From Synergistaceae bacterium (GTDB lineage: Bacteria > Synergistota > Synergistia > Synergistales > Aminobacteriaceae), in NCBI GenBank assembly GCA_012521675.1, contig JAAYLU010000007.1:1-43331 (forward strand): a stretch of 43,331 bases of DNA, given 5' to 3'. This document shows positions 1-43,331 of this stretch, piece by piece (positions within the stretch are counted from its first letter, which is position 1; every line of letters begins with the position of its first letter). The position numbers and the translations under genes are program-made. The notes beneath the pieces were generated by a model, which saw only the letters and a list, made by a program, of their open reading frames with translations, ran no database searches and had not been told where the DNA came from.

Positions 1-73
1 CCTCGAAGCAGACGCCTTTGACGGTCCTTCCGTCGAGGACGTCAAGGCATGGGATGATGCGGCGTCCTTTCAC
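1..73 (-). CDS. hisF: Imidazole glycerol phosphate synthase cyclase subunit, N-terminal fragment
   Basis: The reverse strand from a GTG at 73 reads VKGRRIIPCLDVLDGRTVKG and continues VCFE, matching the N-terminus of HisF, with the conserved CLDV aspartate. HisF forms the imidazole ring and AICAR from PRFAR, using ammonia from the HisH glutaminase. Only the first 24 codons are inside the window. The GTG overlaps the hisA stop codon as GTGA, so the two are translationally coupled at the distal end of the his operon. The fragment is short, but its sequence and its position after hisA make the call safe. Confidence 0.9.
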   Translation of the reverse strand, partial: MKGRRIIPCLDVLDGRTVKGVCFE

Positions 74-786
74 AAACGAGCCTCCTCGAGGGCGGATGAT
101 AGAGATATCCTCCCCTCGTAAAGGGTTTTCCCGAGCACGACCCCGGAAAGCCCGGCATTCTTCAGGACCCGAAGGTCGTCGATGGAGGAGACGCCCCCGG
201 CCGCGATTATCTCTATGTCGGGATAGTCGGCCTTCAACCCTCGGTACAGTTCGACGTCAGGTCCGCTTTCCGTGCCATCCTTGTGGACCGCGGTTATTAG
301 GAACAGACGAAACCCGATGATCCTCAGACGCTCTATCAGAGCCTTTGGGGGAATGCCTCCCTTCTCCTTCCACCCGGAGATCACAGTCTCCCCGTCACGG
401 ATGTCCACCGCGGGTATCACCTTGTCCCCATAGTAGTCGAAAAGCCTGTCGGCCAGGAAGCGATCCTTGACCAGGATGCTCCCTATGTAGATCCTGTCCG
501 CTCCCGCGGCGAATGCGGCGGCGATGTTCTCCTCCGACCTGAGTCCTCCGCCGTACTGGACCTTCAGCCCCTTCTCCTTTATGCGCTCGATTAGGTGGAG
601 GTGCCGCGGTGCTCCCTCGTCGGCCCCCTGCAGGTCGATCAGGTGAATCCAACTGGAGCCGGCCTCCAGGAAGCCCGCAGCCGTCTCCTCTATCTTGACC
701 GGGTACACGGTCCTTGCCTTGAAATCCCCCCTTTGCAGCCTTACGACCTCTCCTTCGTACAGATCCATGGCGGGAAACACCATCAT
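70..786 (-). CDS. hisA: ProFAR isomerase, histidine biosynthesis
   Basis: A 238-residue TIM-barrel protein that isomerises ProFAR to PRFAR, the fourth histidine-pathway step, in the cytoplasm. The two expected catalytic aspartates are visible: Asp8 in FPAMDL and Asp128 in PAVDIRDG. The C-terminal phosphate-binding stretch GVVLGKTLYEG is present. Length is normal for the family. It begins with two consecutive ATG codons (786 and 783), preceded by AGGAGG about 10 bases upstream. The gene lies 57 bases after hisB, too little room for hisH, which usually sits here. Its TGA stop overlaps the hisF GTG. Confidence 0.95.
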   Translation of the reverse strand: MMVFPAMDLYEGEVVRLQRGDFKARTVYPVKIEETAAGFLEAGSSWIHLIDLQGADEGAPRHLHLIERIKEKGLKVQYGGGLRSEENIAAAFAAGADRIYIGSILVKDRFLADRLFDYYGDKVIPAVDIRDGETVISGWKEKGGIPPKALIERLRIIGFRLFLITAVHKDGTESGPDVELYRGLKADYPDIEIIAAGGVSSIDDLRVLKNAGLSGVVLGKTLYEGRISLSSALEEARL

Positions 787-843
787 TTCAATCGCGCCTC
801 CTTTCCTTGGAACGCGGAATCCATCTCGCCCGGAGGTCCGAAT

Positions 844-1407
844 TCAGACCAGGGCCCCCTTTGTACTCTGTAGCTCGTCGGCCGGGAAGAGCGCCTGTCT
901 GAACGCTCGTCCAGCGCCCTTGAACAGCGCTTCCGCGAGGTGGTGCGAGTTGTCGCAGGCCAGTGTCCGGGCGTGAAGCGTGATGCGCCCCTCCCTGCAT
1001 ACCGCGCGCCAGAACTCAGGCAACAGCTCAAGGTCGAAATCTCCGCACCTTGGAGACGGGAAACCGCCGTCCCACTCGAACTGCCCCCTGCCGCTGAAAT
1101 CCACGGCGACAAGGACAAGAGATCCGTCCATCGGCATTGCGCACCAGCCGTACCTTTGAATGACACGTCCCTCCAGCTCGCTAGCGAAGGACCTGCCCAT
1201 CATGATGCCAATGTCCTCGGTCAGATGGTGGTAATCGACCTCCACGTCCCCGCAGGCGTCTATCACCAGCCCGATCTTCGCGTGGAAGGCGAACAGCTCC
1301 AGCATGTGAGCCAAAAAACCGCACTGAAAGTCCAGATCTATCGCGGAATCGTCCAGATCCAGCGCGAGGACCACGGACGTCTCTCTTGTATTCCTCCTGA
1401 ACTCCAT
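844..1407 (-). CDS. hisB: Imidazoleglycerol-phosphate dehydratase
   Basis: 187 residues, the size of a stand-alone HisB dehydratase without the phosphatase domain found in enterobacteria. It dehydrates imidazoleglycerol phosphate to imidazole-acetol phosphate, using a di-manganese centre. The two histidine-rich metal motifs are intact: HHLTED at residues 60-65 and HHLAE at 155-159. The ATG at 1407 has AGGAGG 7 bases upstream. It follows hisG by 30 bases in the his operon. A separate histidinol-phosphate phosphatase is therefore expected elsewhere in the genome; none is in this window. Confidence 0.95.
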   Translation of the reverse strand: MEFRRNTRETSVVLALDLDDSAIDLDFQCGFLAHMLELFAFHAKIGLVIDACGDVEVDYHHLTEDIGIMMGRSFASELEGRVIQRYGWCAMPMDGSLVLVAVDFSGRGQFEWDGGFPSPRCGDFDLELLPEFWRAVCREGRITLHARTLACDNSHHLAEALFKGAGRAFRQALFPADELQSTKGALV

Positions 1408-1437
1408 AGGCTGCCTCCTCTCCGACCGCTACGATCG

Positions 1438-2094
1438 TCAAATACCGACGGCGGGTCTCTCTCTGATGCAGACTTCCTCGATCGCGTCGCTTATCCTGAC
1501 GATCTCGGCCCTCCTGAGGGTCGCGCTCCTCCTCCCGGCCACCAGCCTCATTGATACCTCGGCTACGAACTCAAACTCCTGCAGTCCGTTGGCTCTCAAA
1601 GTACTTCCAGTCTGTACTATGTCGAGGATGCAGTCGCTGAGCCCGAGGCTCGGCGCCAGCTCGATGGAGCCGTTTAGGCATATCACGTCCACCTGCACTC
1701 CCTTCCTGGAGAAGTGCGCATCCGCGATGCGGGGGTATTTGGTCGCGACTCTGAGCCCCATCAGCTCCGATCGGTGTCCGCTGAACCTGGGGGCCTGCTG
1801 GGCTGGTCCCGCGACTACGATCCTGCACCTGCTCCTGCCCGTGTCGAGTATCTCGACCAGGGGAAGCGAACTCTCCTGCAGGACGTCCCCCCCGGCGAAC
1901 CCAAGGTCGGCCGCGCCCCGACTGACATAGAGCGGTACGTCCGAGGGCTTGGCGAGTATATAGCGAAAGCCTCCCTCCTCCAGTACCAGCCTGCGTCCCG
2001 TCGATGCCAGGCTGGTCGTTGGCAGGCCCGCCGACGCCAGCAGATCGGCGGCCTCCGGGAAGCTCCGCCCCGTTGGAAGTGCGACAGTCAGCAA
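1438..2094 (-). CDS. hisG: ATP phosphoribosyltransferase catalytic subunit, short form
   Basis: 218 residues, the short HisG class that lacks the C-terminal regulatory domain and works as a hetero-octamer with HisZ. It joins ATP and PRPP in the committing, feedback-controlled step of histidine synthesis. The N-terminus MLTVALPTGRSFPEAADLL is typical of the family. The late stretch DIVQTGSTLRANGL is the PRPP-binding loop of type IV phosphoribosyltransferases. The start is a TTG at 2094, directly after the hisZ TAA; AAGGAG inside the hisZ end lies about 11 bases upstream. The adjoining hisZ supports the short-form assignment. Confidence 0.95.
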   Translation of the reverse strand: MLTVALPTGRSFPEAADLLASAGLPTTSLASTGRRLVLEEGGFRYILAKPSDVPLYVSRGAADLGFAGGDVLQESSLPLVEILDTGRSRCRIVVAGPAQQAPRFSGHRSELMGLRVATKYPRIADAHFSRKGVQVDVICLNGSIELAPSLGLSDCILDIVQTGSTLRANGLQEFEFVAEVSMRLVAGRRSATLRRAEIVRISDAIEEVCIRERPAVGI

Positions 2095-3294
2095 TTATTT
2101 TAACTCTCCTTTCCAGAATTTGCACGGTTTAGTCCGATTTTTATCCAGTTCTATCTTCGATCCACTTGAAAGATCGATCCAATATGAACACTTTTTCGCC
2201 CGGGCTTGCTCAATGGACGAACTCCTGTCCTCGCTCCAATTCATCTCGATTCTTCCTCCCGCCATCGCCAGGCGTTCGGCCCTTTCGAGGGCCTCGCCCG
2301 GTCGAAGGCCGGCGAACCACGCCATGGCGGCAGGGGCTTGAGACTTGAAGCGCGACAGCTCTGCCATACGCTGAAGATCGAGCCCGAAGCCCGTAGCCTG
2401 ACCATCGATCCCGCATAAAGACAGAAGCCTGTCGTAGCGACCTCCGCCTCCGATCGGCCGACCGCTGCTCTCCGAGTAGACCTCGAAGAGCGGGCCGCTG
2501 TAGTATCCGAGCTCGCGCACCAGAGACAGGTCAATCGTGATCCTCTCGCCGTACCCCAGGGACTTCAGAGTGGAGAGGATGCTCCTGAGTGGCAGAAGGG
2601 GCTCATCGTTGCCGAGGAGCCTTGATGCCTCGTCCAGAGCCCCTTCGTCCCCCTGCAGATCGGGGATCCTCTCCAGCACGGCCCTCCGGGAGTTAGAGAG
2701 TCCGCTATTGCCGACGACCCTGCGGTACTCCACAAGCGACCTCCTGCCGAGTGCCTCGACTAGATGTCTCGAAGTATCATCGTCCAGCCCCCTGGTGGCC
2801 CCGGCAAGAAAAGATGCGTCGCCCAGGACCAGGACGCTCCGGCCCAGCCCGATTTCCTCCAGGAAGCGCATCAGCAGAAAGAGCACTTCCGCGTCGGCGC
2901 CGGGCCACTCGCCTCCCACCAGCTCCCCGCCGATCTGAAACGACTCGATCGATCCCCCGCTCTGTTCTGCCTGCACGTAGACCCTTTCGGAGTAGCAGAT
3001 GCGCAGAGGCCTGTCGCCGGGGGAGTGGTGCGACGCCAGGTGCGACACAGCCGCGAGAGTGATGTCCCCTCTCAGGCAGCACGGCTCCCCGAAAGGAGAG
3101 GAGAGGGCGACAAGTCTGCGTCGAAAAGGCGAGGGCAGGCGCTCCCAAGCGGACTCCATGAGCTGCATCCCGGACGGCAGAAAAGGCGTGTAGCCCCACC
3201 CGCCGAATAGAGAGTGAAAGGCGTTCCTGCACTCCTCCATGGCGAATGCCAGGTCGCCTCCTATATTTGCGCATCCTTTGGGTAGTCTGTTCAC
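2095..3294 (-). CDS. hisZ: ATP phosphoribosyltransferase regulatory subunit (HisRS-like)
   Basis: A paralogue of the histidyl-tRNA synthetase core that binds short HisG and confers activity and histidine feedback control. Visible family marks are ERVYVQ (motif-2 area), FEVYSESSGRPIGGGGRYDRLL (split here as a description of the GGGRYD motif) and DLSLVRELGYYSG. It has no HisRS anticodon-binding domain. The GTG at 3294 (VNRLPKGCANIGG) is chosen because AAAGGAG lies 11 bases upstream; the open frame runs on to 3348 without a matching ribosome site. This gives 399 residues. It is the first gene of the leftward his operon and is divergent from radA. Confidence 0.88.
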   Translation of the reverse strand: MNRLPKGCANIGGDLAFAMEECRNAFHSLFGGWGYTPFLPSGMQLMESAWERLPSPFRRRLVALSSPFGEPCCLRGDITLAAVSHLASHHSPGDRPLRICYSERVYVQAEQSGGSIESFQIGGELVGGEWPGADAEVLFLLMRFLEEIGLGRSVLVLGDASFLAGATRGLDDDTSRHLVEALGRRSLVEYRRVVGNSGLSNSRRAVLERIPDLQGDEGALDEASRLLGNDEPLLPLRSILSTLKSLGYGERITIDLSLVRELGYYSGPLFEVYSESSGRPIGGGGRYDRLLSLCGIDGQATGFGLDLQRMAELSRFKSQAPAAMAWFAGLRPGEALERAERLAMAGGRIEMNWSEDRSSSIEQARAKKCSYWIDLSSGSKIELDKNRTKPCKFWKGELK

Positions 3295-3449
3295 ACGCCC
3301 TCGCTCCTTTCCAACCCTGTTCGCTTTAACCAAATGACATGCTAGCATAGTGTTTCGGCCCTCGGCATGATATCATTCTATTGCGCACGTGTAAAGGTCT
3401 CTCGACAGAAGGACGGGAGAGATATACACTTTGTGCGGGAGGCTGTTGC
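3295..3449. promoter_or_regulatory. Divergent hisZ / radA intergenic region
   Basis: This 155-base gap must hold the start signals of the leftward his operon and the rightward radA operon. I see a perfect 10-base palindrome ATGCTAGCAT at 3339-3348 and AT-rich stretches near 3366-3382, but no convincing -35/-10 pair for either direction. No T-box or his-leader peptide is evident. GGGAGG at 3437-3442 is the radA ribosome site, 7 bases before its ATG. Confidence 0.45.
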
Positions 3450-4796
3450 ATGGCTAAGAGAGAGGCTGCAAGGTACTTCTGTTCCGTGTGCGGCGCGTCC
3501 TCCGCCTCCTGGGCGGGGCGATGCCCTTCGTGCGGAGAGTGGGGTACGCTGGAGAAAGGAGTCGCCGAGGCGTCCGACGGCTCGCGCGCTGCAGGGAGCG
3601 TTGTCGCCAGGCGAATCAGGGCGACTGACGCTGTCCCTCGGTCGCGTGTCTCGTCGGGCTTCGACGACTTGGACCGGGTGCTTGGCGGCGGCTTCGTCCC
3701 CGGGGGGGTCTACCTCCTGGGGGGGCAGCCCGGCATAGGAAAATCGACCCTGCTTCTGCAGACCTGCGGAAAGATGACCGAGCGGGGCGCCCCTGCGCTC
3801 TACATCTCCGGGGAGGAGTCCGAGGCGCAGATAGCGATGCGCGCCAAGCGCCTGGAGGTACTATCGGACGACCTCATCCTGGTCTGCACCGGCGGTATTG
3901 CCGGCGCTCTCGAGGCTCTGCCGGGAATGAGCTTCATGGTGGTCGACAGTGTGCAGGCCATGAGCGTGGAGGGGGAGAGCGGCTGGCCGGGGAGCCCCGC
4001 GCAGGTGCGAGCCGTGGCGCAGATGTGCATATCCGCGGCGAAAGACCTCGGGATCCCGGCCGTGCTGGTTGGCCACATCACGAAGGAGGGGCGCATAGCG
4101 GGCCCCATGCTGCTTGAGCACATGGTGGACGCGGTGCTCTCCTTCTCGGGGGAGGACTACTCCCCCTACAGGATGCTGCGGGCGGTGAAGAACAGGTATG
4201 GCAGCACGGAGGAGCTCGGCGTATTCGAGATGAGCGAATCGGGGCTCGCCCCCGTGCAGGACGTGAGCGGGCTCTACTGGAACAGGTCGCCCGAGACCGT
4301 CCCCGGAGTTGCGATGACCGTCGCGGTGGAGGGTAGCCTTCCGCTGATCGCGGAGATCCAGTCCTTGGCCGTTGCCACTGCCTTTCCGTATCCCAAGCGC
4401 ACGGGAAGAGGTGTGGACGTCAACAAGATGCAGCTCTTCTCGGCCGTTTTGGAGAAGCGCTGCGGGGTGGGCTGTTCCCTGTTCGACATATACGTCAACA
4501 TAGCCGGGGGGCTTCAGCTGAGGGAGCCGGCGGCCGACCTCGCGATCTGTGCGGCGCTGGCATCTTCGGTCCGCGACGAGCCCCTTCCCGCCGACTGCGT
4601 CTTTTTAGGAGAAGTTGGACTGGCGGGAGAGGTTCGCCCGGTGGTCAGGCTGGGCCGCAGGCTGCAGGAGGCGGCCAGGCTCGGCTTCAAAAAAGCGGTG
4701 ATAAGCTCTCGCGAGAGGGAGTCGGGGAGGAAGCCTCCCCTCGAGACGATCCGTGCCTCTACCCTCAAAGAGGCTCTTAAGGCGGTGATTGGATGA
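3450..4796 (+). CDS. radA: DNA repair protein RadA (Sms)
   Basis: 448 residues. RadA is a RecA-like ATPase that promotes branch migration and processing of recombination intermediates. Domains in order: C4 zinc finger (Cys11, 14, 25, 28); RecA-type ATPase with Walker A GQPGIGKST (about 92-100), Walker B FMVVDS and the RadA-specific KNRYG motif at 247-251 (commonly KNRFG); then a C-terminal Lon-protease-like domain without protease function. The ATG at 3450 has GGGAGG 7 bases upstream; upstream in-frame codons back to 3381 lack a ribosome site. Its TGA overlaps the nfeD ATG (ATGA). Confidence 0.96.
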   Translation: MAKREAARYFCSVCGASSASWAGRCPSCGEWGTLEKGVAEASDGSRAAGSVVARRIRATDAVPRSRVSSGFDDLDRVLGGGFVPGGVYLLGGQPGIGKSTLLLQTCGKMTERGAPALYISGEESEAQIAMRAKRLEVLSDDLILVCTGGIAGALEALPGMSFMVVDSVQAMSVEGESGWPGSPAQVRAVAQMCISAAKDLGIPAVLVGHITKEGRIAGPMLLEHMVDAVLSFSGEDYSPYRMLRAVKNRYGSTEELGVFEMSESGLAPVQDVSGLYWNRSPETVPGVAMTVAVEGSLPLIAEIQSLAVATAFPYPKRTGRGVDVNKMQLFSAVLEKRCGVGCSLFDIYVNIAGGLQLREPAADLAICAALASSVRDEPLPADCVFLGEVGLAGEVRPVVRLGRRLQEAARLGFKKAVISSRERESGRKPPLETIRASTLKEALKAVIG

Positions 4797-6142
4797 GAAA
4801 GTATTTCATGCTGGTCGTGCTCCTGCTGCTCGCCTCGGGGCTCGGCGCCTCGCCCGCCCTTTCGGGGGAGAGGGGAGCGGTGTTCACCGCGCCGCTTGAG
4901 GGCACGGTCGGAGTGTCGATGGAGGTCTTCGCCGCCGGGGTTTTGGCGCGTGCGGCGGAAGAGGGGGCCGGACTGTTGGTCTTCACCATGGATACGCCGG
5001 GTGGCTTGGTAAGCTCGATGAGGGCCATGACCGCGGCGATACTCGACTCCCCCGTCCCTGTGGTTGTCTGGGTGTCCCCGGAGGGTGCGAGGGCGGCGTC
5101 GGCGGGCGCCTTCATTCTTCAGGCGGCGCACATCGCGGCGATGGCCCCCGGCACCAACGTCGGGGCGGCCCAACCGGTCATGGCCTCGGGTCAGGACGCC
5201 CCCGAGGAGGACATGAAGAAGAAGATAACCAACGATCTTGCCGCGCACATGAGGTCCCTCTCCCAGCTCAGAAGGCGAAACCCGGACCTGGCCGAGCGCA
5301 TGGTCACGAACAGCGTCTCTCTCACGGCGGAGGAGGCGTTGGCCGGAGGACTGACCGACCTCGTCGCGCCTAGCCTGGAGTCGCTGCTTACCGCGGTGAA
5401 CGGCAGGAGCGTGCTGATGAAGGGGGAGGAGAGGGTTGTGTCGTTCGACCCGTCCCTCGTAGTGGAGCTCTCCATGTCCCCCCGCGAGAGGGTGCTTCAG
5501 TTTATCTCCAGCCCGGACATAGCCTACATGCTGCTGTCGGCCGGTATCCTGATGATAGTGCTGGAGGTGCTGTCGCCGGGTGGCTTCGTGCTTGGTACGG
5601 CAGGTGCCGTGATGGTCCTTTTGGGCGCTTTCGGCCTCAGGATGCTGCCCTTCAACTGGGCGGGAGTTGTGCTCCTGGTCGCGGGCATCGGAGTGCTCGT
5701 ACTGGACCTGATGGTCGGAGGCATGGGCGTCCTAAGCCTGTTCGGACTGGCGTCGCTGGTCACGGGCGGGCTGATCCTGTTCAGAGCACCGGGAGGTGAG
5801 CTGTTGAACGTGTCGATGAGCGTAATTGGCGGCATGAGCCTCGCCTTCGGTATCTTCTTCATAGGGGCGCTCTTCCTCGTGGTTCGCTCGCACGGGAGGA
5901 GGCCGGTCTCAGGTGTGGAGGGAATGATAGGCAGGAGGGCGGTCGTTGTGGAGGAGCTTGACCCCGACGGGATGGTCAGCTGCCATGGAGAGATGTGGAG
6001 GGCGAGGGGCGTCGGAGGCGCTGTCTTCGCAAGGGGAGAGGAAGTAGTCGTGTCGGATATGGAAGGGTTCACGCTGCTGGTTCGTGATTCCGCCCGGGAA
6101 GGAACGCCAGAAGCGTATATCGAGTCTGTCAAGGAGGTTTGA
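4793..6142 (+). CDS. nfeD: NfeD-family membrane protein with ClpP-class serine protease domain
   Basis: 449 residues, the long NfeD1b type. Order: signal peptide (about 1-25), ClpP/crotonase-fold protease domain with nucleophile Ser103 in AASAGAF and candidate catalytic lysines at 142-144, several membrane helices between about 235 and 365, and a C-terminal soluble OB-fold NfeD domain from about 380. The archaeal relative cleaves the hydrophobic C-terminus of a stomatin partner; the next gene here is exactly such a protein, so the pair probably forms a membrane quality-control or microdomain module. It is coupled to radA by a 4-base overlap. Confidence 0.9.
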
Positions 6143-6147
6143 TCGAC

Positions 6148-6942
6148 ATGTTTGACCTTTTGGATCTGCTGTTCAGCCTGGGGACGTCGTTCGGGTTTCT
6201 GCTTATCCTGGTTTTCCTCCTTACGTCCGCGATCAAGATCGTCCCCGAGTATCAGCGACTGGTGGTCTTCAGGCTCGGGCGCCTGGTCGGCGCCAAGGGG
6301 CCGGGAATGGTGCTGGTGATACCCGTCATCGACAGGATCGTCAGGGTGGACATGCGCGTTGTCACTCTGGACGTGCCGGTGCAGGAGGTAATAACCAGGG
6401 ACAACGTGCCGATAAAGGTGAACGCAGTGGTCTACTTCCGCGTGATGGACCCGTCCTTCTCGGTCGTCGAGGTGGAGAACCACGTCCTCGCCACCAGCCT
6501 CCTGTCGCAGACGACTCTGCGCTCGGTCATAGGCTCGGTGGACCTGGACGAGGTTCTGTCGTCGAGGGAGAAGATCAACAGCGAGCTTCAGAAGATAATC
6601 GACGAGAGGACCGACTCGTGGGGGATCAAGGTCAGCGCGGTCGAGCTGAAGGAGCTTGAGCTGCCCGAGAGCATGAAGCGCGCGATGGCCAAGCAGGCGG
6701 AGGCCGAACGCGAACGCCGGGCGAAGATAATAAACGCCGAGGGAGAGCTCCAGGCCGCGGAGAAGCTGAGCGAGGCGGCCACGCAGATGGAGAGGTCGCC
6801 GATAACGCTGCAGCTTCGCTACCTGCAGACGATGCGGGAGGTGAGCGTGGCGGACAAGGCGACCACAACAATCTTCCCGCTGCCGCTGGACCTGGTGAGG
6901 CCCTTTATTGACCTCTTTGCCGGCCGGGAGAAGAAAGACTGA
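6148..6942 (+). CDS. Slipin / stomatin-like SPFH protein
   Basis: 264 residues: one N-terminal membrane helix (about 1-30), then an SPFH (band 7) domain beginning [18 protein letters not shown], then a charged Ala/Glu-rich coiled-coil segment (about 175-220). Such proteins form large membrane-bound rings that organise microdomains and proteases. The ATG at 6148 is preferred over a TTG at 6139, because AAGGAGG at 6131-6137 is well spaced only for the ATG. It follows nfeD by 5 bases, the usual NfeD-slipin partnership. The C-terminus is short and hydrophobic ([13 protein letters not shown]), resembling the part cleaved in the archaeal pair. Confidence 0.92.
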
Positions 6943-6979
6943 TACAAGTAATAATCGCAGGATTCGAGGAGGAAGGTAC

Positions 6980-9460
6980 ATGGGCTACGATTTTCGATCC
7001 ATCGAGCTGAAATGGCAGAAGAAGTGGGAGGGCGAGGGCACATTCAACGCGGACGCCGATCCGGGACGGGAGAAGTTCTACTGTCTGGAGATGTTCCCCT
7101 ACCCGAGCGGCGCGCTCCACATGGGGCACCTTCGGAACTACTCGATAGGGGACATGCTTACGCGTTTCTTGTGGAAACGCGGCCTGAACGTGCTTCACCC
7201 CATCGGCTTCGACGCCTTCGGCATGCCTGCCGAAAATGCGGCCATAAAGAGCAAGACCCCCGCGCACAAGTGGACGTGGGACAATATCGAATACATGACC
7301 GAGCAGCTCAAGAGGATGGGGTGCAGCTACGACTGGCGGCGCAGGATCGAGACTTGCAACCCTGACTACTACAGGTGGACCCAGTGGATCTTCCTCCAGT
7401 TTCTGAAGAAAGGACTGGCCTACAGGAGGAATGCCCCCGTCAACTGGTGCGAGAGCTGCGGTACAGTACTGGCCAACGAGCAGGTGATAAACGACGGTCG
7501 GTGCTGGAGGTGTGACTCGCTGGTCGAGAAGCGGAACCTAGAGCAGTGGTTCCTCAAGATAACAGATTACGCTCTGGAGCTCCTGGACGACCTCGACAAC
7601 CTGCCCGGCTGGCCGGAGAAGGTCAAGACAATGCAGCGCAACTGGATAGGCCGGTCGGAGGGGGCCCGTCTCTCCTTCACCGAGAGGACGACAGGAACCG
7701 TGATCGAGACCTTCACCACTCGCTTCGACACGATCTTCGGCGTGACCTTCCTCGCTCTCGCGCCGGAGCACCCGTTCGTCGAGAGGATGTGCGAGGTCTC
7801 CCCCAAGGCGGATGAGATCAGGGCGTTCGTCCGGAGCTGCGCCGCCCAGAGCGCGATAGAGAGGATGGCGGTCGGGGGAGAGAAGGAGGGGCTCTTCACC
7901 GGCTTCAATGCGGTCAACCCGGCGACCGGCGAGGAGGTCCCGATCCTGATCGCAAACTACATCCTGATGGACTACGGTACCGGGGCAATAATGGGCGTGC
8001 CTGCGCATGACCAGAGGGACTTCGAGTTTGCGCGAAAGTATGGCATCCCGGTGAAGGTCGTGATACAGCCTTTGGACGAGACTCTCGACGGGGATTCGAT
8101 GGAGGTCGCCTTCGAGGACGACGGCCTGACCTGCAACTCCGGGGAGTTCGACGGCATGCCCACCGCAGAGGCGATCCCCGCCATGATTGACTGGGGTGTG
8201 GAGCACGGTTATTGCGAGAAAGAGGTGAACTTCCGACTTCGCGACTGGCTGATATCGCGCCAGAGGTACTGGGGTGCGCCCATCCCGGTCGTCCACTGCG
8301 ATTACTGCGGCACGGTCCCCGTGCCGGAGGAGGATCTTCCCGTGCTTCTGCCAACTGAGGTGAAGCTGACCGAGAGCGGCAGGTCGCCCCTTGCGGACGA
8401 TCCCGACTGGCTCTCCGTCCCCTGTCCCAAGTGCGGCAAGCCGGGCCGACGCGAGGCGGACACCATGGATACCTTCATCTGCTCTTCCTGGTACTTCTTC
8501 CGCTACTGCTCGGCCCGCGACGACACATCGGTCTTCAACACGGACGAGGCCAACTACTGGATGCCGGTCGACCAGTACATAGGCGGCATAGAGCACGCGT
8601 GCCTCCACCTGATCTACGCCCGCTTCTTCACCAAGTTCTTCGCGGACCTGGGGCTGTCCCGCGCGCGCGAGCCCTTCACCAACCTGCTGACCCAGGGCAT
8701 GGTCATCAAGGATGGGGCCAAGATGTCCAAGTCGCTGGGCAACGTAGTGGACCCCAACGATATAATCAAGGTCCACGGCGCGGACACGGCGAGGCTCTTC
8801 ATACTGTTCGCCGCCCCGCCCGCCAACGACCTCGACTGGAGCGAGCACGGGGTGGAGGGGGCGCATCGCTTCCTCAACCGGGTGTGGCGGCTGGTGGAGG
8901 AGAACCTTCCTCTGTTGAAGGCCGAATGCGCAGGGATCCCGATGAGCGCACTCGAGGACAGAAACCTTCGGGATATGAAGAGAAAGATCCACAGCACGAT
9001 TCAGACCGTGACCCAGGATATTTCCGGCGAGAAGCAGTTCAACACCGCTGTAGCCCGGCTGATGGAGCTGCTTAACGCCCTGTTGGCCTTCGAGCGCGAG
9101 GGGGAGGCGGAGAGGTCGCTTTTCCGCGAGGGAGTGGAGACTCTGCTCGCATGTCTGAACCCGTTCTGCCCTCACATCACGGAGGAACTCTGGGAGATGA
9201 CGGGGCACGATGAACCGCTGGCGATGTCCCCTTGGCCCGAGGCGGACGAGGATGCGCTGGAGATGGACTCGGTGACGGTGGTCGTCCAGATAAACGGCAA
9301 GCTGCGCGAGAGGACGGAGCTCCCGTCGGGATTGTCGAAGGAGGAGCTGCAGGAGAGGGTACTCGCCCTTCCGTCCGTCGTCAGGAGGCTTGAGGGGAAG
9401 CAGATTCTGCGCACCGTGGCCGTGCCGGACAGGCTTGTTAACATAGTGGTGAGGAATTAG
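6980..9460 (+). CDS. leuS: Leucyl-tRNA synthetase
   Basis: 826 residues, class I synthetase that charges tRNA-Leu. The HIGH-type motif HMGH is at 47-50 and KMSKS at 581-585. Between them are a cysteine-bearing zinc-type insert (CESCG...CWRC), the CP1 editing domain ([21 protein letters not shown]) that hydrolyses mischarged tRNA, and a second CxxC pair (CDYCG, CPKCG). The C-terminal anticodon and tRNA-binding domains are complete ([16 protein letters not shown]). The ATG at 6980 has GGAGGAAGG just upstream; the longer frame from 6908 overlaps the slipin gene. No T-box precedes it. Confidence 0.97.
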
Positions 9461-10395
9461 TGCCCCATCTGAGGGTCATATCGTCAGGCGGCGCCTCCAG
9501 CAGAAGGCTTCTGGCCTCCGAGCTGGAGGCGCTCAAGAAAAAGGGACGGGCCCATGCGAGCACTCGCGAAGGTGGCGATTGGCACGAGATAATCTCCGCG
9601 GGGCAGACCATGGGGCTGTTCGAGGAGAGGCGGGTCACTGTGGTCGAGTCCGCCGAGAAGCTCGGCCCCTTCCCGGACGAGCTGATAGCGGGCCTCGAGG
9701 ACGAGGATGCGGTCGAGGTCCTGCTTCTCGTCTACGAGAAGGATCCGGGAAAGACCTTCCCCCCCGCCGCCAAGAAGAAGATGTCGTTCGTCAAGGGGGA
9801 GTCGGTCCCATACTGGTCATCCCAGAGGAAAAGATGGCTGCTGGACATAGCGAGAGGGCAGGGGGCGGTGCTCGATGACGCCGCCGCCGCCCTGTTGGTG
9901 GAGCTCCTGGACGATCCGGAGGAGGTGCGTACGGAGCTCGACAAGCTGACCGGCTACGCGGACGGCGCCCGCATAGACGCAGACATGGTAAAGCGCCTCT
10001 CCTTCGACGAGGGGAGAAACCTGATGCTCAAGTTCCTCGACTCCTTCTGCCAGGGCAGGGCCTCCGACGTGCTGGCCCTCATGGAGCGGTTCAAGAGGGA
10101 GCCCTCCGTTCTGCCGCTTCTCACGGGCCTGTACAACAGGATCAGGCCCGCCTTCTACCTCGGGGCTCTCCCTCCCGCCGCGGCCGCCAGGGCCATGAGG
10201 GCCCTCAAGATCAACGATTATCCTATCAGGATGGCGAAGGAGGCTCTTCGGCACTACTCGCCAAGCGCCCTGTCCGAGCTCGCCTTCGGACTAGTCGCCC
10301 TATCGTGGAGGGAGAAGTCGACCCTCGCGGAGGGATGGCCGGGCTTCGAGGTCCTCGTGTTGAAATGCATGGGCGAAGCGGGAAGCGGGGGATAG
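9460..10395 (+). CDS. holA: DNA polymerase III delta subunit
   Basis: 311 residues, normal for HolA. Delta opens the beta sliding clamp within the clamp-loader complex; it is AAA-like but has lost the Walker A motif, as seen here. Recognisable features are the N-terminal opening segment SSRRLLASELEALKKK, the middle block LLLVYEKDPGKTFP and the late YNRIRPAFYLG...HYS stretch. The GTG start shares one base with the leuS TAG stop. It is the last gene of the radA-to-holA run and faces rpsT, an arrangement common in bacteria (holA beside rpsT). Confidence 0.85.
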   Translation: MPHLRVISSGGASSRRLLASELEALKKKGRAHASTREGGDWHEIISAGQTMGLFEERRVTVVESAEKLGPFPDELIAGLEDEDAVEVLLLVYEKDPGKTFPPAAKKKMSFVKGESVPYWSSQRKRWLLDIARGQGAVLDDAAAALLVELLDDPEEVRTELDKLTGYADGARIDADMVKRLSFDEGRNLMLKFLDSFCQGRASDVLALMERFKREPSVLPLLTGLYNRIRPAFYLGALPPAAAARAMRALKINDYPIRMAKEALRHYSPSALSELAFGLVALSWREKSTLAEGWPGFEVLVLKCMGEAGSGG

Positions 10396-10398
10396 GAC

Positions 10399-10430
10399 AA
10401 AAAAAAGCTGAACGTTTTGCTCGTTCAGCT
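10399..10430 (-). terminator. Intrinsic terminator of rpsT
   Basis: A perfect 9-base stem (AGCTGAACG at 10406-10414, CGTTCAGCT at 10422-10430) with a 7-base loop. On the minus strand it is followed by a run of eight T residues interrupted only at its end. It lies 27 bases past the rpsT stop and just after the convergent holA stop, so it may also slow holA transcripts. Confidence 0.9.
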
Positions 10431-10457
10431 GGGTTCCTGGTCTGTCAAAGGGTGTTC

Positions 10458-10739
10458 CTATTCGGGTTGCTCCACAGCGGAGAGCCCTTTGACCTTCTTG
10501 GTGATCATGGATTTTCTTCGCGCCGCCGTGTTTCTGTGCATTACTCCCTTCACGACAGCCTTGTCGATAACGCTCTGGGCGACTGCAAGTTGCGTCAGGG
10601 CAAGAGCCTCGTCTCCGCCTTCGACCGCTTTCAGGACTTTTTTAACGGCGTTCTTGCAACGAGTCTTCCAGAACCGATTGTAAAGCCTGTTCCTTTCGTT
10701 TGTCCTCATTCGTTTGATCGCTGATTTCGTATTCGGCAT
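10458..10739 (-). CDS. rpsT: 30S ribosomal protein S20
   Basis: 93 residues, highly basic, beginning MPNTKSAIKRMRTNERNR, the standard S20 start. S20 binds 16S rRNA early in 30S assembly. The ATG at 10739 has GGAGGAGGTG just upstream; the extra 11 codons to 10772 contain that ribosome site and are not coding. It is a single-gene transcript with its own promoter and terminator, convergent with holA and divergent from the RocB-like gene. Confidence 0.96.
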   Translation of the reverse strand: MPNTKSAIKRMRTNERNRLYNRFWKTRCKNAVKKVLKAVEGGDEALALTQLAVAQSVIDKAVVKGVMHRNTAARRKSMITKKVKGLSAVEQPE

Positions 10740-10770
10740 GTTGTTCACCTCCTCCCGACACAACCGCGCC

Positions 10771-10800
10771 ATTTTAGCACGGTTTAGGATGCTTATGCAA
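10771..10800 (-). promoter_or_regulatory. Probable sigma-70 promoter of rpsT
   Basis: On the minus strand TTGCAT (10800-10795), an 18-base spacer and TAAAAT (10776-10771), with an extended TGC before the -10. It is placed about 32 bases before the rpsT start codon. Confidence 0.6.
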
Positions 10801-10948
10801 GAGAGAGCCGGGCGAAATTTTTAGCCTTCCCGGTCTCCGCATCGCAGGGCTCGATTCCGATCTACGCTGGCGATGGTCGGAATAGCAGTGTTTTTGGTGT
10901 ATTATATTGCGACGCTTGGCAGGATATATGAGAATAGGAGAGAAAAGT

Positions 10949-12613
10949 GTGAAAAAAAGGCCTGTGATCGATAAGAATGAACTATACAGCCTGCTGCTGG
11001 ACTTTGTGAGGATTCCAAGCGTGTCTCCGTCGATGGAATTCGAGAACAAGGCGGCCCGGTTTATATACGACAGGCTGGCGCGCTTGCCCTATTTCAGGGA
11101 ACATCCGGAGGACCTCCGGCTTCTCCCGCTCGAGGACGATCCTTATGAAAGGCACTTTCTCGCCGCCATGGTGCGAAGCCGAAACACGACGGGGAACACG
11201 GTGCTCCTGGGAGGACATTTCGACGTCGTGACCGTGGCTTCCTGTGGCGATCTTGCCCATTTCGCCTTCGATCCGGAGGAATACACCGCTCGTCTTGACG
11301 CCGATTCCCTTCTGGAAGGGGCAGCGCGGGATCTGGGGAGCGGAGAATGGCTTTTCGGACGTGGCGTGGCCGATATGAAAAGCGGCCTCGCGGCGGGGAT
11401 CGCCCTCCTGGAAGGAGCGGCGGCGAGCGCCGAGTGGCTTTACTCCAATATCATGCTGATCGCCGTTCCCGACGAGGAGGTGAACTCGACCGGGATGCTC
11501 TCGGCAGCTCAGCACCTGGCACGTCTGCAGAGAGACGAAGGGCTGAGATATCTCGGCTTCATAGAGCTGGAACCGACATTTGCCCCGGGAGACGGCGGGG
11601 GGCCCGCCATATATCTCGGCACCATCGGGAAGATAAACACCTTCTTCTTCTGCGCCGGGAAGGAGACGCACGTCGGGGAGTATTACGAGGGCTTCGGGGC
11701 CTCGCAGGTCCTGTCCCGGATCAACCTTGAGCTTGAAGGAAACCCTCGCTATTCGGATACCTTCGAAGGCGTCATTTATCCCCCCTTCGGCTGCATGCGC
11801 CAGTCCGACCTCAGGGATGAGTACTCGGCTACGATCATGTCTCGCGGTTTCTCCTTCTACGGATATTTGACGTCCACTAAACTCCCGGTCGAGATTTTGG
11901 AGGAGATAAAAGACGTGGCGAAACGGGCCGTGGCGGACAGCGTTTCTTCACTGGATCGGAATGCGACGGAGTTCGCGCGGTCGAGCGGACGTGAGACGGA
12001 TTTTCAAAGGTGGAAACCTACCGTCGTCTCATTCCGGGAGCTCGAGGAGACGGTCAGGCAAAAGTTGGGAGGGGAGTTCGACTCGCTGGTCGAGGACACC
12101 CTTGCCGCAACGGCCTCCACGGACGATACAAGGATGAAGGCGATAAGGCTCGTCGAAAGATTGTTCGAGGCGGGTGGGCTGAGGCCACCTCTGGTGGTTG
12201 TCGGATTCCTGCCTCCGTGGTACCCTCACAGGGCCAATTACAATCTCACCGACGCAGAGCGCGATATGGTGCGTATATCCGGGGAAATCGCGGCCGAGGC
12301 TCGTGAGCGGCACGGTATCCAGCTTGAAATCCGCCCGTTTTTCGAGGGCGTCTCGGATCTGAGCTACTGCGGTTTCCAAGGAGATGCCAAGGAGATGGAG
12401 GCGTTCGCCCGAAACATGCCGGGTTGGAGAAGGCTTTACAGTTTGCCGACCGAGGCGTTGGGGGAACTGGATATCCCGATCCTTAACTTCGGGCCCGTGG
12501 GCAGGGATGCCCATAAAAATACAGAGAGGCTTCACTTGCCCTTCTACCTGGACGTCTACCCGAAGCTGCTGTGCAGTGCGGTGGCAAAGGTGTCGGAGCG
12601 GGGCGGTCTCTGA
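10949..12613 (+). CDS. RocB-like M20 peptidase family protein
   Basis: 554 residues, the length of RocB (arginine utilisation protein), a large M20 metallopeptidase relative. Metal-site motifs are visible: GGHFDVV (His90, Asp92), GRGVADMKSG and PDEEVNSTGML; the late SDLSYCGFQGD and NFGPVGRDAHKNTERLH stretches are also family-like. The exact reaction of RocB is not established; it is linked to arginine or peptide catabolism. The GTG at 10949 has AGGAG 8 bases upstream and is preferred over the ATG at 10928 or TTG at 10907. It stands alone beside replication and translation genes, and its codons look slightly more AT-rich. Confidence 0.82.
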   Translation: MKKRPVIDKNELYSLLLDFVRIPSVSPSMEFENKAARFIYDRLARLPYFREHPEDLRLLPLEDDPYERHFLAAMVRSRNTTGNTVLLGGHFDVVTVASCGDLAHFAFDPEEYTARLDADSLLEGAARDLGSGEWLFGRGVADMKSGLAAGIALLEGAAASAEWLYSNIMLIAVPDEEVNSTGMLSAAQHLARLQRDEGLRYLGFIELEPTFAPGDGGGPAIYLGTIGKINTFFFCAGKETHVGEYYEGFGASQVLSRINLELEGNPRYSDTFEGVIYPPFGCMRQSDLRDEYSATIMSRGFSFYGYLTSTKLPVEILEEIKDVAKRAVADSVSSLDRNATEFARSSGRETDFQRWKPTVVSFRELEETVRQKLGGEFDSLVEDTLAATASTDDTRMKAIRLVERLFEAGGLRPPLVVVGFLPPWYPHRANYNLTDAERDMVRISGEIAAEARERHGIQLEIRPFFEGVSDLSYCGFQGDAKEMEAFARNMPGWRRLYSLPTEALGELDIPILNFGPVGRDAHKNTERLHLPFYLDVYPKLLCSAVAKVSERGGL

Positions 12614-12664
12614 CTTAAGCGGGCCGGATACGTGTGCGCCGGCCGGAAATAGGGGGCAGGCTCT

Positions 12665-14605
12665 ATGTTGGTTCCGTCGATGGACTCCGTTTTTGGCCCG
12701 GACGGCGTACTCAAGGGAAGATTTCCAGGTTTTGAATACAGAGAGGAGCAGGCCGAGCTGGCAGAGGCGGTCGGCGAGGCTCTGTCCACGGATGAGTCAT
12801 TCATCCTGGCGGCCGAGGCACCTCCGGGGGTAGGCAAGACCTTCGCCCTGCTGGCCCCAGCCATGCTTCGCGCGGCCGCGACCAATGAGACGATCCTCTT
12901 CCTCACGGCCAGCATCCCCCTGCAGGAGCAGCTGATAATAAAGGACCTGCCTCGCCTCAACTCTCTGCTGGGGCTGAGCCTGCCCTTCGGCCTTTTAAAG
13001 GGCAAGGGCAACTACGCCTGCCTCTCCAGGGCCGAGGAGGTCTATGAAGGAGAGGACGGACGCCAGGGGTACCTTTCACAAGGCGACGGAGGGCTGGCCT
13101 CGATGGAGATCGCGGAATGGTTGAGCAGAACCGTCACAGGCGATCTCTCGGAATTGCCCCTTTCTCCCGATTCTCCGGCCGTGAGCAGGATTGCCGCCTT
13201 TCCACGCATGTGCAGGGGGTTTCGGTGCCCCAGGCGAGGTGAGTGCTTCGTGCAGAGGGTCCTGAAGGCGGCGAAGGACTGGCGGGTCGTAGTGGCGAAC
13301 TACCATCTCTTCTTCTCTTACCTCCTCGCCGCCGGGAAGCCCTTCCCCGTGCATTACGACATCCTGATATGCGACGAGGCCCATCGTCTGAGCGAGGCGG
13401 GACGCTCGTCCATGACCGTATCGGCCTCGGACGACGATATGGCGCGGCTGCTGCGCGCCCGTTCTTTCACGGAGGCATTGGCGGATATCGAGAAGGGGGG
13501 AAGGGATATCGCTCCGGCCCTCTCTCTCTCCACGGAGATAAGGGAGGAGTCCGCCCGTTTCTTCGAGCTGCTCGACGCTCTTCTGCCCGGAAGGAAGGAG
13601 ATAATAACCGCACGCAACGAGGAGCTGCTCCAGGGACAGAGGATCCTATCGGGGAAGGTGGCGGACCTTCTGGCCTTTCTCGAACCCTTCCTGACGGGCG
13701 ATGAAGTCCTGGATGGCGTGGACGACGGTGGACAGCCGGCATGGCTCGAGGAGTGCAGAAGGGCGAAGAGGAGCCTCGCCTGGTGCACGGAGGTGACCGA
13801 GTACCCGTCCTGGGCCTACTGGAAGAGTGATAGATCGCTTCACAGTTCGCCCGTATCCCCGGGGGAGGAGCTGTCGGCCGCGCTCTTATCGTCCCCCGCG
13901 AAAAAGATGATCTTTATCTCCGCGACCTTGACGATAGGGGAGAGGCTCGACTACTGGAGCAGGGAGACGGGGATAGTTCCCGACAGGCTGTTCGTCTGCG
14001 GGTCGCCCTTCGAACTGGCCGAACAGATGGAGATCATAGTCGTCGACACGGGGCTTGACGTCATGAACCCCGCCTACGACGGTACCATATGCAGGGTGGT
14101 GGAGAAGCTGGTGGAGGCAAACGGCGGCGCCACCTTGGTGTTGCTGGCCTCCCACAGGCTGTTGCGCAAGGTCGCGGGGGTTCTGAAGGGAAAAAAAAGA
14201 GGCTACAGGGTGCTTGTCCAGGGAGAGGGGCCCAGGAGCGATCTGCTTGAGGCGTTCAGAGACGATCCGTCGTCGGTGCTGGTGGGCACTGCCTCCTTCC
14301 GCGAGGGAGTGGACATCCCCGGAGAGGGGCTGACCCAGGTCATCATCGATAGGATACCCTTCCCGCATCCCGCGGACCCTCTTGTGCAGGCTCGAAACGC
14401 CCTTGAAGGCAGGGAGTCGTTCGCTCGCTCTACCCTTCCGGAGGCGAAGATGCTGCTCAGGCAGGCGGCCGGCAGGCTGATAAGAAGCCGGGATGACCGA
14501 GGAAAAGTGGCGATCCTGGACGGCAGGGTTCTGAGCAAGACCGAGTGGAGGATCCCGGCGGCTCTTCCGAAGGTTAAATATCGGCGGCTGGTCGTATCCT
14601 CTTGA
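12665..14605 (+). CDS. DinG/XPD-type ATP-dependent DNA helicase with Fe-S cluster
   Basis: 646 residues, superfamily 2 helicase. Walker A is APPGVGKT (52-59) and Walker B is DEAH (237-240). Four cysteines at 119, 183, 188 and 194 are spaced as in the XPD/DinG 4Fe-4S domain. C-terminal motifs are VGTASFREGVDIPG (motif V) and LLRQAAGRLIRSRDD (motif VI). Unlike the long Gram-positive DinG there is no N-terminal exonuclease domain, so it resembles E. coli DinG or YoaA. Such enzymes unwind 5'-to-3' and clear R-loops, D-loops or G-quadruplexes. The ATG at 12665 lies behind GGGGGCAGG, 51 bases after the RocB-like gene, so they may be cotranscribed. Confidence 0.88.
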   Translation: MLVPSMDSVFGPDGVLKGRFPGFEYREEQAELAEAVGEALSTDESFILAAEAPPGVGKTFALLAPAMLRAAATNETILFLTASIPLQEQLIIKDLPRLNSLLGLSLPFGLLKGKGNYACLSRAEEVYEGEDGRQGYLSQGDGGLASMEIAEWLSRTVTGDLSELPLSPDSPAVSRIAAFPRMCRGFRCPRRGECFVQRVLKAAKDWRVVVANYHLFFSYLLAAGKPFPVHYDILICDEAHRLSEAGRSSMTVSASDDDMARLLRARSFTEALADIEKGGRDIAPALSLSTEIREESARFFELLDALLPGRKEIITARNEELLQGQRILSGKVADLLAFLEPFLTGDEVLDGVDDGGQPAWLEECRRAKRSLAWCTEVTEYPSWAYWKSDRSLHSSPVSPGEELSAALLSSPAKKMIFISATLTIGERLDYWSRETGIVPDRLFVCGSPFELAEQMEIIVVDTGLDVMNPAYDGTICRVVEKLVEANGGATLVLLASHRLLRKVAGVLKGKKRGYRVLVQGEGPRSDLLEAFRDDPSSVLVGTASFREGVDIPGEGLTQVIIDRIPFPHPADPLVQARNALEGRESFARSTLPEAKMLLRQAAGRLIRSRDDRGKVAILDGRVLSKTEWRIPAALPKVKYRRLVVSS

Positions 14606-14699
14606 AGAGTTTGTAACCGGAGAGAGGGCACACTGGGGACGACGACCGGAGCCGCCGGTGTCCTCCGTGCCCCAGTCGCGGGACAGCCGCGGATACGAC
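14591..14699. other. Multi-stem structured non-coding element
   Basis: A 9-base inverted repeat, GTCGTATCC at 14591-14599 (inside the helicase 3' end) and GGATACGAC at 14691-14699, encloses two further stems. One is ACTGGGG (14632-14638) with CCCCAGT (14670-14676), containing ACCGG/CCGGT. The other is CGCGG (14677-14681) with CCGCG (14687-14691), whose last base overlaps the outer arm. There is no T-run. The rpmH promoter begins 21 bases later. It could be a 3' processing or stabilising structure for the helicase mRNA, or a small RNA; function unknown. Confidence 0.4.
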
Positions 14700-14719
14700 T
14701 GATTGGGATGAAAATCCTG

Positions 14720-14748
14720 TTGCCCGCGACGAGGGTGTGTGATATAGT
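14720..14748 (+). promoter_or_regulatory. Sigma-70 promoter of rpmH-rnpA
   Basis: TTGCCC at 14720-14725, exactly 17 bases, then TATAGT at 14743-14748. The 5' leader that follows holds a short hairpin (GCCGTC at 14766-14771 with GACGGC at 14775-14780) before the AGGAGG ribosome site of rpmH. Confidence 0.8.
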
Positions 14749-14811
14749 ATCGAAGCTGAAAAAACGCCGTCCAAGACGGCTTGCTTTTATCGTTGTCAGG
14801 AGGTGTCGTCG

Positions 14812-14946
14812 TTGAAACGTACGTTCCAGCCGCATAACAGGCCGAGAAAAAGGAAGATGGGTTTTCTCGCCAGATCGAGTTCGCCCGCGGGCCGTCGCAT
14901 ACTCCGGAACCGCAGGAGAAAGGGCCGCTCCAGACTGGCCGTGTAG
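14812..14946 (+). CDS. rpmH: 50S ribosomal protein L34
   Basis: A 44-residue very basic protein starting from TTG: KRTFQPHNRPRKRKMGFLAR and ending RKGRSRLAV, the canonical L34 sequence. AGGAGG at 14798-14803 is 8 bases before the TTG. L34 binds 23S rRNA in the large subunit. It heads the conserved rpmH-rnpA-yidD-yidC-jag run. No dnaA lies upstream, so the classic origin neighbourhood is only partly kept. Confidence 0.97.
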   Translation: MKRTFQPHNRPRKRKMGFLARSSSPAGRRILRNRRRKGRSRLAV

Positions 14947-14949
14947 CCT

Positions 14950-15351
14950 TTGAGGTTCTTCTTCCCTCAGTCTTCTCGCCTGAAAAGAGGGTGGGAGTTC
15001 GACGTTGTCATCCGCACCGGTGGTCTGCTGAGAGGCGAACTGGTGCGGTTGTCGTTTGTGAAAGGCGTGGAGGGCAAAATCAGAGTGGGCATGGCTGTGG
15101 GAAAGAGGCAGGGAAAGTCTCACGAGAGGAACAGAGGGCGAAGGATGCTCAGGGAGGCCTTTCGCAGGCTGTTGCCTTGGATGCGCGACGACGTGTGGAT
15201 CGTGGCTCGCCTGAGCCGTGCGGGCATGAAATCCGGGGCCAGGGAGATCTACGAGGAGCTGTCAAGGCTTCTGGCAAAGGGCGGATTTATGCTTCCTGAA
15301 TGGCCGGGTCCGAACTGGGACGATCCCTCGAAAGGCGTGGCGGAGCAATGA
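14950..15351 (+). CDS. rnpA: Ribonuclease P protein component
   Basis: 133 residues starting from TTG three bases after the rpmH stop. The protein binds the RNase P RNA and helps position pre-tRNA leaders. Visible marks are the N-terminal [18 protein letters not shown] and the family motif [14 protein letters not shown] (the RNR motif). The C-terminus (about 110-133, ending [13 protein letters not shown]) is longer than usual and overlaps the yidD start by 4 bases (ATGA), so the two are coupled. Confidence 0.93.
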
Positions 15352-15611
15352 CGCCGGCCTCGTGGACCGGAGTGAAGCTCATCAGGGGCTACCAGCTTTT
15401 TATCTCCCCCCTGCTAGGACATAACTGCAGGTTTCATCCGACGTGTTCGCAGTACGCGATCGACGCCCTGACCATGCATGGCTTCTTCAAGGGCTCGTAT
15501 TACGCCCTTATAAGGCTTTTCAAGTGCGCCCCATGGCACCCCGGAGGATACGACCCAGTACCGCCGGTGCCTGAAGATTCGGGGCTTAATCGTACGAGGA
15601 CGGTGATTTAA
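15348..15611 (+). CDS. yidD: Membrane protein insertion efficiency factor YidD
   Basis: 87 residues with the conserved core [15 protein letters not shown], then [27 protein letters not shown], which is diagnostic for YidD. It is a small amphipathic, membrane-associated protein that assists YidC-dependent insertion. The ATG at 15348 overlaps the rnpA stop (ATGA). An in-frame start at 15300 would lie wholly inside rnpA and is less likely. Confidence 0.95.
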
Positions 15612-15612
15612 G

Positions 15613-16401
15613 GTGGGTGCTATTTGGAAGTTGGGTGGAGACCTTATGATGAGGCTGATGGAGTTCGTTCACGGCTTCACCGGGTCTTGGGGATTTGCGA
15701 TAATTGTCCTCACTCTGATCGTTCGGTTGCTTCTGCATCCTCTGACGAGAAAGCAGATGGACAGCATGCAGAAGATGCAGAAGTTGCAGCCCCGTATCAA
15801 GATGCTGCAGGAGAAGTACAAGGACGACAAGGAGGCCCTTAACAGGGAGATGATGGCGCTCTACAAGGAGAACAAGGTCAACCCGGCCGCGGGATGCCTT
15901 CCTCTGCTGGTGCAGCTGCCGGTCTTCATTCTGCTGTACCGGGTGCTTACAAACTACGATTTTTCCGGAGTCTCCTTCCTGTGGATACAGCTTGACGGCT
16001 CGGTACTTACCACCCTGGCCGAGGCGCTCAAGATGACGGTCGAGAAGGAGCAGCTAGGCATAATCGCCGTCATCTACGGGATAATGGCAAATCCCTACGC
16101 CCTGATCAACATCGGGGTCTATCTGCCGAACCTCCTTCTGCTTCTCGCAATAGGCTTCCTCACATGGTATCAGCAACAGCTCACCTCCAGCGGCAACCCG
16201 CAGATGTCCACGATGAACTGGTTCATGCCGCTCTTCCTGACATTCATCTGCCTCAGCCTGCCCGGCGGCGTGCTTCTTTACTGGGGAGTCTCGTCGCTTC
16301 TGGGAGTGTTGCAACAGCTGAGCACCGCGAGACGGACCAAGTTGGAGATGCAGCAGAAGCCCACCCTGCTCAGGGACAAACCGACCAAGAGCGGAGACTA
16401 G
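15613..16401 (+). CDS. yidC: Membrane protein insertase YidC (Oxa1 family, short type)
   Basis: 262 residues, the short YidC/SpoIIIJ-type length without the large periplasmic domain of Gram-negative YidC. The insertase core is clear: a first helix FAIIVLTLIVRLLLHPLTRK with the functional arginine, a charged cytoplasmic coiled-coil hairpin (about 48-90), LPLLVQLPVFILLYRVL, and two or three later helices ending FICLSLPGGVLLYWGVSSLLG. The GTG at 15613 follows yidD by one base; an ATG at 15646 behind GGTGGAG is an alternative start. No lipoprotein signal is seen. Confidence 0.93.
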   Translation: MGAIWKLGGDLMMRLMEFVHGFTGSWGFAIIVLTLIVRLLLHPLTRKQMDSMQKMQKLQPRIKMLQEKYKDDKEALNREMMALYKENKVNPAAGCLPLLVQLPVFILLYRVLTNYDFSGVSFLWIQLDGSVLTTLAEALKMTVEKEQLGIIAVIYGIMANPYALINIGVYLPNLLLLLAIGFLTWYQQQLTSSGNPQMSTMNWFMPLFLTFICLSLPGGVLLYWGVSSLLGVLQQLSTARRTKLEMQQKPTLLRDKPTKSGD

Positions 16402-16498
16402 CCCGCGCAGCTTGGAGACCGAGAGAGGTTCGATAGGCACCGGAGTCCTCGTTGAGTCCGCAAGTCAGTGTCTTTTGGGAAATGGAAGGAGGATTATA

Positions 16499-17149
16499 GT
16501 GACCGAAAATATTCTTGTTCTGGACGTGGCCTCCGTCGAGGAGGCCAGAAGGAGCGCGGCCGAGACTTGGGAGCTCGATCTGGAGGATGTGACAGTAAAA
16601 GTCCTTGAGGAGGAGAAGAGCTTCTTTGGCCTTCTTGGCCGGAAACTCAGGGTCGAAGCCCGTCCTCTCGCCCCCCTTCAGCTCTTGAAGGGAAGAGGAG
16701 TTGTAGACAACCTGCTTGAGTTGATGAATCTGCACGTGACCTCCGAGATAGCGGAGGACGGCAGGATCAATCTCTCCGGCCCCGACGCCGGGATAGTAAT
16801 TGGAAAGCACGGCGAGACCCTGAAGGCCACGGAGTACCTGCTGAACCTGATCGCAAGGGACGTCGGGGAAGGCCGCAGGATAGTGCTCGACAGCGATGGA
16901 TACAGGGAGAGACGCGAGCAGAGCCTTCAGCGCCTGGCCCTCGCCGCGGCGCGCAAGTGCGCCGACAGGGGAAGGCCCGCCCACCTAGAGCCGATGACCA
17001 GCTGGGAGAGAAGGATAGTGCACCTCGCGCTCAAGGATAATCCCGATGTGGAGACAAGGTCCGTCGGAGAGCCTCCCTCGCGCAAAGTGGTGGTGTATCC
17101 GCTTCGCAGAGGTAACTTAAACGGGAGAGCCTACAGAAGGGGCTCCTGA
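16499..17149 (+). CDS. jag: RNA-binding protein Jag / KhpB
   Basis: 216 residues with the Jag N-terminal domain (VTENILVLDVASVEEARR; the KSFFGLLGRKLRVEA block), a KH domain (about 90-150, with GIVIGKHGETLKATEYLLN) and an R3H domain (SWERRIVHLALKDNPDVETRS, Arg-x3-His). It binds RNA and is linked to cell elongation and division control. The GTG at 16499 has AAGGAGG at 16486-16492; the upstream in-frame extension to 16412 lacks one. Its TGA shares bases with the lgt ATG (TGATG). Confidence 0.93.
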   Translation: MTENILVLDVASVEEARRSAAETWELDLEDVTVKVLEEEKSFFGLLGRKLRVEARPLAPLQLLKGRGVVDNLLELMNLHVTSEIAEDGRINLSGPDAGIVIGKHGETLKATEYLLNLIARDVGEGRRIVLDSDGYRERREQSLQRLALAAARKCADRGRPAHLEPMTSWERRIVHLALKDNPDVETRSVGEPPSRKVVVYPLRRGNLNGRAYRRGS

Positions 17150-17931
17150 TGTACCCCGTCCTGTTCACCATCGGAGACACGCCGGTCCACAGCTACTACC
17201 TGCTGTGGACCTTGGCATTGATGATGGCCGTGCTGCTTGTTCGATCGAGGATGACTGGCATGTACGGATTAGTCGATGACGATGCCAGGGCGATAATCAT
17301 ATGGGGGTTCCTGGGAATGCTGCTGGGGGCTAGGATGGGAAGCGTCTACGACTCCTGGGCCATATACCGGGCCGACCTTTGGAGGATACTGAGGGTCTGG
17401 GAAGGGGGGCTCTCGGCCATTCCCGCCTTTTTGGGCGCGGCGGCTCTCTCCTTGGTCGCATCCCTGGCACGGGGCGTCTCTTTCTGGAAAGTGGTGGACG
17501 CCGCTGCGACGCCCGCGGCCCTGACTGTCGCAGTAGGTCGATGGGGGTGCTTCCTAAACGGCTGTTGCTGGGGAATTGTGACTACATCCCCTCTCGGAGT
17601 GCGTTTTATATCGGATTCCCCCGATGTACTGCGGCATCCGACCCAGCTTTACTACTCCTTCGGGGCCCTGGCTATCGCAGGTCTGCTCCAGTGGACGGAG
17701 CAGGCCCTCCTGGGGGACGGCGATGCCAGAAGGGTCAAGGGAGCGGTTCTCTGCCCCCTGTTCTCTGTTCTCTACTCGGTTATGCGCCTTTCGATAGACC
17801 CCTTCAGAAGTGATTATTACGGTGCCGGAATGCAACTGAACCGGTATATACTCTCGGTCACGGCAGTGGTGGGGGCAGCCTGGCTCGCTCATTCCCTGTT
17901 CGCAAAACGTGGCGGAGAGCGAGGTTTATAG
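17149..17931 (+). CDS. lgt: Divergent prolipoprotein diacylglyceryl transferase (Lgt family)
   Basis: 260 residues, about seven membrane helices. Family marks are GARMGSVYDSW, GGLS (88-91), GRWGCFLNGCCWG (130-142), HPTQLYYS and a C-terminal MRLSIDPFRSD. Lgt moves diacylglycerol from phosphatidylglycerol onto the lipobox cysteine. The signature differs from E. coli: Arg143 is kept (Arg131), but the positions of Asn146 and Glu151 are Cys134 and Cys139, and the region of His103 (usually SFHGG) reads SAIPA. It may be a variant subfamily or not a true Lgt. It is coupled to jag by an overlapping stop/start. Confidence 0.75.
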   Translation: MYPVLFTIGDTPVHSYYLLWTLALMMAVLLVRSRMTGMYGLVDDDARAIIIWGFLGMLLGARMGSVYDSWAIYRADLWRILRVWEGGLSAIPAFLGAAALSLVASLARGVSFWKVVDAAATPAALTVAVGRWGCFLNGCCWGIVTTSPLGVRFISDSPDVLRHPTQLYYSFGALAIAGLLQWTEQALLGDGDARRVKGAVLCPLFSVLYSVMRLSIDPFRSDYYGAGMQLNRYILSVTAVVGAAWLAHSLFAKRGGERGL

Positions 17932-18022
17932 AAAATGCGGATTCATCATTAGGTAAAAAAAACGATGTTTTTCCGCCCAAAAAGAATACAATAAAACCAT
18001 CCAGATTCGGAGGTGGTTTACA

Positions 18023-19441
18023 GTGCAGTTAAAAAACAAAAATTTAGGGATCATAGGCGTCCCAGTAGCGCTGTTGCTCGTTTTGACGTTTCTGTTGCAG
18101 CTGACTTCACTCGCGACGCCCTCCTTCGCCCAGGATCCTTTCACGGACAACCCGGTGGCGAAGATCGCGAAGGAGCTCTCTCCGGCCGTCGTCAACATCG
18201 ATGTCGAGGCGATGGTCACCCGCTCCATGAGCCCGTTCGGGGACGACCCGATCTTCCGGCAGTTCTTCGGGGAGGAGTTCCGCCGCTTCTCGAGGACCAT
18301 CCCCATGAAGGGCAGGGGATCCGGGTTCATCGTGTCCAAGGACGGTCACATAATCACGAACAACCACGTCGTGGACGGTGCGGACAAGATCACCGCCACT
18401 TTCGCCGACGGCAGGACTTTCGAGGCCAAGGTGCTCGGCAAGGACCCGACCTTCGACCTGGCGGTGCTCAAGATCGAAGGCAACGACCTGCCCTTCCTCG
18501 AACTGGCTGACTCCGACAAGACCGAGGTGGGCGAGTGGGTGGTCGCCATCGGCAATCCCTTCGGGCTCGAGCACACGGTGACAGTCGGGGTCATCTCGGC
18601 GAAGAACCGCAGCATCCACGCGGGCAACGTCAACTTCGACGGTTTCCTCCAGACAGACGCGGCGATCAATCCGGGCAACAGCGGAGGCCCTCTGCTGAAC
18701 CTCAGGGGAGAAGTGGTGGGGATCAACACTGCCATAGTACCCTATGCCCAGGGGATAGGTTTCGCGATCCCGGTCAACATGGCCAAGCAGGTGATGAACG
18801 ACCTCATCGAGTTCGGCAAGGTCCGAAGAGGGTGGCTCGGTGTCACGATTCAGCCCCTGACCAGGGAGTTCGCCGAGGCGTATGGGGTTGACGGGGAGAA
18901 CGGCGCTGTCGTCAGCGACGTGATGCCCGACTCGCCGGCGGAGAAGGCCGGGTTGCATAGGGGCGACGTCATACTGGAGGTGGACGGGGCAAGCGTCAAG
19001 AACCACCAGGAGTTCGTGATGAAGATCCGCCAGATGCTCGCCGGCACCAAGGTGAAGCTGACCGTGGTGCGCCAGAAGAAGACCATCGAGATAGACGCGA
19101 CACTGGGCGATATGCCCGGCAGCGAGGTTCGCGCCGTCCCGGGGGAGGGAGGAGCCAAGGCGCTCAAGGGGCTTGGAATAGAGGTGAGCTCCGTCACCGA
19201 CGAGGTGCGCAAGAAGAACGGCCTGAAGAAGGATGAGGGCGTGCTGATCTCCTCGGTCGAGGAGGGCTCGATGGCCCAGAGGGCGGGCATACGTGAGAAC
19301 GACGTAATACTGGAGATGAACGGACTGAGGCTCTCCGGCCTCTCGGATCTAGACAGGGTGGATGACAAGAGCGGGTCGGCGGTGCTGTTGATCATGAGGG
19401 ACTCGAGGACGTTCTTCGTCTCGATCAGGACCCGCAAGTAG
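18023..19441 (+). CDS. htrA: Periplasmic serine protease HtrA/DegP family
   Basis: 472 residues. A signal peptide or anchor (about 1-36, ending TPSFAQ) sends it across the inner membrane. The chymotrypsin-like domain has the full triad: His115 in NNHVV, Asp145 in FDLAVLK and Ser220 in GNSGGP. Two PDZ domains follow (about 250-345 and 370-470). It degrades or refolds damaged envelope proteins. The GTG at 18023 has GGAGGT 8 bases upstream. The 91-base gap after lgt is AT-rich with TACAAT at 17987-17992 but no clear -35; a strong terminator follows the gene, so it is likely monocistronic. Confidence 0.94.
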   Translation: MQLKNKNLGIIGVPVALLLVLTFLLQLTSLATPSFAQDPFTDNPVAKIAKELSPAVVNIDVEAMVTRSMSPFGDDPIFRQFFGEEFRRFSRTIPMKGRGSGFIVSKDGHIITNNHVVDGADKITATFADGRTFEAKVLGKDPTFDLAVLKIEGNDLPFLELADSDKTEVGEWVVAIGNPFGLEHTVTVGVISAKNRSIHAGNVNFDGFLQTDAAINPGNSGGPLLNLRGEVVGINTAIVPYAQGIGFAIPVNMAKQVMNDLIEFGKVRRGWLGVTIQPLTREFAEAYGVDGENGAVVSDVMPDSPAEKAGLHRGDVILEVDGASVKNHQEFVMKIRQMLAGTKVKLTVVRQKKTIEIDATLGDMPGSEVRAVPGEGGAKALKGLGIEVSSVTDEVRKKNGLKKDEGVLISSVEEGSMAQRAGIRENDVILEMNGLRLSGLSDLDRVDDKSGSAVLLIMRDSRTFFVSIRTRK

Positions 19442-19472
19442 TCTCCCCTTATTTTGGAAGGCAGATGAGCGG

Positions 19473-19510
19473 ACGCCCCCGTCGCGAGCACGGGGGCGTT
19501 TGCTTATTTT
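19473..19510 (+). terminator. Intrinsic terminator of htrA
   Basis: A perfect 10-base GC-rich stem, ACGCCCCCGT (19473-19482) with ACGGGGGCGT (19490-19499), 7-base loop, followed by TTTGCTTATTTT. Confidence 0.92.
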
Positions 19511-19528
19511 CGCGGCAGGTGATAGTAT
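19500..19528 (+). promoter_or_regulatory. Probable promoter of rpsO
   Basis: TTGCTT at 19500-19505, 17-base spacer, TAGTAT at 19523-19528. The -35 box is built from the T-tail of the htrA terminator, a compact terminator/promoter overlap. Confidence 0.6.
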
Positions 19529-19605
19529 TCGTCTCGACCCTTACTCGGATCTGCGCTCCGGACGCTCTTCTGAGTTTCGGGATTCTTTTCAAGAGGTGAA
19601 ACAGT

Positions 19606-19872
19606 ATGTTGCAGGGAGAGAAGAAACAGGGAATCATCGAGGAGTACCGGGTTCATTCAACCGATACCGGTTCCCCCGAGGTGCAGGTGGCGATGCTGAC
19701 GCAGCGTATCCGCGAGTTGACGGAGCATCTCAAGATCCACACGAAGGACTTCCACTCGCGCAGAGGACTGCTGAAGATGGTCGGCAAGAGACGCAGACTG
19801 CTGCGATACCTGAAGGGCAAGGATTTCAACCGGTACAAGGTCCTTATCGAGAGGCTCGGTCTGCGCCACTAA
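19606..19872 (+). CDS. rpsO: 30S ribosomal protein S15
   Basis: 88 residues with the standard S15 sequence ([40 protein letters not shown]). It binds the 16S rRNA central domain and helps bridge the subunits. AAGAGGTG precedes the ATG. As in many bacteria it sits before pnp, but a strong terminator separates them, so pnp is probably reached by read-through or a separate promoter. Confidence 0.97.
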
Positions 19873-19887
19873 AAATGCGATCCCGGG

Positions 19888-19918
19888 GAGCGAGGACGCG
19901 AAGTCCTCGCTCTTTTTT
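19888..19918 (+). terminator. Intrinsic terminator between rpsO and pnp
   Basis: A 10-base stem GAGCGAGGAC (19888-19897) with GTCCTCGCTC (19903-19912), 5-base loop, then TTTTTT. It lies 16 bases past rpsO. Confidence 0.9.
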
Positions 19919-19982
19919 GGTCGATTGTGGTATTCTTACTCCGCATACGAGAAGAGATGAATACCGAGGAGGAAGAAAATTA

Positions 19983-22259
19983 ATGGAGAAGACGTTTTCA
20001 GTCGAGATCGGAGGGCGGCCTCTGCAATTTTCCACGGGCAGAGTGGCCAGGCAGGCTAATGGAGCGGTGGTTGCCGCACATGGAGAGACCACGGTCCTGA
20101 CCACGGCCTGCATCACCGACAAGCCGCGCACAGGGATCGACTTTTTCCCTCTGCTCGTCGATTTCGAGGAGAGATTTTACTCCGCCGGCAAGATACCCGG
20201 CGGTTTTATCAAGCGCGAGGGGCGCCCGTCGGAGACGGCGGTGCTGAGCTGCAGGATGGTGGACCGTTCCATCCGGTCGCTATTCGACGAGTCGATGCGT
20301 TACGACGTGCACGTGGTTTCGACCGTGCTCTCGGTCGACCAGGTCAACCCTCCCAACGTTCTGGCCATAAACGCGGCATCGGCAGCGCTCAGCATCTCCG
20401 ACATCCCGTGGGGCGGGCCGGTAGGCGCGGTCAGGATAGGCCGGGTGGGCGACGATTTCGTGATCAACCCCACAGAGGAGCAGATGGAAGAGTCCACGCT
20501 CGACCTGCTGGTGACGGGACACCTGGATGGTGTGACTATGGTCGAGTGCGGATCCAGGGAGGTATCCGAGGAGCTGCTGGTCGACGCGCTGGAGCTGGCC
20601 CAGGGAGAGATAAAAAAGATTGTCGCCCTGTTCAACGAGATGCGCGACTCGGTCGGGCGCGAAAAACTGGTGTTCCCTGTGCCCCCCGTATTCTCGGATA
20701 TCGACTCGTGGGCCGAGTCCAACCTGTCGGCCGATATACGAGCCGCGGTGACGATTCACGATAAGAAGCCGCGTGGAGACGCTATATCGGCGGTCAAGAA
20801 CAGGCTGCTGGAGCGTTTCGAGGAGGAGTACCCCGACGCGGGCGACTATATTTCGGCGCTGGTGGACGAGATGGTCAAGAGCACCATGCGCTCGCTCATA
20901 GTCAACGAGGGAAAGAGGGCGGACGGTCGCAGCATGGACGAACTCAGGAAGGTGACCTCCGAGACGGGAGTGCTGCCGAGGGTGCACGGTTCGGCCCTGT
21001 TCACCAGGGGCGAGACCCAGGCTCTCGTCGTGACGACCCTTGGAATGATGGGAGTGGACGACCAGATCCTGGATGGTTTGAAGCAGGACGAGCCGGCCAA
21101 GAGGTTCATCCTCCACTATAACTTCCCCCCCTACTCGGTCGGGGAGGTACGCCCGATGAGGGGGCCCGGCAGGCGCGAGATCGGCCACGGCGCTCTGGCC
21201 GAGCGAGCGCTCCGACCGATGATACCGGACGAAGAGAGCTTCCCCTACGTCATGAGGGTCGTGTCGGACATACTGGAATCCAACGGCTCGAGTTCCCAGG
21301 CCTCGATCTGCGGTGCCAGCCTTGCCCTTATGGATGCCGGAGTCCCGACCAGCAAGCACGTGGCCGGGGTGGCCATGGGATTGATAAAAGAAGGAGACAG
21401 AGTGGCGATCCTCACTGATATCCAGGGGTTGGAGGATCACTTCGGCGACATGGACTTCAAGGTTGCCGGGACGCGCGAGGGTGTTACAGCCCTCCAGATG
21501 GACAACAAGGCGGGCGGGATAACCAGGGAGATACTGCAGCGTGCCCTCTCCCAGGCTCGCACTGCCAGGATGCTGATCCTGGACTCGATGGAGGCGGCGA
21601 TACCGGCCCCGGCCGATCTCTCTCCCAACGCCCCCAGGATATTCATGACCACGATAGACCCGGAGAAGATACGAGATGTGATCGGCCCCGGCGGCAAGGT
21701 CATCCGCGGAATCACGCAGAAGACAGGTGTCAAGATAAACGTCGAGGACAGCGGCGAGATCTACATAGGCGGTCCGACGCAGGAGAAGGTCGACGAGGCC
21801 CTCTCGATCATTCGCGGACTCACCAAGGACCTGGAGGCGGGAGAGGTCTACTATGGTACGGTCACTCGCCTGATGGCGTTCGGCGCTTTCGTCGAGTGCC
21901 TCCCGGGCAAGGAGGGGCTTCTGCATGTCAGCGAGGTTAGCACTCGCCGCATACCCAAGGTCGATGACGTCTTCAAGGTCGGAGACCAGGTGCTCGTCAT
22001 GGTTAAGGAGATAGACGACATGGGACGAGTCAACCTCACCAGGAGGCGCATACTGGAGAACGAACGCAGAATAGCCGCCGAGGGTCTCTCGGACGTGCTC
22101 CCGGCGGAGAGGGAGAGGGAGAAGGCGATAGAGGCTCTCGCGGAGGCGAGCAGGCAGAACCCCCATCCGGAGCGAGACAGGCCCGGCGGCGGGCGTGACA
22201 GAGGGGACAGGCGTTCGGGCGGAGGAGGGCCCAGGAGGCACTCCTCGGGGAGGTCTTAG
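19983..22259 (+). CDS. pnp: Polyribonucleotide nucleotidyltransferase (PNPase)
   Basis: 758 residues. Phosphorolytic 3'-to-5' exoribonuclease, usually a trimer and often part of an RNA degradosome. Order: first RNase PH domain (from about 10), all-alpha linker, second RNase PH domain with MRGPGRREIGHGALAERAL, KH domain (VIGPGGKVIRGITQKTGVKI, about 560-620) and S1 domain (YYGTVTRLMAFGAFVE, about 625-695). The tail after about 720 is rich in Arg, Gly, Asp and Ser (RPGGGRDRGDRRSGGGGPRR). The ATG at 19983 follows GAGGAGGAAG; the open frame runs back to 19500 through rpsO but is non-coding there. Confidence 0.96.
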   Translation: MEKTFSVEIGGRPLQFSTGRVARQANGAVVAAHGETTVLTTACITDKPRTGIDFFPLLVDFEERFYSAGKIPGGFIKREGRPSETAVLSCRMVDRSIRSLFDESMRYDVHVVSTVLSVDQVNPPNVLAINAASAALSISDIPWGGPVGAVRIGRVGDDFVINPTEEQMEESTLDLLVTGHLDGVTMVECGSREVSEELLVDALELAQGEIKKIVALFNEMRDSVGREKLVFPVPPVFSDIDSWAESNLSADIRAAVTIHDKKPRGDAISAVKNRLLERFEEEYPDAGDYISALVDEMVKSTMRSLIVNEGKRADGRSMDELRKVTSETGVLPRVHGSALFTRGETQALVVTTLGMMGVDDQILDGLKQDEPAKRFILHYNFPPYSVGEVRPMRGPGRREIGHGALAERALRPMIPDEESFPYVMRVVSDILESNGSSSQASICGASLALMDAGVPTSKHVAGVAMGLIKEGDRVAILTDIQGLEDHFGDMDFKVAGTREGVTALQMDNKAGGITREILQRALSQARTARMLILDSMEAAIPAPADLSPNAPRIFMTTIDPEKIRDVIGPGGKVIRGITQKTGVKINVEDSGEIYIGGPTQEKVDEALSIIRGLTKDLEAGEVYYGTVTRLMAFGAFVECLPGKEGLLHVSEVSTRRIPKVDDVFKVGDQVLVMVKEIDDMGRVNLTRRRILENERRIAAEGLSDVLPAEREREKAIEALAEASRQNPHPERDRPGGGRDRGDRRSGGGGPRRHSSGRS

Positions 22260-22265
22260 ACCCAG

Positions 22266-22709
22266 ATGCCGGTCTCCGTACATATAACCCGAGACGGAAG
22301 AGCGAAGGGCTTTCCCCTTCCGGAGTACGCCACGGAGGGCGCCGCAGGCGTCGACCTTCGTTCAGTGGAGGACACTCTGCTGCTTCCGGGAGAGAGGATA
22401 AGCGTTGGGACGGGAGTCCGATTGGAGATCCCTATGGGATACGAGGGGCAGGTAAGGCCGAGGAGCGGCCTGGCCATCAGGCACGGGGTCACCGTGCTCA
22501 ACGCCCCCGGGACCATCGACAGCGACTACAGGGGAGAGATTAGGGTCCTCTTGGTCAACCACGGCAAGGATCCCTTCAACATAGCCGCGGGTGACAGGAT
22601 AGCGCAGCTCGTGATAGCGCCCGTCTCCAGGGTCGAATGGGTAGAAGCGGAATCGCTCGAGGCCACGGAACGAGGCGAGGGAGGTTTCGGCAGCACCGGG
22701 AACGGTTGA
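22266..22709 (+). CDS. dut: dUTP diphosphatase (dUTPase)
   Basis: 147 residues, the trimeric all-beta dUTPase that converts dUTP to dUMP and pyrophosphate, keeping uracil out of DNA. The five family motifs are visible in order: [27 protein letters not shown] with the catalytic aspartate, DRIAQLVI and [10 protein letters not shown]. It starts 6 bases after the pnp stop and is probably cotranscribed. Its TGA lies within the -35 box of the thrS promoter. Confidence 0.96.
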
Positions 22710-22734
22710 CAGCCGTCATATTTGGCTGTATAAG
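22706..22734 (+). promoter_or_regulatory. Sigma-70 promoter of thrS
   Basis: A perfect -35 TTGACA at 22706-22711, exactly 17 bases, then TATAAG at 22729-22734. An inverted repeat ACAGCC (22709-22714) with GGCTGT (22724-22729) sits across the spacer and could be an operator or chance. Transcription would start near 22741. Confidence 0.85.
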
Positions 22735-22740
22735 AAACAG

Positions 22741-23000
22741 GCAAGAATGTTACCTGCGATGATGGGGAGAGTAGGGGAGTGGAGTCCGGACAGAGACGGG
22801 GGCACGAGGCTGAGAGGCCCCCTGCGGATGCCTCCCTGAAGACCGCCCTTGAGCGGGCGCCGAAATACCGTCAGGACAAGGCGCCGGGGTTTCGCCCCTT
22901 ACAGCGGGTTCAAGAGCCGCGCGGCTTTTGCGCGGAAGTGGAGTGGGACCGCGACATGCCCGTGTCGTCTCCATAGCGGAGACGACACGGGCATTTTTCT
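22741..23000 (+). promoter_or_regulatory. T-box riboswitch, threonine-specific
   Basis: The 290-base leader of thrS has T-box hallmarks. AGTA at 22770-22773 is the stem I loop-E strand, followed by GGGGAG pairing with CTCCC at 22832-22836. Opposite lies GAAGACC, in which ACC (22842-22844) would be the threonine specifier codon. GGAGTGGGACCGCG at 22940-22953 matches the T-box consensus AGGGTGGNACCGCG at all but two positions. A perfect 17-base terminator stem (22956-22972 with 22978-22994) and TTTTT follow. Uncharged tRNA-Thr should favour read-through into thrS. Confidence 0.92.
22956..22998 (+). terminator. Regulated terminator of the thrS leader
   Basis: Arms ATGCCCGTGTCGTCTCC (22956-22972) and its exact reverse complement (22978-22994), loop ATAGC, then T-run to 22998. 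It starts 2 bases after the T-box sequence rather than overlapping it. Confidence 0.92.
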
Positions 23001-23024
23001 TTCAATAATGAGGAGGTAGGGAGT

Positions 23025-24923
23025 ATGGTGCGGTTTGTCGGAAACAACGGAAAGTCCGTGGACGTTCCCTCCGGGACGAAGGCGGGCGATGTGCTGGACT
23101 CGCTGGGAGTGAGGAAGGGGGCGGTGGCGGCCATCACCGGAGACGGTTACGTGGACCTGTTCCGCCCGCTGGAGGAGGGCGGCGAGATAGAGCCGGTGCT
23201 CGCTGACTCCGAGGAGGGGCTGGATATACTGAGGCACTCGGCCGCTCACCTGATGGCCCAGGCGGTGGAGCAGCTCTACCCAGGGACCAGGTACGGAGTC
23301 GGCCCCTCCATCAAGGACGGGTTCTACTACGACATGGAGATACCGGGTGGCATCACCGAGGAGGACCTGCCGAGGATAGAGCGCGAGATGCGGCGCCTGG
23401 CCAAGCGATCCATCCCCGTCGAGAGGCTCGTCATGAGCAAAGAGGAGGCCGTCGACTGGTTCAGAAAGAAGGACGACCCCTACAAGATGGAGATAATCTC
23501 CGACCTAGAGGAGGATACGGTGACCCTGTATGCCCAGGGCGACTACGCCGACCTCTGCCGGGGGCCCCACGTCCCGAACACCTCCTACGTCAAGCACTTC
23601 AAACTGCTCTCGGTGGCGGGGGCCTACTGGCGCGGAGATGAGAAGAACATAATGCTCACGAGGGTGTACGGCACGGCGTTCGCGGACGAGGCATCGCTTG
23701 CGGCTCATCTGCACAGGATGGAGGAGGCGAAGAACCGCGACCACCGCAAGCTCGGCAAGGAGCTCGATCTATTCAGCATACAGCCGGAGGGGCCAGGTTT
23801 CCCCTTCTTCCACCCCAAGGGAATGGTCGTTCTGAACAGCCTGCTCGACTTCTGGAGGAGGGAACACGTAAAGAGAGGCTACTGCGAGATACGCACCCCG
23901 CTGATACTCGAGAGGTCTCTGTGGATCCAGTCGGGGCACTGGGACCACTACAAGGACAACATGTACTTCACGGAGATCGACGAGCGTCCTTTCGCGATCA
24001 AGCCCATGAACTGCCCGGGAGGGATGCTGATCTACAAGAGCCAGATTCGCAGCTACCGCGACCTTCCCCTGCGGATGGCGGAACTTGGCGTGGTCCACAG
24101 GCACGAGAGGAGCGGGGTGTTGCACGGCCTGATGAGGGTCCGCTGCTTCACCCAGGATGACGCCCACCTCTACTGCGCTCCGGAGCAGGTGAAGGACGAG
24201 ATAAAGGGCATAATGGATCTGTGCGACTTCATATACAGGGAGGTCTTCGGGTTCAAGTACTCGGTGGAGCTCTCCACCAGGCCTGAGAGCTGCATGGGCA
24301 CGGAGGAGCAGTGGAATATCGCCGAGACCGCGCTCAAAGAGGCGTTGGAGGAGACGGGGACAGAGTACAGGCTCAACCCGGGCGACGGTGCCTTCTACGG
24401 GCCCAAGATAGACTTCCAGCTCGAGGACTGCATAGGCAGGACATGGCAGTGCGGGACCATCCAGCTGGACTTCCAGATGCCCGAGAAGTTCGATCTCAAC
24501 TACATAGGCCCCGACGGCAGGGAGCACAGGCCGGTCATGCTGCACAGGACGGTGCTCGGCAGCTTGGAGCGCTTCTTCGGCATCCTGATAGAGAACTTCG
24601 CGGGCGCCTTCCCCTACTGGATATCGCCGGTCCAGGCACGCGTGCTGCCTGTGTCGGCTGAGTACACCGAGTATGCAGGCGAGGTGGCGGAAACGCTCAG
24701 GTCGTGGGGAGTGCGCACGGAGACCGACGAGCGAGACGAGAAGCTGGGCAAGAAGATCCGCGACGCCCAGACCCAAAAGATCCCGTACATGATCGTAATC
24801 GGTGAGAAGGAGAGGGAGTCCGGCTCGGTCGCCCCCAGGGAGAGGTCGAAGGGGGATCTGGGCTCGATGTCGCCGGAGCAGTTCAGGGAGGTCCTCAGGG
24901 GAGAGTTCGACCCTATGAGGTAG
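23025..24923 (+). CDS. thrS: Threonyl-tRNA synthetase
   Basis: 632 residues, class II synthetase that charges tRNA-Thr with a zinc ion in the active site. Order: TGS domain (about 1-62), the editing and linker domains with the HSAAHLMAQAVEQLYPG block, the catalytic core with PMNCPGG (zinc Cys), HRHERSG (zinc His) and HRTVLGSLERFFG (third ligand), and the C-terminal anticodon domain (VLPVSAEYTEYA...RDAQTQKIPYMIVIG). The ATG at 23025 follows AGGAGGTAGGG. Expression is set by the T-box upstream. It seems to be a single-gene unit. Confidence 0.98.
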   Translation: MVRFVGNNGKSVDVPSGTKAGDVLDSLGVRKGAVAAITGDGYVDLFRPLEEGGEIEPVLADSEEGLDILRHSAAHLMAQAVEQLYPGTRYGVGPSIKDGFYYDMEIPGGITEEDLPRIEREMRRLAKRSIPVERLVMSKEEAVDWFRKKDDPYKMEIISDLEEDTVTLYAQGDYADLCRGPHVPNTSYVKHFKLLSVAGAYWRGDEKNIMLTRVYGTAFADEASLAAHLHRMEEAKNRDHRKLGKELDLFSIQPEGPGFPFFHPKGMVVLNSLLDFWRREHVKRGYCEIRTPLILERSLWIQSGHWDHYKDNMYFTEIDERPFAIKPMNCPGGMLIYKSQIRSYRDLPLRMAELGVVHRHERSGVLHGLMRVRCFTQDDAHLYCAPEQVKDEIKGIMDLCDFIYREVFGFKYSVELSTRPESCMGTEEQWNIAETALKEALEETGTEYRLNPGDGAFYGPKIDFQLEDCIGRTWQCGTIQLDFQMPEKFDLNYIGPDGREHRPVMLHRTVLGSLERFFGILIENFAGAFPYWISPVQARVLPVSAEYTEYAGEVAETLRSWGVRTETDERDEKLGKKIRDAQTQKIPYMIVIGEKERESGSVAPRERSKGDLGSMSPEQFREVLRGEFDPMR

Positions 24924-24982
24924 TAGCTGAAAAACCCGGTAAAGCCCTGCCGGACTCGTGTCAGGCCGACATAGCGGAGGAG

Positions 24983-25011
24983 TTGCTTCTTTTGCTCGAA
25001 AGCCCTACAAT
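24983..25011 (+). promoter_or_regulatory. Promoter of guaB
   Basis: TTGCTT at 24983-24988, 17-base spacer, TACAAT at 25006-25011, about 45 bases before the guaB ATG. No clear intrinsic terminator is seen between thrS and this promoter. Confidence 0.7.
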
Positions 25012-25017
25012 CCTTGA

Positions 25018-26532
<1,515 letters not shown>

Positions 26533-26542
26533 ATTTATTCCG

Positions 26543-26579
26543 GACTCTGCTTGAGCATAGCCCAAGAGTCTGATATTAT
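26543..26579 (+). promoter_or_regulatory. Promoter of the TAXI/TRAP operon with overlapping inverted repeat
   Basis: TTGAGC at 26551-26556, 17-base spacer, TATTAT at 26574-26579. An imperfect dyad, GACTCT (26543-26548) and AGAGTC (26565-26570), spans the -35 and spacer and could bind a repressor; it has no T-run of a terminator. Confidence 0.65.
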
Positions 26580-26648
26580 ACCGAAATGATTTACGGCACT
26601 GGTTTTTCGTGCGCCGGAAGTCCAAAAAAAGAGGAAGGTGGATGAGGA

Positions 26649-27641
26649 ATGAGAAAGAAGAGTATCGTTGTTCTTTGTGCGTTGTTGCTTGCATCCGCAT
26701 TTGCGGGGGCCGCCTTTGCCTCCACACAGTTCATCACTATCGTGACCGGCTCCACGGGCGGCACCTACTACCCGATTGGGACCATCCTGGCCAATCACTT
26801 CAATGCGGAGCTGATGGACAAGGGATACAAGTTCTCGGCTCAGAGCTCCGGCGGCACGGTGGAGAACCTCGACATGATGCTGCGCGGAGAGGCAGAGATG
26901 GCCATCGCGATGGCCAATCTCACGGGCTTTGCCTACACGGGAACGGTGCAGTACGAGGGCAAGGAGAAGAATGAAAACCTTCGCTACATAATGGGGCTCT
27001 GGCCGGATGTGACCCAGTTCATAGTCAGCGGCGCCTCCGGGATAGAGAGCTGGGCCGACCTCAGGGGCAAGAAGATCGCGGTGGGACCAGCGGCCTCCGG
27101 CACGGAGTTCAGCAGCAGGGTGTTGCTCAAATCCCTTGCGGGGCTCGACTTTGACGATATAAAGCCCGAGTACGTCGGCTACAGCGAGGCCGCCCAGGCC
27201 CTCCAGAACGGTCAGCTCGACGGCTTCAACGCCGAGGCCGGCTTTCCCGTGGGGGCCGTCGCGGAGCTCTACGCCGGCCGCCAGAAGATCAACATGATGG
27301 AGTTCTCCTCCGAGGACCTGGAGAAGCTCAAGGTGGACGCCCCCTTCTACGCCGGAGTGGTCATCCCTGCGGGAATCTACCCCGGCCAGGACGAGGACCT
27401 TCGGGTGGCCGGGATCAAGTCCGCGCTGATAGTGAACGAGGACGTGCCGGAGGACCTGGTCTACGAGATGCTGAGGATCATCTACTCCAAGAAGGACGAG
27501 TTGCTCAACGAGCATGCGGGCTTCAAAATGGTGGACTTCGACAACCCAGTCGACGGACTCTTCGCCGCGCCCCTTCATCCAGGCGCTGTGAAGTTCTTCA
27601 CCGAGATTGGGATGGCGATCCCCGAGGACCGTCTCCCCTAA
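26649..27641 (+). CDS. TAXI-family TRAP transporter solute-binding protein
   Basis: 330 residues. A signal peptide (about 1-24, ending AGAAFAST) exports it. The mature protein shows TAXI marks: TGSTGGTYYPIG (37-48), AIAMANLTGFAY, LRGKKIAVGPAASGTE and LDGFNAEAGFP. TAXI receptors bind small carboxylates or amino acids such as glutamate and hand them to a fused DctQM membrane protein driven by an ion gradient. The ligand cannot be read from sequence. It is first in a two-gene operon, 81 bases before the permease, separated by a strong hairpin. Confidence 0.93.
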   Translation: MRKKSIVVLCALLLASAFAGAAFASTQFITIVTGSTGGTYYPIGTILANHFNAELMDKGYKFSAQSSGGTVENLDMMLRGEAEMAIAMANLTGFAYTGTVQYEGKEKNENLRYIMGLWPDVTQFIVSGASGIESWADLRGKKIAVGPAASGTEFSSRVLLKSLAGLDFDDIKPEYVGYSEAAQALQNGQLDGFNAEAGFPVGAVAELYAGRQKINMMEFSSEDLEKLKVDAPFYAGVVIPAGIYPGQDEDLRVAGIKSALIVNEDVPEDLVYEMLRIIYSKKDELLNEHAGFKMVDFDNPVDGLFAAPLHPGAVKFFTEIGMAIPEDRLP

Positions 27642-27671
27642 TTCACATAGCACATTACCGCAGCACAACGA

Positions 27672-27700
27672 GGGCGGCGTGGGGCATCCCCATGCCGCTC
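27672..27700 (+). other. Stable hairpin between TRAP receptor and permease genes
   Basis: GGGCGGCGTGGGG (27672-27684), loop CAT, CCCCATGCCGCTC (27688-27700): 13 pairs counting two G-U wobbles. There is no T-run, so it is more likely a 3'-end stabiliser giving more binding protein than permease mRNA than a full terminator. Confidence 0.6.
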
Positions 27701-27722
27701 ATTGTTCAGGAGGGTCTTATTA

Positions 27723-29648
27723 ATGCTGATGAAAAGCTTTTTATCTCTTTTTACTCCGGGCGACTCCATACCCGCCAGGAAGCTTACGGGATCAACCGGC
27801 ATGGCCGCCCTGGTTCTGACCGTGTCCACCTCATTGGTGCACTGCTGGATGAACAGCATAGGGCTTCTGATAGCTGTGAAGATGAACTCTATTCACCTCG
27901 GCACCCTCATGGCCATCGTCTTCCTGTTCTACCCCGCCACGCGGAACTCGCCGAGGGATCGTCCCTCCCTGCCCGACTGGATCCTTGTCCTCGCGTCGCT
28001 CGGGAGTATGGCCTGGCTTCTCCTCACCTACGACAGGCTCCTTTACGCCAACCTGCAGACAACCATTCCCGACCTCGCCGTAGCCGTGCTCACGATGGCG
28101 CTCCTAGTGGAGGCGAGCCGCAGATCTGTCGGTCTGCCCTTGACAATACTGAGCGTCCTTTTCCTGGCGTACACACGTATAGGCCCGATGCTGCCCGGCC
28201 TCTTCGCGCACCGGGGATTCAACTGGGAGCGCATCATAGTAAGAATGGCTCTGACGGACCAGGGGATCTATGGAGTAACCCTCATGGTTTCATCAAGCTA
28301 CGTCTTCATGTTCATCCTCTTCGGGGCCTTTCTGTCCGCGTCGAGGACGAGCGACTTCTTCAATGACTTCTCCCTGGCCCTTGCGGGAAAGTACCGAGGA
28401 GGTCCGGCCAAGGTGGCTGTCGTTGCATCGGCGCTCATGGGAAGTATCTCGGGCAGCGCCCAGGCCAACGTTGCGACCACCGGGGCTTTCACAATACCCT
28501 TGATGAAGCGTGTCGGCTATCTCCCCTATTTTGCAGGCGCCGTCGAAGCCGCGGCGAGCACCGGCGGCATACTGATGCCCCCCATAATGGGCGCCGCCGC
28601 CTTCGTCATGAGCTCGTTCCTGGGGATTCCCTACGGCAAGATCATGCTCGCGGGCATCACCCCGGCACTCCTGTACTACGTAGCGATAATGTTCATGGTC
28701 GACCTGAGAGCCAAGAAACGAGGGCTGACAGGGCTGTCGGATTCAGAGATCCCTTCGCTGAAGGCCACCATGCTCGACAAGGGACACATGACAGTGCCGC
28801 TGGTGGTCATCATCTATTACCTGGTCGCAGGCTACACGCCCCTCTTCTCCGCCTTCTTGGGCCTGTTCGCAATAATCCTGGTCTCATCACTGAAAAAATC
28901 CACCCGCATGAGCATCAAGGACATGGTCCTAGCCCTTGACGAGGGCGCCAGGAGCGCCGCTCCGGTCGGCATCTCCTGCGCAATAGTCGGGTTTATCGTC
29001 GGGGCTGTGGGAATGACCGGGCTTGGGCAGGTGATCGCTATGAACATCGTTATGTTTGCAGGAGGCAAACTCTGGGCGGCGCTGATACTATGCATGATCG
29101 CAGCTCTGGTCCTGGGGATGGGACTGCCGGCCACTCCCTGCTACATAATCACCGCGACCATCGCGGCTCCCGCGCTGCAACAGATGGGAGTCCCCGCCCT
29201 TGCCGCTCACTTCTTCGCCTTCTACTACGGCTCCATGTCCGCGGTCGTTCCCCCCGTGGCCCTGACCAGCTACACGGCAGCGGGCCTTGCGGGGGCCAGA
29301 CCGTTCAAAGTCGCGATAGCTGCGCTGGGGTTGGCCCTTTCAGGGCTGCTGCTCCCCTTCCTGTTCGTCTATAACCCGGACCTCCTGTTCGTAGATTTCG
29401 AACTTGCGAAGTACCTCGTGAACCTCTCCACGTCGATAACGGGCCTGTTCGCCCTGTCGTGCGGCCTCATAGGGATGTTAAGACGAGACATGCCAGTCTG
29501 GGAACGAGTGCTTTTTGTCGCATCGGGGATCATGATGGTGAATCCGTTGATGGTCCTCAGAATAGCCAGCTTTGTCTTCCTCGGCGTGCTGCTGGCGTTT
29601 CACTTTTTGTTTGGGAACGACGGAGGGCTTGAGGAGAGACCGGCGTGA
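27723..29648 (+). CDS. TRAP transporter permease, fused 4TM/12TM (DctQM)
   Basis: 641 residues, mostly hydrophobic, with many predicted membrane helices, combining the small DctQ-like and large DctM-like subunits in one chain as in TAXI systems. Typical stretches are GSISGSAQANVATTGAFTIP, MPPIMGAAAFVMSSFLG, GMGLPATPCYIITATIAAPA and PPVALTSYTAAGLAGARPF. It imports the ligand delivered by the preceding receptor. The ATG at 27723 has AGGAGGG 8 bases upstream; the frame extends to a TTG at 27702 that would place the ribosome site inside the gene. The C-terminal 100 residues add further helices. Confidence 0.93.
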   Translation: MLMKSFLSLFTPGDSIPARKLTGSTGMAALVLTVSTSLVHCWMNSIGLLIAVKMNSIHLGTLMAIVFLFYPATRNSPRDRPSLPDWILVLASLGSMAWLLLTYDRLLYANLQTTIPDLAVAVLTMALLVEASRRSVGLPLTILSVLFLAYTRIGPMLPGLFAHRGFNWERIIVRMALTDQGIYGVTLMVSSSYVFMFILFGAFLSASRTSDFFNDFSLALAGKYRGGPAKVAVVASALMGSISGSAQANVATTGAFTIPLMKRVGYLPYFAGAVEAAASTGGILMPPIMGAAAFVMSSFLGIPYGKIMLAGITPALLYYVAIMFMVDLRAKKRGLTGLSDSEIPSLKATMLDKGHMTVPLVVIIYYLVAGYTPLFSAFLGLFAIILVSSLKKSTRMSIKDMVLALDEGARSAAPVGISCAIVGFIVGAVGMTGLGQVIAMNIVMFAGGKLWAALILCMIAALVLGMGLPATPCYIITATIAAPALQQMGVPALAAHFFAFYYGSMSAVVPPVALTSYTAAGLAGARPFKVAIAALGLALSGLLLPFLFVYNPDLLFVDFELAKYLVNLSTSITGLFALSCGLIGMLRRDMPVWERVLFVASGIMMVNPLMVLRIASFVFLGVLLAFHFLFGNDGGLEERPA

Positions 29649-29665
29649 TTCAAGCGGAAAAACAT

Positions 29666-29694
29666 TTGCGACATACTGCTTCTCATGATATAAT
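29666..29694 (+). promoter_or_regulatory. Strong promoter of infC-rpmI-rplT
   Basis: TTGCGA at 29666-29671, 17-base spacer, TATAAT at 29689-29694, with an extended TGA before the -10. It starts 18 bases after the permease stop. Confidence 0.85.
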
Positions 29695-29700
29695 TCTGCC

Positions 29701-29840
29701 GTCAATTGAATACGAGTAAGAAGAGGGGCCACCCTCTCACCTGGCGAAGTGCCCATTCGCATGGTTTGCAGAGAGAGTCGCGCTTATGCGGGCCGGTGGT
29801 TTGCCATCGGCCCCTGATTTTTTCATGGAGGTGAAAGGCT
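29701..29840 (+). promoter_or_regulatory. Structured infC leader with attenuator-like terminator
   Basis: The leader holds three stems: AGAGGG/CCCTCT (29722-29737), GCGAA/TTCGC (29744-29760), and GGGCCGGTGG (29790-29799) with CCATCGGCCC (29804-29813), followed four bases later by TTTTTT (29818-29823). GGGGCC (29725-29730) can instead pair with GGCCCC (29809-29814), which would break the last stem. This resembles the attenuated L20 leaders of Firmicutes; L20 is encoded in this operon. The trigger is inferred. Confidence 0.6.
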
Positions 29841-30491
29841 ATAGTAGTAAGAAAGGGCGAAGGAGATCCCCGAGTCAACCGGGGAATTACAGCCAAGGAA
29901 GTCCTGATAATCGATGAGAACGGGGTTAAGCTTGGAGTCCTCCCGACATCGGAGGGCATCGCGATGGCCGAGGAGAAGATGCTCGACCTCGTCGAGGTGG
30001 CGCCTCAGGCCAATCCGCCTGTTTGCAGAATTCTCGATTACGGAAAGTATCGGTACCAGCTCCAAAAGAGGGAGAAGGACGCCCGGAAGAAACAGAAAGT
30101 ACAGACCCTGAAAGAGATGAAGATGCGCCCCAAGATCGACGAGCACGACTACAACTTCAAGGTCAAGGCCATAAAAAACTTTCTTGAGGACGGGCACAGG
30201 GTGAAGGTATCCGTATTCTTCCGAGGCAGGGAGATGGCCTTCCTCAACAAGGGTGAGGAGGTCCTCTCGAGGGTTGTTCAGGACTGCAGCGGCCTGGGTA
30301 GGAGCGAGGGAAGACCCCGCATGGAGGGGCGCTACATGAGGATCATGATGACTCCTCTGCCACAGGCCCAGTTGAAGCAGGCTGAAAAATCGAGCGCGAA
30401 GGACGGCTCCCGAAAGGCCTCCGACAACTCGAGGCAGGCCAAGAACGAGACCTTGCCGGTAATGGTGCCGAGCCAGGCGTCTTCCGAGTAG
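29841..30491 (+). CDS. infC: Translation initiation factor IF-3, AUA start codon
   Basis: IF-3 binds the 30S subunit, prevents premature 50S joining and checks the start codon. The reading frame with full N-terminal homology (VVRKGEGDPRVNRG, ITAKEVLIIDENG) opens only at ATA 29841; a TGA lies three codons upstream and no ATG, GTG or TTG occurs before 29964. GGAGGTG at 29827-29833 is ideally placed 7 bases before the ATA. IF-3 rejects such starts, giving self-limiting synthesis. 216 residues, with NPPVCRILDYGKYRYQ and a C-terminal domain, plus an unusual Ser/Lys/Ala-rich tail (about 175-216). Pipelines may start it at 29964, losing 41 conserved residues. Confidence 0.92.
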   Translation: MVVRKGEGDPRVNRGITAKEVLIIDENGVKLGVLPTSEGIAMAEEKMLDLVEVAPQANPPVCRILDYGKYRYQLQKREKDARKKQKVQTLKEMKMRPKIDEHDYNFKVKAIKNFLEDGHRVKVSVFFRGREMAFLNKGEEVLSRVVQDCSGLGRSEGRPRMEGRYMRIMMTPLPQAQLKQAEKSSAKDGSRKASDNSRQAKNETLPVMVPSQASSE

Positions 30492-30523
30492 CCCGGGCCA
30501 ATAAATTAATTTGCGATGACGTC

Positions 30524-30558
30524 AAGCTCGCCGATCGCGTTTTTTGCGGCGGGCTTTT
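30524..30558 (+). other. Hairpin between infC and rpmI, possible weak terminator or L20 site
   Basis: AAGCTCGCCG (30524-30533) pairs with CGGCGGGCTT (30547-30556) with one G-U, followed by TT and ATCTT. Just downstream TTGCGG (30544-30549), 16 bases and TACAAC (30566-30571) could be a weak internal promoter for rpmI-rplT. Confidence 0.45.
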
Positions 30559-30595
30559 ATCTTGATACAACACTCGAGGAAGGAGGATTCAGAAG

Positions 30596-30793
30596 ATGGC
30601 TAAACATAAGACCCATTCGGGGGCGAAAAAGAGGTTTTCCTACACTGGGACCGGCAAACTTTCCTACAGAAGAGTGGGGAGAGGGCACAATCTCACGGTC
30701 AAGGGAACTGCGCGCAAGCGCAAGCTGCGCAAGACCGGCTATGTGGACGACGCGGATTGCAAGAGGCTTAAGAAGCTTCTGCCTTTTGGCTAA
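30596..30793 (+). CDS. rpmI: 50S ribosomal protein L35
   Basis: 65 residues, very basic, beginning MAKHKTHSGAKKRFSYTGTG, standard L35. AAGGAGG precedes the ATG. L35 is a late-assembling large-subunit protein. It lies between infC and rplT, the near-universal order, and is expected to share their regulation by L20. Confidence 0.97.
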   Translation: MAKHKTHSGAKKRFSYTGTGKLSYRRVGRGHNLTVKGTARKRKLRKTGYVDDADCKRLKKLLPFG

Positions 30794-30827
30794 GACGAGT
30801 TCTATTTTACGAAAGAGGTGACATGCG

Positions 30828-31187
30828 ATGCCCCGAGTCAAAGGCGGTAGCGCAAGCGATAGAAAAAGAAAGAAACTTTTCGCTGTAACAAAGGGTTTTT
30901 GGGGACGCAAGAAGAACGTCTACAGAAGAGCCAGAGAGGCCTATCTTCACTCCCTCTCCAGGGCGTACATAGATAGAAGGCGCAGAAAGAGAGATTTTCG
31001 CAGGCTGTGGATCACCAGGATTAACGCGGCCTCCAGATCCTGCGGGTTGTCATACAGCTCTTTCATGAACGGGCTGAAAAAGGCCGGAATCGTCATAAAC
31101 CGGAAGATGCTATCCGATCTTGCGGTCAACGATATGGCGGCCTTCACCCAGCTGACCGTCAGAGCGAAGGAGGCCCTGGGCAAGTAA
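30828..31187 (+). CDS. rplT: 50S ribosomal protein L20
   Basis: 119 residues starting [20 protein letters not shown] with [16 protein letters not shown] and the C-terminal globular part ([28 protein letters not shown]). L20 is needed for early 50S assembly and in model bacteria binds its own operon mRNA to repress it, which fits the structured leader at 29701-29840. A strong terminator follows. Confidence 0.97.
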
Positions 31188-31221
31188 TCCGGGGCCGACC
31201 ATACCAGTTCGGAAGCGTCGC

Positions 31222-31256
31222 GGCCCCTGCGCCTTATAAGGCGAGGGGCCTTTTTT
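31222..31256 (+). terminator. Intrinsic terminator of infC-rpmI-rplT
   Basis: GGCCCCT (31222-31228) pairs with AGGGGCC (31244-31250) above an inner CGCCTT/AAGGCG stem with one bulged G, then TTTTTT at 31251-31256. Confidence 0.93.
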
Positions 31257-31282
31257 CATGGCGGGCGCGATGATGAAAAATA

Positions 31283-31311
31283 TGGAGCGCACCTGCCCGT
31301 GATGATATAAT
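31283..31311 (+). promoter_or_regulatory. Extended -10 promoter of pheS-pheT
   Basis: TATAAT at 31306-31311 with TGA in front (extended -10) and a poor -35 (TGGAGC at 31283-31288). It lies 47 bases before the pheS ATG. I see no T-box or Phe-rich leader peptide in this gap. Confidence 0.7.
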
Positions 31312-31358
31312 CCACGGTAAACAATTGAATCGTCCTTTAGGATGGGAGGAGACGGCGC

Positions 31359-32399
31359 ATGACGCCCATTAGTGCAAAACTCGACACAATCGAGCAGGAA
31401 TTCATGGAACAACTATCGGAGGCGGACTCCTCGGAGGCGATTCAGCGGGTCAAGGTCGCCTTTCTCGGAAAGAAGGGGACCGTCACCTCCTTCCTGAAAA
31501 CCCTGGGCTCTCTGCCTCCAGATGAGCGTCCCGCGGCCGGACAGGCGGTGAACACCCTTCGCGACCGCATGGACGAGATGATCGAGAGGAAGAGGGCGTT
31601 GCTGGAGGGGGAGGAGGCGGATGCCGCCGAAAGGGCGTCCTTCGTCGACGTGACCCTTCCGCCGAGGGGCAGGGGTGCCGGAGGAATACATCCGGTCGAA
31701 CAGATGACCCACGACGTGGTAGAGATCCTTGCCGGCCTCGGCTTCTCCGTGGCCCTCGGGCCGGAGATAGAGGAGGACTTCTACAACTTCGAGGCGCTGA
31801 ACATCCCCCCGTCCCATCCGGCCAGGGATATGCAGGACACTTTCTACTTCCCCGACGGCAGGCTTCTTAGGACTCATACCTCTCCCGTCCAGGTGAGGTC
31901 CATGCTACGACACGGCGCCCCTATCAGGATAGTTTGCCCCGGAAAAGTCTATCGCCGCGACAGCGACCCGACCCACTCCCCCATGTTCAACCAGCTCGAA
32001 GGGCTGCTGATAGACAGGGACATATCGGTGGCGGACATGAAGGGATGCTTGGAGACCCTCATGGCCGCCATCTTCTCCCGTCCGTTGAAGGCCCGGTACA
32101 GGGCCAGCTACTTCCCCTTCACCGAGCCCTCCCTGGAGCTCGACATAGAGTGCGTCGAGTGCTCGGGCAGCAACCCGTCCTGCAGGATCTGCAGGGGTAG
32201 CGGATGGCTCGAGGTGGCCGGAATGGGAATGGTCCATCCAACCGTCGTGCGATACGGAGGGATAGACCCGACGGTCTACAACGGGTTCGCATGGGGTATC
32301 GGGCTCGACCGCATCGCCATGCTCAAGTACGGTCTTACAGACCTGCGTGTCCTTTTCGAAGGAGACGTGCCATATCTTCTCTCGGGGAGGAGCTTCTGA
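31359..32399 (+). CDS. pheS: Phenylalanyl-tRNA synthetase alpha subunit
   Basis: 346 residues. An N-terminal coiled coil (about 1-90) that contacts tRNA, then a class II catalytic core with GGIHPVEQMTHDVVEIL, GPEIEEDFYNFEALNIP, HPARDMQDTFYF and the motif-3 region GFAWGIGLDRIAMLKYG. It charges tRNA-Phe as an alpha2-beta2 enzyme with PheT. GGAGGAGA precedes the ATG. A CxxC pair with SCRICRGSGW sits near residues 263-280, a metal-like insertion seen in some relatives. Its TGA shares one base with the pheT ATG. Confidence 0.97.
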   Translation: MTPISAKLDTIEQEFMEQLSEADSSEAIQRVKVAFLGKKGTVTSFLKTLGSLPPDERPAAGQAVNTLRDRMDEMIERKRALLEGEEADAAERASFVDVTLPPRGRGAGGIHPVEQMTHDVVEILAGLGFSVALGPEIEEDFYNFEALNIPPSHPARDMQDTFYFPDGRLLRTHTSPVQVRSMLRHGAPIRIVCPGKVYRRDSDPTHSPMFNQLEGLLIDRDISVADMKGCLETLMAAIFSRPLKARYRASYFPFTEPSLELDIECVECSGSNPSCRICRGSGWLEVAGMGMVHPTVVRYGGIDPTVYNGFAWGIGLDRIAMLKYGLTDLRVLFEGDVPYLLSGRSF

Positions 32400-34804
32400 T
32401 GCTTATATCCTGGAACCTTCTGAACGAAATACTTGCGATCCCCGCCTCCCTGGAGGAGGTCGCCGAGCGCCTGACACTCACGGGCTGCGAGGTAGAGTCC
32501 ATAGACTACCCGTGCGCCCGGCTAGAGGGGGTCCTCTCCGCCGTCATCGAGAAGCTGGAGAGGCATCCTGCGAGGGAGAACCTGTATGTCGCGACCGTGG
32601 AGGACGGTGCGGGGAGCGCTCTGGTTGCAACGGCCGCGCCCAACCTGTCGGAGGGGGACGTGGTCCCGTGGGGTCGACCGGGCGCCGTCCTCGCCGACGG
32701 TTCAGTTCTCGGCACAAGGGACTTCGACGGGGTGGAGAGCCAAGGCATGCTCCTGTCCGCCTCGGAGCTGGGCGTCCCGGAGGTCGCGGACGAATTCGGC
32801 ATTCTGAGGCTCCCCGCGGACACATCGCCCGGGGAGGATGTGAAGGCCCTCATGGGACTGGACGACGCCGTGCTGGACCTGTCGGTGACGCCCAACCGGG
32901 GCGACCTGCTGAGCATGCTCGGGGTGGCCAGGGAGGTCTTCGCCCTCTTTCCCGGTGCTGAGTGGAAGGACAACCCGCTGGACATCAAGATCGACGGCGG
33001 AAAGGAGTGGCCCGGGGAACTGGAGTTCAGGGGGATCTCCCTGGAGGACGAAGGGTGCTCTCTATACTGCATGGGGTTGATAACCGGCCTTGAGCAGGGC
33101 GCGTCGCCTCTGAAGATCAGGGTCCTTCTGACCCTTCTCGGCATGAGGCCGATATCCGCCATGGTGGACGCCACCAACTTCGCGATGCTGATGTTGGGAC
33201 AGCCGACTCACGCCTTCGACGCCGCCTACCTGCCGGCCAGGGAGATCACAGTGCGCCGCGCACGGGAGGGTGAGGGTGTTACGACCCTGGACGGAAAGGA
33301 TCATGACCTCAAGACGGAGGACATGCTGATAACCAGCGGGGGACAGGCCGTTGCAATAGCCGGGGTGATGGGCGGGGAGAACAGCGAGATACTGGAGACC
33401 ACGAAGGACGTCTTCCTCGAGGCGGCGAACTTCGACCCGATACGGGTCAGCAGGACCTCCCGCAGGCTGGGGATACCCTCCGAGGCGGCATACCGTTTCT
33501 CGCGGACGGTTGATCACCGGCTGACGAAGGCCTCGTTGCACTATATTTTCTCCCTTCTCGAGGAGTGGAGCGCGGGTGGCACAGGCTACGCCGTTAAGTA
33601 CGCCTCCAACGTGCGCGACGAGGAGAGGACGGTCGTCCTCACACGTGAAAAACTGAAGAGATACCTTCTTACCGAGGACATGGAGGAGGCGTCCGCCATT
33701 CTCGCTAGGCTCGGCCTGGAGGAGGTCTCCTCCGCGTCGGACGAGAGGGCCTACTCCGTGCCCTCTTGGCGTCCCGACATCTCCATAGAGGAGGATCTGA
33801 TCGAGGAGGTCGGGAGGATAAGGGGGTACAACGAAGCCCTTCCCTCGACCCTTCCCGGTGCACTGCACGAGCACGGCGATATAGGGGGCACGACCCGTAC
33901 CAAGGGGGACGTGCGTGCGACTCTGATGGCGAGGGGCTATGTGGAGCTGATGAACTACAGCTTCGTGTCCCCCTCGTTTGTTAAGCTGCTTCGCCTGCCC
34001 TCCGACGACCGCCGGGCCAGGCCTCTCTCCCTCTCCAATCCCCTGAGCGTTGAGCAGTCTAGGATGAGGACCATGCTCCTGCCCGGGCTGCTTCGCAGCG
34101 TGAAGCGCAGCGTCGCCTCTGGGTGGAGGTATCCCGTGCGAGCCTTCGAGATCGGCAGTGTCTTCCTGCCGCTCGAGCAGGGCGGACACGAGGAGGTCGA
34201 GAGGATCTGCGGCCTTTCATACGGAGGAAGGGATCCTCGTCTGCCGTACGGCCCGTCGGACGCGGACGACCTGTTCACTCTGAAGGCCGACATAGAGGCC
34301 CTTGCGCGGAAAAGCTGCGTATCGGTAGAGTATGAGCAGGGAGAGGAATGCTTCGGGCACAGGGGACAGACAGGCCTTCTGTCCTGGGAGGGCAGGCGGA
34401 TCGGCTATCTCCTGCGCTTAAAGCCCTCGATAGAGAAGGAGCTCGACTGCTCCCCTCTCTACGCCTTCGAGATAGACCTCGAGCCCTTCGAGTCGGCGCG
34501 ACTTCCCTCTTTCAGGGAACCCTCTCCCTTCCCGCCGGTCTTCAGGGATATCTCCCTCTTCGTTCCGGTCTCCGAGTCGCACGAGAGGGTGCTTGAGCTG
34601 ATAAGAGGCGAGGGAGGGAGTCTGCTTGGAGATGTGCGCCTGTTCGACGTCTACACGGGCAAGGGGGTGCCCGACGGTTTCAGGGGGCTTGCCTTCTCCC
34701 TGGCCTACAGGAGCGAGGACAGGACCCTTACCGATGAAGAGGTGGACAGGGTGAACGAGCTGGTGCGAAAGAAAATGGCCGATATCGGCTATATCCTCAG
34801 ATAA
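32399..34804 (+). CDS. pheT: Phenylalanyl-tRNA synthetase beta subunit
   Basis: 801 residues, the normal beta length. Order: tRNA-binding OB domain (about 40-150: LEGVLSAVIEKLERHPARENL), B3/B4 editing region (PISAMVDATNFAMLMLGQP, with HAFDAAYL), B5 domain, a catalytic-like core without activity, and the C-terminal ferredoxin-like anticodon-binding domain (FPPVFRDISLFVPV...LTDEEVDRVNELVRKKM). It starts at ATG 32399 overlapping the pheS stop; the open frame back to 32204 is inside pheS. Confidence 0.97.
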   Translation: MLISWNLLNEILAIPASLEEVAERLTLTGCEVESIDYPCARLEGVLSAVIEKLERHPARENLYVATVEDGAGSALVATAAPNLSEGDVVPWGRPGAVLADGSVLGTRDFDGVESQGMLLSASELGVPEVADEFGILRLPADTSPGEDVKALMGLDDAVLDLSVTPNRGDLLSMLGVAREVFALFPGAEWKDNPLDIKIDGGKEWPGELEFRGISLEDEGCSLYCMGLITGLEQGASPLKIRVLLTLLGMRPISAMVDATNFAMLMLGQPTHAFDAAYLPAREITVRRAREGEGVTTLDGKDHDLKTEDMLITSGGQAVAIAGVMGGENSEILETTKDVFLEAANFDPIRVSRTSRRLGIPSEAAYRFSRTVDHRLTKASLHYIFSLLEEWSAGGTGYAVKYASNVRDEERTVVLTREKLKRYLLTEDMEEASAILARLGLEEVSSASDERAYSVPSWRPDISIEEDLIEEVGRIRGYNEALPSTLPGALHEHGDIGGTTRTKGDVRATLMARGYVELMNYSFVSPSFVKLLRLPSDDRRARPLSLSNPLSVEQSRMRTMLLPGLLRSVKRSVASGWRYPVRAFEIGSVFLPLEQGGHEEVERICGLSYGGRDPRLPYGPSDADDLFTLKADIEALARKSCVSVEYEQGEECFGHRGQTGLLSWEGRRIGYLLRLKPSIEKELDCSPLYAFEIDLEPFESARLPSFREPSPFPPVFRDISLFVPVSESHERVLELIRGEGGSLLGDVRLFDVYTGKGVPDGFRGLAFSLAYRSEDRTLTDEEVDRVNELVRKKMADIGYILR

Positions 34805-34816
34805 AGGAACCCGGAT

Positions 34817-35140
34817 ATGACTAATATAAACAAGTTGGACGAGCTTGTGGACAAACTGTGTTCGACCGCCCTCTCGCTTCGCGAGGAGAGGGATCGACTC
34901 CGCCAGGAGGTCGAGGAGCTTCGGGGAAAGTTCGCCGAGAAGGATCTCGAGATGATCCGGGCGGGAAAGGAGAGCCGGAGGGCCGTGGAGGTGCTGGAAC
35001 GAGAGAAGATGGCCCTTCGAAAGGAAAAAGAGCAGATTGAAGGTCAGCTCAAGGCGATACACGAGCGCATCTCCGTCCTGATGCCCGATTTGGTCGACGG
35101 CGTTCGCGGGACAGGAGGCGAAAGGAGCGCTGGAAGGTGA
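34817..35140 (+). CDS. Uncharacterised coiled-coil protein between pheT and zapA
   Basis: 107 residues, highly charged, with a near-continuous heptad-like region from about 5 to 85 (ELVDKLCSTALSLREERDRL...EVEELRGKF...LEREKMALRKEKEQIEGQL). No membrane segment or signal peptide. I do not recognise a named family; length and coiled coil recall small division proteins such as ZapB, but there is no direct motif. It starts 12 bases after pheT (GGAACCCGGATATG, weak ribosome site) and its TGA overlaps the GTG of zapA, so its product is likely made with ZapA and may partner it. Confidence 0.72.
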   Translation: MTNINKLDELVDKLCSTALSLREERDRLRQEVEELRGKFAEKDLEMIRAGKESRRAVEVLEREKMALRKEKEQIEGQLKAIHERISVLMPDLVDGVRGTGGERSAGR

Positions 35141-35379
35141 CGTCGTCTTCGCGCGATGTGACGATCAAGGTTGGAAAAAACTCCTACAGCATTAAAACCA
35201 CTCTCGACGACGACAGCCTGGGCAGGATTTCGTCGCTTCTGGCCGATGCGGCAGAGAGAACGGATAGCTCGCAGGACCAGGAGAAGGTGTTGCTGATCCT
35301 CTGTCTTCAGCTCGCCTGGGCACTTGAAAAGACACTCTCCAAACTAGAAGCGATCAGCGAGGAGCTTGAGAAGGAATGA
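35137..35379 (+). CDS. zapA: Cell division protein ZapA
   Basis: 80 residues: a small N-terminal beta/alpha domain (DVTIKVGKNSYSIKTTLDDDSLGRISSLLAD) followed by a long C-terminal helix (EKVLLILCLQLAWALEKTLSKLEAISEELEKE), the ZapA layout. ZapA binds and bundles FtsZ filaments at midcell. Its position between pheT and cvpA-mutS2 matches the Firmicutes zapA locus. The GTG start overlaps the upstream stop (GTGA) and its own stop overlaps the cvpA ATG (ATGA). Confidence 0.78.
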   Translation: MTSSSRDVTIKVGKNSYSIKTTLDDDSLGRISSLLADAAERTDSSQDQEKVLLILCLQLAWALEKTLSKLEAISEELEKE

Positions 35380-35939
35380 ACGTGGCGTCCGTTTTCGATA
35401 TCGTGGTGTTGCTAGTCGTGATAACCCTCGTGATAAGAGGGGTGGCCCGGGGGCTTTCAGGGGAGGTCTTCTCCCTGCTCGGGACGGTGGGAGGGATAAT
35501 CCTCGCGTGGAAGTACTCCGACGCTCTGGCCGATATACTGGCGGGATACTGGCCGCAGGCGGGGGGCGCCATACTCTCCGTCTCGTCGATGGCGGCCATC
35601 TATATCACCTCGGTCGTCTCGGCCGCTCTCATGTGCAAGGCGGTCCGGGCATTCCTCAAGTTCACCTCCCTTGCCTTCGTGGACAGGGTGCTCGGCGCCC
35701 TCGCCGGCCTGCTTAAAGGGGTGGCGCTCGTCCTGTTCCTCTATGTCGCCTTGTCCACCTATTCACCCATACTTCCGTCGGAATGGATGGAGAAGAGCGT
35801 GGTCATGATGAGTGCGCACGCAGCATGGCCAGCGATCCAGAACAGGCTGAGGGAGTGGAACGTCTTCCCAGAGGACTTCTCACTGCCCGAGCTCGATCTT
35901 CCCTCCCTCTTCGGCGCGGGTAAAGAAGAGGGGGCGTAG
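35376..35939 (+). CDS. cvpA: CvpA family membrane protein
   Basis: 187 residues with four hydrophobic helices (about 5-25, 30-48, 68-90, 104-128). The first segment FDIVVLLVVITLVIRGVARGLSGEVFSLLGTVGG is the CvpA signature, with RGxxRG and a glycine-rich second helix. CvpA proteins are linked to colicin V export and envelope stress; the molecular role is not known. It lies between zapA and mutS2 as in many Firmicutes, coupled to zapA by ATGA. The soluble C-terminal tail (about 135-187) is poorly conserved. Confidence 0.87.
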   Translation: MNVASVFDIVVLLVVITLVIRGVARGLSGEVFSLLGTVGGIILAWKYSDALADILAGYWPQAGGAILSVSSMAAIYITSVVSAALMCKAVRAFLKFTSLAFVDRVLGALAGLLKGVALVLFLYVALSTYSPILPSEWMEKSVVMMSAHAAWPAIQNRLREWNVFPEDFSLPELDLPSLFGAGKEEGA

Positions 35940-35948
35940 TTCGGCTCG

Positions 35949-38300
35949 ATGGAGCTCTCCGAGGGCATCCGGCGAATACTCGAGATCCCGAAGGTCGTGG
36001 GAGTCTTCGCAGCCTGTGTGCGCGGCGATCTCGGCAAATCGGCCCTTGAAAGATTAAAACCTCAATCATCCCTTCGGGGTCTGTTGGACAGACTGGAGCT
36101 GTTCGACTCCTTCATGGAGTTCCAGGACAGGGGCGGCGAGTGGCCGTGGAACCCCAAGGTAGCCCTGGTCGGCGAACTGCTCGAGGGCGCGAAACGCTCG
36201 GGCATGCTCTCCGGCCCCGAGCTCGTCTCCGTCCGTTCTCTCCTCTCTCTGGCCGGCGCCACGAGGGAGGCCCTGGGGAAGAATCGTGAGGACTTCCCCT
36301 CCTTCGAGGCCCCGTACCGCAGGATCCGGGACTTCTCCTCGGAGGTTCGTGCCCTCGGTGTTTTGGACGACAACGGGGAGCTCTTCGATACAGCGTCGCC
36401 CGAGCTGGCAGCTATACGCAGGGACGTGGAGCACCTTCGTACGCGCCTGCGCAGAGCAGCCCAGTCCCTCCTGGAGACCTCCTCCATTTCGCAAATGCTC
36501 CAGGACAGGGTCGTGGCCTACAGAAACGGCCGGTTTTCGTTCCTGGTGCGACAGGAGTGCGTCAATCGTTTTCCGGGCACAGTGGTCGACAGGTCTGGCT
36601 CGGGCAGCTCCGTCTACATGGAGCCGACCGAGCTGGCACCATTGGACAACGCTCTGGCCGTGCGTCTTCGCGACCAGGAGGACGAGGAGAGGAAAATTCT
36701 TCGAAATCTCACTGAGGCGGTTCTGTCGCGCGAGCGGCCCATCGCGGACGCGCAGGATATCCTCTGTGACCTTGATCTTCTGTACGGCGCCTCCGAGGTA
36801 ATAGCAAAGCACGGGTGGAAGCTTCCCCGGATCGAGGAGAGACCGCTCTTCTCCCTTCACGAGGCGAGGCATCCTCTTCTCGGAGAGAGCGCCGTTCCCG
36901 TCAGCGTCAGGTGCGGCGAGGGCTTCAGAAGCCTCGTCATAACAGGGCCGAACACCGGAGGAAAGACCGTGGTCCTCAAAACGGTCGGAGTGTGCGTGTT
37001 CCTCGCCTGGTGCGGACTGCCGATTCCGGTCGAGGACGGCTCCAGGGTGGGGAACATAGGCGCTCTGTTCGTCGATATCGGAGATGAACAGAGCATGGAA
37101 CAGAACCTGTCCACCTTCAGCGCCCACCTGAAGAATATCATCTCCATCCTCGACAGGGCCGATCGCACCTCCCTGGTCCTTCTGGACGAGTTGGGGGCGG
37201 GAACGGACCCGCAGGAAGGCGCTGCCCTCGGAGTCGCCCTGCTGGAGACCCTGACGAGGGAGAAGGGGCTTACCCTGGCCACCACCCACCACAACCCGAT
37301 AAAACAGTATGCTCTGACGGCACCCGGAGTGGAGACAGCCAGCATGGAGTTCGACTCGGACACTCTCTCTCCTACCTACAAGCTGCTCATGGGGGTGCCG
37401 GGAAAGAGCAACGCCCTGCTCATAGCAAGCCGCTACGGCATGCCGGAGGCAGTCCTGGAAAAGGCGCGCAAAGCCCTGAGCGAGCGGGAGACCCCGGTTG
37501 AGGAGCTCATCGGAGAGTTAAACGAGAGGAAGGCTTGGCTTGACAGGCAGGAGAGGGAGATGCGAACTCTCAGGGTCGATCTTGAGAGGGAGAAGAAAAA
37601 ATACAGGCACGCTATACGCGAGACCGAGGCCGAGAGGGACAAGATGATCTCGGAGGCGGAAAAAAAGGCCGACGAGATACTTGCCAGGGCGGAGGAGTCG
37701 AGCAGGGAGCTGATAAGAAAGCTCGACGAGGCCTCCAGATCCGGGGCGCATCGAGCGACAGCCGACACCTCCGAGAGGATTCGCAAAGAACGCAAAGCCA
37801 TCGAGGACAGGCAAGAAAAGAGGCTCCTGAAAGGACGCGACCACTCCGGGGATCAGCCGTTGAAGGTCGGATCGGCCGCGCAGATCGCCGGGACCGACTA
37901 TGTCGGAATCATAGAAAAACTTCACGGGGGAAAGGCCATCCTGCGGGTCGGTGCGATCAAGATGGATGTAGACGCAAGAAAGCTGATGAGGACCGAGAAA
38001 ATGCCGAAAGGGCCCCCTCTCCCGAGGGAGCACGTCTCCCGTGCACCCAGAGCTGTCGGCTCGTCGATACTCGTCAGGGGCATGAACGTCCAGGAGGCTC
38101 TTCCCCTGGTCGAGCGGTACCTGGACCAGGCCATGAGGTGCGGCTACTCAAGCGTCCTGGTGATCCACGGACGCGGGGAGGGGATACTCAGGCGGGAGAT
38201 ACACGCCCTGTGCGCCTCTTTGAAATATGTCGACTCCTATCGCCTTGGGGAGATGGGAGAGGGAGGGCACGGAGTGACAGTAGTGTCCTTCAGGAGGTAG
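35949..38300 (+). CDS. mutS2: MutS2 / RqcU, ATPase with Smr endonuclease domain
   Basis: 783 residues. It lacks the MutS mismatch-recognition domain. Order: core lever and clamp helices (about 1-310), ABC-type ATPase with Walker A GPNTGGKT (333-340), signature-like QNLSTFSAHLKNII and Walker B LVLLDELGAGTDP, a long coiled coil (about 510-640), a KOW-like segment, and the C-terminal Smr domain (from about 690; LDQAMRCGYSSVLVIHGRGEG). MutS2 suppresses recombination in some bacteria and, as RqcU, splits collided ribosomes in B. subtilis. It starts 9 bases after cvpA. Confidence 0.95.
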   Translation: MELSEGIRRILEIPKVVGVFAACVRGDLGKSALERLKPQSSLRGLLDRLELFDSFMEFQDRGGEWPWNPKVALVGELLEGAKRSGMLSGPELVSVRSLLSLAGATREALGKNREDFPSFEAPYRRIRDFSSEVRALGVLDDNGELFDTASPELAAIRRDVEHLRTRLRRAAQSLLETSSISQMLQDRVVAYRNGRFSFLVRQECVNRFPGTVVDRSGSGSSVYMEPTELAPLDNALAVRLRDQEDEERKILRNLTEAVLSRERPIADAQDILCDLDLLYGASEVIAKHGWKLPRIEERPLFSLHEARHPLLGESAVPVSVRCGEGFRSLVITGPNTGGKTVVLKTVGVCVFLAWCGLPIPVEDGSRVGNIGALFVDIGDEQSMEQNLSTFSAHLKNIISILDRADRTSLVLLDELGAGTDPQEGAALGVALLETLTREKGLTLATTHHNPIKQYALTAPGVETASMEFDSDTLSPTYKLLMGVPGKSNALLIASRYGMPEAVLEKARKALSERETPVEELIGELNERKAWLDRQEREMRTLRVDLEREKKKYRHAIRETEAERDKMISEAEKKADEILARAEESSRELIRKLDEASRSGAHRATADTSERIRKERKAIEDRQEKRLLKGRDHSGDQPLKVGSAAQIAGTDYVGIIEKLHGGKAILRVGAIKMDVDARKLMRTEKMPKGPPLPREHVSRAPRAVGSSILVRGMNVQEALPLVERYLDQAMRCGYSSVLVIHGRGEGILRREIHALCASLKYVDSYRLGEMGEGGHGVTVVSFRR

Positions 38301-38357
38301 GCTTGTCGACCGGCCTTGCTTGGTTTCCTTGCGAGATGACAGCAGATACCGGGGGGA

Positions 38358-39629
38358 ATGACGATGATAGTACTGAAAGAGGCGGAGAGCCGTGCGCCGA
38401 AGGAGGACCTTGTACTGGAGGGCCTGGTCGCGGAGATACTTGAAAGCATCCGGATCGGCGGGGACGAAGCCCTGCTCGACTGCTCCGAGCGGTTTGACCG
38501 GGTCCGGCCTCTATCCCTGCGCGTGACCCGCGAGGAGGTAGAATCCGCCTACGACTCGGTACCCCCGGACGTGGTTGCCACCATAGAGTTTGCCGCGGAC
38601 CGCATCAGGGACTTCGCGGTCCGTCAGAGGGGGAGCCTCGGCGACCTCGAATACGAGATATCGCCGGGAGTGACGCTTGGACACAGGCTCATCCCCGTCG
38701 CGTCGTGCGGCTGCTACGTGCCCGCCGGGCGATATCCCCTTCCTTCATCTGCACTTATGTCCGTGATCCCGGCGCGCGTCGCGGGGGTCGGGCGGATAGC
38801 CGCCTGCTCTCCCCCTCGCGGGGAGAGCGGCATCCACCCCGCCGTACTGGTGGCGATGGATATAGCCGGAGTGGATGAGATCTACTGCATGGGAGGGGCC
38901 CAGGCTATCGCGGCGTTCGCGTACGGGACGGAGACAGTGAAGAAGGTGGACTTCATCACCGGCCCAGGGAACAGGTACGTCACGGAGGCGAAGATGCAGG
39001 TGTACGGCGTCGTCGGCATAGACATGCCTGCGGGGCCGAGTGAGGTCGCGATACTGGCCGACGCTTCGGCCAACCCGGATTGGGTTGCCGCGGACGCCCT
39101 GGCCTGCTGCGAGCACGACCCGGACTCCTGGTCGGTTATAGTGACCACCGACAGGAGGCTGGGCGAGGAAGTGTTGAAGAGAGTGGAAAAACAGCACCCC
39201 TCCCTCCCGACCGGGGAGCAGGCTTACAGGGCTTGGAAGGAGAACGGAAAGGTGATCTTGGCGGAATCGCTCGACGAGGCGGTGCGTATAGTGGACGAAC
39301 TGGCGCCGGAGCACGTCCAGGTCATGACGGAGGGCGCGAAGGAGGCGGCGGCCAAACTTTCGAATTATGGCTCCCTCTTCGTGGGGGGCCACGCCCCGGT
39401 GGTGTTTGGAGACTATGCGTCCGGCCCCAATCACATCCTGCCCACGGTCGGGTCGTCGCGCTTTGCCAACGGAGTTTACGTGGGGACCTTCCTGAGGACC
39501 TGTTCATTCCAGAGAGTGTCGGCCGAGGGTGCGAAGGTCCTGGCCGGCCCCTGCTCCGTTCTCGCCGGCCTGGAGGGGCTGTTCGCCCATAAGCGCTCGT
39601 CGGAGCTGCGACAGGGTATAGAAAGCTGA
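38358..39629 (+). CDS. hisD: Histidinol dehydrogenase, with altered zinc-ligand position
   Basis: 423 residues, normal HisD length. HisD makes the last two oxidations, histidinol to histidine, with zinc and NAD. Family marks: GCYVPAGRYPLPSSALMSVIPA, GGAQAIAAFAYGTE, DFITGPGNRYVTEAK, the catalytic pair Glu318-His319 (APEHVQ), Asp352 in GDYASGPNHILPT and His411 near the end. The zinc-site motif usually read SQAEH is ACCEH: the ligand Gln259 of E. coli is Cys250 here, while His262 is kept as His253. The gene is not in the his operon at 1-3294. ATG 38358 follows GGGGGG; M3 at 38364 is an alternative. Confidence 0.88.
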   Translation: MTMIVLKEAESRAPKEDLVLEGLVAEILESIRIGGDEALLDCSERFDRVRPLSLRVTREEVESAYDSVPPDVVATIEFAADRIRDFAVRQRGSLGDLEYEISPGVTLGHRLIPVASCGCYVPAGRYPLPSSALMSVIPARVAGVGRIAACSPPRGESGIHPAVLVAMDIAGVDEIYCMGGAQAIAAFAYGTETVKKVDFITGPGNRYVTEAKMQVYGVVGIDMPAGPSEVAILADASANPDWVAADALACCEHDPDSWSVIVTTDRRLGEEVLKRVEKQHPSLPTGEQAYRAWKENGKVILAESLDEAVRIVDELAPEHVQVMTEGAKEAAAKLSNYGSLFVGGHAPVVFGDYASGPNHILPTVGSSRFANGVYVGTFLRTCSFQRVSAEGAKVLAGPCSVLAGLEGLFAHKRSSELRQGIES

Positions 39630-39643
39630 TATTTTTTTCAGGG

Positions 39644-39673
39644 TGTCGCACACGACGGATTATCGGCTATAAT
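39644..39673 (+). promoter_or_regulatory. Probable promoter of the PheC-like gene
   Basis: TATAAT at 39668-39673 with a weak -35 TGTCGC at 39644-39649 and an 18-base spacer. It lies 65 bases before the GTG start. Confidence 0.55.
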
Positions 39674-39738
39674 GGCTTCTATTCAGCCAAAAAGCATCCT
39701 TAGCAGGCTGAGAATTTTTTATGGATGGAGGGATTGTA

Positions 39739-40533
39739 GTGAGAGTAAGAAAGAGAGTAGCGAGCAGAGTTTGCTTGGTCCTTATGCTGTCCCTTTTCCT
39801 CGTCTCCGGGCAGGCCACGGGAGGAGAGAGACTGGACAGGATCTTGGACACCGAGGTACTATTGGTGGGAACGCCCGGAGATTATCGCCCCTTCTCGATG
39901 TATGACGCAGATGACTGCAAGTATGAGGGTCATGACATCGATTTGGCGGAGCTCCTAGCGCGGGAACTCGGTGTCAAGGTCGAGTTCGTTCCTACAACTT
40001 GGACCGACCTTATGCAGGACTATTTGGACGGGAAGTTCGATATTGCCGTTGGAGGCATAACGAGAAGCCTCGCCAGGATGTTGAAGGGAGATTTTCTCCC
40101 CCCCTACGCGCCAAACGGCAAGGTGGCGATCATCCACAAGAAGAACAAGGGCAGGTTCACCTCGCTTGAGGCCATGGATGTCCCGGAGACCACAGTCATC
40201 GTCAACCCGGGCGGGACCAACGAGAAGTACGTCAACGAGAACTTCAAGAGGGCCAAGGTCGTGACGCACGAGAACAACGCGGAGATACCCGGAATGATCG
40301 CCGAGGAGAAGGGGGATGTGATGATCTCGGAGGTATACGAGGCCGTAGTCTACTCCAGGAAGGACGACAGAATCTACGGAGCGTTCACAGACAAGCCTTT
40401 GACCAAGATAAGCTTCATGGGGTTTTTCATCCAACAGGACGACCCGGAGTTCCTCAAGATAATGAACTACCTGTGGAACGATGCTAAGTTGCGAGGTGAC
40501 CTGGACGTTCTAGAAGAAAGGTGGCTTAAATAG
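39739..40533 (+). CDS. Exported cyclohexadienyl-dehydratase-like / family 3 solute-binding protein
   Basis: 264 residues with a signal peptide (about 1-29). The mature protein follows Pseudomonas PheC closely: RLDRILDT, GTPGDYRPFS, GHDIDLAELLA, VPTTWTDLMQDY, FDIAVGGIT and IVNPGGTNEKYVNENFKRAK. The glutamate described as the catalytic acid of PheC (Glu173) aligns with Glu201 in SEVYEAV. PheC turns prephenate or arogenate into phenylpyruvate or phenylalanine in the periplasm; the same fold also gives amino-acid ABC receptors, and no permease genes are adjacent. The GTG at 39739 is chosen for GGAGGG 6 bases upstream; an ATG at 39721 lacks one. Confidence 0.78.
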   Translation: MRVRKRVASRVCLVLMLSLFLVSGQATGGERLDRILDTEVLLVGTPGDYRPFSMYDADDCKYEGHDIDLAELLARELGVKVEFVPTTWTDLMQDYLDGKFDIAVGGITRSLARMLKGDFLPPYAPNGKVAIIHKKNKGRFTSLEAMDVPETTVIVNPGGTNEKYVNENFKRAKVVTHENNAEIPGMIAEEKGDVMISEVYEAVVYSRKDDRIYGAFTDKPLTKISFMGFFIQQDDPEFLKIMNYLWNDAKLRGDLDVLEERWLK

Positions 40534-40536
40534 CCA

Positions 40537-40566
40537 TTGTGTATTCCGCTTTAAAAGTGCTATAAT
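40537..40566 (+). promoter_or_regulatory. Promoter of the SRP RNA gene
   Basis: TTGTGT at 40537-40542, 18-base spacer, TATAAT at 40561-40566. A start near 40573 would give a short 5' extension on the RNA. Confidence 0.7.
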
Positions 40567-40590
40567 GTCGTGCGCTTAGCGACGGCAAGA

Positions 40591-40719
40591 GCGGTTGCCT
40601 GCGGGGAATCCAGTCCCGTGCGGCGGAGACCTTCGAATCCTGTCAGGCCCGGAAGGGAGCAGCAGTAAGGAGAAATCTCCGGGCGCCACGGGGAGGCTGG
40701 GTTTCCCGCAGGCAACCGC
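40591..40719 (+). ncRNA. ffs: Signal recognition particle RNA (4.5S type)
   Basis: The conserved Ffh-binding tip GTCAGGCCCGGAAGGGAGCAGC is recognisable around 40641-40662 (GGAAG tetraloop region and the asymmetric loop with AGCAGC). The ends form a long helix, GCGGTTGCCTGCGGG (from 40591) with CCCGCAGGCAACCGC (to 40719). The length of about 129 bases indicates the small form without an Alu domain. CTTTT after the helix serves as terminator. An outer CGACGG/CCGTCG pairing (40580-40585, 40727-40732) could extend the precursor. With YidC and Lgt it serves membrane targeting. Confidence 0.96.
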
Positions 40720-40722
40720 CTT

Positions 40723-41046
40723 TTACCCGTCGTCCTCCGGTAAATCCGGATTTGAAGGCGATAGCTCGATCAGCGCCTCGATGAGCTTCTCCAGGTTCTC
40801 GAACTCCGGCGACTTTATCTCGCTGACGCATTTTTGAAGGTAATTCTTCAGTATCTCTATGCACGCTTTCTGCATGGCCTTTCTCGCGGCCGAAAGCTGC
40901 AGAAGTATGTCGTAGCAATTCTTCTCCTCGATTATCATGCGCTGTATTCCGCGCAGCTGCCCCTCAACGCGGCGAAGGCGATTAAGCAGGGCCTTCTTCT
41001 CCTTGGGCAGGTTGTCGAGTTTCTCTATAAGCGAGTTGTTCGTCAT
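40723..41046 (-). CDS. CsoR-family repressor, CstR-like (persulfide-sensor type)
   Basis: 107 residues, all-helical CsoR/RcnR/FrmR fold: [17 protein letters not shown], then [16 protein letters not shown] and [10 protein letters not shown]. In copper CsoR the ligands are Cys-His-Cys at 36, 61 and 65. Here, with identical spacing, they are Cys44, Tyr69 and Cys73, so the copper histidine is missing. Two cysteines without the histidine is the pattern of CstR, which senses persulfides. An extra Cys62 is present. The ATG at 41046 has GAGGAG 10 bases upstream; a GTG at 41055 would be too close to it. The gene runs convergent to ffs, 3 bases away. Confidence 0.85.
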
Positions 41047-41070
41047 TCCCGGCACTCTCCTCGATTAATA

Positions 41071-41116
41071 ATATTCCTACAGGGTATATCTTACTTCGCG
41101 AAAGGTTGAAGGTCAA
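41071..41116 (-). promoter_or_regulatory. Promoter and candidate operator of the CstR-like gene
   Basis: On the minus strand TTGACC (41116-41111), 17 bases, TAAGAT (41093-41088). Overlapping the -10 and the expected start is a 19-base dyad at 41071-41089, ATATNCC-N5-GGNATAT, which resembles CsoR-family operators (AT-flanked CC/GG arms). Autoregulation is likely but inferred. Confidence 0.6.
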
Positions 41117-41135
41117 TCGGTTTTTATGCTATAAT
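41106..41135 (+). promoter_or_regulatory. Promoter of rpsB-tsf
   Basis: TTGAAG at 41106-41111, 18-base spacer, TATAAT at 41130-41135 with an extended TGC. Its -35 touches the -35 of the opposing repressor promoter. A 5' leader of about 108 bases follows; no clear stem-loop or rpsB leader motif was identified in it. Confidence 0.8.
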
Positions 41136-41249
41136 TTCGTGTCCTCAATACGCACACGGGCTGATGGCGCGGGCGGTGTCGACTCTGTTGATCCCCGCTT
41201 CAGGCGATGTCCGTGGAGGGAAAACCATTTTACATCAGGAGGGGTTATT

Positions 41250-42056
41250 TTGGCAGTTGTCAGCATGAAGCAGCTCTTGGAGTGCGGGGTTCACTTCGGT
41301 CACCAGACGAGGCGGTGGAACCCGAAGATGAAGCCGTACATATTCACCGAACGGAACGGCGTCTACATAATCGACCTTCAGAAGACAGTCCGCGGCCTTG
41401 AAAAGGCCTACAACTTCGTAAGAGAGATAGCACAAAACAACGGGACCCTACTGTTCGTCGGCACAAAGCGCCAGGCGCAGGACACGATCAGGGATGAGGC
41501 CGAAAGAGCGGGACAGTTTTACATCAACCAGCGCTGGCTTGGAGGGCTGCTGACGAACTTTGCGACCATCAGGAAGCGCGTGATTCACATGACCGAACTG
41601 CGCAGGATGGAGGACGACGATGACTGGGGCGACCTCCCGAAGAAAGAGATAATCCTTCTTCGCAAGCAGCTTGCCAAGCTCGAGAAGAACCTCAAGGGGA
41701 TCAAGAACATGAAGACCGTTCCGGACGCTGTCTTCCTTATCGACCCCAGGAGAGAGGAGAATGCCGTCCTCGAGGTCAGGAAGCTAGGCATTCCAGTCAT
41801 CGCGATAGTTGACACGAACTGCGACCCAGAGATGATCGATTTTCCGATACCCGGAAACGACGATGCGATCCGAGCCATCAAGCTGATCTCGAGCCTAATA
41901 GCCGACGCCTTCATCGAGGGCAAGCAGGGCGAGGACTCCGTCGCGGAGATAGAGGCGGAGGCCCCGGAGGACGAAGAGCCCGAGGGCATCATCGAAAAAA
42001 AGGAGCGTCTGCACAAAGTCTATGATGACGATGACGACGCCGCCGAAGAGGCCTAG
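41250..42056 (+). CDS. rpsB: 30S ribosomal protein S2
   Basis: 268 residues. The start is TTG at 41250 ([20 protein letters not shown]) with AGGAGG at 41237-41242, 7 bases upstream; the frame runs back to 41106 through the promoter and is not coding there. Core S2 motifs are [41 protein letters not shown] and [13 protein letters not shown]2 joins the 30S subunit late through S1. The C-terminal 45 residues are a very acidic extension ending [11 protein letters not shown], longer than the E. coli tail. Confidence 0.96.
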
Positions 42057-42107
42057 AGTTTCTTTGTAAACCTGTAAAGAGTTGTTAATATAGAGGAGGC
42101 AGTGAAT

Positions 42108-42701
42108 ATGGAGATCAGCGCGGGCACTGTAAAGGAGCTCCGTGACAGAACCGGCGCGGGGATGATGGACTGCAAGAACGCCCTTGTCGAGAATGCGGGA
42201 GACGTCGAAAAAGCCATCGACTATCTGAGGGAGAAGGGCCTGGCCAAGGCCGCCAAGAAGTCCTCGCGAACCGCATCCGACGGCAGGATTTTCTCCTACA
42301 TCCACACTAACGGCAAGCTGGGTGCCTTGATTGAGCTCAACTGCGAGACCGACTTCGTCGCCAAGACCGACGAGTTCCAGAGCCTGGGCCACGAGCTGTG
42401 CATGCAAGTCGCCGCGGCCGCGCCGCAGTTCCTGGTCCCGGAGGACGTCACATCCGATGTGCTTGACAGGGAGCGCGAGATATACAGGCAGCAGGCGCTT
42501 GAAGAGGGTAAGCCGGCCAAGATTGTGGACAGGATAGCCGACGGAAAGATAAACAAGTTCTACGAGAACAACTGCCTGATGGAGCAGGCCTGGATCCGCG
42601 ACTGCGATAAGAAGATCAAGGACGTAGTCGTCGAGGTGATCGCGAAGCTCGGCGAGAACATCGTGGTCAGGCGTTTTTCCCGTTTCTCGATCGGAGAGTA
42701 G
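42108..42701 (+). CDS. tsf: Translation elongation factor Ts, short form
   Basis: 197 residues, matching the short Thermus-type EF-Ts rather than the 283-residue E. coli form, so it has one core subdomain and no coiled-coil insertion. It reloads EF-Tu with GTP. The N-terminal UBA-like domain (VKELRDRTGAGMMDCKNAL) and the EF-Tu contact loop (ELNCETDFVAKTDEF, with the conserved TDFV) are present. The ATG at 42108 is 8 bases after GAGGAGG; the GTG at 42102 is too close. It is 51 bases after rpsB and is followed by a terminator. Confidence 0.96.
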   Translation: MEISAGTVKELRDRTGAGMMDCKNALVENAGDVEKAIDYLREKGLAKAAKKSSRTASDGRIFSYIHTNGKLGALIELNCETDFVAKTDEFQSLGHELCMQVAAAAPQFLVPEDVTSDVLDREREIYRQQALEEGKPAKIVDRIADGKINKFYENNCLMEQAWIRDCDKKIKDVVVEVIAKLGENIVVRRFSRFSIGE

Positions 42702-42716
42702 CTTGTTGTGATAAAG

Positions 42717-42745
42717 AAGGCGGGGCTTCAAGCCTCGCCTTTTTC
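42717..42745 (+). terminator. Intrinsic terminator between tsf and pyrH
   Basis: AAGGCGGGGCT (42717-42727) pairs with AGCCTCGCCTT (42731-42741) with one G-U, 3-base loop, T-run continuing to 42744. pyrH begins 33 bases later, so its expression needs read-through or a separate start. Confidence 0.9.
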
Positions 42746-42777
42746 ATGGGCAAAAACCGGCAAGGAGGAAGGGCATT

Positions 42778-43331
42778 TTGAAATACAGGCGAATTCTATT
42801 GAAGCTCTCCGGAGAGGTGCTGGCGGGCGACCGAGCTTTCGGATTCGACTTCGACGCAGTTCGAAGGATAGGTGCGGAGATAGTCGAGGTCGCACTGGCA
42901 GGGGTGCAGGTCGCAATGGTCGTCGGCGGCGGGAACATGCTGAGGGGAAGGGAGCTCGAGGCCTTGGGCGTCGAGCGCTCCCAGGCGGACTATATGGGCA
43001 TGTTGGCCACCGTGATGAACGCCCTGTGCCTCCAGGACGTCCTGGAAAAGTACGGAATTCCCACGAGGGTTCAGACCGCGATAGAGATGCGCCAGATGGC
43101 CGAACCTTACATACGCCGAAGGGCCCTGCGACACCTCGAGAAGGACAGGATCGTCATCTTCGCGGCGGGCACCGGGTCTCCCTATTTTTCAACTGATACG
43201 GCGGCCGCTCTTCGTGCTGCGGAGATGGAGGCCGACTGTCTGTTGAAAGCTACGAAGGTAGATGGTATATATAGTGCGGACCCAAACAAGCATCCCGAGG
43301 CCGTCCTGCTGCACAGGCTCACGTACATGGA
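42778..43331 (+). CDS. pyrH: UMP kinase, 3' end beyond window
   Basis: 184 full codons from TTG 42778 ([20 protein letters not shown]) with AAGGAGGAAGG upstream; the frame is open to the right edge. PyrH phosphorylates UMP to UDP and belongs to the amino-acid-kinase fold. Motifs visible: KLSGE (ATP site), [10 protein letters not shown] (nucleotide site), [33 protein letters not shown] and [17 protein letters not shown]. The gene follows tsf as in most bacteria, and frr is expected next outside the window. Confidence 0.97.

Follow-up and report, generated by a model that had tools for sequence, protein, structure and literature searches.

A CstR-like branch of the CsoR repressor family, encoded divergently from rpsB in Synergistota, with a predicted small redox regulon

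The 43,331-nucleotide stretch of Synergistota DNA analyzed here (the window) carries, divergent from the rpsB-tsf-pyrH operon, a gene for a CstR-like variant of the CsoR family whose predicted regulon is small and redox-related. This unusual place next to rpsB recurs in each of the ten families of the order covered here. Its characteristic residues, the clade to which it belongs, the synteny, the conserved elements around the gene and the sites of the regulon are evident from sequence comparison. We consider it rather probable that the gene product is a CstR-like cysteine repressor that governs a small redox regulon from a palindromic site, represses its own gene and is released by thiol oxidants, with a possible effect on rpsB.

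The csoR-like gene (CDS at 40723..41046, minus strand) encodes a 107-aa protein from the ATG at 41046, about 10 nt upstream of which GAGGAG is read in the sequence; this ATG was taken as the start because the GTG at 41055 sits too near to GAGGAG. The product, searched in a 110-aa form, matches the PF02583 (CsoR/DUF156) profile with an E value of 7.9e-26 and a score of 90.7 bits (cut-off 22.8), and a Foldseek search with its AlphaFold model (mean pLDDT 81.7, pTM 0.63) returned CsoR-family chains, CstR included, at each of ranks 1-21 (best E 2.3e-4). At the metal-site positions X, Y and Z, which are Cys, His and Cys in copper CsoR, the 107-aa product has Cys44, Tyr69 and Cys73, exactly as the initial annotation had read them. 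Tyr69 at Y departs from the Cys-His-Cys set of copper CsoR. Also absent are the RcnR ligand set with His at Y and Z (C..H..H in E. coli RcnR versus C..Y..C here) and the Pro2 described as typical of FrmR (PMC5016687), residue 2 being Thr. A further conserved cysteine, Cys62, is predicted to lie on the same helix (residues 44-76) as Cys44, Tyr69 and Cys73; with Cys62, Tyr69 and Cys73 at i, i+7 and i+11, these three should share one helix face. The initial annotation had passed over this cysteine, and likewise three features considered below: the ffs gene, the overlap of the -35 boxes and the structure in the rpsB leader.

The gene is the sole PF02583 match in its own genome (97.6% complete). 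Its neighbors are ffs, an ABC substrate-binding protein gene, hisD, mutS2 and rpsB-tsf-pyrH, the protein genes being named from sequence, and none of them is a copper or sulfur gene, in agreement with the initial annotation. The ffs gene for the small SRP RNA (40607..40705, plus strand; RF00169, 65.9 bits) is convergent with csoR, and in 26 of the 53 rpsB-linked loci of the phylum an SRP core motif, defined as a short pattern rather than by Rfam, lies no more than 400 nt beyond the 3' end of csoR.

PF02583 matches were found in 85 of the 185 genomes of the phylum, and the neighborhoods of every match bar one partial match in G123 were inspected, with flanks of up to 1.5-3 kb that were shorter at contig ends. 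Fifty-three proteins from 53 genomes, representing ten families of the order (f1-f10), are all encoded divergently from rpsB-tsf-pyrH, and within the fetched flanks this linkage was seen for 0 of the 38 other Synergistota homologues. Among the linked proteins, 44 have Tyr at position Y and six have Asn, while Ser, Asp and His occur once each, the sole His belonging to genome G019; the residue table has His kept at Y in 38/38 other Synergistota and 12/12 Firmicutes homologues. Cys62 is found in 50 of the 53 linked proteins versus 1 of the 38 others, with Ser in the remaining three linked members, and Cys occupies position Z in 53/53. In a tree of 94 columns, which is a weak tree, all 53 lie on one side of a branch with an SH-aLRT of 86, not starred. 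By residues, gene order and tree placement, the linked proteins form a distinct clade within the Synergistota.

Clustering with copper CsoR would have contradicted the initial annotation, and the same weak tree does not show it: the nearest reference is the CstR of S. pneumoniae, the sole CstR included, which is joined with an SH-aLRT of 91 on a long branch, again not starred, and the copper CsoRs lie farther off. The CstR repressors known from S. aureus, E. faecalis and S. pneumoniae (7mq1-7mq3) sense persulfide, which forms di- or trisulfide links in the protein and so lowers its affinity for DNA. They share with the linked clade the CsoR fold, Cys at X and Z and a Y position without His; the S. 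pneumoniae protein has Asn there, its residue 55 being the counterpart of Tyr69 in the alignment (the entry title of 7mq3 names N55A). CoA-disulfide-reductase-like genes are also among the likely targets in Synergistota relatives. The linked clade differs from CstR in having mostly Tyr at Y together with a third conserved Cys, in its fixed place against rpsB with no adjoining sulfurtransferase operon, and in glutaredoxin being the commonest target found. CstR targets often lie near cstR, according to PMC10318464; the window gene is instead flanked by ffs and rpsB. The same source describes TTHA1953 of Thermus thermophilus, a two-Cys CsoR-family regulator that binds DNA best when reduced, has distant sulfur targets and gave no response to NaHS in vitro. 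It resembles the window protein, as predicted here, in acting away from its own gene, but its consensus TACNNTACNNNNGTANNGTA is without a G/C tract and its targets are Sox genes (PMC10318464). From copper CsoR, including the products of the other Synergistota csoR loci, with which it shares the fold and the type of palindrome, the linked clade is set apart by replacement of the His in 52/53 members and by the lack of an adjoining copper exporter.

Between csoR and rpsB (41250..42056, plus strand), which encodes ribosomal protein S2, heads rpsB-tsf-pyrH and was matched in 166 of the 185 genomes, a promoter scan places two back-to-back promoters. That of csoR is TTGACC-17-TAAGAT (41116-41088, minus strand), with the -35 box at 41111..41116 and the -10 box at 41088..41093; that of rpsB is TTGAAG-18-TATAAT (41106-41135, plus strand), with the -35 box at 41106..41111 and the -10 box, preceded by TG, at 41130..41135. 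The -35 boxes overlap by one base, so that both promoters are unlikely to hold polymerase at once. The joint element TTGnnGGTCAA is present in 45 of the 53 regions with the linked gene versus 0 of 46 rpsB upstream regions sampled from genomes without it (p 2.7e-20, a guide only, as the species are related), and GGTCAA by itself in 45/53 versus 1/46. By eye, the sampled regions that lack csoR retain the leader and a similar -10 box of rpsB. Loss of GGTCAA where csoR is missing, while the -10 box and leader stay, indicates that GGTCAA serves csoR. In four regions without csoR (L133, L140, L232, L234) an SRP-RNA-like sequence stands, by eye, directly before rpsB, as if csoR had been lost from between the two.

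The rpsB 5' leader (41136..41249, plus strand) is predicted to close with a covarying seven-pair helix, showing up to six pair types in an RNAalifold alignment of 94 leaders. A covarying closing helix before rpsB is also a property of the t44/rpsB leader RNA (RF00127; for the rpsB motif, PMC2704228). Rfam t44 matched two of the 12 relatives searched, L214 (37.4 bits, E 1.1e-4) and L064 (23.4 bits, E 0.99), both below the gathering score of 44, and the window's own leader gave no Rfam match at E values up to 0.5. Conservation of this t44-like leader hints at a feedback loop specific to rpsB, so that the repressor would come in as an additional signal.

The initial annotation had also proposed a dyad at 41071-41089 as the self-operator, overlapping the gene's own -10 box. 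The overlap is real, amounting to 2 nt of TAAGAT in the promoter scan, and the dyad spans the likely start site; its position is conserved among relatives. The left arm ATATTCC is not, and symmetry by itself was discarded as a signal: the window holds 109 7-N5-7 repeats with at least 6/7 pairs, the dyad included, which puts such symmetry at chance level. The candidate self-operator is better described as a degenerate copy of ATATACYC-N5-GRGTATAT at 41069..41089, with three mismatches the best match in the window (the runner-up has four). The part common to many relatives is ATACNGGGTATAT at 41077..41089, which the window carries with one mismatch as CTACAGGGTATAT. In the form ATAC-N3-GTAT the element occurs in 29 of the 53 regions with csoR, and as ATACNGGGTAT in 28, versus 0/46 regions without csoR for either form; it is missing in f3, f4, f6, f9 and some others. 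It starts 29 bp ahead of the -35 element in 23 of the 25 regions having both. The spacing of its arms is unlike that of the regulon palindrome. Genome-wide, ATACNGGGTATAT was searched in 35 csoR-bearing genomes, picked from the 53 after the regions had been seen and with groups apparently lacking the site left out, and was exact at csoR-rpsB in 27 of them.

As a wider regulon signal ATACNGGGTATAT was rejected, the three additional exact matches in those 35 genomes all lying in coding DNA. With one mismatch allowed, 11 genomes with csoR gave 71 matches beyond their 11 csoR-rpsB sites versus 17 for the reversed control, and 11 genomes without csoR gave 69 versus 66. Codon scoring did not separate these one-mismatch matches from coding DNA, so that the excess in genomes with csoR is explained only as far as the glutaredoxin sites. 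Besides csoR, the window's own genome has two such matches in coding DNA and one near a skp-like gene; the latter, L144:1501 on contig C42, lies shortly before the skp/ompH-like gene and is probably due to chance.

The fuller palindrome came to light in three relatives through one-mismatch matches to ATACNGGGTATAT; in these it precedes a glutaredoxin gene. The orthologous gene of the window genome (G000:C88:1575-1802), whose product passes the NCBIfam YruB-family cut-off (92.0 versus 88.55), is preceded by ATATACTC-CCCAT-GAGTATAT, ending 19 nt before the start. This exact copy is the only TATACYC-N5-GRGTATA site in that genome at up to one mismatch, and it supports the initial suggestion that the regulon lies away from csoR. 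Upstream regions of glutaredoxin genes were then scored against ATATACCC-N5-GGGTATAT with a threshold of 13/16, taking the best copy per genome. This covered 43 of the 48 csoR-bearing genomes with a glutaredoxin match and, of the remaining genomes with such a match, 21 of 48. The comparison leaves out G027, G120 and G014 as unassigned; L002-L009, which are copies of G-labelled genomes, were also omitted, as were L126, L139, L221 and L402 from the upstream sets. At least 13/16 was reached in 22 of the 43 genomes with csoR (21 if the second glutaredoxin copy through which G020 is counted is disregarded) versus 0 of the 21 without (p 1.5e-5), and in 6 of 9000 mononucleotide shuffles. The palindrome is absent or weak (<13) before glutaredoxin in 21 of the 43, notably in f2, f3, f4 and f6. 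In the glutaredoxin gene of G027 (L351, minus strand), an in-frame TGA stands at the first active-site Cys (T*PWC), which probably makes its product a selenoprotein form of the YruB type; several further genomes have one TGA within the glutaredoxin match.

Across the phylum, exact TATACYC-N5-GRGTATA occurs at 25 sites in 22 of the 185 genomes, compared with 8 sites in 7 genomes for the reversed control. All but two of these 22 genomes belong to the 85 that have a PF02583 match (20/22; p 4.4e-6, without correction for relatedness). The exceptions are G027, in which the contig starts inside the self-operator region, and G120, which is 86% complete and has no rpsB match. The sites precede or adjoin genes for glutaredoxin (7), a 4Fe-4S membrane protein (4), CoA-disulfide-reductase-like proteins (3, all below the family cut-off), CC/Se-motif proteins (2), copper-type csoR (3) and others (6). 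Redox-type contexts account for 16 of the 22 non-copper sites; for 15 of these the genome carries the linked gene, and the sixteenth is in G027. The remaining six, which have no assigned or plausible context, comprise a formate-THF-ligase-like gene of G027 (by eye), G120, two sites in G178, a coding site in G184 and the second site in G172. The initial annotation would have been contradicted by operator matches at copper genes only; the assigned exact sites in genomes with the linked gene instead precede redox-type genes. Assignments made by eye include the G171 oxidoreductase and the 4Fe-4S proteins of G170, which has no Pfam match, and of G009. The exact site in G009 (L312) lies between a gene of the PF03313 serine-dehydratase-alpha type, which we take to be possibly a cysteine desulfidase, and the divergent 4Fe-4S-type membrane gene, and that in G108 (f6) closely follows a P-type ATPase gene at its 3' end and precedes a 4Fe-4S membrane gene that is co-directional with, and upstream of, a glutaredoxin gene. 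The CC/Se-motif genes behind exact palindromes, L418:1538-1834 (plus strand) and L321:1167-1466 (minus strand), contain one in-frame TGA each; L321 passes NCBIfam NF041239 (42.2 bits, cut-off 40) and L418 is below it (30.5). Of the genes that CstR controls elsewhere, rhodanese, TusA, persulfide dioxygenase and SQR are absent from the contexts of the sites that were read, a statement about these sites and not about the families genome-wide.

The three sites at copper-type csoR, in G092, G096 and G133, serve as a positive control: each lies directly before that gene, has the form TATACCC-N5-GGGTATA and belongs to a genome without the linked gene. The same palindrome type is seen in the copper-type csoR promoters of L430, L431 and L434, with a second similar copy near that of L431 (by eye). 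With one mismatch the palindrome occurs at 40 sites versus 28 for the reversed control (24 genomes), an excess too small for individual sites to be relied on; among the matches listed, such sites adjoin flavoprotein genes in G008, G017, G024, G036, G040 and G176 (G017 and G024 by eye) and precede a CopA-like ATPase gene in G023, a genome with the linked gene and no other PF02583 match. In G170 the csoR-rpsB site is itself a one-mismatch copy of the palindrome. Allowing two mismatches was abandoned, as the 342 sites fell below the 424 of the reversed control (53 genomes).

From these sites, which fit the G/C-tract pseudo-palindrome bound by tetramers of the CsoR/RcnR family, we infer that the reduced protein binds ATATACYC-N5-GRGTATAT and represses a small redox regulon, comprising the YruB-type glutaredoxin gene in the window genome and, additionally in relatives, genes for CoA-disulfide-reductase-like, 4Fe-4S membrane and CC/Se-motif (seleno)proteins. 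Its own gene would be repressed through the weaker copy with one good half-site over the csoR -10/+1 region. The repressor would be released when sulfane sulfur or a different thiol oxidant links Cys44 to Cys73' of the partner, perhaps involving Cys62 as well, and its release would turn on reductases that clear the signal. Precedents for such targets are found in two reports, on regulation of a CoA-persulfide reductase by CstR in E. faecalis (PMC9405070) and on reduction of sulfane sulfur by glutaredoxins in E. coli (PMC6831875). Since the csoR promoter shares -35 DNA with that of rpsB, the state of the repressor may also alter transcription of rpsB-tsf-pyrH; if the polymerases exclude each other, derepression of csoR could lower it. 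The suggestion in the initial annotation that the regulon might include the rpsB promoter thus holds as architecture only, in the overlapping -35 boxes and the conserved divergence. A stronger version, to which we give little weight, is a thiol or persulfide stress switch on the supply of ribosomes and EF-Ts, in which the bound repressor would shut off the csoR promoter and keep rpsB accessible, and its release would let the csoR promoter fire and occlude rpsB-tsf-pyrH while the reductases come on.

The pairing with rpsB has an even chance of being passive, with back-to-back promoters that share -35 DNA fixing the gene pair and a repressor without effect on rpsB; this reading fits the data no less well than control of rpsB. 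Genomes sampled without csoR keep the rpsB -10 box and leader with GGTCAA gone in 45/46, the self-operator is outside the rpsB core promoter, some 60 bp ahead of the probable start site, and the leader resembles the t44/rpsB type, which answers to S2 in E. coli. Against passivity, the gene order extends to all ten families of the order covered, and overlapping -35 boxes would make some interference between polymerases likely.

That the protein senses copper or another soft metal with Cys44, Cys62 and Cys73 in place of Cys-His-Cys is improbable. A third Cys could stand in for the His ligand; the one-mismatch palindrome of G023 precedes a CopA-like ATPase gene in a genome with no PF02583 match besides the linked gene, a P-type ATPase gene ends next to the exact site of G108, which lies between it and a 4Fe-4S membrane gene, and the copper-type csoR genes of G092, G096 and G133 bear the same type of palindrome. 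However, no assigned exact palindrome precedes a copper gene in any genome with the linked gene, the copA site is confined to G023 among f5, the sites of G021, G022 and G024 preceding a CoA-disulfide-reductase-like gene, and Cys62 is Ser in three members. Equally doubtful is a different regulator acting at the palindromes of the redox genes, with the linked protein controlling only itself (and rpsB). The different spacing of ATACNGGGTATAT at csoR and the occurrence of only 3 of 30 exact self-site copies elsewhere, all in coding DNA, would fit two regulators; yet most genomes that bear exact palindromes also have a PF02583 match (20/22), such palindromes stand directly at the csoR genes of G092, G096 and G133, and the csoR-rpsB site of G170 is a one-mismatch copy. 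Least probable is a sensor of formaldehyde or another electrophile like FrmR: the Cys at X, present in all DUF156 proteins and required for formaldehyde sensing by FrmR with a degree of response that varies among relatives (PMC5016687), is in place, and induction of glutaredoxin would suit a response to disulfides or electrophiles too, but the FrmR-specific Pro2 is Thr2 here, Z is Thr in E. coli FrmR and Cys in 53/53 linked proteins, and no formaldehyde gene was seen at the sites, where the one formate-THF-ligase-like gene, in G027, was assigned by eye.

A literature search, from which most subscription papers were absent, found no description of a regulator of this kind in the Synergistota; the analysis supplies a clade, a predicted operator and a set of testable targets. 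Synergistota are mostly anaerobic fermenters of amino acids, for which the handling of sulfide and persulfide should matter. A probable CstR-like cysteine repressor fixed in this position poses a precise question, namely whether thiol stress tunes a ribosomal operon through promoter overlap, and the conserved sequences suggest a thiol or persulfide sensor wired beside the genes of protein synthesis.
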